Made by a program: the position numbers and the translations under genes. Source: Bizionia saleffrena (GTDB lineage: Bacteria; Bacteroidota; Bacteroidia; Flavobacteriales; Flavobacteriaceae). Taken from it: a stretch of DNA of 64,000 bases. Positions 1 through 64,000 of this stretch are shown piece by piece. The stretch spans positions 62,001 through 126,000 of the forward strand of contig NZ_VSKM01000010.1 of assembly GCF_008086175.1 (NCBI RefSeq), read 5' to 3'. Position 1 is the stretch's first letter. Each line of letters starts with the position of its first letter. The notes beneath the pieces are model-generated. The model was not told the DNA's origin and made no database searches. It was given only the letters and a program-made list of their open reading frames with translations.

Positions 1-277
1 GTTTGGCAATCAAGAACCTGGAAATTCTGAAGACATCGAAACGTTTTGCGAAGTCAATTACGGCGTTACCTTTTTAATCACAGAAAAAGTTGCTGTGAAA
101 GGAAAAAATCAACATCCATTGTATAAATGGCTAACGCAAGAGAGCAGAAACGGCAATAAAAGCTCTTCAGTAAAATGGAATTTCCAAAAGTATTTAGTAG
201 ATCCTAAAGGTGAGTTGTTAGACTACTACTACTCTACAACGAGCCCATTGAGTAAAAAAATAACAAAAAAATTATGA
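1..277 (+). CDS. Glutathione peroxidase, C-terminal part (5' end outside window)
   Basis: The window opens inside a reading frame (codons from base 2) of 91 residues ending at a TGA at 275-277. It begins FGNQEPGNSEDIETFC and continues into VKWNFQKYLVDPKG, which is the typical C-terminal half of thiol-dependent glutathione peroxidases: the FGNQEPG box holding the catalytic Gln, and the WNF(xK)(Y/F)L motif holding the catalytic Trp and Asn. The family reduces peroxides, in bacteria usually with thioredoxin. The peroxidatic Cys lies upstream of the window. The stop overlaps the next start (ATGA), so it is translationally coupled to the TspO gene. Confidence 0.9.
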   Translation, partial: FGNQEPGNSEDIETFCEVNYGVTFLITEKVAVKGKNQHPLYKWLTQESRNGNKSSSVKWNFQKYLVDPKGELLDYYYSTTSPLSKKITKKL

Positions 278-735
278 AACGTTTAAAACTATTTTTCATC
301 TTTTTAATCATTAATTTTTCAGCTTTAGGAATCGGAAGCTGGTTAATGGATAATGGACCGCGGTCCCAATGGTACTTAGGTTTAAACAAAGCGCCTTGGA
401 CGCCGCCGGGCTGGGTTTTCGGTGCGGCCTGGAGTACAATTATGGTGTGCTTTTCAATCTACCTCAGTTATATATTTTATCGTAACAATTCTAAAAAAGT
501 ACAAGTTATATTCGGACTCCAAGTAATTTTAAACGTCATTTGGAATTTTATATTTTTTAATCAACATCTCGTATTGATGGGATTAATAACTATAACAGCG
601 TTAACCGTTGTTATTTTTTACTTCTTTTTTAAGTATAAGACAGCACCCAGAGCTATAACTTACCTCCTATTGCCCTATATGATATGGCTAGTTATCGCAA
701 CGTCATTGAATGCTTATGTTTTAGTCAATAATTAA
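274..735 (+). CDS. tspO: TspO/MBR family protein (tryptophan-rich sensory protein)
   Basis: A 153-residue, five-helix membrane protein of normal TspO length. Family signatures are visible: APWTPPGWVFGAAWS near residues 40-54, LNVIWNFIFFNQH in the middle, and PYMIWLVIATSLNAYV at the C-terminus. TspO proteins bind porphyrins and related tetrapyrroles and take part in oxidative or light stress responses. It overlaps the upstream peroxidase by 4 bases and lies 15 bases before the SRPBCC gene, so these genes probably form one transcript ending with the photolyase. The role in light or oxidative stress is inferred from family and context. Confidence 0.9.
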   Translation: MKRLKLFFIFLIINFSALGIGSWLMDNGPRSQWYLGLNKAPWTPPGWVFGAAWSTIMVCFSIYLSYIFYRNNSKKVQVIFGLQVILNVIWNFIFFNQHLVLMGLITITALTVVIFYFFFKYKTAPRAITYLLLPYMIWLVIATSLNAYVLVNN

Positions 736-750
736 TTTCAGAATTCAAAT

Positions 751-1212
751 ATGAAAATCTACACTTTCCATAAAAAGCAAAAGTTACCGATTACAAAAGA
801 ACAAGCTTGGGACTTTTTGTCAAGTCCGAAGAATTTAAAAACCATAACTCCCGATTATATGGGATTCAATATCTTATCTGGAGCCGACCGCCCAATGTTT
901 GCTGGACAAATTATACAATATATAGTAACGCCAGTTATGGGAATAAAAACGAAATGGGTTACCGAAATTACACACGTAAAAGACGGAGAGTATTTTGTAG
1001 ATGAGCAACGTTATGGCCCCTACGCTTTATGGCATCATAAACACTTTATCAATGTAATTGATGGAGGTGTTGAAATGGAAGATATTATAGATTATAAAGT
1101 ACCGTTTGGTTTTTTAGGGCAGCTAGCGCATCCTTTTTTAGTTAAACCAAAACTTGAAGAAATTTTTGAATACAGAACAGAGAAGCTAGAAGCGCTTTTC
1201 GGAAAATATTAA
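751..1212 (+). CDS. SRPBCC-fold protein (START/polyketide-cyclase-like)
   Basis: A 153-residue soluble protein with the layout of the SRPBCC superfamily: an opening strand (YTFHKKQKLPITKEQAWDFLSSPKNL), a central sheet with the GIKTKWVTEITH strand, and a long C-terminal helix (EEIFEYRTEKLEALF). The ligand cannot be predicted. In flavobacteria such proteins often sit beside photolyase genes, as here (the photolyase begins 53 bases downstream), which suggests a light-induced gene set. No catalytic residues are recognisable. Confidence 0.8.
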   Translation: MKIYTFHKKQKLPITKEQAWDFLSSPKNLKTITPDYMGFNILSGADRPMFAGQIIQYIVTPVMGIKTKWVTEITHVKDGEYFVDEQRYGPYALWHHKHFINVIDGGVEMEDIIDYKVPFGFLGQLAHPFLVKPKLEEIFEYRTEKLEALFGKY

Positions 1213-1265
1213 CAATTTATAATGATCTTAGTTATTACTAAAACTAGTCCTTATTCGTCAAAATA

Positions 1266-2579
1266 ATGCTAACAATGAAGCCGCCTATAAATATTTTTTG
1301 GTTCCGTCGCGATTTACGATTAGATGATAATGTGGGATTTTATGAAGCCTTAAACGGGGATAATCCAGTAGTACCCATCTTTATTTTTGATACTGAAATA
1401 ATAGACCCCCTACCAGAAGACGATGCTAGAATTACGTTTATTTTCGACACATTACAAGCAATGCGTAAAACTTTGCAGAACCACCATAATAGTAGTGTAG
1501 CTATTTTTAAAGGAACTCCAGAACGTGTTTTTAAAGCGCTGATAGAAACTTACACTATCGGTACCGTGTTTACCAATCATGATTACGAACCTTATGCTAA
1601 AGAACGCGATATTGCTATAGAGTCGTTACTAAAAAGTAATGACATTGATTTTAAAACGTACAAAGATCACGTTATTTTCGAGAAGGATGACGTTACAAAA
1701 AGCGATGGTAAACCGTATTTGGTATACACACCTTATATGAAGCGTTGGAAAGAGGCGTTTAAAACACACGATTTAACTATTTATTATACAAATGAGTATC
1801 TAGATAATCTTATAAAAAACGCACGCTTACCAAATCTAAGCTTATCGGATATTGGATTTAAAAAATCTCAGCAAATTATTGCACCCTATACTATTACTCC
1901 AACGCTAATTGAGGCGTATGAAAGCACTCGTAATTTCCCTGGCCTAGATGCTACATCACGATTAGGACCGCATTTACGCTTTGGCACAGCTAGCATTCGT
2001 AAAATATTAAAAAAAGCAATAGCCGAAAACAACGATACCTTTTGGAAAGAATTGATTTGGAGAGAATTTTTTATTCAGATATTATGGCATTTTCCTAAAA
2101 CAACTACAAACGCATTTAAGCCTAAATACGATAGAATTGACTGGCTAAATAACGAAGCCGAATTTAAAAAATGGTGCGATGGAGAAACGGGATACCCACT
2201 TGTAGATGCAGGAATGCGAGAACTTAACACCACTGGATTTATGCATAACCGCGTGCGCATGTTAGTTGGTAGTTTTTTGTGTAAACATTTACTTATCGAT
2301 TGGCGTTGGGGAGAAGCCTATTTTGCCGAAAAACTGCACGATTACGAACTCGCCAGCAACGTTGGCAACTGGCAATGGGCAGCCGGTACTGGCGTCGATG
2401 CTGCTCCATATTTTAGGATTTTCAATCCGACGACACAAATTGAAAAATTTGACAAAGACCATAAATACCTTAAAAAATGGGTGCCAAATTATCAAGAGTT
2501 TAACTACCCAAAACCAATGGTCGACCATAAAGAAGCACGAGAACGTTGCTTAAAAACGTATAAAACCGCTTTAAATTAA
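1266..2579 (+). CDS. phrB: Deoxyribodipyrimidine photolyase / cryptochrome family
   Basis: A 437-residue protein with the N-terminal antenna-binding domain (INIFWFRRDLRL) and a C-terminal FAD-binding domain. Class I CPD photolyase motifs are clear: GPHLRFGTAS, WKELIWREFF, TGYPLVDAGMREL, HNRVRM and GNWQWAAGTGVDAAPYFRIF. These enzymes repair cyclobutane pyrimidine dimers using light; some relatives are photoreceptors. The ATG at 1275 fits the family start better than 1266, which adds three residues; no strong ribosome-binding site decides. It ends a run of same-strand genes (peroxidase, TspO, SRPBCC), consistent with a photo-oxidative stress operon. Confidence 0.92.
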   Translation: MLTMKPPINIFWFRRDLRLDDNVGFYEALNGDNPVVPIFIFDTEIIDPLPEDDARITFIFDTLQAMRKTLQNHHNSSVAIFKGTPERVFKALIETYTIGTVFTNHDYEPYAKERDIAIESLLKSNDIDFKTYKDHVIFEKDDVTKSDGKPYLVYTPYMKRWKEAFKTHDLTIYYTNEYLDNLIKNARLPNLSLSDIGFKKSQQIIAPYTITPTLIEAYESTRNFPGLDATSRLGPHLRFGTASIRKILKKAIAENNDTFWKELIWREFFIQILWHFPKTTTNAFKPKYDRIDWLNNEAEFKKWCDGETGYPLVDAGMRELNTTGFMHNRVRMLVGSFLCKHLLIDWRWGEAYFAEKLHDYELASNVGNWQWAAGTGVDAAPYFRIFNPTTQIEKFDKDHKYLKKWVPNYQEFNYPKPMVDHKEARERCLKTYKTALN

Positions 2580-2681
2580 TGGAAATAAATTCTATAAAAA
2601 TCCTATAAAAAGAGTAGTAGATTTTATTACAATTTACTGCTTTTACATTTCTCTACTAGGATATAACATAGACTTTCAATT

Positions 2682-3335
2682 CTATTTATTATAAAATCGA
2701 GCTATAATCTCTTCGTGACTTTTAATGGTTTTCGTACACCAATCTAATCGTTTTTGTAGTTTTTCATCGTCAGTAAGACCCCACTCTACAGTGGTCTTTT
2801 TCAACTTTGTGGTAACGTGTTGTAAAATAATTGCAGCTGATACCGAAATATTTAAACTTTCAGTAAATCCAGACATCGGAATTTTTAAAAACACATCGGC
2901 TTCATCTAAAACCTCTTGCGACAACCCTTCGGTTTCTCTTCCGAAGAAAAAACAAGATTTTTTTGTCACATCAAAATCGTGAAGTTCACAATCGTCGGTA
3001 TGCGGTGTCGTTGCCACAATTTGGTATCCTTTACTTTTTACATCGGCAATACAGTCTTTAATAGAATGGTAGCGATTTAAATCTACCCATTTCTGTGCTC
3101 CCATCGCGATTTCTCTATCAATACGCTTAGAGTTTATTTCCTCAACTATATTCACTTCTTGAATACCAAACACATCGCAACTTCTAATTACGGCGCTGGT
3201 GTTATGTAATTGATAAACATCTTCGGTGGCGACTGTGAAATGTTTCGTCCGCTTGTTGATAACGTAGTTAAAACGCTCCAACCGGTGGGGGGTTAAATAA
3301 CTTTCTAAATGTTGTAATAATGCTCTATCAATCAT
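2682..3335 (-). CDS. trmH: TrmH-family tRNA (guanosine-2'-O)-methyltransferase
   Basis: A SpoU/TrmH-type methyltransferase of 217 residues when the ATG at 3335 is used (MIDRALLQHLESYL); an upstream ATG at 3371 would add a 12-residue tail rich in aromatic residues and is less likely. SpoU motifs are present: NTSAVIRSCDVFGIQEV (motif 1, Asn and Arg), FFFGRETEGLSQE (motif 2) and IPMSGFTESLNISVSAAI (motif 3), which form the knotted SAM-binding site. By family it probably methylates the ribose of G18 in tRNA; the exact target is inferred. Confidence 0.87.
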   Translation of the reverse strand: MIDRALLQHLESYLTPHRLERFNYVINKRTKHFTVATEDVYQLHNTSAVIRSCDVFGIQEVNIVEEINSKRIDREIAMGAQKWVDLNRYHSIKDCIADVKSKGYQIVATTPHTDDCELHDFDVTKKSCFFFGRETEGLSQEVLDEADVFLKIPMSGFTESLNISVSAAIILQHVTTKLKKTTVEWGLTDDEKLQKRLDWCTKTIKSHEEIIARFYNK

Positions 3336-3400
3336 AAAATAAAAATAAATAAACTGATGGTATGGCGGCATCAGGTTTTAACGTCGTTAAAAATAAGTGT

Positions 3401-4222
3401 TTAATTATTGGCACCTATATTGCCTTGCACCACTATTACATTTAATTGGCTGTCGCTTAAATGCACATTAATATATCCGTTTACCGTAAGCACATCATCA
3501 TATAAAAATGGCGCGCCGTCGTTTAAAGCAGAAACGTTGGTTTTACTAATGCCAGTCGTTCCGTTTACAGTATTAAAGGTAAAAATAATTGGCCCAGTCG
3601 TAGCAGCATCATTACTATGAATATGAGCCGGATGAATCCCTCCGGACGGCGTTCCGTTTAATGAAATAACCGCTAAAGCTTCACCATTTAAGCGCTTTGT
3701 AAAAGTAATATTACCCGAAGCACCCAAAACATCTTTCTCAAGTAAATCGTAAGTAATACTAGTTGTTGTTAAATCGTTTTGCCCAATATCACCCTGAACT
3801 AATAGACCATCAGATTCAAAATTACTAAATTGTACATTCACGTAGCCATCAAAATCTATGAGGTCCTCATAAGTGTAAGCGCTGGTTGTTGTACTACTTA
3901 TTCCTGTTTCGTTATTAATAGCTTCTAACTCTAAAGCAACCGCACCTGTTTCGGCTGCAGTATTAAGTCGTAATTGTGCAGGGTGGTCGGCAGCATTTAA
4001 ATCTCCCGAAAGTTCGATATATAATGTGGTTGTATTATTAGAATTTTTAATGACAGTAATAAACCCTTGAATAGCTAAATCTGATGCCGCACCTAAATCG
4101 TAGGTTGTACTTGCCAATTGTGTCACAATATCTTCAGGAATTGGTGCATCATCATCGTTTCCACAGGCAACAAATAATAAAAGGGGGCACATAAAGAGTA
4201 GGTTTAATAGCGATTTTCTCAT
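3401..4222 (-). CDS. CHRD-domain lipoprotein
   Basis: A 273-residue protein with a lipoprotein leader (LLLFVACGNDDDAP; lipid on Cys20), acidic after the Cys. Two repeated beta-rich units follow, each ending in a box like DGYVNVQFSNFESDGLLVQG or NGYINVHLSDSQLNVIVVQG, and the second contains GTPSGGIHPAHIHS, as in CHRD domains (first described in chordin). It is expected on the outer membrane. Function is unknown. It stands alone, 65 bases downstream of the methyltransferase gene. Confidence 0.82.
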   Translation of the reverse strand: MRKSLLNLLFMCPLLLFVACGNDDDAPIPEDIVTQLASTTYDLGAASDLAIQGFITVIKNSNNTTTLYIELSGDLNAADHPAQLRLNTAAETGAVALELEAINNETGISSTTTSAYTYEDLIDFDGYVNVQFSNFESDGLLVQGDIGQNDLTTTSITYDLLEKDVLGASGNITFTKRLNGEALAVISLNGTPSGGIHPAHIHSNDAATTGPIIFTFNTVNGTTGISKTNVSALNDGAPFLYDDVLTVNGYINVHLSDSQLNVIVVQGNIGANN

Positions 4223-4335
4223 AGTCTTTTTATATTTTTTCAGAGTACTAAATTAAACAATGTTTTTGTATTGTTCAATTCCTTTTAAACAGAATAAAAA
4301 TTAATATATCTTTAAACATTATTAAATAAATTAAT

Positions 4336-5019
4336 ATGAAACACATCGTCGTATTGACTGGCGCTGGTATTAGTGCCGAAAGCGGACTTAAAACGTTTAG
4401 AGATGCTAATGGATTATGGGAAGGCCAAGATGTGATGGCCGTCGCATCGCCTGAAGGTTTTGAAGCAAACCCTGCTTTAGTTTTAGAGTTCTACAATCAG
4501 CGCCGAAGACAATTATTGGAGGTACAACCGAACGTAGCACATTTTGATTTGTCTGAATTAGAAGCCGATTACAAAGTGACCATTATTACTCAAAATGTAG
4601 ATGATTTACACGAACGTGCCGGAAGCACAAATGTGATTCATTTACACGGTGAATTACTAAAAGCACGATCCATCAATAATGAAAACGACATAGTATCGTG
4701 GACAACCGATTTAAATAGCGGTGATTATAATGACGCGGGCGAACAACTCCGACCGCATATCGTCTGGTTTGGAGAAGCAGTCCCAATGATCGATACCGCA
4801 ATGACCATTTGTAATTCGGCAACAAATTTAATAATAGTAGGAACCTCGATGCAAGTCTATCCTGCGGCAAGTTTAAGGCATTACATCCCCGACGGTACAC
4901 CCGTTTATTTTATAGATCCTAATCCGAATATTCAAAACTCTAAGCACCTCACCGTAATTGCTAAAGCAGCGACTCTAGGTGTAAAAGAGGCTATTGAAAT
5001 GATTAAAACAATGCCATAA
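4336..5019 (+). CDS. cobB: Sirtuin-family NAD-dependent deacylase (class III type, no zinc cysteines)
   Basis: A 227-residue sirtuin. GAGISAESGLKTFR (residues 9-22), TQNVDDLHERAG (85-96) and the catalytic His104 in HLHGEL are intact. Y53-x-x-R56 in FYNQRRR matches the Tyr/Arg pair that reads acidic acyl groups in SIRT5/CobB-type enzymes, so desuccinylase activity is plausible. The four zinc-binding cysteines expected after HGEL are absent: the segment runs ARSINNENDIVSW and rejoins the family at QLRPHIVWFGE. It uses the NAD chemistry of the family; substrates are unknown. A hairpin terminator follows. Confidence 0.88.
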   Translation: MKHIVVLTGAGISAESGLKTFRDANGLWEGQDVMAVASPEGFEANPALVLEFYNQRRRQLLEVQPNVAHFDLSELEADYKVTIITQNVDDLHERAGSTNVIHLHGELLKARSINNENDIVSWTTDLNSGDYNDAGEQLRPHIVWFGEAVPMIDTAMTICNSATNLIIVGTSMQVYPAASLRHYIPDGTPVYFIDPNPNIQNSKHLTVIAKAATLGVKEAIEMIKTMP

Positions 5020-5027
5020 CAGTCAAC

Positions 5028-5063
5028 AAAAAAGGGACGAAGTTCGCACAGCGCCCCTTTTAT
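5028..5063 (+). terminator. Hairpin terminator after sirtuin gene
   Basis: An A-run plus GGGACG pairs imperfectly with CGCCCC followed by a T-run. It lies 10-45 bases after the sirtuin stop and would also read as a terminator on the opposite strand for the ABC-F gene. Confidence 0.6.
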
Positions 5064-5111
5064 ATATAGTAATTGAATGGTATTGGAATTTCTGAAATAA
5101 AGGTCGGTACA

Positions 5112-6749
5112 TTAGATTTTTAAATCCATATCCTTAATACTTTTTATTCTATTGCGCTCTAAAAAGGCATCAATCGTTTCGAAATGTTCAATGACACGTT
5201 GGTCTTTAAATTCAAATACTTTTTGAGAGAGACCTTGTAGAAAATCGCGATCGTGAGAAACTAAAATTAGAGTGCCATCAAAAGATTTCAAAGCCTCTTT
5301 TAAAACATCTTTAGATTTTAAATCTAAGTGATTTGTGGGTTCATCCAATATTAAAACGTTTACAGGCTCCAATAATAATTTAACCATCGCCAAACGTGTC
5401 TTTTCTCCTCCAGAAAGCACACTTACTTTTTTATCAATCTCCTCGCCTTTAAACATAAAACGCCCCAAAATATTTTTCACTTGCGTACGCATATCACCTT
5501 TAGCAACCGAATCTACCGTTTGAAAAATTGTTAATTCCGGATCTAAAAGGGTCGCTTGGTTTTGTGCAAAATAGCCCACTTTTACATTGTGTCCAATAGT
5601 ACACGTACCATTAAAATCGATGTCACCTAAAATAGATTTAATCATTGTCGATTTACCTTCACCATTCCGTCCTACAAACGACACCTTCTCGCCACGAGCG
5701 ATAGAAAAACTAGCCGCATTAAAAATAATTTTATCTCCGTATTTTTTTGATAATTCTTCGACTATTATCGGGTAATCTCCAGAGCGTTGCGCTGGTGGAA
5801 AGGTTAATTTCAATGCCGAATTATCAATTTCATCAACCTCAATAATTTCTAACTTCTCGAGCATACGTTCTCGCGAAGTTACTTGATTGGTTTTAGAATA
5901 AGTGCCTTTAAAACGATCTATAAACACCCTATTATCGGCAATAAATTTTTGCTGTTCTTGGTACGCTTTTACTTGATGCGCTCTACGGTCCTCGCGTAAT
6001 TGCAAGTAATGCGAATAATTCGCTTTATAATCGAGAATACGTCCCATTGTTACCTCGATTGTGCGGTTGGTAATAGAATCAATAAACGCGCGATCGTGAG
6101 AAATAACCATTACAGCATTTGCTTTATTGACTAAGAAATCTTCAAGCCAAAGTACCGATTCTATATCGATGTGGTTGGTAGGCTCATCTAGTAAAATTAA
6201 ATCTGGTTTTTGTAATAAAATTTTAGCCAGTTCAATACGCATACGCCACCCACCACTTAATGTGCTGGTTTGTAGTTTAAAATCGGCTTGCTTAAAACCT
6301 AATCCTTTTAACGCCTTTTCTACTTCAGAATCGTAATTTATATCTTCTAATGCATAATATTTCTCACCTAAGTCGGCAACCTTTTCAATAATCGACATAT
6401 AGGCGTCACTCTCGTAATCGGTTCGCGTTTCGAGTGCTTTATTTAAAGCATCCATTTCAACGCCCATATCCAAGATATGTTTAAATGCTTTTGCTGCTTC
6501 TTCAAAAACAGTGCAATCATCTTCAGTTAATAAATGCTGTGGTAAATAAGCGATTACCGTCTCCTTAGGGCATCCTACTTTACCTCTAGTCGCTGCTTGT
6601 TCACCCGCAATAATTTTCATCATTGTCGACTTTCCTGCGCCATTTTTCCCCATTAAAGCAATCTTGTCATTTTCATTAATGACAAAATTCACATCTTTAA
6701 ACAACGTTGTTCCGCTAAACTCAACGGCTATATTATCTACTGTAATCAT
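5112..6749 (-). CDS. ABC-F family ATPase (ribosome-associated type)
   Basis: A 545-residue soluble protein with two ABC ATPase domains and no membrane segment. The first Walker A is GKNGAGKST (residues 34-42), with LSGGWRMRIELAKILL and LLDEPTNHID; the second is GRNGEGKST, with LSGGEKTRLAM and LILDEPTNHLD. The domains are joined by a charged helical linker (YLQLREDRRAHQVKAYQEQQKF) typical of ABC-F proteins, which bind the ribosomal E site. It is a housekeeping-type translation factor; nothing indicates antibiotic resistance. Divergent from the MarC gene at 6919. Confidence 0.9.
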   Translation of the reverse strand: MITVDNIAVEFSGTTLFKDVNFVINENDKIALMGKNGAGKSTMMKIIAGEQAATRGKVGCPKETVIAYLPQHLLTEDDCTVFEEAAKAFKHILDMGVEMDALNKALETRTDYESDAYMSIIEKVADLGEKYYALEDINYDSEVEKALKGLGFKQADFKLQTSTLSGGWRMRIELAKILLQKPDLILLDEPTNHIDIESVLWLEDFLVNKANAVMVISHDRAFIDSITNRTIEVTMGRILDYKANYSHYLQLREDRRAHQVKAYQEQQKFIADNRVFIDRFKGTYSKTNQVTSRERMLEKLEIIEVDEIDNSALKLTFPPAQRSGDYPIIVEELSKKYGDKIIFNAASFSIARGEKVSFVGRNGEGKSTMIKSILGDIDFNGTCTIGHNVKVGYFAQNQATLLDPELTIFQTVDSVAKGDMRTQVKNILGRFMFKGEEIDKKVSVLSGGEKTRLAMVKLLLEPVNVLILDEPTNHLDLKSKDVLKEALKSFDGTLILVSHDRDFLQGLSQKVFEFKDQRVIEHFETIDAFLERNRIKSIKDMDLKI

Positions 6750-6918
6750 ATTCTTATTTTAAGATGGCGAAATTAATAAATTGACAGTACTAAATCCTTT
6801 ATCTCACAGTAGATTTTTATATTAATCCAATAATTATGTTCTCATAACCTTCTTTTTTTATTAATTTCGCGCATTAAAATTATAACGCATTAATTATAAA
6901 CTGATTATCATTGCATAT

Positions 6919-7551
6919 ATGAACGATATTTTATCCTTTGCCTTATTGTCATTCACCTCCTTTTTTACGTTAATCAATCCCCTAGGAACGATGACTATTT
7001 TTATGACAATGACGCGAGATCTCGAAAGTGCCGACCGAACTCGAATAGCAAAAAAAGCATCGATCGTGGCGTTTATATCTATCGTTATTTTTGCCTTTTC
7101 GGGGCAATTACTCTTTAAATTCTTCGGAATTTCTGTAGATAGTTTTAGAGTGGTAGGGGGTGTGATTTTCTTTTTAATGGGAATGGATATGCTGCAAGCA
7201 CGACTGGGAAAAGTAAAAGTAAATCCGGCGGAAGTAAAAAGTTATGTTAGCGATATTTCGGTAACCCCATTAGCAATTCCTATGATTTGCGGACCTGGGG
7301 CACTAACAAACGCTATTGTTATGATGGAAGACGCCAATTCAATCGAATTAAAAGTCGTCTTAATTTTATCGATTGTTGTCGTAATGTTATTAACTTTTGT
7401 TATTCTTTATAGTTCGTCAAAAATCATTAAAATATTGGGTGAAACAGGGAATAATGTAATGATGCGTTTAATGGGTTTAATTGTAATGGTTATTGCTGTT
7501 GAATTCTTCTTTGCAGGATTAAAACCTATTATTGCCGATATGATGAACTAA
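6919..7551 (+). CDS. MarC-family integral membrane protein (copy 1)
   Basis: A 210-residue membrane protein with about six hydrophobic segments. MarC family signatures are FFTLINPLGTMTIFMTMT near the start, GGVIFFLMGMDMLQ in the middle and TPLAIPMICGPGALTNAIVM. The function of the family is unknown; the name comes from an old, unsupported link to multiple antibiotic resistance. A second MarC gene lies at 14944-15576 and differs considerably, so the two are older paralogues rather than a recent duplication. Confidence 0.87.
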   Translation: MNDILSFALLSFTSFFTLINPLGTMTIFMTMTRDLESADRTRIAKKASIVAFISIVIFAFSGQLLFKFFGISVDSFRVVGGVIFFLMGMDMLQARLGKVKVNPAEVKSYVSDISVTPLAIPMICGPGALTNAIVMMEDANSIELKVVLILSIVVVMLLTFVILYSSSKIIKILGETGNNVMMRLMGLIVMVIAVEFFFAGLKPIIADMMN

Positions 7552-7563
7552 AAGAGACCGTCA

Positions 7564-8190
7564 CTAAATAACGTAGAAATAAATCATAAAAAAGTGAAAC
7601 AAGGCACCGCCAATAACAAATAGGTGCCAAATCACGTGATTGTACGGTATTTTTTCGACGCTATAAAACACAATCCCAAAAGTATAGGCTGCACCACCGG
7701 CAGCGAGTAAAAGCAATCCGTTAGTAGGCATTAATTCTGCTAACCGCGTATAATCGAACACAATAAGCCAACCCATTATTAAGTATAAAAGTGTAGAAAA
7801 GACTTCGAATCGTCCCGTATAAAACAGTTTTAAAAACACGCCAAAAAAAGCAATGCCCCAAACGGCATAAAACAGCGGCCACCCCAAACTATCGGATAGC
7901 GTAATAAGTACAACTGGCGTATACGTTCCAGCAATGAGTATATAAATACTGATGTGATCGAGAATTCTAAAATAATGCTTTCTCGATTCTTTCTTTTCGT
8001 AATGGTAAAATGCCGAAGCACTAAACAGCACAATAATCGAGCAGCCATAAAGAACGACACTAAACAAACTCCAATCGGTTTTATTGGTGTCTTTAAAAAT
8101 TAAAAACACGAGTCCTAAAACACCCAAAACGGCTGTTATGGCGTGCGATAGTGTGTTAAGTTTCTCTTCGAAAGGGGTTTGAATACGCAT
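7564..8190 (-). CDS. Hemolysin III / PAQR-family membrane protein
   Basis: A 208-residue, seven-helix membrane protein. PAQR signatures are present: FYHYEKKESRKHYFRILDHI followed by SIYILIAGTYTPV, and a C-terminal HVIWHLFVIGGALFHFF holding the His pair that coordinates a metal in the family. Members are hydrolase-like membrane proteins affecting lipid homeostasis; 'hemolysin III' is a historical name. It lies 10 bases downstream of the DUF4294 gene on the same strand, so the two are probably co-transcribed. Confidence 0.87.
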   Translation of the reverse strand: MRIQTPFEEKLNTLSHAITAVLGVLGLVFLIFKDTNKTDWSLFSVVLYGCSIIVLFSASAFYHYEKKESRKHYFRILDHISIYILIAGTYTPVVLITLSDSLGWPLFYAVWGIAFFGVFLKLFYTGRFEVFSTLLYLIMGWLIVFDYTRLAELMPTNGLLLLAAGGAAYTFGIVFYSVEKIPYNHVIWHLFVIGGALFHFFMIYFYVI

Positions 8191-8200
8191 TAATTAGTTT

Positions 8201-8875
8201 CTATTTTAACCATTTATTAGATAATTCATAAAAATCGAATTGGATAGCGGGCTCTTGACGTTCTAAACTCCCACTCTGGAAACTACGTTCCAAAATATCT
8301 TCTATATAATAATCCTCCTTAACATTAACGGGGTCGAACTCTTCTTTGAGTGAAATACTAAACAAACTCGCCGTTGTATTAAACCAAAAGGCGCGCCAGC
8401 CATTACGGAGTTCTTTAATGAGATCGAAGGTGGTGTTGCCCGTTTGACGGTGAACTAGTTTTACTAAAATCTGACCTTCAGTTCGGGTTAATTTTTTTAA
8501 TTCTTCAGAGAACTCACTTTCAATATACTTATGTATTCTTCGGGCATAAACGCGTTTGTCGCGTTTCGACTCTAAAGAATTTAAGCGTTCACTCAACGAT
8601 TCTAAACGATTTGCAGCTAGTGTTGCATAAGGGTAAACCTTTAATGTTTTTCGGCGTAATATTACATACTTTCTACGCTCTAATGAGGAACCAAAATGCA
8701 ATTGGTGTAAAAGCATTACTTCATTTAAATTAATAGCATTTACAGGTATAGAATCGCCATCAATTAACGTGTACTCTAATACAATAGAATCATTTTCTAC
8801 GGGTACTATCTGCGCATATAAATATAGCGGTGAATACAGTAAAAAAAATAGTAATAGAAATAACATGTTTTTCAT
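8201..8875 (-). CDS. DUF4294-type secreted protein
   Basis: A 224-residue protein with a hydrophobic leader (NMLFLLLFFLLYSPLYLYAQ). The mature part has a basic helical region (RRKYVILRRKTLKVYPYATLAANRLESLSERLNSL) and the segment TEGQILVKLVHRQTGNTTFDLIKELRNGWRAFWFNTTASL, characteristic of DUF4294 proteins of Bacteroidota. Function is unknown. It precedes the PAQR gene with a 10-base gap. Confidence 0.8.
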   Translation of the reverse strand: MKNMLFLLLFFLLYSPLYLYAQIVPVENDSIVLEYTLIDGDSIPVNAINLNEVMLLHQLHFGSSLERRKYVILRRKTLKVYPYATLAANRLESLSERLNSLESKRDKRVYARRIHKYIESEFSEELKKLTRTEGQILVKLVHRQTGNTTFDLIKELRNGWRAFWFNTTASLFSISLKEEFDPVNVKEDYYIEDILERSFQSGSLERQEPAIQFDFYELSNKWLK

Positions 8876-8985
8876 ATAACACCAAACGCTAAAATCGTTC
8901 CAAACTTTTAATTATTATGTTACAAAATTACTAATTAATAGTCAGTATAATTGTTTATTGCTACTTTAGTGCAAAATTAAAAATA

Positions 8986-10074
8986 ATGGCAAAAAAGACA
9001 ATTCTTAACGAGAAGTCTATGGACTTTTTAGAAAAATATTTAAATAACGCTGCACCTACAGGTTACGAATGGGGTGGCCAGAAAATCTGGATGGATTATC
9101 TAAAGCCTTACGTCGATGAATTTATTACAGATACGTATGGTACCGCGGTAGGAGTTATTAATCCTGATGCAAAATATAAAGTGGTTATTGAGGGCCACGC
9201 AGACGAAATTTCGTGGTATGTAAATTATATTAATGACGACGGACTTATTTACGTGATAAGAAATGGTGGTAGTGATCACCAAATTGCACCGAGTAAAGTA
9301 GTAAATATTCACACTAAAGATGGCATTGTAAAAGGTGTTTTTGGATGGCCAGCGATTCACACTAGAAATAAATCGAAAGAGGAGGCTCCAAAACCTGATA
9401 ATATTTTTATTGACTGTGGTTGTAAAACTAAAGATGAAGTTGAAGCCCTTGGCGTACACGTGGGTTGTGTAATTACCTACCCAGACGAATTTCATATTTT
9501 AAACAAAAACAACTTTGTTTGTCGTGCATTAGACAATAGAATGGGTGGTTTTATGATTGCTGAAGTAGCGCGTCTACTAAAAGAAAATAAGAAAGAATTA
9601 CCTTTCGGACTTTACATTACCAACTCTGTACAAGAGGAAATTGGTTTACGTGGTGCACAAATGATTAGTGAGCGTATTAAGCCAAACGTGGCGATTGTTA
9701 CCGATGTAACACACGATACAACAACACCAATGATTAACCAAAAAGCGCAAGGACATTGCGAAATTGGTAAAGGACCTGCTATAGCTTACGCACCAGCAGT
9801 TCAACAAAAATTACGTGATTTAATTACCGATACTGCCGATGCTAACAAGATTCCTTTTCAACGTACTGCTTTATCGCGCGCAACAGGAACAGATACCGAT
9901 GCCTTTGCCTATAGCAATGGCGGCGTAGCTTCTGCCTTAATTTCGTTACCATTACGCTATATGCATACAACGGTAGAAACCGTGCACAGAGACGATGTAG
10001 AAAACGTGATTAAATTAATTTACGAAACCTTACTTAAAATTGAAGACGGCGAAACGTTCTCCTATTTTGAATAG
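8986..10074 (+). CDS. M42-family metallopeptidase (aminopeptidase/endoglucanase-like)
   Basis: A 362-residue enzyme with M42 di-metal ligands in order: H71 and D73 (EGHADEISW), D183 (ALDNRMGG), the catalytic Glu pair E217-E218 (QEEIGLRGAQ), an Asp near 240 (VTDVTHD) and a late His in HTTVETVHRDD. M42 enzymes are cytoplasmic aminopeptidases that form large assemblies. There is no signal peptide. A strong terminator starts 34 bases after the stop. Confidence 0.92.
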   Translation: MAKKTILNEKSMDFLEKYLNNAAPTGYEWGGQKIWMDYLKPYVDEFITDTYGTAVGVINPDAKYKVVIEGHADEISWYVNYINDDGLIYVIRNGGSDHQIAPSKVVNIHTKDGIVKGVFGWPAIHTRNKSKEEAPKPDNIFIDCGCKTKDEVEALGVHVGCVITYPDEFHILNKNNFVCRALDNRMGGFMIAEVARLLKENKKELPFGLYITNSVQEEIGLRGAQMISERIKPNVAIVTDVTHDTTTPMINQKAQGHCEIGKGPAIAYAPAVQQKLRDLITDTADANKIPFQRTALSRATGTDTDAFAYSNGGVASALISLPLRYMHTTVETVHRDDVENVIKLIYETLLKIEDGETFSYFE

Positions 10075-10107
10075 CCAGCGAAGCTGAATTTAACTAAAAA
10101 TAATTAC

Positions 10108-10132
10108 GAGCCTCTTTTTAGAGGCTCTTTTT
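10108..10132 (+). terminator. Strong terminator directly before the Nudix start codon
   Basis: A perfect 8-bp stem GAGCCTCT / AGAGGCTC with a TTTT loop is followed by five Ts (10128-10132). The next gene's ATG begins at 10136, only three bases after the T-run. It should end the M42 transcript; any transcript continuing into the Nudix gene would carry this hairpin right over its ribosome-binding region. Confidence 0.85.
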
Positions 10133-10135
10133 GAT

Positions 10136-10690
10136 ATGACAGAAGAGTGTATAGATATTGTAACCCAAACGGGAGAAGCCACTGGTAAAACAGCTTTAAA
10201 ATCTGAAATTCACAGTCAAGGGTTGTATCATAATACCGCCCACATTTGGTTTTACACCAAAGACGGTTATATATTATTACAGCAGCGTGCAGCATCAAAA
10301 GCAATATACCCGCTACTTTGGGATGTTTCCGTTTCTGGTCACGTCGATGCTGGCGAATCCATTACCAATGGTGGCATTAGAGAAACTCAAGAGGAAATTG
10401 GCTTGAAAATAACGACTTCCGATTTGCATAAAATTGGTGTTTTTGACTGTTTCAAATCATATAATAATGGTATTATCGATAATGAATTTCACCATACCTT
10501 TATGGCGGAATTGAAAGTACCGCTATCAGAACTTGTACCTCAAGTTGAGGAAGTGGAGGCTTTAAAATTAGTAACTTTTGAAGCGTTCAAAGTACTATTG
10601 AAACATAGTACAACCAATGGGCATTTTGTGGCTTCAAATTATAGGTACTACCTAAAGGTTTTAAAATCCATAGAACAACGCAGCAACTAA
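10136..10690 (+). CDS. Nudix hydrolase (isopentenyl-diphosphate isomerase-like subgroup)
   Basis: A 184-residue protein with a complete Nudix box at residues 68-90 (Gly68, Glu74, then RETQEEIGL). The N-terminal part (IDIVTQTGEATGK, then HNTAHIWFYTKDGYILLQQR) resembles the Nudix subgroup close to IPP isomerase. Nudix enzymes cleave nucleoside diphosphates linked to other groups; the substrate is not predictable. It abuts the PrsW-type gene (next start at the base after this stop), so the two are translationally coupled. A terminator hairpin sits immediately upstream. Confidence 0.88.
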   Translation: MTEECIDIVTQTGEATGKTALKSEIHSQGLYHNTAHIWFYTKDGYILLQQRAASKAIYPLLWDVSVSGHVDAGESITNGGIRETQEEIGLKITTSDLHKIGVFDCFKSYNNGIIDNEFHHTFMAELKVPLSELVPQVEEVEALKLVTFEAFKVLLKHSTTNGHFVASNYRYYLKVLKSIEQRSN

Positions 10691-11371
10691 ATGAGTCTAC
10701 TTCTACTAGCCCTCGCCCCTATTTTTATAATCATTATTTATATTTATAGTAAGGATAAATATGAAAGAGAGCCGAAATGGCTACTTCTCATTTCATTTCT
10801 ATTGGGCGCTATAGTTAGCATTTTTATAACGACTATTCTATATAGTGTCTTCAAAATCGCCTTACCGGTTACCGACAATCTCAATGTAGTACAACAATGT
10901 ATTCAAGCTTTTGTGGTCGTTGGGTTTTCAGAAGAATTTAGCAAATACCTTATTGTATTATTCTTTGCACAACGCCGAAAAGAATTTAACGAACGGTTCG
11001 ACGGCATCGTTTACGCCGTTATGGTGTCTATGGGTTTTGCCGCTACCGAGAATGTATTATATGTTTTAGAAGGCGGAGCATCAACAGCTCTCTTAAGAGC
11101 CTTTACTGCCGTACCAGCACATGCTACTTTTGGAATCCTAATGGGCTATTTTATGGGAAAAGCGAAGTTTTCAAAAAACAAAATAGTACTTAATTTAACC
11201 GGTTTATTATTAGCTGTTTTATTTCACGGCGCCTACGATTTCTTCTTGTTTATAGACTTTATTCCAGGCATTTGGGTTGGGGCTTTCGTTTCATTAATCA
11301 TAGGTGTTTTACTCTCTCGAAAGGCTATAAAAAGACATCAAAGCATATCCATTTTTAAAAATACCAAATAA
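10691..11371 (+). CDS. PrsW-family intramembrane metalloprotease
   Basis: A 226-residue membrane protein with about seven hydrophobic segments. The Glu pair E81-E82 (GFSEEFSKY), a further Glu at 120 (AATENVLY), H144 (PAHATFG) and H179 with D183 (FHGAYD) match the PrsW-type site and the wider CPBP superfamily. PrsW cleaves an anti-sigma factor in Bacillus; no anti-sigma gene is nearby, so the substrate is unknown. The start is contiguous with the Nudix stop. Confidence 0.85.
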   Translation: MSLLLLALAPIFIIIIYIYSKDKYEREPKWLLLISFLLGAIVSIFITTILYSVFKIALPVTDNLNVVQQCIQAFVVVGFSEEFSKYLIVLFFAQRRKEFNERFDGIVYAVMVSMGFAATENVLYVLEGGASTALLRAFTAVPAHATFGILMGYFMGKAKFSKNKIVLNLTGLLLAVLFHGAYDFFLFIDFIPGIWVGAFVSLIIGVLLSRKAIKRHQSISIFKNTK

Positions 11372-11407
11372 CACCTTATCTTTAAGGTTCGAAATACACA
11401 CAATTTT

Positions 11408-11896
11408 ATGAGTAAAACATATAAAACAAGCGTCAATTCTAACTATAATTTTGAGTTATCGCAAGACAGCGTTTCAACATTAGATGCTTTAAAAACAGCG
11501 GACAATACGTTTCATATTCTTGAGAACAATACCTCGTTTAAGGCACAGATTTTAGCTTCAGATTTTAATAAAAAGAGTTATAAAGTGGAAATCAATGACA
11601 CCACTTACGCCGTTCAAATAAACGACGAACTCGATGATTTAATTAAAGAAATGGGATTTGAGATTGGAGCGTCCAAAACAATAAACGACATTAAAGCACC
11701 GATGCCAGGCCTTATTTTATCTTTAAATGTAAGCGAAGGTCAGGAGGTTAAAGAAAATGATCCTTTGTTAATTTTAGAAGCAATGAAGATGGAAAATGTA
11801 TTTAATTCACCTCGCGATGGCATTATTAAATCTATTGCTGTGAAGACGGGAGATGCCGTAGAGAAAAATCAATTATTAATTGAATTTGAAAATTAA
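11408..11896 (+). CDS. Biotin carboxyl carrier subunit of an acyl-CoA carboxylase
   Basis: A 162-residue protein. The last 75 residues form the biotinyl domain (IKAPMPGLILSLNVSEGQEV, then EAMKMEN with the biotin-accepting Lys127). The N-terminal half is a less conserved segment that should contact the carboxylase partner. It is the first gene of a three-gene acyl-CoA carboxylase operon, followed after one base by the biotin carboxylase and then by the carboxyltransferase, a set usual in Bacteroidota for propionyl-CoA or related acyl-CoA carboxylation. Confidence 0.92.
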   Translation: MSKTYKTSVNSNYNFELSQDSVSTLDALKTADNTFHILENNTSFKAQILASDFNKKSYKVEINDTTYAVQINDELDDLIKEMGFEIGASKTINDIKAPMPGLILSLNVSEGQEVKENDPLLILEAMKMENVFNSPRDGIIKSIAVKTGDAVEKNQLLIEFEN

Positions 11897-11897
11897 G

Positions 11898-13340
11898 ATG
11901 AAGAAATTACTAGTAGCAAATAGAGGTGAAATTGCCATTCGTGTCATGCGAACAGCAAAAAAAATGGGCATTAAAACGGTCGCAGTATATTCTACTGCCG
12001 ACAGAAATGCGCCGCACGTAAAATATGCAGACGAAGCCGTTTTAATTGGTGAAGCGCCTTCAAATCAATCCTATTTATTAGGCGATAAAATTATTGAAGT
12101 TGCGAAAAGCTTAAATGTCGATGCCATTCATCCAGGATATGGTTTCCTCTCTGAAAATGCTGGATTTGCGGAAAAAGCAGAACAAAATAACATCCTTTTT
12201 ATTGGTCCGAAATCCAAAGCCATTAAAATAATGGGAAGTAAATTAGCAGCCAAAGAAGCGGTTAAAGCGTACGATATCCCAATGGTTCCGGGTACCGCAG
12301 AAGCGATTACCGATATTCCTGAAGCTAAAAAAATTGCTACTACCATTGGCTTTCCAATTCTTATTAAAGCCTCTGCCGGTGGTGGAGGAAAAGGAATGCG
12401 CGTGGTAGAAAAGGAAGCGGACTTCGAATCGCAAATGGATCGCGCCATCAGTGAAGCTGTAAACGCTTTTGGTGATGGTTCCGTATTTATCGAGAAATAT
12501 GTGGCCTCTCCGCGACATATTGAAATACAAATAATGGCCGATAATCACGGTAATGTGATTCATTTATTCGAGCGAGAATGTAGTATACAGCGGCGCCATC
12601 AAAAAGTTGTCGAAGAAGCTCCTTCCGCTGTATTGACTCCCGAATTGCGAGAGAAGATGGGACAAGCCGCTATAGAAGTAGCTAAAGCTTGCGATTATGT
12701 AAATGCAGGAACAGTGGAGTTTTTATTAGACGACGACCTCAATTTCTATTTTCTAGAAATGAATACGCGTTTGCAAGTAGAACACCCCGTTACCGAGCTT
12801 ATTACGGGTACCGACTTAGTCGAATTGCAGATTAGAGTCGCAAGGAATGAAGTGCTTCAACTTAAACAAAGCGATTTAAAAATTAAAGGACACGCTATCG
12901 AATTACGTGTGTACGCCGAAGATCCATTAAACGATTTTTTACCTAGCGTGGGGCATTTAGACGTGTACCAATTACCAGTGGGCGAAAACATTAGAGTGGA
13001 TAATGGTTTCGAGCAAGGAATGGATATCCCTATTTATTACGACCCAATGTTGGCCAAATTAATAACCTATGGCGACACAAGAGCTGAAGCTATTCAATTA
13101 ATGAGTACAGCCATTAGCGCGTATAAAGTGGAAGGCATACAGACCACTTTAACTTTTGGTGCTTTTGTTTGCCAACACGAAGCGTTTACCTCAGGGCATT
13201 TCAATACGCATTTCGTTAAGCAGTTTTATTCGCCAGAAGCTATAAAAGCAAAACAAGAGAATGAAGCAAAAATAGCCGCGAAAATAGCTCTGAAACAATA
13301 TATTGAAGATCAAAAAGTGCTACGCGTACCAACGAAATAA
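11898..13340 (+). CDS. accC: Biotin carboxylase subunit
   Basis: A 480-residue ATP-grasp enzyme using the ATG at 11898 (MKKLLVANRGEIAIRVMRTA); an earlier ATG at 11880 would overlap the carrier gene and add six residues. Visible are the N-terminal ANRGEIA box, the glycine-rich ATP loop ASAGGGGKGMRVV, EKYVASPRHIEIQ, and FLEMNTRLQVEHPVTE of the active site. It carboxylates biotin on the carrier protein with bicarbonate and ATP. It lies between the carrier and the carboxyltransferase genes. Confidence 0.95.
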   Translation: MKKLLVANRGEIAIRVMRTAKKMGIKTVAVYSTADRNAPHVKYADEAVLIGEAPSNQSYLLGDKIIEVAKSLNVDAIHPGYGFLSENAGFAEKAEQNNILFIGPKSKAIKIMGSKLAAKEAVKAYDIPMVPGTAEAITDIPEAKKIATTIGFPILIKASAGGGGKGMRVVEKEADFESQMDRAISEAVNAFGDGSVFIEKYVASPRHIEIQIMADNHGNVIHLFERECSIQRRHQKVVEEAPSAVLTPELREKMGQAAIEVAKACDYVNAGTVEFLLDDDLNFYFLEMNTRLQVEHPVTELITGTDLVELQIRVARNEVLQLKQSDLKIKGHAIELRVYAEDPLNDFLPSVGHLDVYQLPVGENIRVDNGFEQGMDIPIYYDPMLAKLITYGDTRAEAIQLMSTAISAYKVEGIQTTLTFGAFVCQHEAFTSGHFNTHFVKQFYSPEAIKAKQENEAKIAAKIALKQYIEDQKVLRVPTK

Positions 13341-13407
13341 GCGCTCATCACAATAAAAAACAATGCAATGTGCTTTTAAGCGCGCATTTTAAAATACACT
13401 TAGAAAA

Positions 13408-14949
13408 ATGGATTCTAAAATTAAAGATTTAAACAAAAAACTGACGTTAGCTCACTTGGGTGGCGGACAGGTACGTATAGATAAACAACACGAAAAAAAG
13501 AAATTAACAGCACGCGAACGGGTGACTTACCTTTTAGACGATGGTTCTTTTGAAGAAATTGGAGCGTTAGTCACACACCGAACTAAAGATTTCGGAATGG
13601 AAAATCAGCAGTTTTATGGTGATGGGGTTGTTACAGGTTACGGAACAATAAGCGGAAGATTGATTTATGTTTTTGCCCAAGATTTCACCGTTTTTGGAGG
13701 CTCACTTTCTGAAACGCACGCCGAAAAAATATGTAAAGTAATGGATTTAGCAGTAAAAGTAGGTGCTCCCATTATCGGACTTAATGATTCTGGTGGTGCG
13801 CGTATTCAAGAAGGAGTACGCTCGCTTGGTGGTTATGCCGATATTTTTTACAAAAATGTTCAAGCTTCGGGAGTAATTCCTCAAATTTCAGCCATAATGG
13901 GACCTTGTGCCGGTGGTGCCGTGTATTCGCCAGCAATGACCGATTTTACACTTATGGTAGAAAATACCAGTTATATGTTTGTAACAGGCCCAAATGTTGT
14001 AAAGACGGTAACTAACGAAACCGTAACCTCTGAAGAATTGGGTGGTGCGAGCACACACTCCACAAAATCGGGAGTAACTCATATTACATCGGCTAACGAT
14101 ATTGAATGTTTGGAAGATGTTAAAAAATTAATGAGCTATCTTCCTCAGAATAATACCGAAAAAACGAAAGCCCTTCCTTTTGAATTAAAAGAGGAAACGC
14201 GCGAGGTATTAGCAAATATAATTCCTGATAACGCAAATAAACCGTACGATATGCACAGCGTTATTAACGGTATAATTGACGAAGACTCGTTTTACGAAAT
14301 TCATAAGAATTTTGCAGAAAATATAGTGGTCGGTTTTGCACGGTTGGGCGGGAAAAGCATTGGTATTGTTGCCAATCAGCCGTTATATTTAGCCGGCGTT
14401 TTAGATGTTGATAGTTCAACAAAAGCGGCACGATTTGTCCGTTTCTGCGATTGCTTCAACATTCCATTACTAGTCTTAGAAGATGTGCCTGGATTTTTAC
14501 CGGGAACCGATCAAGAATGGAACGCAATTATTACTAACGGAGCAAAATTATTGTATGCTTTTAGTGAAGCAACTGTACCTCGTATTACCGTTATTACACG
14601 TAAAGCCTACGGTGGCGCTTACGATGTAATGAACTCGAAACACATTGGTGCCGATATGAACTATGCGTGGCCAAGTGCTGAAATTGCAGTAATGGGCGCT
14701 AAAGGAGCAGCGGAAATTATCTTTAAGAAAGAAATCTCTGCAGCCGAAGATAGCGACGGCAAATGGAAAGAAAAAGAAGCTGAATATGCCGCTCTTTTTG
14801 CAAATCCGTACAGTGCCGCAGAACGTGGATTTATAGACGAAGTTATTTTACCACAAGATACCCGCCGAAAGTTAATAAAAGCTTTCGCTATGCTAGAAGA
14901 CAAGCAGATCGAAACACCAAAACGCAAGCACGGAAATATTCCGTTATAG
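13408..14949 (+). CDS. Acyl-CoA carboxylase carboxyltransferase (beta) subunit, propionyl-CoA carboxylase type
   Basis: A 513-residue carboxyltransferase with both crotonase-like halves. Landmarks are [77 protein letters not shown] and [13 protein letters not shown]. These build the oxyanion holes that transfer carboxyl from biotin to acyl-CoA. Propionyl-CoA is the likeliest substrate by family, but acetyl- or methylcrotonyl-CoA cannot be ruled out. The gene ends 6 bases inside the convergent MarC gene. Confidence 0.92.
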
Positions 14950-15576
14950 AGCGATACGAGACAATATATCGACCACCGAGGCGATAATATACTCTACGCC
15001 TATGGCGATAACGATAAACCCGATAATTCGGGAAAGTGCATTAATACCAGAAGCGCCCAAGAATTTAACGATGAAATGGGCGCTTTTTAGTATTACATAA
15101 ATACATATCGTGACTAAAAGCATCGCTCCTAAAAGCGTCCATATTTCATATATTTTCTGATATTCTTGGTTATAAGCGATCAAGAGCGAGATAGTTCCAG
15201 GCCCTGCCAGCATTGGTATAGATAACGGTGTTAACGATATAGAATCTCGCGAATGTATATCTTTTTGCACACGCTCGCGTTTCATTCCTTTATGTTCTCC
15301 AAATTTCCCTGTTAACAAAGCAAAACCAGAGGACGCGATAATAAGTCCGCCGGCAATTTTAAGCGCATTCAAACTGATTCCGAAAAAGGACAAGATATAC
15401 TTGCCCGCAAAAAATGATAAAAGCAAAATAACAAAGACATTTAAAGCCGTCCAAAAGGCCGTTATAGCGCGCTCCTTTTTACTGTGTTCTTGCGTTAACC
15501 CCACAAAAACAGGTACAGTTCCTAAAGGATTCATAATCGAGAATAAGGCACCAAAACTTAATAAGAATAATTCCAT
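14944..15576 (-). CDS. MarC-family integral membrane protein (copy 2)
   Basis: A 210-residue membrane protein with MarC signatures [40 protein letters not shown] and [20 protein letters not shown]. It has the same length as the MarC protein at 6919 but a different sequence in most positions. Convergent with the carboxyltransferase gene and overlapping its stop by 6 bases, so no terminator can lie between them. Function unknown. Confidence 0.86.
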
Positions 15577-15910
15577 AGTTTTTTATGCAAATTCCGTTCT
15601 TTTTCCCCTAAAGAAAGTTAGCACCTCATTAAAATATAATTACCGAATAGTTAATTATTAGTCTTTAATAATTTGTCGCTATACATTAATTTAACACCGC
15701 TTAAATGGGTAATAAACTAAAGTTTACAAATAGACTGAATACCTTTTTTAAATAATTTTAAAGCATTGGTCGCTTTGGGGACGGCTATAGAATAATAAAC
15801 GCCGACACCTTAATTTAGGGTCACGGTATTTTCTTTATCTTAGTTAGCAATTCAATTGTTGTTTACTTTATTTAAGAAAGACACAACAAAAGGCAAAAAC
15901 AACTCCTACT
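15577..15910. other. Divergent intergenic region between MarC and CIA30 genes
   Basis: About 330 bases, AT-rich, between divergent genes, so it must hold promoters for both. A TTG with a TACTTTAT-like element about 50 bases before the CIA30 start is the only promoter-like candidate seen. No gene or RNA was recognised. Confidence 0.5.
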
Positions 15911-16441
15911 ATGAAATTATTACTGTATATTATAATCTTAACAACCACACAAACAATGGCTATAATTTTCAATTTTAATACATCTTCCAACATTACAAAC
16001 TGGCGCGTAGTAGATGATGTCGTTATGGGAGGGCGCTCTAACGGCACTTTCTCTCTCAACAAAGATGGCAACGGTGTTTTCACTGGCAGCGTCTCTTTAA
16101 AAAATAATGGCGGTTTTTCGTCTTTGCGTTTCAATACAGAGAAAACTAGCGTAGAAGGATTTTCGAATATTGTTTTAAGACTTCGCGGTGATGGAAAAAC
16201 CTATCAGTTTAGAGTAAAAACAAAAGCGACAGATGTCCATTCTTATATTACGACTTTTAAAACATCGGGAGAATGGGAAGACATTAGTATTCCTTTAAAA
16301 GACTTGTATCCTTCCTTTCGCGGAAGAACGCTAGAGATGACTAATTTTTCGGCAGAATCTTTTGAAGAAATTGGTTTTTTAATTGGTAATAAAAGAGAGG
16401 AATCTTTTACGTTATTTTTAGATAGTATACGGTTACAATAG
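15911..16441 (+). CDS. CIA30 / NDUFAF1-like protein
   Basis: A 176-residue protein. WRVVDDVVMGGRSNGTFSLN and FSNIVLRLRGDGKTYQFRVK, with FRGRTLEM and a late EEIGFLIGNKREESFTL, are typical of the CIA30 (complex I assembly factor 30) jelly-roll fold. The first 16 residues are hydrophobic (LLLYIIILTTTQTMA) and may be a weak export signal. In bacteria the family has no firm role; a link to complex I is not implied. It precedes a beta-barrel gene by 97 bases. Confidence 0.82.
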   Translation: MKLLLYIIILTTTQTMAIIFNFNTSSNITNWRVVDDVVMGGRSNGTFSLNKDGNGVFTGSVSLKNNGGFSSLRFNTEKTSVEGFSNIVLRLRGDGKTYQFRVKTKATDVHSYITTFKTSGEWEDISIPLKDLYPSFRGRTLEMTNFSAESFEEIGFLIGNKREESFTLFLDSIRLQ

Positions 16442-16538
16442 AAAACATTTCAATTTAGCTGTATTCGCTTAGCTTCCATTAAATTTAATATTTCCGCTGG
16501 TATTATATATTATAATTCACCCCAAGGGACTAAAACCT

Positions 16539-17153
16539 ATGAAAAAATTACTACTACTTTTTACATTGACTATTTTTGTGCCGTCGGTAAATGCGCAGTG
16601 GTCTGAAAACAATGCGTTGTATTTATCAATGGATTATAACTTAGGAAATTATATAGGAATTGATCTCAACGCAAATTACATTTACAACGAAACCTATTCC
16701 TTTAAAATTGGGTATACTGGAAATTTGCGAAAACCAAAACGGCAACCTGATGATTTTAGCAGGGGTTTTCCAGGTCTCTTTACGCTTGGATTAATTGGCC
16801 CTTTCGATACTATGGAAAATTACCAAATAGGAGCTGGACGGATTATTAAGTTAAATAACAAAGGGAGTATTAGATTAAATCTTTCTATGGGCATAGGCCT
16901 TACTACTATAAAAGAGGCCACAAATTGGCAAAGAGATTCAGCCTACCTGTTAGATAAAAATTACAGTTATCAATACCATCGTTACCGAACACTAAGTCTT
17001 ATTATTAACCCAAAAATAGAATTCCCATTTACGCGAATCTACGGACTTAGTCTATCGCCAATGGTGCAAATAAACAAAGACCGAACGTATTTTGGAATTG
17101 GAATTGGGCAACTATTAGGTGTGCTTAAGAAAAGGGATAACGTTAAAAAATAA
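16539..17153 (+). CDS. Putative outer-membrane beta-barrel protein
   Basis: A 204-residue protein with a signal peptide (LLLLFTLTIFVPSVNAQ) and alternating aromatic/polar strands (ALYLSMDYNLGNYIGIDLN, YSFKIGYTGNLRK, GSIRLNLSMGIGLTTI, ISPMVQINKDRTYFGIGIGQL), as expected for a small outer-membrane barrel. It ends in basic residues rather than the usual C-terminal Phe. Not recognised further. Confidence 0.65.
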   Translation: MKKLLLLFTLTIFVPSVNAQWSENNALYLSMDYNLGNYIGIDLNANYIYNETYSFKIGYTGNLRKPKRQPDDFSRGFPGLFTLGLIGPFDTMENYQIGAGRIIKLNNKGSIRLNLSMGIGLTTIKEATNWQRDSAYLLDKNYSYQYHRYRTLSLIINPKIEFPFTRIYGLSLSPMVQINKDRTYFGIGIGQLLGVLKKRDNVKK

Positions 17154-17254
17154 ATTGCTATAGTTCTTAATTCTTCATAAAACTTAAGTATCTAAATGTA
17201 GAACCCGAAGCAAAACCTCGGGAGATACTGTGGGTAAAACCACCAATAACAGTC

Positions 17255-18322
17255 TTAGTTTTTTACAAGCACCCACAACTCCACTTCTTCTTCCGAACGC
17301 CAATGTTGGTCGCGATTTGTTTGTTTTGAAGCGCCTCGCACACTTTTCTTATAACAGTGTTGCAATTTAAAACGTCCGCCCTCCGCAAGCTCCCTTTCGA
17401 TGGGATGCTCTTTGGTAACGTTAGTAATTTGAGCCAAATTTGAAAAAAGCAGTACCAAATGACCATCGTCTAAAAGACGCTCCCTGGCACCTTTAAAGAA
17501 ATCAGGAAACAAGTTTTTAGGGTAATATATAGCTTCATCAAGAGCATCCACCCTGCGAGGTTCTGGTAACCACGGCGGATTAAAAACAATCAGTTCTGTC
17601 TGCTGCTCAAATTTACCAAAAAGAGATCCGTGGTCTAATTCTATTTTACGAGATAACTTCGTGTCGCCCATAAACTCAGTTAGTCCTACCACGGCATTCG
17701 GGTTAATATCGGTTCCTAAGACTTTCTGAAATCCGTGTTTTACGAGTTGTAAAGACAGTACGCCACTACCAAACCCAACATCGATCGCTGTTTTTTTCGC
17801 TCCTTCATAGCGCTTCAACCAATTATCGAACAACTCTAAATGATCAAAACGAGTCGGCACGTACGTGCCGTAATACGGGTGTAATTTATTTCTTAACACC
17901 GGAATTAACACCCCTTTTTCGTACCATTGCCAAGAGCTGTTTAAGCCTTGTACTTGTGGAAAAGTCAATAAAAAATTAGAAGTTTCAGGATACAGTCTTT
18001 CCAACCAACCAATTACCGGTGCTTTTTTTACTATTAATTTATGATCTGCAATTTCTATGACTATAAGATTCGATAGTTTTCGGTATTCCGATCGGTATTT
18101 GCGCTGCTCTAAAAATGTTTTATTAGGAAACTGCTTTTTAAGATGGTCTTGTAAGGCTTTAAGAAGCACCAATCCATTGCTATAAAAAGCGGTAATTAAA
18201 ACATGTTTCCCTGCTTCTAAAGCTTTTATAGTTAGTTTAACATCTGTCGCGCGATTAAATAATTCTAAACGTTTTTCCGGAACAAAAGGTGCAGGTTTAT
18301 TAATAGTAATATCTGTGCTCAT
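17255..18322 (-). CDS. Class I SAM-dependent methyltransferase (N6-adenine/HemK-like)
   Basis: A 355-residue protein. The C-terminal half has motif I AIDVGFGSGVLSLQLVKHG, GTDINPNAV, and motif IV FNPPWLPEP, the NPPW form used by HemK, RsmC/RlmG and N6-adenine enzymes. The N-terminal 170 residues are a separate poorly conserved domain, like the layout of RlmG/RsmC-type rRNA methyltransferases. The target (rRNA, DNA or release factor) cannot be assigned. There is no restriction gene nearby. Confidence 0.78.
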   Translation of the reverse strand: MSTDITINKPAPFVPEKRLELFNRATDVKLTIKALEAGKHVLITAFYSNGLVLLKALQDHLKKQFPNKTFLEQRKYRSEYRKLSNLIVIEIADHKLIVKKAPVIGWLERLYPETSNFLLTFPQVQGLNSSWQWYEKGVLIPVLRNKLHPYYGTYVPTRFDHLELFDNWLKRYEGAKKTAIDVGFGSGVLSLQLVKHGFQKVLGTDINPNAVVGLTEFMGDTKLSRKIELDHGSLFGKFEQQTELIVFNPPWLPEPRRVDALDEAIYYPKNLFPDFFKGARERLLDDGHLVLLFSNLAQITNVTKEHPIERELAEGGRFKLQHCYKKSVRGASKQTNRDQHWRSEEEVELWVLVKN

Positions 18323-18798
18323 AAATAATTGTATTGTTTTCGATTAAGAAGTAAAAACGACTAATCTACTTTTTTAACTGAATATAATGGATAAAAGATC
18401 GATTCAAAATAGTCAAAAATAAATTCTTAGCAATGGGCCACAGTGCTATAAAGAGATCATTAGTATCGAAAATGAGTAATAATCGGCAAAGATACTTTAA
18501 TAAATTCCATTACATACCCGATTATAAAGGTTTATCTATCAAATAATAAAAACAAAATAGTAATATAAGCGTCACAGTGCTTAAAAAAATGAAACCTAGT
18601 ATATCTATTTACTATCTCCAACAGTCATTGTGAAGAAAACACTCTTCGTTGCGTATTTTACAACAATTTAAAGTAACTATTACTTATATTGAACCCGCTA
18701 ATTAACCCGCATTAAAAGGGAACCAATAATTTTGAATCCTTATTTTAAAGAGCACACCCATAGTCATCTATTTTAGGTGCCTTAAATTATAAAATAAT
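18323..18798. other. Intergenic region with a divergent copy of the cassette-region repeat
   Basis: A 476-base gap between divergent genes. No gene was seen. Around 18640-18705 it carries a degenerate copy of the repeat family that separates genes at 32-41 kb. Confidence 0.5.
18640..18705 (+). repeat. Divergent copy of the central module of the cassette-region repeat
   Basis: The stretch runs GAAAACACTC, then a TTTTACAACAAT stretch, and ends ACTTATATTGAACCCGCTA. It follows the same order as the copies at 32222, 33653 and 35020 (TTTACGGTTT, ACAATAATAA, then a TATATTG or ACATTGAGC box and CGCTATTAAG), lying about 100 bases before the start of the next + strand gene. Similarity is weaker than among the other copies. 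Confidence 0.4.
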
Positions 18799-19323
18799 AT
18801 GAAAAAACGCATTGCAGGAATTGTTATTATATGCCTTATGGTGGCTTGCACCTCGAACAAAGACTATTACTTAGTAAAATTTAGCTTGAGTAATTCTGAT
18901 AAAACCGGAGCGTCTTCAGGCTATATGAATTCTAAAGGAGATTTAATTATTCCTGTGGGAAAATACGATTATTGTTTTACCGACACCATTCGCGATTTAG
19001 GAATGGTCGTTGAAAAAGAAACGGGAAGAATTTTGGGTATTGATCGTAATGCCAATGAAATATTTGAGGTTTTTAAATACGATAATGGTCCTGATTTTGT
19101 AGAAAGCGGATTGTTTAGAATCCTTAAAAACGGAAAAATTGGTTATGCCAATACCAAAGGAGAAGTTATAATAGAACCTCAATTTGAATGTGCTTATCCG
19201 TTTGAAGGCCACTTTGCAAAAGTATCCAACACTTGCAAAACAGTTAACGATGGTGAATATACGGCTTGGGAAAGTGAGCACTGGTATCGCATTTCGAGAG
19301 ATGGAAAACGCGTAAAAAATTAA
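18799..19323 (+). CDS. WG-repeat lipoprotein
   Basis: A 174-residue protein with a lipobox (GIVIICLMVACTSN, Cys17). Two WG-like units are visible: GYMNSKGDLIIPVGKYD and IGYANTKGEVIIEPQFECAYPFEGHFAKV. WG repeats form beta-propeller or solenoid surfaces of unknown binding role. It starts the + strand run that leads into the P-loop and membrane genes. Confidence 0.8.
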   Translation: MKKRIAGIVIICLMVACTSNKDYYLVKFSLSNSDKTGASSGYMNSKGDLIIPVGKYDYCFTDTIRDLGMVVEKETGRILGIDRNANEIFEVFKYDNGPDFVESGLFRILKNGKIGYANTKGEVIIEPQFECAYPFEGHFAKVSNTCKTVNDGEYTAWESEHWYRISRDGKRVKN

Positions 19324-19347
19324 GATTCTTTTTATAAAATACCCCCT

Positions 19348-19935
19348 TTGAAAACCAACTTAACATACAATCCGTTTTCTGGTCTATTAGCCGAGGATAT
19401 CAACGCAGTTCTCGTGCCGCGATTTAATATGGAAGCCCTTATCTCAAAAATTAAACAACCCGAAGAATTACTTACTATTGAGTTTTTAGGGAAACAAGGC
19501 CGCGGAAAAACGACACATTTAAGGTCTGTGCACCAACAGTTAAAAGAGTTCCCTATCGTGTTTCTTAATGCGAAATCTTCAGCATCAGAAGTACTAAACC
19601 ATACTAAAGAAATTCTTTTCATAGATAGTATTCATCATTTAAAAATTAAGGAACGCTTACAATTATTTAAACAGAAGAAAACCATCGTTTACACCACACA
19701 TTACACCAGAAAATGGGAGTGTTTAATTGCTAAAAAAAAGATATATTCGTTTCAATTTAACGGGATTGAACCAGAAACACTTCAGCTGATACTAAATAAA
19801 CGTTTACTTTTAGCAACGCCTGAAGGTCTAGAATGCGAGAATCTATTTTCGGTAAAGGATTCCACGGTATTAATAAAAAAATTTAAAGACAATTACAGAG
19901 CAATTATTAACCATCTTTACGAAACCTATCAATGA
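19348..19935 (+). CDS. P-loop NTPase of unknown function
   Basis: A 195-residue protein starting at a TTG. A Walker A loop, GKQGRGKTT, is at about residues 48-56 and a Walker B-like EILFIDSIHH at 88-97. The N-terminus (NPFSGLLAEDINAVLVPR) and overall layout resemble compact AAA-like ATPases of the ExeA/MoxR sort, but the protein is short and has no recognised sensor motifs. Its last four bases overlap the start of the next gene (ATGA), so it is translationally coupled to the membrane protein that follows and probably acts with it. I do not recognise the family. Confidence 0.65.
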   Translation: MKTNLTYNPFSGLLAEDINAVLVPRFNMEALISKIKQPEELLTIEFLGKQGRGKTTHLRSVHQQLKEFPIVFLNAKSSASEVLNHTKEILFIDSIHHLKIKERLQLFKQKKTIVYTTHYTRKWECLIAKKKIYSFQFNGIEPETLQLILNKRLLLATPEGLECENLFSVKDSTVLIKKFKDNYRAIINHLYETYQ

Positions 19936-20930
19936 CTAAAACGATCTTTACACAAGAGTTTATAATAGAAAGCGTGTCTACGGCAAACGTGGTATCGGGT
20001 TACTGCACTATTTTGGCTTCGGAAACTATTCACGCCGATGGAATTACTGGAATGATTTATTTTGAAGCCAGAGGCCGAATGACGAGTCAAAAGGAACACG
20101 TGTTAACTATAGAATTGGCACACGACCAGGCTCTACATAAAAAGGAAACGTATACCCTTCCTTTTTCTTTTGATTTACCTGCGGACAGCATAGAATCCTA
20201 CAGCGGTAAAAACGTGAGCTTTTCTTATAGTTGCGACATTATACTGGCTATTAATGAAAACGATAGCAGTACAATAGAAAGAAGCGCATTTACCAAGATA
20301 AAAGCGGTAGTAAGCTCTAAAAATGAAATAAAAACCACGCATTATTTTAACTTCGAAAACAAAAACAGACCTTATGAAGTATTTGAAATTAAGGAGAAGT
20401 TTTATTTGCAGACCAATTTGTTTATCTCCTTAATTTTTATCTTAATTTTTGGCGCTATATACAGCTATTATATACCCGATTTTAATACTCTATATATAGT
20501 TTTAGGTGTTATTTTAGTTTTTCTTTTAGTTTTTGTTAGTAATCAATTTATTAAAGGTGCGCTGGGAAAAGTATCTCTAGAAACGTTACAAAATGACGAC
20601 GGCTTTTATTGCAAAATTTACAAAACCAAGAAATTTAATTTATCTAACCAAACGCTCTATTATGAAATTATAGAAGAAGTCACAGATTCTAGAGGCTCAT
20701 CAACGTCGACCGCTATAGAAACCATCTTTACATCGCATAAAAAACCATTAACAGATTTTAGAGACACCTCTACCATACAATTCAATTACCCTCAAGAAAG
20801 TGGCTTACAATCGGTAAACTATAAGGATGTTTCTATTTTTTGGCGCGTGGTTTTAGAAGGTAATTATTATGGTAATAAAATGAAATATTCAAGAAAATTT
20901 AAAGTCGATAAACGAAATCCATCAGTTTAG
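19932..20930 (+). CDS. Two-helix membrane protein with beta-rich N-terminal domain
   Basis: A 332-residue protein. Residues 1-140 are beta-rich with alternating hydrophobic strands (FIIESVSTANVVSGYCTI, LTIELAHDQALHKKETYTLP, NVSFSYSCDIILAI), a pattern resembling arrestin-like sandwiches such as SpoOM. Two adjacent membrane helices follow at about 162-205, then a second beta-rich domain (ETIFTSHKKPLTDF, IFWRVVLEGNYYGN). It is coupled by a 4-base overlap to the P-loop ATPase. The arrestin comparison is inference only; no function is assigned. Confidence 0.6.
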   Translation: MTKTIFTQEFIIESVSTANVVSGYCTILASETIHADGITGMIYFEARGRMTSQKEHVLTIELAHDQALHKKETYTLPFSFDLPADSIESYSGKNVSFSYSCDIILAINENDSSTIERSAFTKIKAVVSSKNEIKTTHYFNFENKNRPYEVFEIKEKFYLQTNLFISLIFILIFGAIYSYYIPDFNTLYIVLGVILVFLLVFVSNQFIKGALGKVSLETLQNDDGFYCKIYKTKKFNLSNQTLYYEIIEEVTDSRGSSTSTAIETIFTSHKKPLTDFRDTSTIQFNYPQESGLQSVNYKDVSIFWRVVLEGNYYGNKMKYSRKFKVDKRNPSV

Positions 20931-20938
20931 TATTTAAC

Positions 20939-21067
20939 ATGGTACACCATTTTTACACGTCTGTTTTTAACGGCATTTTTACAGTTTTAGACACGTTGAA
21001 TAGGAATGAAATGATGCTAAAAAAACATCAAGAATCCATCAAAAAAAACAATCTTTATATAATTTAA
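20939..21067 (+). CDS. Small ORF, 42 residues
   Basis: ATG at 20939, eight bases after the stop of the 332-residue membrane protein, opens a 42-codon frame (MVHHFYTSVFNGIFTV..., ending KKNNLYII). It is compact with its neighbour and on the same strand, but there is no clear ribosome-binding site and no recognisable motif. It may be a real small protein or chance. Confidence 0.3.
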   Translation: MVHHFYTSVFNGIFTVLDTLNRNEMMLKKHQESIKKNNLYII

Positions 21068-21091
21068 AGGCACTACTATGAACTCTAAACT

Positions 21092-21217
21092 ATGAAAAAT
21101 AATTCGTTTTGGGATACCGTCTCCAATTACTTAAAATTTCAAATAATTGCTGGTGCTATAATTTTTGTCGTGGTTATAATTTGTGCTATTGCAAAATCGT
21201 TTTTATACCTCTTTTAG
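21092..21217 (+). CDS. Small single-helix membrane protein, 41 residues
   Basis: ATG at 21092 opens MKNNSFWDTVSNYLKF, followed by one clear membrane helix (IIAGAIIFVVVIICAIA) and the C-terminal tail KSFLYLF before a TAG. A short amphipathic N-terminus, a central helix and a basic residue after it are what a real small membrane protein looks like. It lies between the P-loop/membrane gene pair and the DUF2157 trio, in the same direction. No family was recognised. Confidence 0.45.
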   Translation: MKNNSFWDTVSNYLKFQIIAGAIIFVVVIICAIAKSFLYLF

Positions 21218-21385
21218 GCAAAAGACAACAAAAATTTAGATACGACATATATAAAACACCTGTTTTAATACTTTACCAAAGTGAACAGCATTGTTGTGAC
21301 GTCTAGTTTTTTTTTATATAAAAATTGATACTCATAACACATCACACTGTGGCGGTATAATAAAACGGTCCAAATAATTAAACGT

Positions 21386-22336
21386 ATGGCAAAAATTGAA
21401 AGAGACGACATCCAAATAATAAGTCGACATAGTAATTGGTCTGTAAAAAACATAGACCAAACGCTTAAAGAAAACATCTACAGCACTAAAGAAGCTTGGC
21501 AGAAGTTCCTTAGACTATTCTTTATCAGTTTAGGCGTTAGCTTTACAATAGCAGGAATTATTTTCTTTTTTGCTTACAATTGGGCGCACCTCGATAAATT
21601 CTTTAAAATTGGATTAGTTGAAGGTTTAATAACCGCAACTACTTTAGTAATTTTATTCTCTAAATTAAGTCATGATATTAAAAACATAATACTAACTGGC
21701 GCAGCAATGTTAGTAGGTGTTTTATTTGCAATTTTTGGTCAGATTTATCAAACAGGAGCTAATGCGTACGACTTTTTTCTGGGTTGGACTTTACTTATAA
21801 CCTTGTGGGTTGCTGTTTCAAATTTCGCTCCTTTGTGGCTTATTTTCATCCTCTTAACAAACACCACAATCGTATTATATTCGCAACAAATAGCACATAA
21901 CTGGTCTTTTGTTTTTATAACGACTTTACTATTCTCCTGTAATAGTGTGTTTTTAATAGCAACTCTATTTATAAACAAAATTAATAACGCCTTAAAGCCG
22001 CCACGTTGGTTTACAAATAGCTTAGCATTGGCCGTTGTTACTTCAAGTACAATTGGTATTAGTTTTGGTTTATTCGATAACTCTAAAGGTACTTTATTTG
22101 TATTACTTACAGTAAGTCTACTAGCTTATAGTGCAGGAATATGGTACGGATTAAAAGCAAGAAATGGTTTTTATCTCTCAGTGATTCCGTTTAGTGTAAT
22201 CGTTATTATTTCTGCATTGCTCATTAAATTATCTGATGATTTTGGTATGTTTTTCTTAATTACCATATTCGTTATTACCAGTGTAACCTTAGTTATTAAA
22301 AACCTAATCAATCTTCAGAAAAAATGGATAAATTAG
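21386..22336 (+). CDS. DUF2157-type membrane protein
   Basis: A 316-residue protein with a soluble N-terminus (KIERDDIQIISRHSNWSVKNIDQTLKEN) and about nine membrane helices. The segment FFAYNWAHLDKFFKIGLVEG is the DUF2157 signature, followed by GQIYQTGANAYDFFLGW. In many bacteria this gene precedes a DUF4401 gene and a GDYXXLXY gene, exactly as here, so the three probably form a membrane complex of unknown function. It overlaps the next gene by 13 bases. Confidence 0.85.
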   Translation: MAKIERDDIQIISRHSNWSVKNIDQTLKENIYSTKEAWQKFLRLFFISLGVSFTIAGIIFFFAYNWAHLDKFFKIGLVEGLITATTLVILFSKLSHDIKNIILTGAAMLVGVLFAIFGQIYQTGANAYDFFLGWTLLITLWVAVSNFAPLWLIFILLTNTTIVLYSQQIAHNWSFVFITTLLFSCNSVFLIATLFINKINNALKPPRWFTNSLALAVVTSSTIGISFGLFDNSKGTLFVLLTVSLLAYSAGIWYGLKARNGFYLSVIPFSVIVIISALLIKLSDDFGMFFLITIFVITSVTLVIKNLINLQKKWIN

Positions 22337-23400
22337 CGCATAAAAAGGTCTTATTAGATACGATTCGTTTATCGGAAGGTGCAACATTTGAATGTAACGA
22401 AGAGGCTATTCTTGAAGAGTATACACAGAAAGTAGAGAACACTTCCAGTGAAGCGATTAAGGTACTTTCTGTTTTTGGAGGTTTATTTGCATCACTTTTC
22501 TTTATAGGCTTTCTGGCGATTACTGGTTTATATAACTCTGAAATAGGGCTTTTAATTTTCGGAGCCTCATTTATCATTGCGGCAACCGCAATAAACAAAG
22601 CAGTTTCTAAACTTATTATCGATACGATTAGCTTTTCTATGTATGCCATTGGTTTTATTCTATTAGCTTTTGGCCTATACGGTATGGATTTAGGTTATAA
22701 TTTTATTGTTATGCTATTCATAATAATAGCATTTAGCGCTTTGTATGTTACTCAGAATTATATGTTTTCATTTATTTCTATATTAATAATTAGTGGAGGT
22801 TTTCTTGCTTTAATCGTTTTAAATGACGTTTACACTGTCGTTCATCTATATATTGCAATGTGCACTTTGCTACTCACCTATGTCTTTCTAAATGAAGCTA
22901 AAATAATAGTGTCAAGTAAAAAACTATCGAAACTTTATAATCCATTAAAAACAGCGCTTATTTTCTCTTTGCTATTTGGTTTTATCACTCTTGGTGAAAC
23001 CATTTTAACTACAGAGCCCGTGCAAATGCTTTGGCTATCGTCTGTCGCTATAATCGCTATAATTTTATATTTAATATCCATAATTATTAAAATAAACGAG
23101 ATCGCAGAGGCTAAAACGAAAATAATTATTTACATATTGAGTGCTTTAATACTAAGCTCTACCCTATTTTTACCAGCAATTTCTGGCACACTTTTAATTA
23201 TATTATTAAGCGTATTGGTTAACTATAAAACAGGATTAGCCATCGGTATAATCGCTTTTATATATTTTACAATTCAGTATTATTACGACTTACATTTCAC
23301 CTTGCTAATCAAGTCGATCCTTTTACTGTCTTCTGGAATGGTATTTATTTTACTCTATCTATTCACTTCAAAACAGCTAAATTCTAATGAAAAAATATAA
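22324..23400 (+). CDS. DUF4401-type membrane protein
   Basis: A 358-residue protein with ten or more membrane helices after a 40-residue soluble start. It sits in the conserved middle position between DUF2157 and GDYXXLXY genes and overlaps both (13 and 14 bases), showing tight translational coupling. The family has no known function. Confidence 0.78.
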   Translation: MDKLAHKKVLLDTIRLSEGATFECNEEAILEEYTQKVENTSSEAIKVLSVFGGLFASLFFIGFLAITGLYNSEIGLLIFGASFIIAATAINKAVSKLIIDTISFSMYAIGFILLAFGLYGMDLGYNFIVMLFIIIAFSALYVTQNYMFSFISILIISGGFLALIVLNDVYTVVHLYIAMCTLLLTYVFLNEAKIIVSSKKLSKLYNPLKTALIFSLLFGFITLGETILTTEPVQMLWLSSVAIIAIILYLISIIIKINEIAEAKTKIIIYILSALILSSTLFLPAISGTLLIILLSVLVNYKTGLAIGIIAFIYFTIQYYYDLHFTLLIKSILLLSSGMVFILLYLFTSKQLNSNEKI

Positions 23401-23887
23401 ATGGATCATCATACTACTAAACCTTATTATTGTATTGGTAGTATTTAACAATTCTGTAGTAAAAAAGGAAACCTTACTTACCGATGGAACGCTTATTTTA
23501 TTAGAATTAACCCCAGTAGATCCACGCTCGTTAATGCAAGGCGATTATATGGATTTACGCTATGCCATCTCAGACAATCTTAACGACAATTACGACAATG
23601 AGGATAGCTCTAAAAGAGGCTTTTGCGTTGTTACTTTAGATGATAACAAAGTTGCTAAAAGAGTACGTCTCCAAAACCATAAAACTCCGCTTAACAGAAA
23701 AGAGTTTCTTATAGAATACAACGCGAGACAATGGAACGGTATTACTATTGGTGCCGAATCTTTCTTCTTTCAAGAGGGCACGGCAGAAAAGTACGAGAAT
23801 GCTAAATATGGCGGTCTAAAAATAGACAGTGAAGGCAACAGTTTGTTAGTGGGCTTGTACGATGAAAACCGAAATAAAATTGAATAA
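23387..23887 (+). CDS. GDYXXLXY-domain membrane-anchored protein
   Basis: A 166-residue protein with one N-terminal membrane anchor (WIIILLNLIIVLVVFNNSVV) and the family-naming motif GDYMDLRY at residues 52-59, preceded by LTPVDPRSLMQ. The rest faces the periplasm. It is the third gene of the DUF2157/DUF4401/GDYXXLXY set. Function is unknown. Confidence 0.88.
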   Translation: MKKYKWIIILLNLIIVLVVFNNSVVKKETLLTDGTLILLELTPVDPRSLMQGDYMDLRYAISDNLNDNYDNEDSSKRGFCVVTLDDNKVAKRVRLQNHKTPLNRKEFLIEYNARQWNGITIGAESFFFQEGTAEKYENAKYGGLKIDSEGNSLLVGLYDENRNKIE

Positions 23888-24026
23888 CCGCAACTATTTT
23901 ATACCATTATATAGAAACTCATTTACAAATTCGCGCCACAATCCGGTTTTTTTTCGCTCTTAATGTATTAAATTAGTTGTTTATAATAGCCGAAATCTCT
24001 TATCCCAAAAAACCACAATCCTTTTA

Positions 24027-24626
24027 ATGGAAAACGAATTTACAAAAGTGATGTCCGAAAGGTCTAATGAAGAATTAATAAAAATAGTAACTGTCGACAC
24101 TTCAAATTACAATGCAACAGCGATAGAAGCTGCACATTCTGAAATTGAAAAACGAGCTATTAATACCAGCGAATTTGAGGAGCTTAAGGAAAAAGCAACG
24201 CTTGTAAAAACGCAAGAAGTAAAAACGAGTAGTGTGGATTCTGGAGTTCGTCTTTTAAATTTTACAATCGATTTTATTGTTTGGTTAATTATAGTATTTA
24301 TAGGAAGCTTTATCATTGAGTACTTTATTGCCCCCTCTAGCCAATCGATGATTTCATTTTTAATTTATGCGCTCATTTTCGGAACCTACCTTGCCTATTA
24401 CGCTATTATGGAATTAAAGTTTCAAAAAACGGTAGGTAAGTTTATCACCAAAACCAAAGTGGTAAAACTAAATGGCGAAAAGCCCAAAAGTGGCGAGATT
24501 ATTAATCGCACCTTTTGTCGCTTAATTCCGTTCGACCGCATTTCGTTTGTCTTTACCAACAACGGATTTCACGATTATGTATCGAAAACAAAAGTGGTAA
24601 AAGATAGCGCAGTAAAAGAGTACTAA
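24027..24626 (+). CDS. RDD-family membrane protein
   Basis: A 199-residue protein. The first 65 residues form a charged helical domain (SNEELIKIVTVDTSNYNATAIEAAHSEIEKR). The RDD domain follows, starting VRLLNFTIDFIVWLIIVFIGSF, with helices and the conserved QKTVGKFITKTKVVKLNGEKP and INRTFCRLIPFDRISF. RDD proteins have been linked to ion transport; the substrate is unknown. It lies 139 bases after the GDYXXLXY gene and may share its transcript. Confidence 0.82.
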   Translation: MENEFTKVMSERSNEELIKIVTVDTSNYNATAIEAAHSEIEKRAINTSEFEELKEKATLVKTQEVKTSSVDSGVRLLNFTIDFIVWLIIVFIGSFIIEYFIAPSSQSMISFLIYALIFGTYLAYYAIMELKFQKTVGKFITKTKVVKLNGEKPKSGEIINRTFCRLIPFDRISFVFTNNGFHDYVSKTKVVKDSAVKEY

Positions 24627-24890
24627 TAGAAACCGTTTTTAACCCTTATTTAATCTTTACCGTTTCCTTCTAAAGATCACGTTGTAGCTTTTTAGGTTTT
24701 TAATCAATTGGAATTTTAAAAGCGAAATAAAAAATACAAACACAGTTCCTTTGCGGTTGCCATTCTATTTAAGTTCGGCGTGGCTCTGCTTTAACTAACC
24801 TTATATTTACAGCTGATTTGAGATGGATTCCGGATTTAGTTCCTAAAGCCCACTACTTTCTTAAACAATACTGCTCGTTGCACCGAGTAA

Positions 24891-25232
24891 TTACTTAATT
24901 AAAATCTCGTTTTTAACAATCACCGTTGTAATTTCCTGTAACAGTGCTTTTTGTTCCTCAAGAAACTGATGTATTTTAAACGGGGTGTCCATTATTTCAA
25001 TAAGATGCGGGTGTTTAAGGTGGCGCATTTCACTTGTACCCCAAATTATACTCTGATTTTTGAAATACCCCTTACTCACATTGAGATGCAAAACTTGTTG
25101 TAACCCAAAAGCCTTGGCCTTTTTTAAAAGTTCTGTTGAAAAATCTGAAGCATACATTTTTTTCCAAAAGGACTGATTTTGAATTTTTTGTCCGTTTTCA
25201 AAATAAATTCTTACGGTTATTAACTCTTTCAT
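24891..25232 (-). CDS. DUF190-family protein beside fluoride transporter
   Basis: A 113-residue ferredoxin-like-fold protein of the DUF190 family (ITVRIYFENGQKIQNQSFWKK, LLKKAKAFGLQQVLHLNVSKGYF). The family is often encoded next to fluoride channels (CrcB/Fluc). Its start overlaps the stop of the upstream ClC gene by four bases, so it is coupled to it, and a fluoride riboswitch heads the operon. A regulatory role in fluoride export is inferred from this neighbourhood. Confidence 0.82.
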   Translation of the reverse strand: MKELITVRIYFENGQKIQNQSFWKKMYASDFSTELLKKAKAFGLQQVLHLNVSKGYFKNQSIIWGTSEMRHLKHPHLIEIMDTPFKIHQFLEEQKALLQEITTVIVKNEILIK

Positions 25233-26533
25233 TTTTTAGTTCTTTTATTTTTAATTTCAGATAAATGCAAGCCTTTTTCACGTAGAAATAGATGATGCTT
25301 TGGACTTCCTATAATTTGAGAAGAATACACGCCAGAGTGCCCGGAAAACAGATAGGCTGTACAGCAAGCTAGTGCGATAAAAACACCTGGTTCGATCCCA
25401 AAAAGCTCTATTCCCATTATAGTACACGCTATTGGCGTATTAGTCGCTCCGGCAAAAACAGCGACAAACCCCATTCCTGCGAGCAACTCCATTGGCAAAG
25501 GAATAAACCAAACTAATACATTACCTAAGGCAGCACCAATAAAAAATAAAGGCGTTACTTCTCCACCTTTAAATCCCGCACCAAGTGTAAAGGATGTGAA
25601 TACTAATTTTAATAAAAAATCGTAAGAATTAAGGTTTACATTAAACGCGTCCACAATTGTTGGTATACCGAGCCCTATGTATTTTGTCGTTCCCACAAAA
25701 TAAATAGCTATTGCCAGTATAGTTCCACCAATAACCGGTCTTAAAGGCGGATAGTTTACATTATTTTTAAAAAGATTACTCCAAAAATGTGTAGATTTAG
25801 AAAAGAGCATTGCTACAAGACCAAAAATAATTCCAGCAAGCAAAGACCACAGTACATTTACTGGTGTCATTTCTGCAATCGCATCTATATGGTACTGTGT
25901 ATGAGAAATATTCCAAATGCTACAAAAATAATCAGCAAAAACCGCAGCCATAAAACTGGGGATAATGGCATCCAATCGCAATCTTCCTAAGACTAAAACT
26001 TCCAATGCGAAAATACCTCCGGCTAACGGCGTTCCAAATACAGATGCAAATCCGGCACTAATCCCAGCAATTAAAATAATCTTTCTATCGCGTTTTGACA
26101 GTTTAAGAACCTTTGTAAATCGATCTGCAATGGCGCCACCTATTTGCACCGCTGTTCCTTCACGACCCGCTGATCCACCAAATAAATGGGTTAAGATAGT
26201 TCCAAACAATACTAGAGGCACCATTCTAAAAGGAATGATTTTTTTTGGGGTATGAAATTCTTCGAGTAATAAATTATTGCCTTTTACGACACTATTTCCA
26301 TATAAATGATACGATAAACCAATGATAAAACCACCAACTGGTAATAGTGCTATAATCCATAAATGAGATTCGCGCCAATGTGTTGCCCATTCTAAACTCA
26401 ATAGGAAAAAAGCAGATATACTTCCTACTATAACGCCTAAAGTCAAACAGATTAAAATCCATTTTAAAAGATATAAAAAAGAGGGGATTTGCTCGAATGA
26501 GAATAAAAAACTTTTAATTCTATTTGCTTTCAT
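25229..26533 (-). CDS. ClC-family antiporter, probable fluoride type (CLC-F)
   Basis: A 434-residue membrane protein of the ClC fold. The canonical GSGIP chloride-selectivity loop is replaced by GNNLLLEE (from residue 85), and the second loop is GREGTAVQIG with the gating Glu125. The third is GGEVTPLFFIGAALGN. Loss of the Ser in the first loop is what separates fluoride/proton antiporters (CLC-F) from chloride ClCs. The upstream fluoride riboswitch and downstream DUF190 gene support fluoride export. Without structure or assay the substrate is an inference, but three lines agree. Confidence 0.85.
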   Translation of the reverse strand: MKANRIKSFLFSFEQIPSFLYLLKWILICLTLGVIVGSISAFFLLSLEWATHWRESHLWIIALLPVGGFIIGLSYHLYGNSVVKGNNLLLEEFHTPKKIIPFRMVPLVLFGTILTHLFGGSAGREGTAVQIGGAIADRFTKVLKLSKRDRKIILIAGISAGFASVFGTPLAGGIFALEVLVLGRLRLDAIIPSFMAAVFADYFCSIWNISHTQYHIDAIAEMTPVNVLWSLLAGIIFGLVAMLFSKSTHFWSNLFKNNVNYPPLRPVIGGTILAIAIYFVGTTKYIGLGIPTIVDAFNVNLNSYDFLLKLVFTSFTLGAGFKGGEVTPLFFIGAALGNVLVWFIPLPMELLAGMGFVAVFAGATNTPIACTIMGIELFGIEPGVFIALACCTAYLFSGHSGVYSSQIIGSPKHHLFLREKGLHLSEIKNKRTKK

Positions 26534-26571
26534 AGTGCCTTAAATAAATGATTCCACAGTGGCGTAAGCCA

Positions 26572-26627
26572 TTAAAAGTAGATGTCATTAGCTCCAAGCG
26601 GAACGGTTTAAGGCAGACCTCATTGCC
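26572..26627 (-). promoter_or_regulatory. Fluoride riboswitch (crcB motif)
   Basis: Read on the minus strand, from 26627 down, the leader starts GGCAATGAGGTCTGCC, then TTAAACCG, then a hairpin GTTCC-GCTT-GGAGC, then TAATGACATCTACT. It matches the fluoride riboswitch known from Thermotoga petrophila part by part: GGC.ATGAGG..  .GCC stem, the AAAC joining strand, second stem, and (T)(G/A)ATG..CTCTACT closing strand. The long-range stem ATGAGGTC/GACATC has one mismatch. It sits about 40 bases before the ClC-F start, so control is probably by access to the ribosome-binding site or by termination. Confidence 0.85.
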
Positions 26628-26639
26628 AATTTTGTCAGG

Positions 26640-26647
26640 CAAAGATA
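26640..26647 (-). promoter_or_regulatory. Bacteroidota -7 promoter element for the fluoride operon
   Basis: On the minus strand the leader contains TATCTTTG, matching the TAnnTTTG -7 element of Bacteroidota, 13-20 bases before the riboswitch begins. A T-run lies upstream; no clear -33 TTG was found. Confidence 0.55.
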
Positions 26648-26882
26648 AACAAAAAAAAAGTTTCATTACTCTTTTTCCAAAGAATTGAAAGAACGTGCTT
26701 AATTCATCGTTGTTTTCATACCTTTATAAACCCGTAGTAAACTCCAATATCTGCGTTTATTTTAATCAGAAATAAAGGCATTGTGTTTTGCTTCTTTTTA
26801 TTTTATACTCTCTTAGAAAACCGCGAAACACTTGTAAAAATACGGTATTCGAAATTTTTAATTCAGAATGTAATGAAACAAA

Positions 26883-27644
26883 ATGTTTAGACATCAAGGT
26901 AAAAGTAGGACTTTAAAACACAATCTGCGCATTGCCACGGTACTCTCTTTTGTAGCAGGTATTGTAAATGTTACAGGCTTTTTATCGTTTAAAGAGTTAA
27001 CCACTAATGTTACCGGTCATTTTGCACTATTTATTTATGATGTTGCCAATTTTAAATTCTGGAAAGGTACCATCTATTTTCTATATATTTTCTCGTTTCT
27101 TTTCGGATCCTTCTTATCCAGTTTACTTATTGAAAAATATAGAGGCAATAGAAAAATTAATGTTTTCGTTCTCCCTACAATAATAGAATCGCTCATTTTA
27201 ATAGCCATCGGACTCTCAAGCAATTTTTTTGAAATTAAATCGCCTAACGTCATTGTTTGTTTACTACTATTTGCTATGGGTTTACAGAACTCTTTTGTAA
27301 CAAAAATATCGAACGCCGTAGTGCGCACCACACACTTAACTGGTCTGTTTACAGATTTAGGTATCGATATTTCTCAGTTATTCTTTCCTAAATCTTATCC
27401 GCAGAGAGAAAAATTAAAAGCAAATATTAAGCTTAGAATTTATATTATTTCATTCTTTTTTGCTGGTGGATTACTGGGTGGCTTGTTATACTCTACAGCC
27501 GATTTGAAATTAAATACGCTTATTATTGGTGCTGTAATCTTACTAATAAGCTTATTTTACGACGATTTTAGATATAAATTAATAAAGACTAAAAGAAAAT
27601 ATAACTATAAAAAAAGGGCGCGTAAAAAACTATCAAATAAATAA
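26883..27644 (+). CDS. YoaK/DUF1275-family membrane protein
   Basis: A 253-residue membrane protein with about six helices. DUF1275 signatures are SFVAGIVNVTGFLSF, TTNVTGHFALF, LLFAMGLQNSFVTKISNAVVRTTHLTGLFTDLGIDI. The tail is strongly basic (KRKYNYKKRARKKLSNK). Transport function is suspected for the family but no substrate is known. A nine-unit CACTA repeat follows the stop. Confidence 0.86.
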   Translation: MFRHQGKSRTLKHNLRIATVLSFVAGIVNVTGFLSFKELTTNVTGHFALFIYDVANFKFWKGTIYFLYIFSFLFGSFLSSLLIEKYRGNRKINVFVLPTIIESLILIAIGLSSNFFEIKSPNVIVCLLLFAMGLQNSFVTKISNAVVRTTHLTGLFTDLGIDISQLFFPKSYPQREKLKANIKLRIYIISFFFAGGLLGGLLYSTADLKLNTLIIGAVILLISLFYDDFRYKLIKTKRKYNYKKRARKKLSNK

Positions 27645-27650
27645 CACCCT

Positions 27651-27695
27651 CACTACACTACACTACACTACACTACACTACACTACACTACACTA
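27651..27695. repeat. Pentanucleotide microsatellite, nine CACTA units
   Basis: Nine perfect head-to-tail CACTA units (45 bases) begin 6 bases after the DUF1275 stop. It is a simple-sequence tract prone to slippage. It lies outside any coding region, so length changes would not alter a protein. Confidence 0.95.
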
Positions 27696-28067
27696 AACAC
27701 AAGTAAAGAACTAAAAAGAATTCGTCTCTGCTAGCGAATAGCATTAATTGTAATCGCATAATCGAAAAGTCGATTCCCTTTAAAAGGGAACACATTGGTG
27801 TTTATTTAAGGCAGTAAAGAAGACTGTGAGACATTAACTTACTTAAAAGCTATTGGCGGTTTATGTCCACCCTATCCTCCTTATCTGTTTCCTTTACACA
27901 AAAAACCGTCTGCCACTTTCATTCAATAGCACATTTTTTGTTTCGACAACACAATGGAGTCCGTATTTCTTATATTGCCCATCATTACTCTATTTACAAA
28001 CTTCGCAGAGCTATTCAATAAAGCTATTGATAAGTAATACTCACAAAAAGCAATCCGACAGTAAAAA
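27696..28067. other. Intergenic region, no gene recognised
   Basis: About 370 bases after the microsatellite. A near-palindrome CCCTTTAAAAGGG at 27777-27789 is the only structure seen. Short open frames here on both strands have no coding character. Confidence 0.5.
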
Positions 28068-28931
28068 ATGAACATCGTATTATTCCTAAACAAAGACCTT
28101 GAAGCCAACATCGTTTACAATCTATTAAAAAAAGAACTGTTAAACCATACGGTAAAAATCTACTATTCTGATACCGTCGGAAATCCGCTTAATAAACCCG
28201 CTGATTTATTACAGTTGGAGTATTTTGAAAAAGAGTATATTTATAATACCCTCCCAAAAATTCAAAAAGAACAGCCCCTCGAAACGGCTTTTGAGTTTTT
28301 TGATGCGGATTTTAAATCGTTTCCCATTGAAAAGTGTACGACAGTAAATTCTGCAGAATTCATCGCTAAAATAAAAGATTTCAATCCCGACCTCTTTATA
28401 TCAATCCGTTTTGGAAAGATCTTTAAAGATGAAATTATTCAAATCCCAAAAAAAGGAATTCTAAATCTACATTCAGCAATTTTACCCAACTACCGCGGGA
28501 TTATGGGAACCTTGCACGCCCTTAAAGAACAAAACAAAACCATTGGCTGTACACTGCACACCATTCCTAATAATGGCATTGACACCGGGGAAATAATAGA
28601 CATAGCGACGCTTAACGTGAATAAAGACAGATCTTTATTTTGGCATATCGTACAACTCTACCCTCTAGGAGCGGAATTAATTATTGCGGCTCTAAAAAAA
28701 ATGAAGAGCGATAGTCCAATCAAATCCCAAAAACAAAATCTTAACGAAGGACACTATTTTTCGGTTCCAACACAAAAAGATTTTGAGGACCTCAAAAACT
28801 TAGGAATGGAAATAATTTCTGAAAATGATTATATTGAGATACTAACCCACTTTATATTTAAAAACGCATCCACAACAGAAAAACAACACTTAAAAAAGGC
28901 ACTAAAAGATAGCAAACAAAATCACTTATAA
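28068..28931 (+). CDS. Formyltransferase-fold protein (Fmt/PurN-like)
   Basis: A 287-residue protein. The C-terminal half carries the formyltransferase active site: N133 and H135 in ILNLHSAILPNYRG and D172 in NGIDTGEII, the Asn-His-Asp triad of Fmt, PurN and sugar formyltransferases. The N-terminal 90 residues are unlike canonical Fmt and no second Fmt domain is present, so the acceptor is not initiator tRNA with any certainty; sugar or amine formylation is possible. It stands alone between two long intergenic regions. Confidence 0.72.
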   Translation: MNIVLFLNKDLEANIVYNLLKKELLNHTVKIYYSDTVGNPLNKPADLLQLEYFEKEYIYNTLPKIQKEQPLETAFEFFDADFKSFPIEKCTTVNSAEFIAKIKDFNPDLFISIRFGKIFKDEIIQIPKKGILNLHSAILPNYRGIMGTLHALKEQNKTIGCTLHTIPNNGIDTGEIIDIATLNVNKDRSLFWHIVQLYPLGAELIIAALKKMKSDSPIKSQKQNLNEGHYFSVPTQKDFEDLKNLGMEIISENDYIEILTHFIFKNASTTEKQHLKKALKDSKQNHL

Positions 28932-29455
28932 ATTGAAGATTAAACCTAGAACCTATGCGATTTTGAGATAGTTTGTGTCTGTAAGTTTTACCACAAAAAG
29001 GTCAAAATAGGAATTAATAGTAATAAAGCGACTTGTTATAAGCGATTTAGAGGCCAATGAAATCTTCGAAAATATACTATTAACGCACAACAAAAGGTAA
29101 GAAACTAAATAGAATTCAATCAGATAATTTTCAATCAAAACGAATAGAAAAATCAGAGGGCTTAAAAAGCACCGATCTATAAAGAGTTATAATTATTATA
29201 ATGGGTGTGCTTATTGATATCATTGACCATAATTGAAAGGCGCCATAAAAACACTCTCCTTTTTTGATATAATCTCACTTTTAGTGTTTTTATTAACAAT
29301 AATCAATAGTAACCCACATTTACAAACAGCTCTAAATAAACTTATTGCCAACAAAATAGAGCATAAACATTTTAAAACACACACTTATAAAACCTTCAAA
29401 TGCAACCTTGGTTATTAGGTCTATTCTTGGTATAATTTTTGAACACAACGCAAAT
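28932..29455. other. Intergenic region, no gene recognised
   Basis: About 520 AT-rich bases between the formyltransferase-like gene and the UvrA paralogue. A TTG-started hydrophobic frame at 29233-29418 exists but lacks a ribosome-binding site and has low-complexity composition. No RNA structure recognised. Confidence 0.5.
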
Positions 29456-31999
29456 ATGAAACAACTGAATGAAATTAAGACACCAAAAGAAGGCTTCGTT
29501 ACTGTACGTGGCGCACGACAAAATAACCTTAAAGATGTCAGTCTAGAAATACCCCGCGATGCTTTGGTAGTATTTACAGGGGTTTCTGGGTCGGGGAAAT
29601 CCTCTCTCGCTTTTGGCACCCTATATGCCGAAGCGCAACGAAGATATCTAGAATCTGTGTCACCTTATGCACGCCGCCTTTTTCATCAAATGCCCATTCC
29701 GGAAGTCGATGAGATCGAAGGGTTGCCGCCAGCGGTTGCCTTACAGCAACACCGAAGTTCAGGAACAACCCGATCCTCGGTGGGCTCTGTAACCACATTG
29801 TCGAACTTGTTGCGCATGTTGTATTCCCGAGCTGGCGATTATCCAAAAGGACAATCTATTTTGTATGCCGATTCATTCTCAACGAACACTATAGAAGGCG
29901 CTTGCACTGAATGCCACGGATTGGGTAGAGTGCACCAAGTTACAGAAAAAAGTATGGTTCCCGATGACACCCTAACCATTCGGGAAAAAGCTATCGCTGC
30001 ATGGCCTAAGGCGTGGCAAGGTCAAAACTTTCGCAATATTTTAACTACTCTAGGCTACGATATTGATTGTCCGTGGAAAGATCTTCCAAAAAAAGAGCGC
30101 GACTGGATCTTATTCACTAACGAAAAACCACAAGTACCAGTATACCCTGGACTCGATAGAGACGCGGTACAGCTTGCCATTAAACAAAATAAGGAACCTA
30201 GTTATATGGGGACTTTCACGGGCGTAAAAAACTATGTGCTCCATACTTTTGCTAGTACGCAAAGTCCTTTAATGAAAAAGCGTGTATCGCAATACATGCT
30301 TAGTAGCGAATGCCCTAGTTGCAACGGTAAACGCCTACGTCGCGAATCACTTTCCGTGACTTTTGCCGGTTATGATATTGCCGACATTTCGCGGCTCCCG
30401 CTTAAAATGTTGCTAACTATTTTCACACCTTATGGTGATGGCACGGCGCCCGGTTTAGCTAAATTTAGCGAAAAACACCAAGAGAAAGCAATGGTAGCAC
30501 GACGCATTGCCGAAGATTTAGTGGCAAGAGTTGCCGTTTTATTGGAATTAGGACTGGGTTATTTATCTTTAGAGCGCAGTACCCCTACCCTTTCTCCGGG
30601 CGAACATCAGCGTTTAAGACTAGCAACCCAAGTGCGTAGTAATTTATTTGGAGTGGTGTATGTATTAGATGAGCCTTCTGCAGGACTCCATCCCGCAGAT
30701 ACCGAAGCTTTACTAAAAACGTTAGACAGATTGAAAGCCTGCGGTAATTCGCTTTTTGTTGTCGAGCATGAGTTGGATGTTATTCGCCATGCCGACTGGA
30801 TAGTAGACGTAGGTCCCGATGCTGGTAATGGTGGTGGAGACATTTTGTACAGTGGTCCACCGGCCGGTTTAGAAAATAGTCCGCGATCTAAAACCAGGCA
30901 ACATCTTTTTAACACCCTCCCTTTCAAAAAGTCCACACCCCGAAAACCTTCTGGATGGTTGGCATTAAGTGGGGTGACAAGAAATAATTTAGTAGACCTA
31001 GAAGCGTCCTTTCCTTTAGGTGTATTAACGAGTGTTACGGGCGTGTCTGGCTCCGGTAAAAGCAGTTTGGTTAGCCAAGTATTGGTAGAATTAATGTCGT
31101 CCCAATTAGGAAAAAATATTGCTCCGGAGGAAGAGGAAGCAGAAGACGACTTGCAACAGGACGTTGTAGCGACTCTGGGTGGCGAAATTACTGCAGGTTC
31201 AGAAAGTATAAAGCGTATGGTTGTGGTCAATCAGAAACCAATTGGTAGAACACCGCGATCAAACCTTGCGACCTACACCGGCTTATTTGATGTGGTGCGA
31301 AAATTATTTGCAACAACAAAATTAGCTAAATCCCGAAATTATACGGCCGGTCGCTTTTCTTTTAATGTAGGAAAGGGTAGATGTTCCAATTGTGAGGGGG
31401 AAGGTTTTGTTATGGTCGAATTGTTATTTCTACCAAGTGTCTATGCGCCCTGCTCTGTTTGTGGCGGCACACGGTATAATCCCGAAACTTTAGAAGTGAC
31501 ATATCACGACAAAAATATTGCCCAAGTTCTTAGTATGACCGTAAATGAAGCTACTAATTTTTTTGAGAAAGAAGACCGCGTAAGCCGTCCTCTTAAAGTA
31601 TTGCAAGAAGTTGGTTTGGGTTATTTACGTTTAGGCCAGCCGGCAACGGAGCTTTCCGGTGGAGAAGCACAGCGAATAAAGCTTGCAAAAGAACTCCAGC
31701 GACTAAGTCGTGGCAATACACTTTATATTTTAGACGAGCCAACTACCGGCTTGCATCCTACCGATGTAGAAAAATTACAACTTCAACTTGCCAAATTAGT
31801 CGATGCCGGCAATACCGTAATTGTAGTAGAGCACGATATGCAGATAGTAGCAGGAAGCGATTGGGTTATCGACATTGGCCCTGGAGCCGGAGAAGACGGT
31901 GGAAAAGTGATCGCGGAAGGAACGCCAGAAAAAGTTGCTAAAAATAAACACAGTAAAACAGCTGTTTATTTAGAGAGAACATTAAACGGGCAGCATTAA
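29456..31999 (+). CDS. UvrA paralogue, short class (UvrA2-like) ABC ATPase
   Basis: An 847-residue protein starting at ATG 29456; 16 more codons upstream are open but unlike the family. Two ABC domains: [22 protein letters not shown] near residue 42, with [20 protein letters not shown], and [17 protein letters not shown], with [16 protein letters not shown] and [11 protein letters not shown]. Zinc pairs CTECHG, CPSCNG, CSNCEG and CSVCGG are kept. It is about 100 residues shorter than true UvrA, as in class II UvrA proteins linked to drug or DNA-damage tolerance. No uvrB or uvrC is near. Confidence 0.85.
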
Positions 32000-32091
32000 G
32001 AGGTAAATAGGTTTACTATTTAAGGAACTGTCCCTACCCCATCAGTGCGCAACAAAAATTATAAAAGCGATCCTAATTCGCAAGCTTAAAA

Positions 32092-32120
32092 AACAGGTTC
32101 TACTTTAGAGCCTGTTTTCA
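32092..32120 (+). terminator. Strong terminator after UvrA2 gene
   Basis: An 11-bp stem AACAGGTTCTA / TAGAGCCTGTT (one G-T pair) with a three-base loop is followed by a T-rich tract. It separates the UvrA2 gene from the cassette region. Confidence 0.85.
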
Positions 32121-32221
32121 TTTTATAGTGCATACATATACAGTCTTTAATACATTTTTAATACGAACAAGCCTTTAATAATAAAATCAGCATGCTTCAT
32201 TACCTCCCCTACTTTCTACCC

Positions 32222-32315
32222 CTTTTTTTTTACAGAATAATCGCGCCTTTACGGTTTCCCTCAATAAAAGACAAAAGGGATGACTTACATTGAGCCCGCT
32301 ATTAAGTACTAATCT
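32222..32315 (+). repeat. Cassette-region repeat, central module, copy A
   Basis: About 94 bases nearly identical to 33653-33746: a T-run, ACAGAATAATC, TTTACGGTTTCCCTCAATAA, AAGACAAAAGGGAT, ACTTACATTGAG and CGCTA(T/C)TAAGTA. It lies 155 bases before the 131-residue gene. Confidence 0.85.
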
Positions 32316-32469
32316 TCGAACCTGCATTGTGTTTTTGATGGTATTTCTTTATAGTTAATAATAACACTACTACAGCCGGCAAAACTATTTAAGGGATTGT
32401 TTTGTATGGTGATGAGTAGATAGGCTGTTACCAGACAAAATAAAAATTTATATACTAAAATTTAAGACA

Positions 32470-32865
32470 ATGAAAAGATTACTTTTTTTACTTATTGTGT
32501 TTTTACCATTTTTAAGTAGCGCACAAGCACATTTAGGAACAACTGAAAAAGAGATTAGGGATTTACATTCTGAGAAAACTTTTAAGGTTGAATATAACGA
32601 TGATGGAGAAAAGTACATTAGCACATTTATGATTTATGGAACTTTTATATACTATTTTGATAAGAAAACAAAACTTTCTAATTTTTGTATGCAAATAGTT
32701 GACGAAATGCCATACTTAAATGGACAGGTAGAAACTTATAATAGAAAGTATGTTATTGTATCAGATACAGAATGGAAAGCATATCTTAAAGGAGGAAATA
32801 TTTTAAAGATTAATCTAACTTATAATGACGAGAATAAATTTTATATTTTTCATTATAATGAATAA
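32470..32865 (+). CDS. Small secreted protein of unknown function
   Basis: A 131-residue protein with a clear signal peptide (LLFLLIVFLPFLSSAQA). The mature part has alternating strands (FKVEYNDDGEKYISTFMIYGTFIYYFD) with conserved-looking Tyr and Lys residues, as in small exported proteins of flavobacteria. No domain is recognised. It is the first gene of the repeat-separated accessory region. Confidence 0.55.
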   Translation: MKRLLFLLIVFLPFLSSAQAHLGTTEKEIRDLHSEKTFKVEYNDDGEKYISTFMIYGTFIYYFDKKTKLSNFCMQIVDEMPYLNGQVETYNRKYVIVSDTEWKAYLKGGNILKINLTYNDENKFYIFHYNE

Positions 32866-32996
32866 ATCTTAAAAGAAAACTCGAACAAAGAACACTACAG
32901 AGTATTAAACACTACTAAACGTCAACTATCACAAATGCTCTCGAGAATATAAACAGCTGTATTTACAATCTGTAATCACTAATAATGAATTAAAAT

Positions 32997-33287
32997 ATGA
33001 AAACAATCCTTTTAATTTGTTCAGGACTTTTACTTTTAAGTATAGCTAATTTACCGATTGGCTATTATACCTTTTTAAGGATAATTGTTACTATTGGTGC
33101 TGTTACAATTATTGTAAAAGAATATCAAGGAGAGCTGAATTTTTGGTTAATCGTTTTTGGATTAATTGCTATCCTTTTCAATCCTATTATTCCCGTTTAT
33201 TTCAATAATAAATCAGTGTGGGTACCGATAGACATAATAGTGGCCATTTTATTTGGTATTAAATCATTAACATTAAAACGTAAATAA
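32997..33287 (+). CDS. DUF6804-like small membrane protein
   Basis: A 96-residue protein with four hydrophobic helices. The pattern SIANLPIGYYTFLRIIVTIGAV, then FWLIVFGLIAILFNPIIPVYF and IDIIVAILFGI matches small membrane proteins grouped as DUF6804. Function unknown. The next gene starts one base after its stop, so the two are co-translated. Confidence 0.65.
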   Translation: MKTILLICSGLLLLSIANLPIGYYTFLRIIVTIGAVTIIVKEYQGELNFWLIVFGLIAILFNPIIPVYFNNKSVWVPIDIIVAILFGIKSLTLKRK

Positions 33288-33288
33288 T

Positions 33289-33534
33289 ATGAAAGCAATT
33301 TTCGGATCTTTATACAGTGTATTTGCTATTACGGCAATTATAACCCACATATGGACAGTAATAATAGCCTTTACCGAAGGCGGTTTTATAAGTGGCCTAA
33401 TTTCGTTATTTCTGCCATTCCTGGCTGAACTTTATTGGATGTTTAAAATGTTTGGAGAAAATGATACGTATGCCTATATAGCACTTGCTCATTTAATATT
33501 AGCTATACCATTTTCAGTATTTGGACGTAACTAA
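33289..33534 (+). CDS. Small membrane protein of unknown function
   Basis: An 81-residue protein with two or three hydrophobic segments (LYSVFAITAIITHIWTVIIAF, GLISLFLPFLAELYWMFKMF, LAHLILAIPFSVF). It starts one base after the DUF6804-like gene and probably works with it. No family recognised. Confidence 0.6.
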   Translation: MKAIFGSLYSVFAITAIITHIWTVIIAFTEGGFISGLISLFLPFLAELYWMFKMFGENDTYAYIALAHLILAIPFSVFGRN

Positions 33535-33652
33535 AGAAAAGCAAATGATTACGTTTTACCTGTATTTTAGTCTGCTTTTTTTACTCAAGTAATTAAATGA
33601 CGTTTCTAATAGTTTAGTCTAAATATTCCACTCAAAACAAAATTATCTTTTC

Positions 33653-33746
33653 TTTTTTTACAGAATAATCTCGCGTTTACGGTTTCCCTCAATAAAAGAC
33701 AAAAGGGATAACTTACATTGAGCTCGCTACTAAGTAATGGTCTTAC
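33653..33746 (+). repeat. Cassette-region repeat, central module, copy B
   Basis: Nearly identical over about 94 bases to the copy at 32222-32315, differing at roughly ten positions. It lies 72 bases before the HsdR-N-type gene at 33818, the same kind of position relative to the next + strand gene as copy A. Confidence 0.85.
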
Positions 33747-33817
33747 AATACCTTTCGTATGCTGTAGATATTTCTTGGTAGCCCTTTTAAAAGCAACAAT
33801 TAAACTAAACGTGAAAT

Positions 33818-34873
33818 ATGGAATTATATAACCAGCTAAAAGCACTTGCTGACAAAGTTGAACAGCTAAAAGACCAAATAGAAACAGAGGAAAGCACAAA
33901 ACACGCTTTCACTTTACCTTTCATAAATATTTTAGGCTATGATGCTTTTAATCCCACAGAAGTCGTCCCTGAATTCACAGCCGATTTAGGACTTAAAAAA
34001 GGAGAGAAAGTAGATTATGCCATCTTTCAAAATGGTGACCCCATACTAATTGTAGAATGTAAAAACTGGAAACAAGACTTAGATGTCCATAATTCACAAT
34101 TATTCAGATATTTTCACGTCACAAAAACCAGATTTGCATTGCTTACAAATGGAATTATTTATCGCTTTTATACCGATCTCGATGAAACCAACAAAATGGA
34201 TGAAAAACCATTTTTAGAATTTGATATAACAAACCTAAAAGAAAGCACCGCTAAAGAAATTGAAAAGTTCCACAAGTCGAAATTCGATGTTTCTAAAATA
34301 GTCGACAATGCCAGTCATTTAAAATATACCAGAGAAATTAAAAGCCTTATAGACCAAGAATTACAAACACCCTCACAAGAATTTGTGCGTTTATTTGCGC
34401 ACAGAGCTTACAGTGGCAGACTAACGGCTACTGTGTTAGATGAGTTTAAAGACATAGTGAGTAAGGCATTTGCACAGTTAATTAGCGAAAAAGTGAGTGA
34501 TCGCTTAAATTCTGCTTTAAATAAAGAGGTAGAACAACAAAAAATAGAGGAAGTGGTCGTAGACGAACCAAAAAGCAAAATCGAAACTACCGAAGAAGAA
34601 ATTGAAGCCTACCAAATTGTCGTGGCAATTCTTAGACGTAAATTAACAAAAGACAGAGTTATTCACCGAGACACACAATCGTATTTTGGTATTCTGCTGG
34701 ACGATAATAATAGAAAACCGATTTGCCGCCTACACCTAAACGGAGGTAATAAATACATTAGTATTTTCGACGATAATAAAAAAGAAATTAAAGAGCCTAT
34801 TGAAAGCATCGATGATATCTATAACTACGAAAAACAATTATTAAACACCGTAGAAAATTACGTTACAGAATAA
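33818..34873 (+). CDS. Lone HsdR N-terminal (PD-D/ExK nuclease-like) protein
   Basis: A 351-residue protein. Residues 1-150 match the nuclease domain found at the start of type I restriction HsdR subunits: KVDYAIF (D67), then IVECKNW with E80 and K82, the D...ExK core. The middle is helical and basic; a C-terminal beta-rich domain (DRVIHRDTQSYFGILLDDNNRKPICRLHLN) resembles one often attached to such stand-alone nucleases. No helicase motor is present, so it is not a truncated HsdR. It may be a stand-alone defence nuclease, but that is inference from family and location. Confidence 0.75.
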   Translation: MELYNQLKALADKVEQLKDQIETEESTKHAFTLPFINILGYDAFNPTEVVPEFTADLGLKKGEKVDYAIFQNGDPILIVECKNWKQDLDVHNSQLFRYFHVTKTRFALLTNGIIYRFYTDLDETNKMDEKPFLEFDITNLKESTAKEIEKFHKSKFDVSKIVDNASHLKYTREIKSLIDQELQTPSQEFVRLFAHRAYSGRLTATVLDEFKDIVSKAFAQLISEKVSDRLNSALNKEVEQQKIEEVVVDEPKSKIETTEEEIEAYQIVVAILRRKLTKDRVIHRDTQSYFGILLDDNNRKPICRLHLNGGNKYISIFDDNKKEIKEPIESIDDIYNYEKQLLNTVENYVTE

Positions 34874-35019
34874 TAAAATCATTGAGAGAAGTGTATTGAG
34901 GCAGTATCTAGCCAGGGAAAATAATTTTAAGAGCTACCCGGCCTTTTAGACAAGTCTGTTAAAAAAACGCTGTTATTACATCTTAACAAACGGGTTATAA
35001 AGATAAGTGCACAGTTGTT

Positions 35020-35142
35020 CTTTTTTTTAAGACCACATTCACATTTACGATTTTTTACAATAATAAAGAATAAGTAGTGTCTATATTGCAAACGCTAATA
35101 AGTAATAAAATTAACCACCAACGTTGATACCGCTTACTAAGC
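35020..35142 (+). repeat. Cassette-region repeat, copy C
   Basis: Starts TTTTTTTTAAGACCACATTC, continues through a TTTACGATTTTTTACAAT box and GTGTCTATATTGCAAACGC, and ends in TACCGCTTACTAAGCC. It matches the central module of the copies at 37501, 38648 and 41050 closely and the A/B copies more loosely. It lies 66 bases before a broken barrel gene. Confidence 0.85.
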
Positions 35143-35207
35143 CAAATAACAGTTAATAGTAAATAATTTAACTCAGTTGGCAGTAATATCCCAAAACGAA
35201 CAACAAA

Positions 35208-35781
35208 TGAAAATCATTTATCTTTTTATAGCTTTATTTATTTCCACTAATCTTTACTCTCAAATAAGAGAAAACAGACAATCGAATTAACTGGTAAAAT
35301 TGGAAAATCTAGCTTTCGATATTATGTATCTGGACATCCATCTAGTTCTTTAAACTCTATAAACTTCGGTATTAATGGAGATTATTATTTGAATAAAACT
35401 TGGAGCATCCAAACAGGATTGTTATATCAAAAAATGGGAGGAACGACATATAATAGTGAGTTCAAAATAGATTATGTAAATATACCTTTTAATATGAATT
35501 GGCATTTTGGAAAAACAAAAAAATGGAATTTGAATTTTGGAATTATACAAAGCTTTAGAACTAATAATTCTATGGCTCAAAATATATTAGGAGCAACAAT
35601 AAAAAATACACAAACAGCAATAAATTTAGGTCTTGGTTATAGAATTAAGATAAATAATACAATTGGAATTTTATTAGACTATCAGTTTCTATCTGGAATG
35701 AATAATGTTGACAAAGATGAAATTTACTCAATTAAAAACAAGGGTGGAAATATAAATTTAGGAACTATAATAAAAATATAA
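35208..35781 (+). pseudogene. Outer-membrane beta-barrel gene broken by a frameshift
   Basis: ATG at 35208 opens a good signal peptide (MKIIYLFIALFISTNLYSQ), but the frame stops at 35289. The next frame carries the rest without a break from about 35270 to the stop at 35781: TIELTGKIGKSSFRYYVSG, NINLGTIIKI and barrel-like strands (WSIQTGLLYQKMGG, NLNFGIIQSF, AINLGLGYRIKI). A one-base change near the AAAA run at about 35270 would join them into a barrel of about 190 residues. Either the gene is dead, is phase-variable, or the base is a sequencing error. Confidence 0.7.
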
Positions 35782-35804
35782 CAAATAAAATACGATTTGC
35801 CAAT

Positions 35805-35855
35805 TCAGTACCCAACAAACAACCCTATAATTGCCGGTGCGCCTCTCACACCACC
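35805..35855 (+). repeat. Left module remnant of the cassette-region repeat
   Basis: CAGTACCCAACAAACAACCC, then TATAATTGCCGGTGCGCC, matches the start of the full-length copies (AAGTACCCACCTAACAACCC then ATAATTGCCAGTGCACC), placed 24 bases after the barrel stop. In the other copies this module also follows a gene's stop codon. Confidence 0.7.
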
Positions 35856-36197
35856 ATAAAAACCAATCTCGTATAACGGTTCAACAGTCATCTCAATAAT
35901 TACTCATTACACCAACTCGTAACTTAACAAATCTCCCTAGGCAATAACACCTTCTCTCACGCAATCCCTGCCGTATCTACCTCTTACCCTTTTGCTACGC
36001 TTTGGGCGTTGCAATGGTACTATTTACCCTAATAAACACAACGCTTATACAGTTTCTGCGTGGTCTATCCTGTGCGGAGTCAAAGGCGTCAATACCCAAT
36101 CTTGTAATCTCGCTTTCTCAAAATAGTACTTAACAGTTACCAGCCTTACAACTAACTACTGCTTCTAGACGTTACCCCAGCGCATAAGAGACGTAAC

Positions 36198-36252
36198 CCT
36201 CTAGATTAATTATTTACTGTGCAGTAAGTAAAAAACGCCCGTACTAGGCACA
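36198..36252 (+). repeat. Second repeat motif, copy 1
   Basis: CCCTCTAG, then TTATTTACT, TGCAGTAAGT and an AAAAA run before a GCC. It resembles 37972-38035 in the same order (CCCTCTAGCTTATTT, TTGCTGTAAGTTAAAAAGGCC). Confidence 0.5.
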
Positions 36253-36260
36253 CTATATAC

Positions 36261-36306
36261 AAAAGCAATAGCAGTTTAGATACTAACGCAAACTGCTATT
36301 GCTTTT
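36261..36306. terminator. Perfect 17-bp hairpin, bidirectional terminator
   Basis: AAAAGCAATAGCAGTTT (36261-36277) is exactly complementary to AAACTGCTATTGCTTTT (36290-36306), with a 12-base loop. A- and T-runs on both sides make it a terminator on either strand. It isolates the two genes that follow from upstream transcription. Confidence 0.85.
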
Positions 36307-36413
36307 AATTAAGTATATTACAATCCAGTAGTTAGTATGCCTTAATAAGCCACAGCTCTTATATATAAACGGGACCTACAATCGCAACAAAATAAAAACA
36401 CCATTGCATAGTT

Positions 36414-36785
36414 ATGAATGACATATACGTAAGCACAGCATTAATTAGTCTCTTAATTTGCCATTTAGCAGCCATTATTATCGGGTATCAAATGCACAAA
36501 CAAACGTTAATAATGTCGTATTTAAATATGGGTATTGCTATAGGAGCCTTTGTTTTTTGGGCCATCACTAGCCTGAATATAAAACAACATAATTTTCAAT
36601 TTATAGAACTATTAGCACTATTTATAGAAGCTTGTATTTTAATATTCGCTTTTGTCTCCATTATAGGCTTTCATAATAAAACCGCTGTAAAAGTCATAAA
36701 TTTTATTGGCTTCGGTATTCATTTATTAGTGACAACAGGAATGCTTATTTATATGTTAACATTTAAATTTAACAGACTTTTTTAA
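36414..36785 (+). CDS. Small four-helix membrane protein
   Basis: A 123-residue protein made almost wholly of four hydrophobic helices (ALISLLICHLAAIIIGYQM, MGIAIGAFVFWAITSL, LLALFIEACILIFAFVSIIGF, FIGFGIHLLVTTGMLIYML). No family recognised. It precedes a secreted protein gene by 19 bases and probably shares its transcript. Confidence 0.65.
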   Translation: MNDIYVSTALISLLICHLAAIIIGYQMHKQTLIMSYLNMGIAIGAFVFWAITSLNIKQHNFQFIELLALFIEACILIFAFVSIIGFHNKTAVKVINFIGFGIHLLVTTGMLIYMLTFKFNRLF

Positions 36786-36804
36786 CAGTAAATCACACCT
36801 AAAA

Positions 36805-37485
36805 ATGACGCTTTTTAAAACCAAACTATTGCTTATACTATTGGTAGGTATGCAATGTACAGGATATGCACAATCAGAAAATAATAAGGGAGATAGTGCT
36901 ATTATAATACCCCTAAAAATAGGCAAAAATCCTAGCACGCCATTTAATAACATAATCATAGAACCTGTTAATTTATATATACAATCAAAACCAATAAACA
37001 ATAACTCACCACAGATACAACTAGAATTAAACGTAGTAGAAAACAATAGTAAATACACTACTTTTCTTTGGTGCTATAAGGCGTCTAATAATAGCGAAAA
37101 AGCAAACTATCCAAAAGCTTATAAAAACTATTCTTTTGATTTAAAAATTAATAAAGAAGACGTTGCATTAGTTGTTAAAAAATTAGACTTTAAAAAACCA
37201 ATGTTTATCAATTTAGGCCAAATAGCCATTATTGGCACCCTTAAAATTCTCTTTCTAGAGTGTATTGGAGAATGGTCAGAGGATATAAAAGGAAATCATA
37301 CAGATGCCTTTAATACCTATAATATTGCGTTATCAGAAGAAGAAGAACACAAAACCGTGTCGTTTACGCCACTAAATACCACTGTAGAAAAAGAACTAAC
37401 GATACAATGGAAGAATTATAAAATTTTAATTTTAGAAGCTTCCGATAAAACAGTAAAGTTAATGGTGTTTAAAAACGATTCTTAA
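36805..37485 (+). CDS. Secreted protein of unknown function
   Basis: A 226-residue protein with a signal peptide (LLLILLVGMQCTGYAQS). The Cys lies before GYAQ and not in a lipobox. The mature part is beta-rich and hydrophilic (IIEPVNLYIQSKPINNNSPQIQLELNVV, LTIQWKNYKILILEASDKTVKLMVF), which suggests a periplasmic or surface protein. No domain recognised. It follows the membrane protein gene by 19 bases. Confidence 0.55.
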   Translation: MTLFKTKLLLILLVGMQCTGYAQSENNKGDSAIIIPLKIGKNPSTPFNNIIIEPVNLYIQSKPINNNSPQIQLELNVVENNSKYTTFLWCYKASNNSEKANYPKAYKNYSFDLKINKEDVALVVKKLDFKKPMFINLGQIAIIGTLKILFLECIGEWSEDIKGNHTDAFNTYNIALSEEEEHKTVSFTPLNTTVEKELTIQWKNYKILILEASDKTVKLMVFKNDS

Positions 37486-37500
37486 AAAAAATAACTAATG

Positions 37501-37732
37501 CCAATCCGGCACACCCCGCACCATCCAGTAATTGCCAACACACCGCACAACTAACACCTAAACCCTTTTTTAATAAACATTCACATTTACGGTTTCCCGC
37601 AACATAACATAAAAAGTAGTGTCTATATTGCAAACGCTATTAAGTAATAAAATTAATAACCAACACTTATACCGCTGTAGGCGCTATTAAGGTGTTCAAT
37701 AGTAACTAATATAACAACGTTACCTGTAATGC
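37501..37732 (+). repeat. Cassette-region repeat, near full-length copy D
   Basis: It begins 15 bases after a stop with CCAATCCGGCACACCCCGC and runs through CAGTAATTGCC, TTCACATTTACGGTTTCCCG, GTGTCTATATTGCAAACGC and CTATTAAGGTGTTCAATAG to ATAACAACGTTACCTGTAATG. About 150 bases from the TTTACGGTTT box on are nearly identical to copy E (38648-38905). Confidence 0.9.
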
Positions 37733-38008
37733 AAGCAAAATCGAAACTACAATTCAATAAAAATTATTGTGGCAAAGTAAATAACAGATTTTGATTATTT
37801 CATTAATAAAAAAACTAACACAATATATTTAAGTAAATCTCTTCCAGCAAAAGTTTACAAAAAAAATGAAAATAGATAAATAAATGAAAAAGTAAAACCT
37901 ATAAGTATTGCTTCTCTAAAAATGAAGAATGAAGAAACTCATAAGTTTTATAAGAAAAAGAAAAAATTGCACCCCTCTAGCTTATTTACTTACTTTGCTG
38001 TAAGTTAA
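37729..38008 (+). pseudogene. Possible decayed gene after repeat copy D
   Basis: Where a gene would start after the repeat, ATG at 37729 gives 21 codons then TGA. A neighbouring frame (37781-38008) reads ITDFDYFINKK...SLPAKVYKKNENR, a single TAA, then INEKVKPISIASLKMKNEET, with composition like a real protein. It may be a gene broken by a frameshift and a stop; the family cannot be named. The support is weak and based only on position and on the readable frame. Confidence 0.3.
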
Positions 38009-38035
38009 AAAGGCCTATAATGGTCGCACACACGG
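37972..38035 (+). repeat. Second repeat motif, copy 2
   Basis: CCCCTCTAGCTTATTTACT, then TTGCTGTAAGTTAAAAAGGCC. It aligns with 36198-36252 in order and spacing. It ends 21 bases before the stop side of the HTH gene. Confidence 0.5.
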
Positions 38036-38055
38036 TATGCCTAATTAAAAAATTC

Positions 38056-38514
38056 TTACTTCTTTTTAAATTTCTTATCAATCATTTTTCTTTTCCATTC
38101 TTCTCCAAAGAAGTCAAAAACATTAAGAAAATAAATTCCCAATATTACGCCCCAAGAAAGAAGTATCCATAAAAAAATACTCCAATTGGATGAATCATTA
38201 ACTGCAATAATAAATGGAGCTACTAAGCTTAAAATTGCAATTGCAAGAAGCTTATAAAGCCCCTTAACATTTTGAAGGTACTCCTCTTCTTTTCTAATCT
38301 GTTCCTTTTCCTGTGCCTTATCAGAATCAGTAATATTAATTTCAAAAACTGCTGCTAAAGATTTTAAAGATTCTAAACCCGCATTCTCTCCATTTTCAAT
38401 TCTCTGAATAGTTCTTATACTTAAGCCACTCATTTCTGCCAATTGATCTTGCGACCAATGACGCTCCAATCTTATTTTTTTAGTATCTCTTAAATTAATT
38501 GTATCAGGATTCAT
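38056..38514 (-). CDS. XRE-family regulator with two membrane helices
   Basis: A 152-residue protein. The N-terminal third is an XRE helix-turn-helix (IRLERHWSQDQLAEMSG, then LSIRTIQRIENGENAGLES). A charged stretch is followed by two membrane helices (LLAIAILSLVAPFIIAV and SIFLWILLSWGVILGIYFL). Membrane-tied XRE proteins of this kind occur across Bacteroidota; the signal is unknown. It is the only minus-strand gene in the cassette region. A TATCTTTG -7 element lies at 38548-38555 on the minus strand. Confidence 0.8.
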   Translation of the reverse strand: MNPDTINLRDTKKIRLERHWSQDQLAEMSGLSIRTIQRIENGENAGLESLKSLAAVFEINITDSDKAQEKEQIRKEEEYLQNVKGLYKLLAIAILSLVAPFIIAVNDSSNWSIFLWILLSWGVILGIYFLNVFDFFGEEWKRKMIDKKFKKK

Positions 38515-38547
38515 AATTTTTCTATGTGTTTAATATTAATTATTTAA

Positions 38548-38555
38548 CAAAGATA
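38548..38555 (-). promoter_or_regulatory. -7 element for the XRE membrane regulator
   Basis: On the minus strand the leader holds TATCTTTG, matching TAnnTTTG, 34-41 bases before the start codon. No clear -33 partner. Confidence 0.5.
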
Positions 38556-38647
38556 AGTATTACCTTTTCTTTACTCTTAAAAGCAACGAGACGCTGCTAT
38601 GACAGTTATATGACAGTTCTGCGACACTAATTCTTCAAATAAAAGAA

Positions 38648-38905
38648 AGCCCACAATCAAGTACCCACCTAACAACCCAATAATTGCCAGTACACTTTAC
38701 TCTCTACAAGCCCTATAAACCACAAACCCCTCAGTTATATTTAAAGAAAACATTCACTTTTACGGTTTCCCGCAACATAACATAAAAAGTAGTGTCTATA
38801 TTGCAAACGCTATTAAGTAATAAAATTAACAACCAACGCTTATACCGCTGTAGGCGCTATTAAGGTGTTTAATAGTAACTGATATAACAGAGTTGTACCC
38901 AATGC
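38648..38905 (+). repeat. Cassette-region repeat, full-length copy E
   Basis: It begins GCCCACAATCAAGTACCCAC and ends AGAGTTGTACCCAATGC, 15 bases before the next gene. Modules in order: left (ATAATTGCCAGTACAC), central (TTTTACGGTTTCCCGCAAC, then GTGTCTATATTGCAAACGC), right (TATACCGCTGTAGGCGCTA and the hairpin CTATTAA-GGTGT-TTAATAG). The right half is nearly identical to copy D. Confidence 0.92.
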
Positions 38906-38920
38906 AAAAAAAACTAACGA

Positions 38921-40141
38921 ATGACACCAACTGAATTTGAAAATCACCAAGTCTTTGAAAAGCTTGAACAAATTGAATCAAGAATTAAAGAAAAAGAATT
39001 AAGGGAACTTATAGGTGTTGATAGTTTAAACTTTTTTGATACAGCAACAAGCTACTTTAGAGATAGATTAAAGTTAACAATTCCTTCTATTGTTCAAGAT
39101 ACAGAATTAAGCACAATCTCTACTGAGCTTGAAAATTCCCTTGCTCAAATAAATGCATTCGTTGGCAATAAAAATCAAGGACATATTACAAATGCAACAA
39201 ATCATCTATATACTGCAATTAATCGTGTCAGAAATTTACCATTGCCATTTTCAAAAAACGATTTTAATTTCTCAAAAAACATCGCAAACTTTGAAAAGAT
39301 TATAAAAGAGAAATATTCTGAATTAGAAGAGGAAAACAAAATACTGAAGAAAGAGTTTTTAGCTCTAACTGAAAAATTAAAAACAACAGATACTGATTTA
39401 GAGACAATTAATAGTTTATTAAATCAAAAGGAGCTTGAATTACAAAATTTAAACAATACGTTTCAAACAAACTTTGATTCGATTAAAGCGACAGCGACAC
39501 AAAATTACGAACAAGACAGAACATCATTTAGAGTAGAATTTGACACCTCAAAAAAAGCATTAATTGATGAAGTTGAAAAGCTTAAAACAGAAATCAATAC
39601 TGGCACAGATCAAATAATTAAAGATTTAGAAACCAAACTTGAAGAAGCTAAAAAAATTGTTGGAGTAGTAAGTGATAAAGCAGTTACAGGAAATTATCAA
39701 ATCATAGCGAATAGTCATAAAAAAACAGCTGATGTTTTTAGAATTATTGCAATAATTTTAATGATTGGATTATCTGGTATTCTAATATTTACGATTTGGG
39801 ATATCAGCGGAGATAATTATGATTGGACAAAATCCTTAATTAGAATATTAGCAGCAGCAGCTCTTTCATATCCAGCTACATATGCTGCACGAGAATCAAG
39901 CAAACATAGAAAACTCGAAATTTTAAACAGAAAAGCAGAGCTTGAGCTAACTGCAATAAATCCATTCATTGAGTTATTGCCAGAAGAGAAAAAACAAGAA
40001 ATCAAAGAAAAGTTAGTAGATAAATATTTTGGAAATCACGGAACTTCTTTAAATGATTTAGACGATAAAAAAGATGAAGATGTTTCTATTGGAACAATCG
40101 AACGAATTATAAAAACATTATTACCATTTATTAATAAGTAA
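38921..40141 (+). CDS. Coiled-coil protein with C-terminal membrane pair
   Basis: A 406-residue protein. Residues 1-115 are helical; 120-260 form a long coiled coil (EENKILKKEFLALTEKL..., VEKLKTEINTGTDQIIKDLE). Two hydrophobic segments follow (IIAIILMIGLSGILIFTIW and LIRILAAAALSYPATYAA), then a charged tail. The layout resembles stand-alone sensor or effector proteins in defence regions, but no domain is recognised. The gene is bounded by matching inverted ends: GTTGTACCCAATGC before it (38892) and GCACTGGGTACAATC after it (40144). Confidence 0.6.
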   Translation: MTPTEFENHQVFEKLEQIESRIKEKELRELIGVDSLNFFDTATSYFRDRLKLTIPSIVQDTELSTISTELENSLAQINAFVGNKNQGHITNATNHLYTAINRVRNLPLPFSKNDFNFSKNIANFEKIIKEKYSELEEENKILKKEFLALTEKLKTTDTDLETINSLLNQKELELQNLNNTFQTNFDSIKATATQNYEQDRTSFRVEFDTSKKALIDEVEKLKTEINTGTDQIIKDLETKLEEAKKIVGVVSDKAVTGNYQIIANSHKKTADVFRIIAIILMIGLSGILIFTIWDISGDNYDWTKSLIRILAAAALSYPATYAARESSKHRKLEILNRKAELELTAINPFIELLPEEKKQEIKEKLVDKYFGNHGTSLNDLDDKKDEDVSIGTIERIIKTLLPFINK

Positions 40142-40143
40142 AA

Positions 40144-40415
40144 GCACTGGGTACAATCAAGTACCCACCTAAGAACCCAATAATTGCCAATGCACCCCGC
40201 ACACAAAAATACGTACAGATCTCACCCCCCACCATACAGTAATTACCAACCCACCGCACAACTAACAACTAAACCCTTTTTTTATAAACATTTACATTTA
40301 CGCTTTTTTACAATAATAAAATAATTAGTAAAATTTAATAATTCGGCTTGTGTTTCATCCGAAAATTATTGCTTATTTTTAGCACTACTTTTCATATACA
40401 AGACCGTTGTGTACC
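40144..40415 (+). repeat. Cassette-region repeat, copy F (right part replaced)
   Basis: It begins GCACTGGGTACAATCAAGTA and has the full left module (ATAATTGCCAATGCACCCC, CAGTAATTACCAACCCACC) and central module (CATTTACGCTTTTTTACAAT). The right module is different from the other copies, but the end GACCGTTGTGTACC again places a GTTGT box 17 bases before the next ATG. Confidence 0.85.
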
Positions 40416-40432
40416 ATAAAAAAAACAATACT

Positions 40433-41041
40433 ATGAAGCAGCAAAAATGGATGAATATTTACAATTCAATACTCCGATTAAGGTTTTATGCTTTTCTTGA
40501 GTTAAAGAAGTCTTTCGTCATAAATGAATTTGATACACATTTTCAAGAGTTCGTTGATGATTTTAATTTAAATAAGAATAAAGATAAAGCTAAGTTTTTT
40601 GGTGGTCAAATGCTAATTGGGTTATCTTATCTCATTTTAGTTAGGACTAATGAATATATTAAAAATGAATTGTCTGAAAGAGAAGCAATAGATGTGCTAA
40701 AAATTGATAATTGGAAGATCATAGAAATTAGCTCTTACGAGGCATTTGTTTTTAAATATAACATTAGTGTAAAACGTTTAAAAGAAAAAAATAAAAAAGG
40801 TATATTACTCTATAATAATGATAGTCAAAAATTAAATTATTTTATTAATAAACTTAGAAACTCTGTTAGTCATTATCGTTACGACACAGATATTGATAAT
40901 ATTATACTAACCGATATTAATCCTAACAACAATGATATCGAAATGAAGTGTTCTCTTAAATATTCAGATTTTTTGAATTTTTGTGCGGATTATGGCACAA
41001 TAGTAAATGATACATTAATAAAAAAACGAATTATAGTTTAA
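40433..41041 (+). CDS. HEPN-motif protein, candidate RNase/toxin
   Basis: A 202-residue all-helical protein starting at ATG 40433; a GTG at 40409 lies inside the repeat and is unlikely. RNSVSH at residues 142-147 is the R-N-x3-H (Rx4-6H) motif of HEPN ribonucleases, preceded by a helix (SQKLNYFINKLRNSVSH) and followed by a beta or loop region. HEPN proteins cut RNA in toxin-antitoxin, abortive infection and CRISPR-linked systems. No partner MNT antitoxin is adjacent. Type I restriction genes lie downstream, so a defence role is plausible but inferred. Confidence 0.62.
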   Translation: MKQQKWMNIYNSILRLRFYAFLELKKSFVINEFDTHFQEFVDDFNLNKNKDKAKFFGGQMLIGLSYLILVRTNEYIKNELSEREAIDVLKIDNWKIIEISSYEAFVFKYNISVKRLKEKNKKGILLYNNDSQKLNYFINKLRNSVSHYRYDTDIDNIILTDINPNNNDIEMKCSLKYSDFLNFCADYGTIVNDTLIKKRIIV

Positions 41042-41049
41042 GGTAAACT

Positions 41050-41325
41050 CCCCACAATCAAGTACCCACCTAACAACCCCATAATTGCCAATGCACCCCG
41101 CACACAAAAATACGTACAGACCTCACACCGCACCATCCCATAATTACCAAAACACCGCATAACTAAAACCTAAACCCTGTTTTTAATAAACATTCACATT
41201 TACGGTTTTTTACAATAATAAAGAATAAGTAATATCTATAGTGTGGGCGCTATTAAATAGTAACCAACGCTTATACCGCTATGTAGATGTTTAATAGTAA
41301 CTAATATAACAGAGTTACACACAAA
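41050..41325 (+). repeat. Cassette-region repeat, full-length copy G
   Basis: It begins CCCCACAATCAAGTACCCAC nine bases after the HEPN gene and ends ACAGAGTTACACAC. The left module is nearly identical to copy F (ATACGTACAGACCTCACACC), and the right module is a shortened form of copies D and E (GGGCGCTATTAAATAGTAAC, then TATACCGCTATGTAGATG). Being left-like-F and right-like-E, it shows the modules recombine separately. Confidence 0.9.
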
Positions 41326-41553
41326 CTAATAGAAACCCACCGCACGGTCAAAAACATTTCATTTTGCTCGTGCCTCACAAAATAAAAAAAACTTGCCCTT
41401 CCCCCCCCGCCACACACATAGAAAAACAAGAATAAAACACATAGCTTTATAAAATAAAAAAACAACTTACATTAGTTCCGGCATAAACAACGTCTTAAAT
41501 AAGCAAAACGATTTAATGAGTCCATTTAAAAAAATAGACAAATCCGAATTAAA
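41326..41553. other. Leader region before the restriction operon
   Basis: Contains the 18-bp direct repeat at 41363-41380, a C-run (41401-41408) and AT-rich DNA. No intact gene. It should hold the promoter of the XRE pseudogene/hsd operon; none was convincing. Confidence 0.5.
41363..41380. repeat. Left copy of the 18-bp direct repeat flanking the hsd operon
   Basis: TTTGCTCGTGCCTCACAA, exactly repeated in the same orientation at 47562-47579. Nearby bases are also alike (CATTT before, AT-rich after). Together they bracket the XRE pseudogene and hsdM-hsdS-transposase-hsdR. Confidence 0.9.
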
Positions 41554-41757
41554 ATAAATAGAATTAAGGAAGTCTTGAAAAAAAAAGGCATTAAACAAAT
41601 TTAGCTTACCAAGAAATTGAAAAAAAGCTACAATATGATAAATGGGTATGTACAGAACAGACAGCAACCAAGACTAGAAATAGGAATACCTATTGTTAAA
41701 ATACGCAACATACACCTAAAAGAATTAATTATCTCGAATAAAATAGACACTAAATAA
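41554..41757 (+). pseudogene. Dead XRE regulator gene upstream of hsdM
   Basis: One frame from 41554 to the TAA at 41755-41757 reads INRIKEVLKKKGIKQI, then TAG, LTKKLKKSYNMINGYVQ, NRQQPRLEI..., KELIISNKIDTK. It is a recognisable XRE helix-turn-helix of the short kind often found just before hsdM in Bacteroidota. The start codon is ATA instead of ATG, and a TAG (41602-41604) stands where the family usually has Trp (TGG). The frame otherwise has no shift, so decay is recent. Its stop touches the hsdM ATG. Confidence 0.8.
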
Positions 41758-43218
41758 ATGTTTGAACAAAGTTTTAAAAATATAGACGACATACTACATA
41801 AAGATGCAGGATGCGGAAGCGAATTAGATTATGTAGAGCAAACCTCTTGGGTACTGTTTTTAAAATATTTAGACGATTTAGAAAAAGACAAAGAAAATGC
41901 AGCTTTACTTTCTGGAGAAGCATATACTAGACTCATAGAACCTCCCTACCAATGGACAAATTGGGCAGCTCCTAAATTAGAAGATGGTAAAATTGACCAT
42001 AACACACAAACAGGAGACGATTTATTAGACTTTGTTAATAACGAATTGTTTCCTTACCTCAAAAAGTTTAAAGTAAATGCTACAAGTGCAGATACTATAG
42101 AATATAAAATTGGTGAAATCTTTGGGGAATTAAAAAACCGAATTCAATCTGGATATAATTTAAGAGAAGTCGTTGGCTTAATAGACCAACTACGTTTTCG
42201 TACGCACGCAGACCAATTAGAGATGAGCCACCTCTATGAAGGTAAAATTAAAAATATGGGTAATGCAGGGCGTAATGGTGGCGAGTATTACACACCACGT
42301 CCATTAATTAAAACCATTATAAAAGTAGTTAACCCTAAAATTGGTGAAACCGTTTATGATGGTGCTGTAGGAAGTGCAGGATTCTTGGTAGAAGCTTTTA
42401 ATTACTTACGTAACACCAAAAAACTATCTACGCAAGACATAGAGACACTACAAAAGAAAACCTTTTACGGTAAAGAGAAAAAATCATTGGCATATATAAT
42501 TGGTATTATGAATATGATATTGCACGGGGTAGAAGCCCCCAATATTATACACACCAATACGCTTGCAGAAAATAGTGCCGACATACAAGAAAAAGACCGT
42601 TACAATGTGGTGTTAGCAAACCCACCATTTGGAGGAAAAGAACGTGCAGAAGTACAAGAAAATTTCCCAATTAAAACAGGTGAAACTGCTTCTTTGTTTT
42701 TACAGCATTTTATTAAAATATTAAAAGCGGGTGGTAAAGCTGGTATTGTAATTAAAAACACGTTTTTAAGTAATACCGATAATGCTTCTGTTGCCATACG
42801 TAAAGAACTACTAGAAAACTGTAACCTACATACGGTCTTAGATTTACCAGGCGGAACCTTTACAGGTGCGGGTGTGAAAACTGTGGTCTTGTTTTTTGAC
42901 AAAGGTGAACCCACTAAAAAAGTATGGTTTTACCAATTAAACCTTGACCGTAATTTGGGAAAACAAAACCCACTAAACGAAAAAGATTTAGCCGATTTTG
43001 TAACCCTACAAAAAACAAAAGCCGAAGGTGAAAACTCTTGGAGCATACGTTTAAGTGACATTGACCAAACAACTTTTGACCTTTCTGCAAAAAACCCAAA
43101 TACACCAGAAGAAGCGCCTTTACGCCAACCCAATGAAATTTTGGAAGCAATGGCTACTTTGGATGCTGAAAGTGCTGATGTAATGAATGATTTAAAATTG
43201 TTGATTGGAAATGAATAA
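41758..43218 (+). CDS. hsdM: Type I restriction-modification DNA methyltransferase subunit
   Basis: A 486-residue HsdM. The N-terminal helical domain (FKNIDDILHKDAGCGSELDYVEQTSWVLFLKYLDD) is followed by the SAM-binding domain: motif I VYDGAVGSAGF at residues 199-209, a variant of DPACGSGGF, and motif IV NPPF at 288-291. It makes N6-methyladenine on the recognition site set by HsdS. Its start follows the dead regulator's stop directly, and it overlaps hsdS by 14 bases. Confidence 0.95.
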   Translation: MFEQSFKNIDDILHKDAGCGSELDYVEQTSWVLFLKYLDDLEKDKENAALLSGEAYTRLIEPPYQWTNWAAPKLEDGKIDHNTQTGDDLLDFVNNELFPYLKKFKVNATSADTIEYKIGEIFGELKNRIQSGYNLREVVGLIDQLRFRTHADQLEMSHLYEGKIKNMGNAGRNGGEYYTPRPLIKTIIKVVNPKIGETVYDGAVGSAGFLVEAFNYLRNTKKLSTQDIETLQKKTFYGKEKKSLAYIIGIMNMILHGVEAPNIIHTNTLAENSADIQEKDRYNVVLANPPFGGKERAEVQENFPIKTGETASLFLQHFIKILKAGGKAGIVIKNTFLSNTDNASVAIRKELLENCNLHTVLDLPGGTFTGAGVKTVVLFFDKGEPTKKVWFYQLNLDRNLGKQNPLNEKDLADFVTLQKTKAEGENSWSIRLSDIDQTTFDLSAKNPNTPEEAPLRQPNEILEAMATLDAESADVMNDLKLLIGNE

Positions 43219-44392
43219 AGAATTGACAATGGAAAAGGCAAGTTTGCCTGATGGATGGGAGATGAAAACTTTAGGAGAGGTTTGTGATTTAAAAAGCGGT
43301 AAAACCATTTCAAAAAGTATCGAAAGAAGTGAAGGCGAAATTCTTTATATCAAGGTTGGTGATATGAATCTTAAAGGAAACGAAAACTATATTCAGGTTT
43401 CCAATCGTTTTGTAGATGAAATAGATATTAAGGCTAATCAAATCATTCCTATTGGTTCAATTATTTTCCCTAAAAGAGGTGGTGCTATTGCAACTAATAA
43501 AAAACGCAGAATTGTTAAGCCAACAATTGTAGACTTGAATACAATGGCTTTAGTTCCTTCAAAGATTATTAATAAGGATTATCTGTTTCATTGGTTTCAA
43601 AAAATAGATTTGGCAGAATTAAGTAATGGAGCGAATATTCCTCAAATAAACAACTACAGTTTTGATAATGTTTTAATTTCATTTCCAAAATCACTAACCC
43701 AACAAAAACAAATAGTAGCCCTATTAGACAAAGCTTTTACTGCCATAGCTACCGCAAAAGCCAATGCACAACAAAACCTACAAAACGCAAAAGAACTTTT
43801 TGAGAGTTATTTACAGAATGTGTTTGAAAATAAAGGAGATGATTGGGAGGAGAACACTTTGGAACAAATATCTGAAAGTATTTTTGCAGGAGGTGATAAA
43901 CCAAAAGATGCTTTCTCTAAGGAAGTAACTACAGAATATAATGTTCCTATTTTTGCAAATGCGGTTAAAAAAAGAGGTCTATATGGATATACAAATAAAG
44001 CAAGAGTTTTAAAGCCTTCTGTAACAATATCAGCAAGAGGAAGTGGAACTGGACATACCGAATTACGGAAAATGAAATACTATCCTATTGTAAGGCTTAT
44101 TGTAGTTATCCCTAATTCAGAAATTATGGATTTGCAATTTTTAAAACACTCAATTGATAATTTGGATATTTTAAGAAGTGGCTCAGCTATTCCACAATTA
44201 ACGGTACCAATGATGAAAGAATATAAATTGGCTTTCCCAAAAATTGAAAAACAAAAACAAATAGTAAATAAACTTGATATTCTATCAGCAGAAACAAAAA
44301 AACTAGAAGCCATTTACACTCAAAAAATAGCCGATTTAGAAGAAATGAAAAAGAGTGTGTTGCAAAAGGCGTTTAGTGGGCAATTACTATAA
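43205..44392 (+). CDS. hsdS: Type I restriction-modification specificity subunit
   Basis: A 395-residue HsdS with two target-recognition domains. The first runs from LPDGWEMKTLGEVCDLKSGKT to a first spacer helix (TQQKQIVALLDKAFTAIATA); the second begins WEENTLEQISESIFAGG and ends in a second helix (KQKQIVNKLDILSAETKKLEAIY). The two helical repeats (QQKQIV / KQKQIV) are typical of the conserved regions. The binding site cannot be predicted from sequence. A transposase gene starts two bases after its stop. Confidence 0.93.
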   Translation: MEMNKELTMEKASLPDGWEMKTLGEVCDLKSGKTISKSIERSEGEILYIKVGDMNLKGNENYIQVSNRFVDEIDIKANQIIPIGSIIFPKRGGAIATNKKRRIVKPTIVDLNTMALVPSKIINKDYLFHWFQKIDLAELSNGANIPQINNYSFDNVLISFPKSLTQQKQIVALLDKAFTAIATAKANAQQNLQNAKELFESYLQNVFENKGDDWEENTLEQISESIFAGGDKPKDAFSKEVTTEYNVPIFANAVKKRGLYGYTNKARVLKPSVTISARGSGTGHTELRKMKYYPIVRLIVVIPNSEIMDLQFLKHSIDNLDILRSGSAIPQLTVPMMKEYKLAFPKIEKQKQIVNKLDILSAETKKLEAIYTQKIADLEEMKKSVLQKAFSGQLL

Positions 44393-44661
44393 GTATGAAC
44401 AATTACAATCCAAAAATACACAAGCGCAAATCTATCCGATTAAAAGGATACGACTATTCGCAAGCGGGACTTTATTTTGTAACCATCTGTTGCCAAAATA
44501 GAACACATTTTTATGGCGAAATAATTAATGGTGAAATGAAATTGAATACCGCAGGCAAAATGATTTACAAATGGTATTATGAATTGGAAAATAAATTTAC
44601 AGATATTAAATGTAACGATATGGTAATTATGCCCAACCATTTTCATTGCATCATCCAAAAC

Positions 44662-44687
44662 GTAGGGGCAGACCTGCGTGTCTGCCC
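44662..44687 (+). repeat. REP-like hairpin inside the transposase gene
   Basis: GTAG (44662-44665) is followed by a perfect 8-bp stem GGGCAGAC / GTCTGCCC with a six-base loop CTGCGT. A GTAG foot plus hairpin is the substrate form bound by RAYT proteins. The octamer GTAGGGGC recurs inverted as GCCCCTAC at 44883-44890, bracketing the repeat array. Confidence 0.8.
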
Positions 44688-44698
44688 TAATACAAAAT

Positions 44699-44873
44699 TA
44701 GGCGAACCTACATTGGGCAAACCATTACCTACATTAGGCGAACCATCGCCTACATTGGGCGAACCTACATTGGGCAAACCATTACCTACATTAGGCGAAC
44801 CTACATTGGGCGAACCATCGCCTACATTGGGCGAACCTACATTGGGCGAACCATTACCTACATTGGGCGAACA
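44699..44873 (+). repeat. In-frame tandem array, nine CCTACATT(A/G)GGC(G/A)AA units
   Basis: Nine copies of a 15-base unit (CCTACATTGGGCGAA or variants) alternate with 21-base forms that add six bases. All lengths are multiples of three, giving (P)TLGE/TLGK peptide repeats. On the minus strand each unit reads GTAGG, so each carries the GTAG foot seen in the REP hairpin. The opposite strand is also open, which only reflects the repeat period. Confidence 0.92.
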
Positions 44874-45100
44874 CGTAGGTTCGCCCCTACATTGTGTGGT
44901 GCAATGGTTTAAAACAATGACAACAAATGAATATATTCGTAATGTAAAATCAAATAATTGGAAACGTTTTGATGGTAAATTGTGGCAACGCAATTATTGG
45001 GAACATATTATACGTGACGAAAAATCATATCATAAAATTTCAGAATACATAATATCCAATCCTCAGAATTGGAAAAATGACACCTTATATTAAAATTAAT

Positions 45101-47533
45101 ATGAATGAAGCTGAAACTAGAGCAGAATTAATAGACCCAAAACTAACGGAAGCAGGTTGGGGAGTTGTAAAAAGTTCTAAAATATTAAGAGAACGCAACT
45201 GCCAAATAACCGCAGGTCGTATTCAAGCAGGTGGTAAAAGAGCCAAACCATTGATTGCCGATTATATTTTGGTGTACAATGGCATTAAACTCGCTGTAGT
45301 TGAGGCAAAAGCAAGAAATTTAGAAGTTGGTGAAGGTGTAGCACAAGCCAAATTATATGCAGACAAATTAACCTTAGACACTACTTATGCTACTAACGGA
45401 GATGATATCTACCAAATCTGTATGCAAACAGGTCAAGAAGGTATTGTAGACCGTTATTTAACACCACAAGAACTCTGGATAAAATCGTATCCATTACGCG
45501 CCAATTCAGAAATTACAGAATTATGGCGAGATAAATTCTCAGACATTCCATTTGAAGATAAATCGGGTACTTGGCAACCACGCTATTACCAAGAAATAGC
45601 CGTAAATAGAACGTTAGAAGCTATTGCAAAAGGTGACGATAGAATTTTATTAACCTTAGCTACAGGAACAGGAAAAACAGCCATTGCTTTTCAAATTGCT
45701 TGGAAACTGTTTCATACCCGTTGGAATCTATCAGTTAATAATCAATATCAAAAACGTCAACCAAGAATTTTATTTTTGGCAGATAGAAATATATTAGCCA
45801 ATCAGGCATTCAATTCTTTTTCAGCGTTCCCAGAAGATGCTTTAGTACGTATAAAACCCAAAGAGATAAAGAAAAGAGGAAAAGTACCAACCAACGGAAG
45901 TATTTTCTTTACCATTTTTCAGTCTTTAATGGCAAATGACAACACCGCAGATGCCGAAGAAATAGAAGAAGAAAACACAACAAGTTATGATACAACTGCT
46001 GCATATTACAATCAGTACCCAAAAGATTATTTCGATTTAATAATTATAGACGAATGCCACAGAGGCGGCGCCAATGATGAAGGAAATTGGAGAGGTATCT
46101 TAGACTACTTCTCTCCTGCTGTTCAATTAGGCTTAACGGCAACACCAAAACGAAAAGACAATGTAGATACCTACAAATACTTTGGCGACCCTGTTTATAC
46201 CTATTCTCTTAAAGAAGGAATTAATGATGGGTTCTTAACGCCTTTTAAAGTAAAACGTATTAAAACCACCATAGATGATTATGTCTATACAAATGATGAT
46301 ACGGTTGTAGAAGGAGAAATTGAAGAAGGTAAATTGTATGAGGAAAAGGATTTTAACCGTAAAATTATAATTCCTGCAAGAGAGCGTTATCGTGTAAAAG
46401 CATTTATGGATGATGCTAACGAACAAGATAAAACCATTATTTTTTGTGCAACACAAGACCACGCAGCAATGGTGCGTGATATGGTAAATCAGTATAAAAA
46501 AATAAGTAAAAACACAAGCTATTGTGTTCGTGTTACTGCAAACGATGGTCAGATTGGAGAAGATGCATTAAAACAGTTTCAAGATAACGAGAAAAGTATT
46601 CCTACTATTTTAACAACGTCTCAAAAACTATCTACAGGTGTAGATGCGCGTAATGTGCGTAATATTGTATTGATGCGCCCTGTTAGTCAGATTATTGAGT
46701 TTAAGAAAATTGTAAGTAGAGGAACAAGAACCTTTGATGGTAAAAACTATTTTACCATCTACGATTTTGTAGATGCACACCAACGTTTCCTTGACCCAGA
46801 ATGGGATGGCGAACCAGAAGACCCCGTGGTCTGTGGCAAATGTAATCAAGAACCTTGCGTTTGTAAAAAAGGAGACCCAAAACAGTGTACTATTTGTGGG
46901 GTACAACCTTGCGCTTGTTTAAAAGAGCCACCTCCAGAATATAAAAAGAAAGTAAAAATTAAATTAAAAAATGGTAAAGAATTAACAATTCAACATACCT
47001 CTCAAACACTATTTTGGGATGCCAGTGGAAAACCTATTTCGTCAGAAGAATTTTTAAATAACCTACTTGGAGAATTACCAAACTTATTTAAAAGTGAAGC
47101 TGAATTACGAAAATTATGGAGTAATCCAACAACTAGAAAAATATTACTTGAAAAATTAGATACCGCAGGTTACGGTATAGAAAAACTAAACGCTTTAAGA
47201 AAATTAGTAGATGCTGAAAATAGCGACTTATTTGATGTGCTAGAGTATGTTTTTAATAGCGAAATAAAACCAATCTCAAGAACGGAACGCGTTGCAGCAG
47301 CAGAAGGGGCTATTTTTACGTTAATGAATCATAAACAAAAAGAATTTATTGAATTTGTGTTGAGTAAGTACATTGAAATTGGTGTAGGTAAATTAGACCA
47401 AACCAAGCTGCCTACTTTACTTTCAAGTATGTTTCAATCTCAAGCAGACGGAATAGAAGAATTAGGCGGAGATCCTTTAAAAATTAGAAATTTATTTATT
47501 GAATTTCAACAATATTTATATAAAACAGCATAA
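45101..47533 (+). CDS. hsdR: Type I restriction-modification endonuclease/translocase subunit
   Basis: An 810-residue HsdR starting at ATG 45101 (MNEAETRAELIDPKL); an ATG at 45077 would overlap the transposase gene. The N-terminal nuclease part has DYILVYNG and VVEAKARN (D, then ExK), followed by the helicase motor: LATGTGKTA (Walker A), IIIDECHRGG (motif II), LTATPKR (III) and late motifs (VSRGTRTFDGKNYF). A Cys-rich segment follows (CGKCNQEPCVC and CTICGVQPCAC), a duplicated zinc-binding-like pair. All catalytic parts look intact, so the restriction system may be active. Confidence 0.95.
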   Translation: MNEAETRAELIDPKLTEAGWGVVKSSKILRERNCQITAGRIQAGGKRAKPLIADYILVYNGIKLAVVEAKARNLEVGEGVAQAKLYADKLTLDTTYATNGDDIYQICMQTGQEGIVDRYLTPQELWIKSYPLRANSEITELWRDKFSDIPFEDKSGTWQPRYYQEIAVNRTLEAIAKGDDRILLTLATGTGKTAIAFQIAWKLFHTRWNLSVNNQYQKRQPRILFLADRNILANQAFNSFSAFPEDALVRIKPKEIKKRGKVPTNGSIFFTIFQSLMANDNTADAEEIEEENTTSYDTTAAYYNQYPKDYFDLIIIDECHRGGANDEGNWRGILDYFSPAVQLGLTATPKRKDNVDTYKYFGDPVYTYSLKEGINDGFLTPFKVKRIKTTIDDYVYTNDDTVVEGEIEEGKLYEEKDFNRKIIIPARERYRVKAFMDDANEQDKTIIFCATQDHAAMVRDMVNQYKKISKNTSYCVRVTANDGQIGEDALKQFQDNEKSIPTILTTSQKLSTGVDARNVRNIVLMRPVSQIIEFKKIVSRGTRTFDGKNYFTIYDFVDAHQRFLDPEWDGEPEDPVVCGKCNQEPCVCKKGDPKQCTICGVQPCACLKEPPPEYKKKVKIKLKNGKELTIQHTSQTLFWDASGKPISSEEFLNNLLGELPNLFKSEAELRKLWSNPTTRKILLEKLDTAGYGIEKLNALRKLVDAENSDLFDVLEYVFNSEIKPISRTERVAAAEGAIFTLMNHKQKEFIEFVLSKYIEIGVGKLDQTKLPTLLSSMFQSQADGIEELGGDPLKIRNLFIEFQQYLYKTA

Positions 47534-47888
47534 AGCAACGCAAGTTCAAGCACATTTAAAGTTTGCTCGTGCCTCACAATTAAATGAAACGAATCACGAA
47601 CACCTAATGATAAAATAAAAACTAGGTGAGTAAATTTAAAAGAGCTTTCACGCCAACGCTAGCAAGTTTGCGGCAAGAAAAGCCAGACACCTAATCGAGG
47701 TACCATCTGGCAATGAAACAATTGCCAGTGCGCCTTTTACCACTCAGCGTAAACCTATATCACCACACTAAAAATAACCAAAAAACAAAATCCCCAAACA
47801 ACACCCTTAATAATAAAATATAGTAAAGATATAATAATTTAAAATTATTATGTATATTCATAGTCTTAACCTATTAAACCCCAATACT
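47534..47888. other. Intergenic region with direct repeat and cassette-repeat remnant
   Basis: Holds the right 18-bp direct repeat (47562-47579) and, at 47719-47736, CAATTGCCAGTGCGCC, a remnant of the left module of the cassette repeat. No gene seen. The ATG at 47850 that extends the next gene is inside this region and unlikely. Confidence 0.55.
47562..47579. repeat. Right copy of the 18-bp direct repeat flanking the hsd operon
   Basis: TTTGCTCGTGCCTCACAA, identical in sequence and orientation to 41363-41380, 29 bases after the hsdR stop. Confidence 0.9.
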
Positions 47889-48608
47889 ATGAGTAAGCAA
47901 TACGAAACAGGACACGCAAAAAATGTAGCCAATCTACAAAAGCTAATTGAGCAAGTAACAGTCTATACAGAATACAACCCTTCTGTAGTAAACCTAACTA
48001 TCGCAAGTTTAAACACTTTGTACAGTACAGCACTAACCGTACTAACAGAAATTAAAGAAAAACGAAACGATAATAAATACGCAATCCATAACAGACAGGA
48101 AATCTACGAAAACTTAAAACCGCTATCCACACGTATTATTAACCAGTTAGATATTTTAGACCTCTCTAAAGGAACACTAGACCAAGCCAAATCTATAAAC
48201 TATTTAATTCAAGGCTATTCTAAAAAAAAGCCCGTAGATAATAACGAAACCTTAGAAGAATCAAGAACAATCTCTACCTCTCGCCAATCGTACACCCAGT
48301 TAGCAGATAACTTTTCAAAACTACTACAGTTACTAACGTCCGTACCAAGCTACACCCCCAATGTAGCAGAATTAACAATCACCAGCTTAAACGAATATTA
48401 CGAGGCCTTAATTACTAGTACACAAAAGGTCGACCAAACAGAAGCCGAATTTAATGCAAAACTCATAGAACGCAATAGTATTTTATATGCCGATAGCACT
48501 GGGGTGTATGCCATTGCACAAAATGTAAAAAAATATGTAAAAAGTGTTTATGGCGCTATTTCTGCGGAATACACTAGAGTAGCAAGAATAAAATTTACCG
48601 TATTTTAA
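47889..48608 (+). CDS. Helical protein with internal duplication, unknown function
   Basis: A 239-residue, all-helical protein starting at ATG 47889. Its two halves match each other: NVANLQKLIEQVTVYTEYNP, then SVVNLTIASLNTLYSTALT in the first, and NFSKLLQLLTSVPSYTPN, then VAELTITSLNEYYEALITS in the second. The C-terminus (GVYAIAQNVKKYVKSVYGAIS) is more conserved in look than the linker. No family is recognised, and no membrane segment or signal peptide is present. It is followed directly by a 21-bp-period DNA array. Confidence 0.6.
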   Translation: MSKQYETGHAKNVANLQKLIEQVTVYTEYNPSVVNLTIASLNTLYSTALTVLTEIKEKRNDNKYAIHNRQEIYENLKPLSTRIINQLDILDLSKGTLDQAKSINYLIQGYSKKKPVDNNETLEESRTISTSRQSYTQLADNFSKLLQLLTSVPSYTPNVAELTITSLNEYYEALITSTQKVDQTEAEFNAKLIERNSILYADSTGVYAIAQNVKKYVKSVYGAISAEYTRVARIKFTVF

Positions 48609-48664
48609 AAGACAACGGTAAGGTGTAAATTAAGCCCTGCACGCCTATTATATAATACAGCCAA

Positions 48665-48876
48665 CCCAAAGCATAAAACAAACACCCTAAAGTAATGTTA
48701 AGGCCTCTAAAAGTATAAAACAAGGCACTAAAAGAAAGAAACTAACAACCTAAAGTATAAAGCACAGCTCCCAAAGTTATAATACTACAACTAAAAGAAT
48801 ACAACGGCCTACCAAAAGGTATAATGTAGAGTCCCAAAGTATAAAGCACCGTTCCGGCAGTTATATTATGGTGTTA
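48665..48876. repeat. Ten-unit array with exact 21-bp period
   Basis: Ten degenerate units of consensus C(C/T)AAAGTATAAA plus nine to ten variable bases. The AAAG cores fall at 48668, 48689, 48710, 48731, 48752, 48773, 48794, 48815, 48836 and 48857 (the last two-base-degenerate), that is, exactly every 21 bases although single-base insertions around the cores vary. Units differ in their variable parts. All three + frames contain stops. Confidence 0.85.
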
Positions 48877-49218
48877 GTAAAAACACCCCTAAAAAGCACT
48901 TAAAAAAACGGCAGATCTAAAACCAAAAAAAAAGCACACCAAAGTCGTGTGATAAGGTTAATAATGTACTACAAATAAAAAAGGCAACTAGAGTATATAA
49001 AAAAGACGTAAAAACCACAAAAAAGGATTATTCAAGCACAACCACAAGAGCACCTAGTGCGCCCTAAATAAAAAGAAATGGCTAAAAACACTAAGCCGTA
49101 CTGTAGCCTGTTTGCAACGTAAAGACAAAGCCTTATTGGTTATAGAGCCCCATTAATGTGTCTTCGTTTATAAATTAGAGTAACCGCTAGCGTGATCTTA
49201 CCTTAGCCGTCAAGAACA

Positions 49219-49271
49219 AAAAAGCGCGTACCCTACCACCAATAACTTTGTGGTTTGGTAAGCGCTTTTGT
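49219..49271. terminator. Long hairpin with A/T flanks
   Basis: AAAAAGCGCGTACCCTACCAC pairs with GTGGTTTGGTAAGCGCTTTT across a nine-base loop, with small mismatches. The form suits a bidirectional terminator, although no intact gene ends within 600 bases on the left. Confidence 0.6.
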
Positions 49272-49330
49272 AATACATAACAGGTACACAACACAACAAT
49301 TAGTGCGTTATACGACCTTAAAAGACCATC

Positions 49331-49503
49331 GCGGTTATATGTTAGCTTGAGTGGACTATCCGTCGTTATAACGACCTCTAGCCGTTATAAGTGCCTTGTA
49401 ATTAACACGCTTGGCGATACATTCGTTTTCAATAACAAGAATTAAATCAACGCGTCTAAAGATACTTATACCGTGACTACTAACTAAAGTCGTGCTTCTG
49501 CGT
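49331..49503 (-). pseudogene. Decayed duplicate of the ABC exporter C-terminus
   Basis: On the minus strand this reads ISIFRRVDLILVIENECIAK, RVNYKALITARGRYNDG, stop, STQANI. That parallels the last 40 residues of the intact exporter at 50184 (LSTIRRADQILVIENGRIAE, RGNHEELIAAQGRYYDLYTYQAKI). DNA identity is highest at CGTTTTCAATAACAAGAAT, which both share. Only the 3' end is present. Substitutions and stops show it is an old partial copy, about 0.85 kb from the parent. Confidence 0.82.
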
Positions 49504-49747
49504 ATTGTATAACCGTTTTATTACAGTTATAGTGTAAAACACAAAAACAAAAGACATAATACCTATATTATGCCCGCTCTTAAATAAAGACCGCGTCTAT
49601 TTCTTTTAATAGTGTACAAGGAGATGTAACCTGCTATTTAAAATTAAAAACACGCAGAATACAAACGGTAGCGTTAATAAAGTAATAATATTGCACACTA
49701 ATACCATCACCAACAACATCCTTAAAAACGAGAAAGACAACGTACTT

Positions 49748-49969
49748 ATGAAACGATTACACATAAAAAATAAAAGACGGCATAGCGCACTACAATTTGC
49801 CCTTGTTTTACTAGTACTCCTGGTAGTAGAAATTGTTATTCTTATTAATATAGCAACGCTAAAACCGTCAGTGTACGTACCACTTATGACCCTTATAAAT
49901 ATGAGTGCCGTCTATTTCTTTTGGAGAAAAAACAAAAACAATAGAGCACAAAATACACCCGAAAAATAA
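49748..49969 (+). CDS. Small two-helix membrane protein
   Basis: A 73-residue protein from ATG 49748; a TTG at 49691 would add 19 residues. It has a basic N-terminus (MKRLHIKNKRRHSALQ), two membrane helices (FALVLLVLLVVEIVILINIA and YVPLMTLINMSAVYFFW) and a basic tail. Positive ends place both termini in the cytoplasm. No family recognised. Confidence 0.5.
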   Translation: MKRLHIKNKRRHSALQFALVLLVLLVVEIVILINIATLKPSVYVPLMTLINMSAVYFFWRKNKNNRAQNTPEK

Positions 49970-50183
49970 AGCAGAACATAAAGGGTGCAACCACATAAAA
50001 AGAACAATACCCTCCAATAGCAATAACTACAAATCTAAAAGCAATACCGTAAACAGTACTAAAACGAGCGCCTTACGCTATAATAGCGCGGTATCTCTCC
50101 CCTAGTTTCTAGGGTGAGAATCCTGCACAATAAGCGCACACTTAAAAGCATACGGCCCCTTTTACAACCGTGCTTTACCTCTG

Positions 50184-51956
50184 TTATATCTTCGCTTGGT
50201 ATGTATATAAGTCGTAATAACGCCCTTGAGCTGCTATAAGTTCCTCGTGATTTCCACGTTCTGCAATACGTCCGTTTTCAATAACAAGAATCTGGTCGGC
50301 GCGTCTAATGGTACTTAAACGGTGCGCAATAACAATAGTGGTTCTGTTTTCGGTTAACTTATTTAAACTCTTTTGTATTAAAGCTTCACTTTCGGTATCT
50401 AAATTAGAAGTAGCTTCATCTAAAATAATAATTTTAGGATCTGCTAGAATTGCTCTAGCAATGGCGATACGTTGGCGTTGTCCTCCAGAGAGTTTTACAC
50501 CACGCTCCCCGATTAAGGTTTCTAAGCCATCGTCAAAACGATCGGTAAACTCATTAACATAAGCTGCATTTACAGCAGCTTGCAACTGTGCATCTGTCGC
50601 ATTAGGTCTCGGAAATAAAATATTCTCTTTAATGCTGCCTTCAAAAAGAAATTCGTCTTGCAACACCACACCTAAATGCTTTCTAAAACTACTTAATTGT
50701 ACAGTCGATAAATCGTTTCCATCTATAGTAACCATTCCCGATTTCGGATTTAAAAATGTAGCCGATAACCCAGCAATGGTCGATTTCCCAGATCCTGAAC
50801 TCCCTACCAAAGCAGTAACAGAGCCAGAAGGGGCTTCGAAACTTATATTGTGTATTACCTCTTTGCCTTCACCATAGGCAAAAGAAACATCATTAAATAC
50901 TAAATCACCTTTTACGGTATCTAAAGCAACGACTCTATTAACATCATCCTCTTCCGCAGTCATATTCATTAACTCTTCGGTTCTATCTAAACCCGCCAGC
51001 GCCTCGGTCAACTGACTTCCAATATTACTCATTTGCACAATAGGCGCAATCATAAATCCTAACAGTAAGGTAAACGATAAAAAATCTCCTGTGGTAAGTT
51101 CGCCAATCATTATTTTGTATCCCCCAATACCCATAATTCCGGTCGAAGCAATACCTAATAAAAAGGTAGAAGAACTCGTCATAATAGCAGTAGCCGTTAA
51201 ACTCTTTTTAACGTTAATAAATAAGCGGTTTACCCCTTTTTCGAAGACTATATTTTCTTGCTCTTCAGCATTAAAAGCTTTGATAACCCGAACACCAGCA
51301 AGTGTTTCGGTTAAACGCCCCGTAACCTCTGCATTAATAACCCCTCGTTTCTTAAAAATAGGACGTATGTAACCAAAAGCTTTTAAAGCAATCACACCAA
51401 AAACAGCCACAGGAACAAGAACAAAAAGCGTCATAGACCAACTTATATTTACTAAAAGCACTAATGAAATAACGGCAGTAATAGTACCACCAACCATTTG
51501 AACCAATCCAGTACCGATTAAATTTCTAACCCCCTCGACATCACTCATAATTCGAGATACCAAAGCACCCGATTTTGTGTTATCGAAAAAACTTATAGGT
51601 AAAGACAAGACTTTTTTCTGTACCTGTGCACGTAGTTCACTAATTAAAAACTGTGCTTGTACACTTAGTATTTTAGTCAGTAAAAAAGAAGTAGCAGCCG
51701 ATACTAATATGGCAATACCTACAATTAAAAGTAAGGTGTATAACTGGTCGAAATCTTTATTAGGAATAATATCGTCTAGTAACGCTTTGGTTTTCCAAGG
51801 TAATACCAACGCCGATAAACGACTTAAAACAATAAGTAGCAACCCTATAAGAACTAAGTTTCTACGTGGCCAAATAATAGTTTTAAATGCGGTTAACATA
51901 GTAACCTTAGATTTTTTCTTGTCGGAAGTATGTGCGGTCTCTTTAAAAGATTTCAT
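50184..51956 (-). CDS. MsbA-like ABC exporter half-transporter
   Basis: A 590-residue fused transporter. Residues 35-320 form the six-helix type I exporter domain (LVLIGLLLIVLSRLSALVLPW ... FDNTKSGALVSRIMSD). The ATPase follows with Walker A VGSSGSGKST, signature LSGGQRQRIAIARA and Walker B IIILDEATSNLD. It works as a homodimer exporting lipids or drugs; the substrate is unknown. A TATATTTG -7 element lies at 51975-51982. The 3' end of this gene has a decayed duplicate at 49331-49503. Confidence 0.92.
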   Translation of the reverse strand: MKSFKETAHTSDKKKSKVTMLTAFKTIIWPRRNLVLIGLLLIVLSRLSALVLPWKTKALLDDIIPNKDFDQLYTLLLIVGIAILVSAATSFLLTKILSVQAQFLISELRAQVQKKVLSLPISFFDNTKSGALVSRIMSDVEGVRNLIGTGLVQMVGGTITAVISLVLLVNISWSMTLFVLVPVAVFGVIALKAFGYIRPIFKKRGVINAEVTGRLTETLAGVRVIKAFNAEEQENIVFEKGVNRLFINVKKSLTATAIMTSSSTFLLGIASTGIMGIGGYKIMIGELTTGDFLSFTLLLGFMIAPIVQMSNIGSQLTEALAGLDRTEELMNMTAEEDDVNRVVALDTVKGDLVFNDVSFAYGEGKEVIHNISFEAPSGSVTALVGSSGSGKSTIAGLSATFLNPKSGMVTIDGNDLSTVQLSSFRKHLGVVLQDEFLFEGSIKENILFPRPNATDAQLQAAVNAAYVNEFTDRFDDGLETLIGERGVKLSGGQRQRIAIARAILADPKIIILDEATSNLDTESEALIQKSLNKLTENRTTIVIAHRLSTIRRADQILVIENGRIAERGNHEELIAAQGRYYDLYTYQAKI

Positions 51957-51974
51957 AGTATAAAATTAGGAGTG

Positions 51975-51982
51975 CAAATATA
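51975..51982 (-). promoter_or_regulatory. -7 element for the ABC exporter
   Basis: TATATTTG on the minus strand, matching TAnnTTTG, about 20 bases before the exporter start. No clear -33 TTG at the usual distance. Confidence 0.55.
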
Positions 51983-52131
51983 AGTTTATTATCAATGAGA
52001 TAGTCTTGTTATAGAGGTTAATACTCTTTTTAACCCAAAAGACACTTACAATGATCTATACAATTACACACCTACAAAATACACCACCAAAACCCCCTAT
52101 CAGTATTGATTTGTTTTTAAGATGAAGTAAA

Positions 52132-52185
52132 AAAGAAAGGTAGTCATAAAATAAAAACACTAAACCGAAACACTATCCATCTAAA
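52132..52185. repeat. Direct repeat pair, left copy
   Basis: AAAGAAAGGTAGTCATAAAAT, then AAAACACTAAACCGAAACAC and TATCCATCTAAAA. It aligns along its length with 52492-52544 with about ten differences. Confidence 0.6.
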
Positions 52186-52491
52186 AGCTGCAGCACTCAC
52201 TCTTTGCACCTAAATAAAATCACAGACTATTCACAATGCACTTTAAAAAAAACAAGTCTCAAATATAATAAAACTATCTAATTATCTTCAAATGCCGACC
52301 CCGACCTATCGCGCATCTATTGTAAAATTTGAAATGAAGGCACCGTAAAATTTTAAGCTGTTTAAGCTAACAAAACGAATGAATTGACAACTGATTTCTT
52401 CAGCAAGTTCCTAAAATTTAGGAGCACAATGATAAATGTAGATAGAGAGTCGTAAGCCTAGACTTTTTTGTTTCTTTTTTGGGCAATGCAA

Positions 52492-52544
52492 AAAAGAAAA
52501 AGAGTAATAAATAAAACACTTAATCGAAACACTATTAATCTAAA
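52492..52544. repeat. Direct repeat pair, right copy
   Basis: AAAGAAAAAGAGTAATAAAT, then AAAACACTTAATCGAAACAC and TATTAATCTAAAA. It may be part of an AT-rich dispersed repeat. Confidence 0.6.
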
Positions 52545-52794
52545 ACAAACCAAAAAAATCTAATCTGATTTTAGTACGCTTAAAAACTAGGTATTAAATC
52601 AGTATTACTTATTTTCTTAAGATAAATCAATCCCACCCCCTTTAGGGTTGGGGTAAAGAAATTGAGATAAGTACTAGTCAACCACAATAACGAAGTGAAC
52701 TAAAAATCATACATAAACATTCAAAATAAGAGTAGCAACCTCCAAAAAAAACTTCAGAAATTGCTACTGTATTTTAATCCTTAAAAATAACATC

Positions 52795-54588
52795 TTAGAC
52801 TTTTGAATCCTCAAGGCTATTCATAAAATCAATAATAGCTTTAATTTCATCATCGGAAAGGTTTAACGCATCCAAAGGTAACGTTTGATGCTCTAATTGA
52901 ATCCCTAAAGCACTTCCGCCGCCATTATTATAAAAGGTCATTACCTCATCTAAGGTTTTATATACGCCGTTATGCATATACGGTGCGGTAAGCGATACAT
53001 TTCGTACTGTAGAGGTTTTAAAAAAGTGTTTTCTAGAATCGGTATTAAACAAATAATAGCGGCCTAAATCCGGAGAAATTTCTGCCATTGCTCCAGTGGT
53101 TTCTGGAACGCCTAAAGCTTCAAATTCTGTTTCTGTAAAGTTAGGAGGTACCGTACCATTAAAAACAGGTGCAAAATGACAAGTGGCACATTTCGCTTTT
53201 CCCATAAACAGATTAAAGCCTCTTATTTCACTTTCTGTAATGGTATGTTCTACTCCATTAATATTATTATCGAATTTAGAATTAAAAGCATTTAGACTTC
53301 TTATATAGCTAGCGATAGCATTGCGAATGGTATTGCCATCTATTTTATTATCGTATATTTTTTTAAATATAGCAACATAAGTCGTATCGTTTTCGACCGC
53401 TTTTCTCATCGTTTCTAAATCACTATGAAACTCTTTTTCGTTTTTTACAACGGCTGCCACTTGCCCTTCTAAACTGCCAGCCCGACCATCATAAAAGAAA
53501 CTTTGTTGTAAAGCGGCATAGGTTAAGGTTGGCGAATTTCGGTTTTGATTCGCAGAAATGGGTAATCCATCGGTAAACGCCTTGTCTTTATGGTGACACG
53601 ATGCACAGTTTAGATTTTGTTTGGTAGACAAGCGCTTGTCGTTAAAAAGCTGCTTTCCTAATGCTATTTTCTCTGCTTTATAAACGGTAGTTTGTTTATA
53701 ATCTGAAAAGTATTCCAGATTAAACGTGCTACTAGAAAATAACGACGTTGCATCGTTACTTATCGCCAGTTGAAATGGATACTCCGCCCCCCAATCCTCT
53801 TGGGTCGCTACCAACAATTCTAACTGCTTGTGTGTATGGTTTTTTATAAACCCATACCGGTTAAAACTAGTAAAGTCTGTAGCCAACCCCTTTAGCGTAG
53901 ACTCTATTTCACGTAACCATTGGTTATACAATTGTAGATTACTAAAACTGTCTTTGTACAACTCTACAATTGTTTTTAATTCTTTGTAAACAATGGTCGA
54001 TTCTTCTAACGAACGCTCTAATATCGGGGAATCAAAACCGGTGGTACCTGTTACTGCCACACGAATTACAGCATCGCGTAGTAACCATAATAAGTGATAA
54101 TCGCGTAATTGTACTGTAGTATTTTGTGCAATTAATCCTAACCGGTTTCTAGTAAAATTAATAGTATTAGTAATGGTTTGATTTGAAATAGTATCATCAT
54201 GAAGCTGTTCTTCTAACACCTGAAAACCAAATGGAGCATTCTCTTTAATATCGGTCGCATCTTCTTCCTGTACTCGTAAAATATTAGGTTGATTTAAAGA
54301 CTTATAATTGTTCTTATCTACAAAAGACAGAATGGGTTCTACACGTTTAAAATAATTTCTAGACTGTATAAAATAGGCTAACTTTCCGACTTTGGTAGTG
54401 GCTATATTTACACTATCTAAATACAAATAGCACGTATTTAAATTAGATTTATATTGGGTTTCCAATTGCACTAAAGGGTCTTGTTGTTCGTAAGTAGTAC
54501 TTGTTTGCTTACAACTGCTTAATATTATAAGCAAAAGACACATACCAAGAGTATGTGTCTTTTTTAATTTAAAAATAGGTGTAATCAT
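52795..54588 (-). CDS. Di-haem cytochrome c peroxidase with imelysin-like N-terminal domain
   Basis: A 597-residue lipoprotein (LLLIILSSCKQ; Cys26). The C-terminal 300 residues are a MauG/CcpA-type peroxidase with two haem sites, CASCH (328-332) and CATCH (467-471), plus the YDGRAGSLEGQV and HNGVYKTLDEVMTFYN motifs. The N-terminal 270 residues are helical; NAPFGFQVLEEQL at 117-129 resembles the GxHxxE region of imelysin-like iron-binding proteins, so the protein may combine the two. It is in one transcript with the upstream PhoX-like gene (its start is one base from that stop). Confidence 0.85.
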   Translation of the reverse strand: MITPIFKLKKTHTLGMCLLLIILSSCKQTSTTYEQQDPLVQLETQYKSNLNTCYLYLDSVNIATTKVGKLAYFIQSRNYFKRVEPILSFVDKNNYKSLNQPNILRVQEEDATDIKENAPFGFQVLEEQLHDDTISNQTITNTINFTRNRLGLIAQNTTVQLRDYHLLWLLRDAVIRVAVTGTTGFDSPILERSLEESTIVYKELKTIVELYKDSFSNLQLYNQWLREIESTLKGLATDFTSFNRYGFIKNHTHKQLELLVATQEDWGAEYPFQLAISNDATSLFSSSTFNLEYFSDYKQTTVYKAEKIALGKQLFNDKRLSTKQNLNCASCHHKDKAFTDGLPISANQNRNSPTLTYAALQQSFFYDGRAGSLEGQVAAVVKNEKEFHSDLETMRKAVENDTTYVAIFKKIYDNKIDGNTIRNAIASYIRSLNAFNSKFDNNINGVEHTITESEIRGFNLFMGKAKCATCHFAPVFNGTVPPNFTETEFEALGVPETTGAMAEISPDLGRYYLFNTDSRKHFFKTSTVRNVSLTAPYMHNGVYKTLDEVMTFYNNGGGSALGIQLEHQTLPLDALNLSDDEIKAIIDFMNSLEDSKV

Positions 54589-54589
54589 A

Positions 54590-56056
54590 TTATCTTTCTA
54601 AACCTTGAACAATGTGAATAACACTTCCTTCCGTACTTGCTGTTGGTAACCCATTTGCTTTAGGATCGTTAAACGCAGGATCATTCCAACCATGGTTTTG
54701 CGTTATTAATAAGAAGGTGCCTTCTACGCCAACAGTATCAGAAACATCTATCATTCCGGTAAGTTCCCAAGGCGAATTAACGGTTCCAACACCATTTAAT
54801 TGTGCCGTTTCTTGGTCGCACTCTAGTACTGTTTTTAATGCCCCAGTATTTAAGTTGTATTGGTATAAACGTGCAAAGTGTGTTTTATCAGCCGTATCAA
54901 AATAGCCGTTTAAGTCTTCTTGGATATACGCGTAGTTTTCTGTTACAACAATGTTATCTGGACTATGAAATGTTTTCGCTTTTCCGTTTAGTTTATCACC
55001 ATCTAACACGCAAGTAATAGTACCTGTTCCAGTTGGATCATTTTCATTTAGAGTCACCTTATAAACGCGACCGTAAAAGGTACCTTTATCTATTAGCGCA
55101 TCTTTTTTACGACCAGTAACACAGAAGTAAAGTTCTCTATTATCTGAAGCACTACCTCTTCTCCAATCAAGATCTTCTAATCTAGAGAAGCCCATAACAC
55201 CTTTTGTTTTAGCTTCAGCATCTAACATATTAATTTCGGTTTCTTCTAACTGAACAAAATCCATAGGATACGATTCTCCTTCGGCCATATCCATTTCAAA
55301 ATTAACGGTAGCATCTAAAACCCGTAAACCAAATAATTGACCACCATATAAATCACCGCGGTCACCCACGTACATACCTAATTGTCCTGAAGGGGTTTCG
55401 TTATCAGCATGATCATCACCAATAAAAGCTACTGTTTTATTAGGGTAAGCCTCTTTACCTATAACAACTGCATTCTCTGTAGACCATTGTCCAAACGCGC
55501 TTAACATATTAGCATAGGAAGCTGAAGAGGCGTCTTTATAAGGATTAGTAGCAAATACACCTTTTGATGAACCGCCCCACTCACCTCCTGAAAGATATAT
55601 AGGTCCAAATCCGTGCTCTTCTGGTGTGATTAAACTTCCTGAGCATTGCGCAGTATAAGCGGTTGCTTCTGCGTTTAAAATGTATTCCCCGTGAACCGGT
55701 TTAAAAGTGTTATCTAAAGTTATTCTAGCGATAGAATAATCACCTTCAATATTATTAATTAAAGTAAACGTCTCATCCCGATTTTTAAGTAATCCTGCCC
55801 CATCGGCTAAAGAACCATAAACAAAATCTGGTGAGTCCGGCAATTGATCTTCAGAAGATAATAAAGGATAAATTTTGACATTGGAAAAAGCAGGGTCTAA
55901 CTTTAAATAATTGCTCGTTACAGAATGTGCTTTCAGTGCTACAGAATTTGTCGTGTCATTAACCTCTTCAACGCCAAAATTGTCATCATCACTCTTGCAG
56001 GATGCTAATGATAAAAAGGACAAAGTCAGAAGACTTAATGTGTGTAATCTTTTCAT
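54590..56056 (-). CDS. PhoX-like (DUF839) lipoprotein
   Basis: A 488-residue lipoprotein (FLSLASCKSDDD; Cys20). FVYGSLADGAGLLKNRDETFTLINNIEGDYSIARITLD, FSRLEDLDWRRG (the PhoX-type F(S/T)RxExxxW box) and LYFCVTGRKK match the DUF839/PhoX beta-propeller. PhoX enzymes are calcium-dependent alkaline phosphatases; whether this one has all metal ligands cannot be told by reading. It is co-transcribed with the di-haem peroxidase, a pairing known in flavobacteria. No pho box was seen. Confidence 0.72.
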   Translation of the reverse strand: MKRLHTLSLLTLSFLSLASCKSDDDNFGVEEVNDTTNSVALKAHSVTSNYLKLDPAFSNVKIYPLLSSEDQLPDSPDFVYGSLADGAGLLKNRDETFTLINNIEGDYSIARITLDNTFKPVHGEYILNAEATAYTAQCSGSLITPEEHGFGPIYLSGGEWGGSSKGVFATNPYKDASSASYANMLSAFGQWSTENAVVIGKEAYPNKTVAFIGDDHADNETPSGQLGMYVGDRGDLYGGQLFGLRVLDATVNFEMDMAEGESYPMDFVQLEETEINMLDAEAKTKGVMGFSRLEDLDWRRGSASDNRELYFCVTGRKKDALIDKGTFYGRVYKVTLNENDPTGTGTITCVLDGDKLNGKAKTFHSPDNIVVTENYAYIQEDLNGYFDTADKTHFARLYQYNLNTGALKTVLECDQETAQLNGVGTVNSPWELTGMIDVSDTVGVEGTFLLITQNHGWNDPAFNDPKANGLPTASTEGSVIHIVQGLER

Positions 56057-56226
56057 AGTATTGTGTTAATTATTAGTTTGTCAAATTAACAACGAGAAGA
56101 TTACTGTAAGCTTACCTGTAGTTTACTAGATTGTGAACAAAAAAAAGATATGTTATATAAAAGTAAAGCTTACTTTTTACCGGTTAACTATAAGAAATAA
56201 GAGTATTTTATAAGAATTTGAAACAA

Positions 56227-56258
56227 AAAAAAGCAGTACATTACATACTGCTTTTTTA
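56227..56258 (-). terminator. Hairpin terminator after desaturase gene
   Basis: An A-run with AAAGCAGTA pairs with TACTGCTTT and a T-run across a CATTACA loop. It lies 21 bases downstream of the desaturase stop on the minus strand and also faces the PhoX-like gene's upstream region. Confidence 0.8.
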
Positions 56259-56278
56259 ACTATTTATTACTTATTCGG

Positions 56279-57007
56279 TTAAGCTTTATTTAAGCGTATC
56301 ATTCCGATTTTGTTTAAAACTAACATAATGCAATAGGTAATATCAACCTCAAACCAACGCACTCCAAAATTAGCACGTCCGCTGTGTTTATGGTGATTGT
56401 TGTGGTATCCTTCACCCATCATCAAGAAATCAAATGGCAATAAGTTTTTAGAAGTGTCACTCACCTTAAAATTAACATACCCATAAATATGAGCAAACCA
56501 GTTAATAATAACACCGTGTATTGGCGCCATTAAAAAGGCTACGGGTAAAAATAACCAATGCCACCAAACACTTGCAAAAATAATGAAAAACGTCGTGTAT
56601 AAAGCACCCCAAACCAATCGCGAAATACGAGAGCTCGCAAACTTATCAAACCGTTCCCACTGTGGTACGTTTTTAGTAAACTTCTCTGCTACTGGTATAC
56701 GCTTTTTATTAATATCTTGATAAATATTTTTGGTGCGCCACATCATAGTAAACACATTAGCATCGTATTTTGGTGAATGCGGATCTTTCTCAGTATCGGC
56801 ATACGCGTGATGCATTCTGTGCATAACACCGTAACCGTAAGCGCTTAAATAATTTGAACCTTGAAATAACCAAGTTAAGAAAAAACAAGCGCGTTCTCCA
56901 AACTTAGACATTTTAAAGGTTTGGTGTGCTGCATAACGGTGTAAAAAGAAGGTTTGAAAGAATAAACCAACGTACCACAGAACTAACATTAATATTAAAA
57001 TCTCCAT
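56279..57007 (-). CDS. Acyl-lipid/acyl-CoA fatty acid desaturase
   Basis: A 242-residue membrane di-iron desaturase. The three His boxes are H23-RYAA-H28, H63-RM-HH67 and a late HNNHH in GEGYHNNHHKHSGRANFGVRW, with membrane helices between. It introduces a double bond in membrane fatty acids, usually for cold adaptation. The Crp-type regulator gene lies 58 bases upstream on the same strand and may control it. It is shorter than the eukaryotic type but normal for this bacterial group. Confidence 0.92.
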   Translation of the reverse strand: MEILILMLVLWYVGLFFQTFFLHRYAAHQTFKMSKFGERACFFLTWLFQGSNYLSAYGYGVMHRMHHAYADTEKDPHSPKYDANVFTMMWRTKNIYQDINKKRIPVAEKFTKNVPQWERFDKFASSRISRLVWGALYTTFFIIFASVWWHWLFLPVAFLMAPIHGVIINWFAHIYGYVNFKVSDTSKNLLPFDFLMMGEGYHNNHHKHSGRANFGVRWFEVDITYCIMLVLNKIGMIRLNKA

Positions 57008-57064
57008 ATTCGATTTTTTTTTACAAAGTTCGGGAGGTTTTTCAGTTTTTCAAATGAACCAAGG

Positions 57065-57637
57065 TTAAGAAATTTGCTTGCGAATACGACTTAAAGCTTG
57101 TGGGGTAACCCCAATATAAGAGGCTATATATTTTAAGGGTATCTCTTTTATTAGCTTTGGGCGATCGGTAAATAGTTTTAAATACCGCTCTTTGGCTGTT
57201 TCGTTTAATAACGATTGTTCACGTTTAGATTTAATTAAAAACAAGCGCTCTGAAGATATGCGACCAATTAAATTACCTATAACCGATTTTTTATACACCT
57301 CCTGTAAATCGGCATACGAAATACTCCACATTGAAATCGCGGTTAGCGCTTCAATTTGGTATAACGACGGTTTGCGTAACAGAAAAGAATCGTAAGCACT
57401 AATAAACTCATTTTGAAAACAAAAGCCAAAGGTAATGTCCTTTTCAACGTCTTCCTTAGGTATAACAAATCGTGCGATACCTCTATCTATAAATGAAATA
57501 TAATTTTCGGTTTCGCCCATATCAAGAATGAGCGCTTTCTTTTTAAAAGAGCGGAGTGTTAATTTCGAGGAAAAAAACTGCCAATCTTCTTCGCTTATCG
57601 ACACCGTTTCTTCTATGTATTCTCTAATATTAAGCAT
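57065..57637 (-). CDS. Crp/Fnr-family transcriptional regulator (copy 1)
   Basis: A 190-residue protein. The N-terminal cyclic-nucleotide-binding fold is visible (LILDMGETENYISFIDRGIARFVI), and the C-terminal HTH has IPLKYIASYIGVTPQALSRIRKQI. It lacks the Cys set of true FNR, so it does not sense oxygen by a cluster. It lies immediately upstream of the desaturase gene, so its target may be that gene. Confidence 0.85.
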   Translation of the reverse strand: MLNIREYIEETVSISEEDWQFFSSKLTLRSFKKKALILDMGETENYISFIDRGIARFVIPKEDVEKDITFGFCFQNEFISAYDSFLLRKPSLYQIEALTAISMWSISYADLQEVYKKSVIGNLIGRISSERLFLIKSKREQSLLNETAKERYLKLFTDRPKLIKEIPLKYIASYIGVTPQALSRIRKQIS

Positions 57638-57726
57638 AACTTGATTTCTTTAACAAAGAACGCTATTTATTCTTTTTAAATGAAAAAATAAGGCCTAATT
57701 TAAACTTAAAAGTGGTGTTTTTACAT

Positions 57727-57759
57727 AAAAAAAGACGTTTCCTTTAAAAACGTCTTTTT
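57727..57759 (-). terminator. Hairpin terminator after YceI gene
   Basis: An A-run with AAAGACGTTT pairs with AAACGTCTTT and a T-run across a short loop. It ends the YceI transcript on the minus strand, 27 bases from its stop. Confidence 0.85.
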
Positions 57760-57785
57760 AATCTCAGAGATAAGTGAGTCGTGAT

Positions 57786-58361
57786 TTAAAATACTAAATC
57801 GACTACTAAATCAAATTCATCGTAAATAGTTTTATCTTTTAAGCCATCGAAAAAACTAGCCGATCCATAACGTACACCATATTTTGTACGGTCTACTTTT
57901 AACGTTGCCGTCGCTTTATTACCATAAACCGAAAAGTTAACATCCACTGGTGCTGTTTGGCCTTTAATCGTTAAATCGGCAGTTACAGTGTATGCGTTTT
58001 TACCACTAGCAGTAACCGTTGTGAATACTAATTGAGCAGTTGGGTGTTTGGCCACTCCAAAGAAATCATCAGATTTTAAATGGCCATCTAGTTTACCTTT
58101 GTACTCCCCTTCTAAATCCGTACTGCTTATTGTAGTCATATCTATCTCAAAAGCGCCACCAGTTAAAACCGCATTTTCAAAATGTAATTCACCAGATTGT
58201 ATCGCGATAGTCCCTTCGTGAGAACCCGTTACTTTATATCCTTTCCAAACTACTTGGCTTTCCTCTGTTTTAATAACCTTTTTTTCGGTATTTGAAGTAA
58301 AAGAAAAGCTTAAAAAAGCTACTAATACAGCTATTACTCCTGTTTTAATAAAATGTTTCAT
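57786..58361 (-). CDS. YceI-family lipid-binding periplasmic protein
   Basis: A 191-residue protein with a signal peptide starting at ATG 58361 (MKHFIKTGVIAVLVAFLSFSFTSN); a frame upstream adds 19 residues and is unlikely. VVWKGYKVTGSHEGTIAIQSGEL, TISSTDLEGEYKGKLDGHLKSDDFFGVAKHPTAQLVF and KYGVRYGSASFFDGLKDKTIYDEFDLVVDLVF are typical of the YceI lipocalin-like fold, which binds polyisoprenoids. It lies 106 bases downstream of a Crp-type regulator gene, a pairing common in flavobacteria. Confidence 0.92.
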   Translation of the reverse strand: MKHFIKTGVIAVLVAFLSFSFTSNTEKKVIKTEESQVVWKGYKVTGSHEGTIAIQSGELHFENAVLTGGAFEIDMTTISSTDLEGEYKGKLDGHLKSDDFFGVAKHPTAQLVFTTVTASGKNAYTVTADLTIKGQTAPVDVNFSVYGNKATATLKVDRTKYGVRYGSASFFDGLKDKTIYDEFDLVVDLVF

Positions 58362-58467
58362 CGTTTTAAAATTTAAGTTTGTTTTAATGTATTCCACAAA
58401 GATATGCCCTTTAGACATCTTAGAAAATAAGCTAGTTTATAAAAAAATAGTAATCTAGTTTAATATT

Positions 58468-59073
58468 TTACGGCTTGAGGAGTTCTTTTTTAACCTTACT
58501 TAAGAATTCTTTGGTAAACCCTAAATACGATGCCAACATATACTGCGGAATGCGTTGTTCAATTTGCGGATATTTTGAATGAAATAATTGATAACGTTCT
58601 TTTGCTGAAAGACTAAAATTTTGAATGATACGTTTTTGGGAAGCGACAAACGCTTGTTCTATAATTTTTCTGAAGAAGCGCTCCAACTTTGGGATGCCCT
58701 CAAAAAGTGATTCTATAGTCTCATAGGGAAACTGAATAACTTCTGAGGCTTCAAGACACTGCACATTAAAATCGGAAGGGGTTTGCGAAACAAAACTCCC
58801 TAAATCGGACGTCCACCAATCTTCAATCGAAAACATTACAATGTGCTCCTGGCCATCATTATCTACAAAAAACATTTTAGTGCAGCCGGAAAGTATAAAA
58901 CACTGCGTCGTGCTTATGTCGCCTTGTTGCAAAATATACTGCCCCTTTAAGTATTTCCTGTAGTCTATTTTAGAACATAAAAAGACTTCTTCCTCCTCAG
59001 AAAGCGTAACGTGTTTCCGAATATAATTCAATAAAGGTTTTGCGTGCTCCATAGCTTTCATCGTCATTGACAA
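58468..59073 (-). CDS. Crp/Fnr-family transcriptional regulator (copy 2)
   Basis: A 201-residue regulator. The sensor half has LKGQYILQQGDISTTQCFILSGCTKMFF and the C-terminal HTH has IPQYMLASYLGFTKEFLSKVKKELL. It is related to the copy at 57065 but is not a recent duplicate. It probably controls the YceI gene downstream; the effector is unknown. The MFS gene lies divergent, 84 bases away. Confidence 0.86.
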   Translation of the reverse strand: MSMTMKAMEHAKPLLNYIRKHVTLSEEEEVFLCSKIDYRKYLKGQYILQQGDISTTQCFILSGCTKMFFVDNDGQEHIVMFSIEDWWTSDLGSFVSQTPSDFNVQCLEASEVIQFPYETIESLFEGIPKLERFFRKIIEQAFVASQKRIIQNFSLSAKERYQLFHSKYPQIEQRIPQYMLASYLGFTKEFLSKVKKELLKP

Positions 59074-59157
59074 AGATATTATAACAGGGTCTTATTTTAA
59101 CATAATATTGCAGTTAAAAAAAATGAATTGCCTTCATTTAAAAGCTATTTTTGCGGA

Positions 59158-60366
59158 ATGCAAAAAAACAAACCTCTAAACTTAGAATTTGTGGGTTTAA
59201 TGGCGGCATTAATGTCTATTGTCGCGTTAACCATTGACGCCATTTTACCGGCCATCTCAAAAATAGGAATTGCTATTAATACTTACGACTCCGCGTCGCA
59301 TCAATTATTAATTACAATGATATTTCTAGGTTTAGGTGTTGGTCAGTTAGTATTCGGTCCTTTTTCAGATAGTTTCGGACGAAAACCTACCGTCTATATT
59401 GGATTTTCTGTTTTTGTGGTGGCCAGTATTATTTGTGTGCTATCGCCATCGCTAGAGTGGATGGTGTTTGGGCGTATTTTACAAGGTATCGGTTTATCGG
59501 CACCGCGAACCATTAGTATTTCTATAATTCGCGATACGTATAAAGGCGATTATATGGCGAAAATAATGTCTTTTGTAACTTCTGTATTTATTTTAGTTCC
59601 TGTTATTGCACCTGCATTAGGCAAGTTTGTATTGGATCATTACAATTGGAAAGGTATTTTCTACGTGCAATTGGTAATGGCAATTATCGTTTGTATATGG
59701 TTTTGGAGACGCCAACCAGAAACACTAAAACCAGAATTTAAAACCAAGTTTACAAGGCGCGTGTTCGGTAGCGGATTAAAAGAGCTTTTAAAGCACAAAG
59801 AAACAATGGGATTTACACTAATCTCAGGATTTATAACGGGTGCCTTTATGGTGTATTTAAGTGCATCACAACACATTTTCGAAAATCAATACGGATTAGT
59901 AGAAGAGTTCCCTTTCATTTTTGCAGGACTTGCTACAGGGATTGGTGTATCGACTTTATTAAACGGAACGCTAGTGATGCGCTTGGGAATGCGTCGCTTA
60001 TCCTTTTTGGCCCTTATCGTTTTTACACTAAATGCGTTCGTTTATATACTGTTGTTTTGGTCTACTGCCAACCCAAGCTTACCCATTTTATTACTCTTTA
60101 TGGGAATTCAGTTCTCTACTATAGGTTTTATTTTCGGAAATATTAGAGCAATAGCTATGGAACCCATCGGTCATATTGCGGGTATTGGCGCCGCTATTAC
60201 TGGTTTTGCAGCAACACTTTTAGCCGTTCCTATTGCTACAGTCATTGGTTATTATATAAATAGTACAGCACTACCGCTATTTGTAGGCTTTACTATTTTT
60301 GGAGTGCTTTCTCTTAGTGTTTTTATTAAAATGAAATCCTTTAAAAAAATAGCCATCACAAGCTAA
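59158..60366 (+). CDS. Bcr/CflA-type MFS drug exporter
   Basis: A 402-residue, 12-helix transporter from ATG 59158; a TTG at 59128 adds ten residues. MFS signatures are GVGQLVFGPFSDSFGRKPTVYIG (motif A in loop 2-3) and RILQGIGLSAPRTISISIIRD. It uses the proton gradient to expel a substrate; 'drug' is the family label and the real substrate is unknown. It is divergent from the second Crp gene. Confidence 0.86.
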   Translation: MQKNKPLNLEFVGLMAALMSIVALTIDAILPAISKIGIAINTYDSASHQLLITMIFLGLGVGQLVFGPFSDSFGRKPTVYIGFSVFVVASIICVLSPSLEWMVFGRILQGIGLSAPRTISISIIRDTYKGDYMAKIMSFVTSVFILVPVIAPALGKFVLDHYNWKGIFYVQLVMAIIVCIWFWRRQPETLKPEFKTKFTRRVFGSGLKELLKHKETMGFTLISGFITGAFMVYLSASQHIFENQYGLVEEFPFIFAGLATGIGVSTLLNGTLVMRLGMRRLSFLALIVFTLNAFVYILLFWSTANPSLPILLLFMGIQFSTIGFIFGNIRAIAMEPIGHIAGIGAAITGFAATLLAVPIATVIGYYINSTALPLFVGFTIFGVLSLSVFIKMKSFKKIAITS

Positions 60367-60618
60367 CAAACACTTAAAACTCAAGAACCGTAATCTGCAG
60401 TCTACCCCATTCTTTATGCTAGTCTTTAATAAAAATGGTCGATAAAAGAAGCACTACGATTAGTTTTAAAGGTGAGAATTAGGTATATATATATATATCG
60501 AAGTTAACGAAATTTTAAAAGGATTAAAGCTATAGTCGGAAGAGCTATTTAATATATATAACATACTAAAAGTTGAAATTTATAGTCTATTATTGGATTT
60601 TTATTTAACTTTAAAAAG
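60367..60618. other. Short intergenic region with a TA run
   Basis: About 250 bases between two + strand genes, with a TATATATATATATATA tract at 60484-60499. No other feature seen. Confidence 0.5.
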
Positions 60619-61614
60619 ATGAAACGGAAAATAAAAGTTCTATATATTGTTTTTAGTGTCATAGCATTGTCTTTGGCTTTATGTTCTATATTTTCCATTT
60701 TGAGGAATACAGAAAGCCGATACTTGAAAATGCTTGATTTTCCACGCATTCAATTATTCATCGCATTATTTATCTGCTTGCTACTCTTTGTAGTTGCGTT
60801 GAAGCGGTGGAAATGGTATGACTATATGCTAAGTAGTTTAATGTTACTTGGTTTAATTATTAATGGCTCTTATTTAATCCATTATACGCGTTTAGTCTCT
60901 GTAGAGGTGCCATTCGCAGAAAAAGTAGTAGCCACAGATACCAAAGTGAGTCTTTTAATTACTAATGTAAAAATGACAAATCGAAATGCTCAAGACTTAC
61001 ATAAATTGATTGCACTGAAACAACCCGATTTAATTTTGGCTATGGAGGTAGATAAGTGGTGGGATACTAACCTTAAAGTTTTAAAGAATGACTATCCCTA
61101 TTCGCAGCATACTACTAATGCGGTTACTTATGGTATGGTTGTGTACAGTAAATTACCCTTAAACAATCTCGTAGTTCATTACTTGAACAACAAAAATGTT
61201 CCTTCTTTTGAAAGCACTATAACCCTCGAGTCTGGTAAGCAAATCAAATTTTATTCAGTGCATCCGGTCCCTCCCACTCATTTTAAAGATTTGCCCGACA
61301 ATGCCGGTCAGGAAGAAAATGCGTTAAAAAATTTGGGCAAAAAAATTAGTGAGCAAAAATTACCAGTTATAGTCGCAGGAGATTTAAACGAGGTCGTTTG
61401 GTCTTATGTTGATGAATTAACAGGAACAAAGAATGTACTTTATGATGTTAGAGTGGGTCGAGGTTTTTATAATAGTTATAACGCAGAAAACCCTTTTATG
61501 AGATGGCCTTTGGATCATATTTTTGTGACGAAAGAATTTAAATTAAAAAGATTGGAACGCTTATCAAAAATGGGATCAGATCATTTTCCTATTTTAGTAG
61601 AGTTGGTTTTATGA
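60619..61614 (+). CDS. Endonuclease/exonuclease/phosphatase-family membrane protein
   Basis: A 331-residue protein. Three membrane helices come first (VLYIVFSVIALSLALCSIF, FIALFICLLLFVVALK, MLSSLMLLGLIINGSYLI), then an EEP catalytic domain: ILAMEVDKWWD (metal Glu), GMVVYSKLPL, FYSVHPVPP, VAGDLNEVVWS (Asp/Asn) and the terminal MGSDHFPILVEL with the catalytic Asp-His. The active site faces the periplasm. Substrate could be phospholipid or nucleic acid; not determinable. Confidence 0.85.
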   Translation: MKRKIKVLYIVFSVIALSLALCSIFSILRNTESRYLKMLDFPRIQLFIALFICLLLFVVALKRWKWYDYMLSSLMLLGLIINGSYLIHYTRLVSVEVPFAEKVVATDTKVSLLITNVKMTNRNAQDLHKLIALKQPDLILAMEVDKWWDTNLKVLKNDYPYSQHTTNAVTYGMVVYSKLPLNNLVVHYLNNKNVPSFESTITLESGKQIKFYSVHPVPPTHFKDLPDNAGQEENALKNLGKKISEQKLPVIVAGDLNEVVWSYVDELTGTKNVLYDVRVGRGFYNSYNAENPFMRWPLDHIFVTKEFKLKRLERLSKMGSDHFPILVELVL

Positions 61615-62675
61615 GTGCGTTTAAGTAGACTGTTCTTTTACCCTAAAAAGGTCTTTTGTAATAAATTATGAGTAGCTATTACTCCAATAAGAATCTTCCA
61701 TTAAATAATGTGCCTTCAAAAAGAATGGAAGCGCCAAATTTATAAAGATGTCGACACGACTTAAATCGGACAAAAAATTATCTGTATTCAATTGTATTTA
61801 GAGCTGAAACATTATGTTTAAACTCTAAATGCGATAAATTATGTAACCATAAATTAGATAAAAAGTCCGCCAGTATCTCAGGTCAAATCTCACACGTTAT
61901 CACACACAATTAATAAAATAATTTTAACCAATACTGTAAAGTTAAGAACTCTATGTGCTACTGGGCTCAATAAACCAAAATTGCACATTCTGCCTAATCT
62001 TAAAATAAAAGATAACACCTACCGAAAGGTTCTAAAATATTTTATATTTCTCTTCAAATCGTTATTAAGAGTAAAAACTTTTACAAGTCAAAAATTTCAA
62101 TATATCGAAATACAGTTACAAAATGTTTAATAATTAACTGTTCAACGGCATTCTAAATTAAAACGAACATATATCAGTTTTAGCAACCGAGAAAAGACTA
62201 ATATTGACGCTGAAATGCAAGTTGTGCGATTTCATTCGAACAAAAAACCGAAATTCAAGAAATTAACTCCTGTTAGTTATAACCAAATCCCATAAAAATG
62301 AATTAATGACATTACAAATTTACCATTTTAAGTAGGCCTTAGTACTTACCTATTTCCTAGGCGCAACAATCATTCTCTGCGCTAAGAATGGTTAACTGAG
62401 AACAACCCTGTACTTCACTCTTAAAACAAGCTAAAAAAAGTCTTATCTAAGTATTTATGAAAATAGAAACCCCTTCACCTATAATTACTTAACGACAATT
62501 TACTTTGTCCAAAAATAAAATACGTAGAACTACGTATTGTGATAAAATAGATGAAAAACTAAATTTGCACGAAAATGACCACAAAAACTTATACTTATTG
62601 AGACCTAATCACATAGGCGACAAAACCAAATATCTTAACGTATTACTAATAATTAAATCTTATAAAAATCAATTA
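61615..62675. other. Long non-coding region with truncated gene remnant
   Basis: A 1.06-kb AT-rich gap. It contains one truncated copy of the following gene's start region (62289-62400). No gene or RNA recognised elsewhere. Confidence 0.55.
62289..62400 (+). pseudogene. Truncated duplicate of the next gene's signal-peptide region
   Basis: The run CATAAAAATGAATTAATGAC, then AAGTAGGCCTTAGTACTTAC and CTGCGCTAAGAATGGTTAAC, matches 62665-62771 (TATAAAAATCAATTAATGAA, AAGTACGCCTTAGTACTCTC, ATGTGCTCAGAATGGTGATA) in order and spacing. It has an early TAG in frame and ends after the signal peptide. It is a fragment of an older tandem copy. Confidence 0.8.
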
Positions 62676-63212
62676 ATGAAATTCCAAATCACCCAACTTA
62701 AGTACGCCTTAGTACTCTCCATTTTCATAGGTGCAACAACTATTCTATGTGCTCAGAATGGTGATACAAGAGGAGCGCAAGTCTCGACTTTTAAAACTAA
62801 TCTTACCGTAAATTCTACACAAGATGTAGAATCTTTTAGATTGAATCAAGAAAATGATCAACAGCAGATTATTGAGCAATGTTTAAGATTCCAACCTTTA
62901 TTAAATAAAATACCTGCCGATGTGAAAGACAATATGAAAACTTATTTCATTTTAAATAAAGCTTTAACTATTGAATTATCTTCTCATTTAAAATTAGAAG
63001 GTATGCCAATAATTACGATCTCTGATGATAAAATCAGTTCAACTAAATCCTATTATAAGTTCCTTTACATAAAGATTGAGAAAAATAAAGCTTGGGTTAG
63101 ATATATTTTTACTTATGCAAAAGATAATGTTAAAAAAACAATTCCAATGTCCATTGAGTTAACAAAAAATAATTCCATTTGGAAAGAATCTAACTATCAA
63201 ATATTAAAATAA
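62676..63212 (+). CDS. Secreted protein of unknown function
   Basis: A 178-residue protein from ATG 62676 (MKFQITQLKYALVLSIFIGATTILCAQ), with a good signal peptide; an upstream frame from 62505 would add 57 residues and is unlikely. The mature protein is helical then beta (QIIEQCLRFQPLLNKIPADVK, KAWVRYIFTYAKDNVKKTIPMS). No family recognised. A degenerate copy of its signal-peptide region lies 0.39 kb upstream. It precedes the surface protein gene by four bases. Confidence 0.6.
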   Translation: MKFQITQLKYALVLSIFIGATTILCAQNGDTRGAQVSTFKTNLTVNSTQDVESFRLNQENDQQQIIEQCLRFQPLLNKIPADVKDNMKTYFILNKALTIELSSHLKLEGMPIITISDDKISSTKSYYKFLYIKIEKNKAWVRYIFTYAKDNVKKTIPMSIELTKNNSIWKESNYQILK

Positions 63213-63216
63213 TATT

Positions 63217-64000
63217 ATGAAAAAACTTACTTTTTTGTTTTTGTTCTTAGTTACTTTTATGAATGAAGGCTTTGCTCAATCTCCTTTGTGTGAATCAACA
63301 GCAATTAATTTTTGTTGTGAATATGTTGAGTTCGTAACAATTAATGGTGTCACACGAGCCGGAAACACAGATTATACAGGACCGGGTTATTATGACTATA
63401 CAAATGAAATTTTAACTAATTTAATAGCAGGTAATACTTATCCTGTAAGCATTGTCGTAAATACAAATTCTAGTTATCAAGAATATATAAAAATTTGGTT
63501 TGATTTTAATGGAAATGGTGTTTTAAGTGATGCTAACGAGTTAATTTTTGATCAGTCCAGTACAGTTAATGGATCATACACCTTTACAGGTACTTTTACA
63601 GTCCCTACATCAGCTTTTAACGGCGATGTTTATTTAAGAGTTATGATGGTATATGATTCAACGCCAGTTTTATGCGGTAATTACTCTTATGGTAACACAT
63701 TAGATTTCAAAGCAAATATTTCAGGAGGAACCACATCTGAGACTTTAACCGTAACCACAGTGAATACTGGAGGTTCAGGAGTTGTCGTTAGTTCACCGGT
63801 AGGCATTGATACCGCTTTAGGATTGGACTCAGCAAATTATACTTTAAATTCATTGATTACATTAACAGCTACACCTAATGGAAGTGATAACTTTATAGGA
63901 TGGTCAGGTGATGCAATAGGTTTAACTAATCCATTAACGGTTACAATGGATGAGTCCAAGAGCATTAATGCTAACTTTGGGTCAGCAAATGCAAGCCCTA
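63217..64000 (+). CDS. GEVED-domain surface protein, N-terminal part (runs off window)
   Basis: ATG at 63217 opens 261 codons without a stop. A signal peptide (LTFLFLFLVTFMNEGFAQ) precedes a GEVED-type beta domain (IKIWFDFNGNGVLSDANELIF, GTFTVPTSAFNGDVYLRVMM), with CGNYSYGNTLDF in place of the usual C..Y.YGEVEDY box. Next is a divergent InlB-type repeat (SLITLTATPNGSDNFIGWSG, ... DESKSINANFG). Such proteins are exported by the type IX system and anchored on the cell surface; the sorting tail is beyond the window. Confidence 0.85.
   Translation, partial: MKKLTFLFLFLVTFMNEGFAQSPLCESTAINFCCEYVEFVTINGVTRAGNTDYTGPGYYDYTNEILTNLIAGNTYPVSIVVNTNSSYQEYIKIWFDFNGNGVLSDANELIFDQSSTVNGSYTFTGTFTVPTSAFNGDVYLRVMMVYDSTPVLCGNYSYGNTLDFKANISGGTTSETLTVTTVNTGGSGVVVSSPVGIDTALGLDSANYTLNSLITLTATPNGSDNFIGWSGDAIGLTNPLTVTMDESKSINANFGSANASP

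Follow-up and report, generated by a model that had tools for sequence, protein, structure and literature searches.

How RAYTs, as single-copy genes without visible transposition, remain associated with their REPs is an open question (PMC3116915). In-frame REPs located between the HuH and Y motifs have been described by Quentin et al. (2018) as a special feature of subclass 2.4 tnpA_REP genes, in which short repeats also occur within a variable insert (PMC6006769). The phenomenon is known, and the gene described here is an additional example of it (PMC6006769). It lies in a 64,000-nt stretch of the Bizionia saleffrena genome, hereafter the window, with the following features.

43205-44392, plus strand: hsdS (Methylase_S), directly upstream of the RAYT gene
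44395-45093, plus strand: RAYT/TnpA_REP gene, 232 aa, with Pfam, NCBIfam and fold matches
44638-44646, plus strand: HUH motif codons H82-F83-H84, both His invariant in 41 relatives
44662-44687, plus strand: 5' REP head, GTAGGGGCAGACCTGCGTGTCTGCCC, with a GTAG foot, a perfect 8-bp stem and a 6-nt loop, encoding VGADLRVCP
44675, plus strand: base 14 (loop) of the 5' head, at codon position 2
44688-44864, no strand assigned: REPIN spacer, mostly array, 177 nt, a multiple of 3
44697-44872, plus strand: in-frame array of ten arm-bearing units, nine of them CCTAC, peptide TLGEP/TLGKP
44865-44890, minus strand: 3' REP head, inverted, GTAGGGGCGAAC-CTACGT-GTTCGCCC, encoding GEHVGSPL
44877, minus strand: base 14 (loop) of the 3' head, at codon position 3
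45046-45048, plus strand: catalytic Tyr codon Y218, motif YIISNP, invariant in 41 relatives
45077-47533, plus strand: hsdR (HSDR_N/ResIII), directly downstream of the RAYT gene, start at 45077 or 45104

That this is a RAYT gene with its own in-frame REP, as the original prediction had it, is supported by profile and fold matches to transposases and by the position of the heads between the HUH motif (H82, H84) and Y218. The residues H82, H84, Y218, N222 and P223 are invariant across 41 relatives, corresponding to an HUH motif and a single catalytic Tyr within YIxxNP, and the protein's top fold match is the structure of the E. coli RAYT in complex with a REP hairpin (4er8). The Pfam Y1_Tnp score is 21.6 bits, below the cut-off of 23. 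REP_Tyr_transpos, the sole NCBIfam match, scores 62 bits (E 5e-17), under its cut-off of 80 because the insert splits the match; scores of short-insert relatives are also below this cut-off (59-73 bits). A Y1_Tnp search of the Bizionia saleffrena genome gave no match, since the domain is split by the insert. In the predicted structure, the insert covers residues about 90-164, flanked by E82-89 and H165-187, and is modelled as coil with a pLDDT of about 50, compared with above 90 for the core; it is thus predicted to form a disordered surface loop. The subclass 2.4 motifs NH[IFV]H, WQ and YIxNNP are matched in the window protein by NHFH, WQRNY and YIISNP, YIxNNP being the consensus of the relatives' family at the Tyr motif. 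Subclass 2.4 tnpA_REP genes correspond to Bertels group 4. Of note, the RAYTs of L082, L089, L063 and L096 carry a short C-terminal extension past the Tyr helix (e.g., NGGEGNFVMEPTTPYNEENW in L089), which is absent from the window protein.

The GTAG foot and perfect 8-bp hairpin predicted at 44662-44687 are present, with a 6-nt loop. As ssDNA, this 5' head folds at -8.7 kcal/mol (z -3.7), and a chance hairpin is excluded, as synonymous recoding of the same peptide yields a stem as good as the 5' one no more than once in 2000 trials (p 0.0005). The inverted GCCCCTAC said to close the insert exists as well, but it had been missed that it belongs to a complete second head, GCCCCTAC at 44883-44890 being the foot and first stem bases of this head. 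Read on the minus strand, the 3' head is GTAGGGGCGAACCTACGTGTTCGCCC, also with a perfect 8-bp stem, and both heads fit the single consensus GTAGGGGCRRACCTRCGTGTYYGCCC without mismatch. Because this second full head is present, the insert is an inverted REP pair, with the two inverted heads that characterize a REPIN at 44662-44687 (plus strand) and 44865-44890 (minus strand). Its GC content is 51%, versus 35% in the window, and the frame is preserved between HUH and Tyr as anticipated, being open throughout and encoding LGEPTLGKP...

Between the heads, nine units presenting GTAGG had been noted; their count and position were right, but they are stem arms without partners and not REPs or targets. 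Nine CCTAC (GTAGG on the minus strand) are found at 44707-44857, and a tenth within GCCCCTAC. The array unit consists of the 3' head's arm, GGGCGAAC on the plus strand (with AGGC/GGGCA variants), followed by a 7-13-nt spacer, with a spacing of 15/21 nt and a higher-order period of 36 nt. The view of these units as nine binding sites was rejected, the partner arm being missing from each. The suggestion of a linker produced by REP amplification fared better, as the array consists of copies of the second head's arm amplified in frame. Tandem arrays are found in the insert of most relatives, and nearly all of their periods are multiples of three, whereas extragenic array periods in the same genomes include 17, 37, 43, and 44 nt; the reading frame therefore acts as a filter. 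To judge from these periods, these REPs generally tend to amplify their arms, and the frame filters the outcome. Slippage or unequal exchange involving the hairpin arm may have given rise to the array, and length changes other than 3n would be lost because the ORF is kept open. No close strains were found for a comparison of unit number, and the nearest related genes share 60-77%, so that only paralogous or partial copies (L016/L198) are comparable in this respect. In these Tenacibaculum piscium loci, a second, partial RAYT copy lies ~530 nt upstream of the intact gene, and the REPIN spacer is 160 nt (not 3n) in the broken copy and 141 nt in the intact one. Near a RAYT of a Bacteroidaceae genome (L186, 19-209), there is an array of 44-nt units, each with a different REP-like hairpin (GTAGGGGCATCCCTTGTGGGTGCCC).

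Searches of bacterial genomes gave 343 relatives; the best 79 of the 343 loci were fetched, and heads were counted in 76 family genes. With a threshold of at least 7 of 8 stem pairs, the 5' head is found in 54 genes and the 3' head in 49; 43 genes contain the two together and 60 contain at least one. The remaining 16 of the 76 have no recognisable head, and hence the head is not essential for retention of the gene. The 5' head is in codon register in 53 of 54 cases, starting 15 nt (or 15+3n) past the HUH codons, and the distance from the 3' head end to the Tyr motif is 155 nt in 27 genes. In six more distant, outgroup RAYT-like genes from the window's own family, both the 5' GTRGG site (0/6) and the 5' head are absent. 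Several REP types exist among the relatives, e.g., with GGGCAGAC, GGGCGACC, GGGCGGAT, or GGGCGCCC stems, and REP type tracks the enzyme clades (21 changes on the tree versus 42.5 when shuffled), which fits an ancestral pair that would have diverged together with the enzyme.

Among these relatives, 96.5% of stem cells are paired in the 5' heads and 96.9% in the 3' heads. Compensatory double changes account for 30 cells in the 5' heads (7.2 when shuffled) and 19 in the 3' heads (5.0 when shuffled), and sliding the stem partner abolishes this covariation signal. Codon identity at positions with matching amino acids is 54.5% in the core, 77.8% in the 5' head, and 99.5% in the 3' head; the genes compared are non-independent, and the outermost codons are inflated because the foot motif, together with a stem filter in the 5' set, served to find the heads. 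In addition, synonymous recoding seldom attains the observed stem (median p 0.012 over 67 genes). Judged by these patterns of change, both heads are preserved as DNA hairpins superimposed on the coding sequence.

These data bear on the idea that the encoded repeats (TLGEP and similar) are themselves under selection as a protein module. The frame is indeed kept and the flanking peptides VGADLRVCP and GEHxGSPL are recurrent, but these conserved peptides track the hairpin in the DNA, their codons being more fixed than the peptides require, while the array peptides are wholly unlike among relatives (LGEQQ, DVVAPN, CVRPDP, GQPQ), vary freely in length and residues, and belong to an insert that is predicted to be disordered; a role as peptide linker is thus highly improbable. 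They bear equally on the possibility that the insert is a functionless passenger, i.e., a REPIN that landed once in a tolerant loop of an ancestral protein and has since persisted through inheritance together with occasional conversion by dispersed REPINs. In its favour, the insert is a disordered surface loop that tolerates wide length change, 16 of 76 relatives lack recognisable heads, and REPs within unrelated genes are known (PMC3733652). However, near-identical 3'-head codons next to saturated core codons, as well as compensatory stem changes, are unexpected in a passive remnant, and the heads are intact even where the genome, including that of Bizionia saleffrena, has no other copy for conversion. 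A passenger therefore seems unlikely.

IS608, ISDra2, and group 3 RAYTs have well-established contacts with loop bases (PMC8266576). In the genes studied here, base 14, the second loop base, is equal in both heads in 27 of 28 cases versus 16.1 expected (p 5e-5), while loop bases 15 and 16 vary freely; comparing whole 5' and whole 3' heads within genes gives a p of 0.027 only, the signal being confined to base 14. Phylogenetically independent contrasts number only 3-6, all in the same direction (sign test p 0.25). The concordance is not explicable by the protein, because the codon positions differ between the two heads, and this matching across codon positions is a further point against the peptide linker. 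Moreover, the internal base 14 is the majority base of the genome's listed REP matches in 15 of 15 genomes, from lists that were in part reduced to distinct sequences and sometimes contain the internal head. This suggests that the two heads are read by the same partner.

In the genome of Bizionia saleffrena (3.28 Mb, 67 contigs), no heads with up to 3 mismatches were found beyond the two in the gene, and a looser pattern gave 26 matches versus 22 for the reversed control, i.e., control level. No similar REP head flanks the gene within 3 kb, and the pair is not repeated in this genome, as a REPIN would be. About two thirds of 30 related genomes have REP matches beyond the internal pair, with up to 55 matches, and at least 8 of the 30 have one forward and one reverse match only, as expected of the internal pair alone. 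All adjacent head pairs identified in five genomes (57/57) are heterotypic in stem or loop, the dispersed REPINs there being two-headed, with one head of either kind. Dispersed REPINs share the gene's two heads in three genomes, namely Anaerobacterium L059 (CTATGT/CTGCGT), L088 (AGAC/GAAC), and L085 (CGATGT/CGGTGT), in contrast to Phocaeicola (L050), where dispersed REPINs are AGAC/GGAC and the internal pair AGAC/GAAC. Taken as sequence comparisons, these data show co-variation between the two heads, and between the heads and the REPs dispersed in their genome. The original prediction had named two observations that would speak against it: an absence of REPs elsewhere, which holds for this genome, and an unrelated insert in relatives, which proved false. 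Since a pair of this kind is found at the equivalent site in most relatives, the prediction survives this test. Dispersed REPINs matching the internal pair in related genomes speak in favour of self-targeting. With no copy outside the gene in Bizionia saleffrena, any activity there is hypothetical, and the pair may be a recent arrival, inactive, or retained for some other reason. Plasmids and phages give weak matches only, and an origin from either is not supported.

On balance, the gene rather likely harbours a resident seed REPIN that is the substrate of the enzyme it encodes. The RAYT would bind the GTAG foot and the loop of each head on single-stranded DNA, like characterised TnpA_REP, and the in-gene pair would serve as a seed to populate the genome, although no such REPIN spread is visible in this one. 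Upon transfer of the ORF, enzyme and substrate would arrive together. A substrate inside the gene would, if true, couple RAYT and REP physically through horizontal transfer, and genomes with the internal pair alone would represent natural "before" states for the seeding idea. A more speculative, though conceivable, extension is a one-gene REPtron, whose coding sequence would be the mobile substrate, with distinct left and right heads travelling with the ORF and repopulating genomes, and with recognition of foot, stem, and base 14 over a disposable linker. Base 14 and the asymmetric heads provide concrete recognition predictions for this RAYT group, for which the literature searched contained no biochemistry.

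The RAYT gene is part of a tightly packed type I restriction operon, with hsdS on one side and hsdR on the other. Hairpins are known to limit transposase synthesis in IS200-type mRNAs, and the RAYT could similarly bind the hairpins of its own gene or mRNA to limit its own synthesis, with a possible effect here on hsdR downstream. While the hairpins lie in the gene's transcribed strand, and RAYT and hsdR follow hsdS closely, the heads are on opposite strands and the mRNA hence shows only one of them in REP orientation. Known TnpA_REP recognise ssDNA REP in a strand-specific manner (PMC8266576), and autoregulation alone would leave the matching dispersed REPINs unexplained, making it a poor candidate.

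RAYTs of different REP types are also located between hsdS and hsdR in several phyla (L029, L044, L063, L082, L089, and L093), in closely related type I operons with HsdR about 67-73% identical. Closely related hsd operons of the window's own family (L204-L207) have no RAYT, from which it follows that the gene was apparently either gained at the window's hsdS-hsdR junction or lost in the other operons. Other ORFs fill this junction in L209, L211, L212, and L215, and it looks like a recurrent cargo site. A literature search for an association between RAYTs and restriction-modification found nothing relevant. A degenerate second RAYT-like gene, with an interrupted frame and no REP insert, is found outside the window (L257, about 800-1100, minus strand; G000 contig 11, about 265.6 kb), and a perfect CACTA x9 microsatellite occurs in the window at 27651-27695.

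Several known systems share part of this organization. REPINs are likewise mobile units made of an inverted REP doublet and tied to a RAYT (Bertels and Rainey, 2011, PMC3116915). However, those REPINs are extragenic, with the RAYT acting in trans, whereas the window doublet lies within the coding sequence itself. IS200/IS605 elements such as IS608 and ISDra2, whose HUH/Y1 enzyme is related according to fold matches, share two subterminal hairpins, a 5' guide tetranucleotide, and loop base contacts, but their hairpins lie outside the ORF at the element ends, while the window gene is single copy and without such ends. In-frame palindromic repeats within ORFs are also known as Rickettsia palindromic elements (RPE) and intragenic REPs (PMC3733652); these interrupt unrelated genes, whereas here the host gene is the cognate transposase. 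Finally, in subclass 2.4, REPs are reported to flank the gene as well (PMC6006769), which is not the case for the window's gene. Relative to the available part of Quentin et al. (2018), the new elements are the asymmetric pair in fixed codon register, its maintenance at the DNA level, the 3n arm arrays, the co-variation both from head to head and from internal to dispersed copies, and the confinement of the pair to the gene in this genome. They add evidence in favour of a cognate relationship between the in-gene REPIN and the enzyme.
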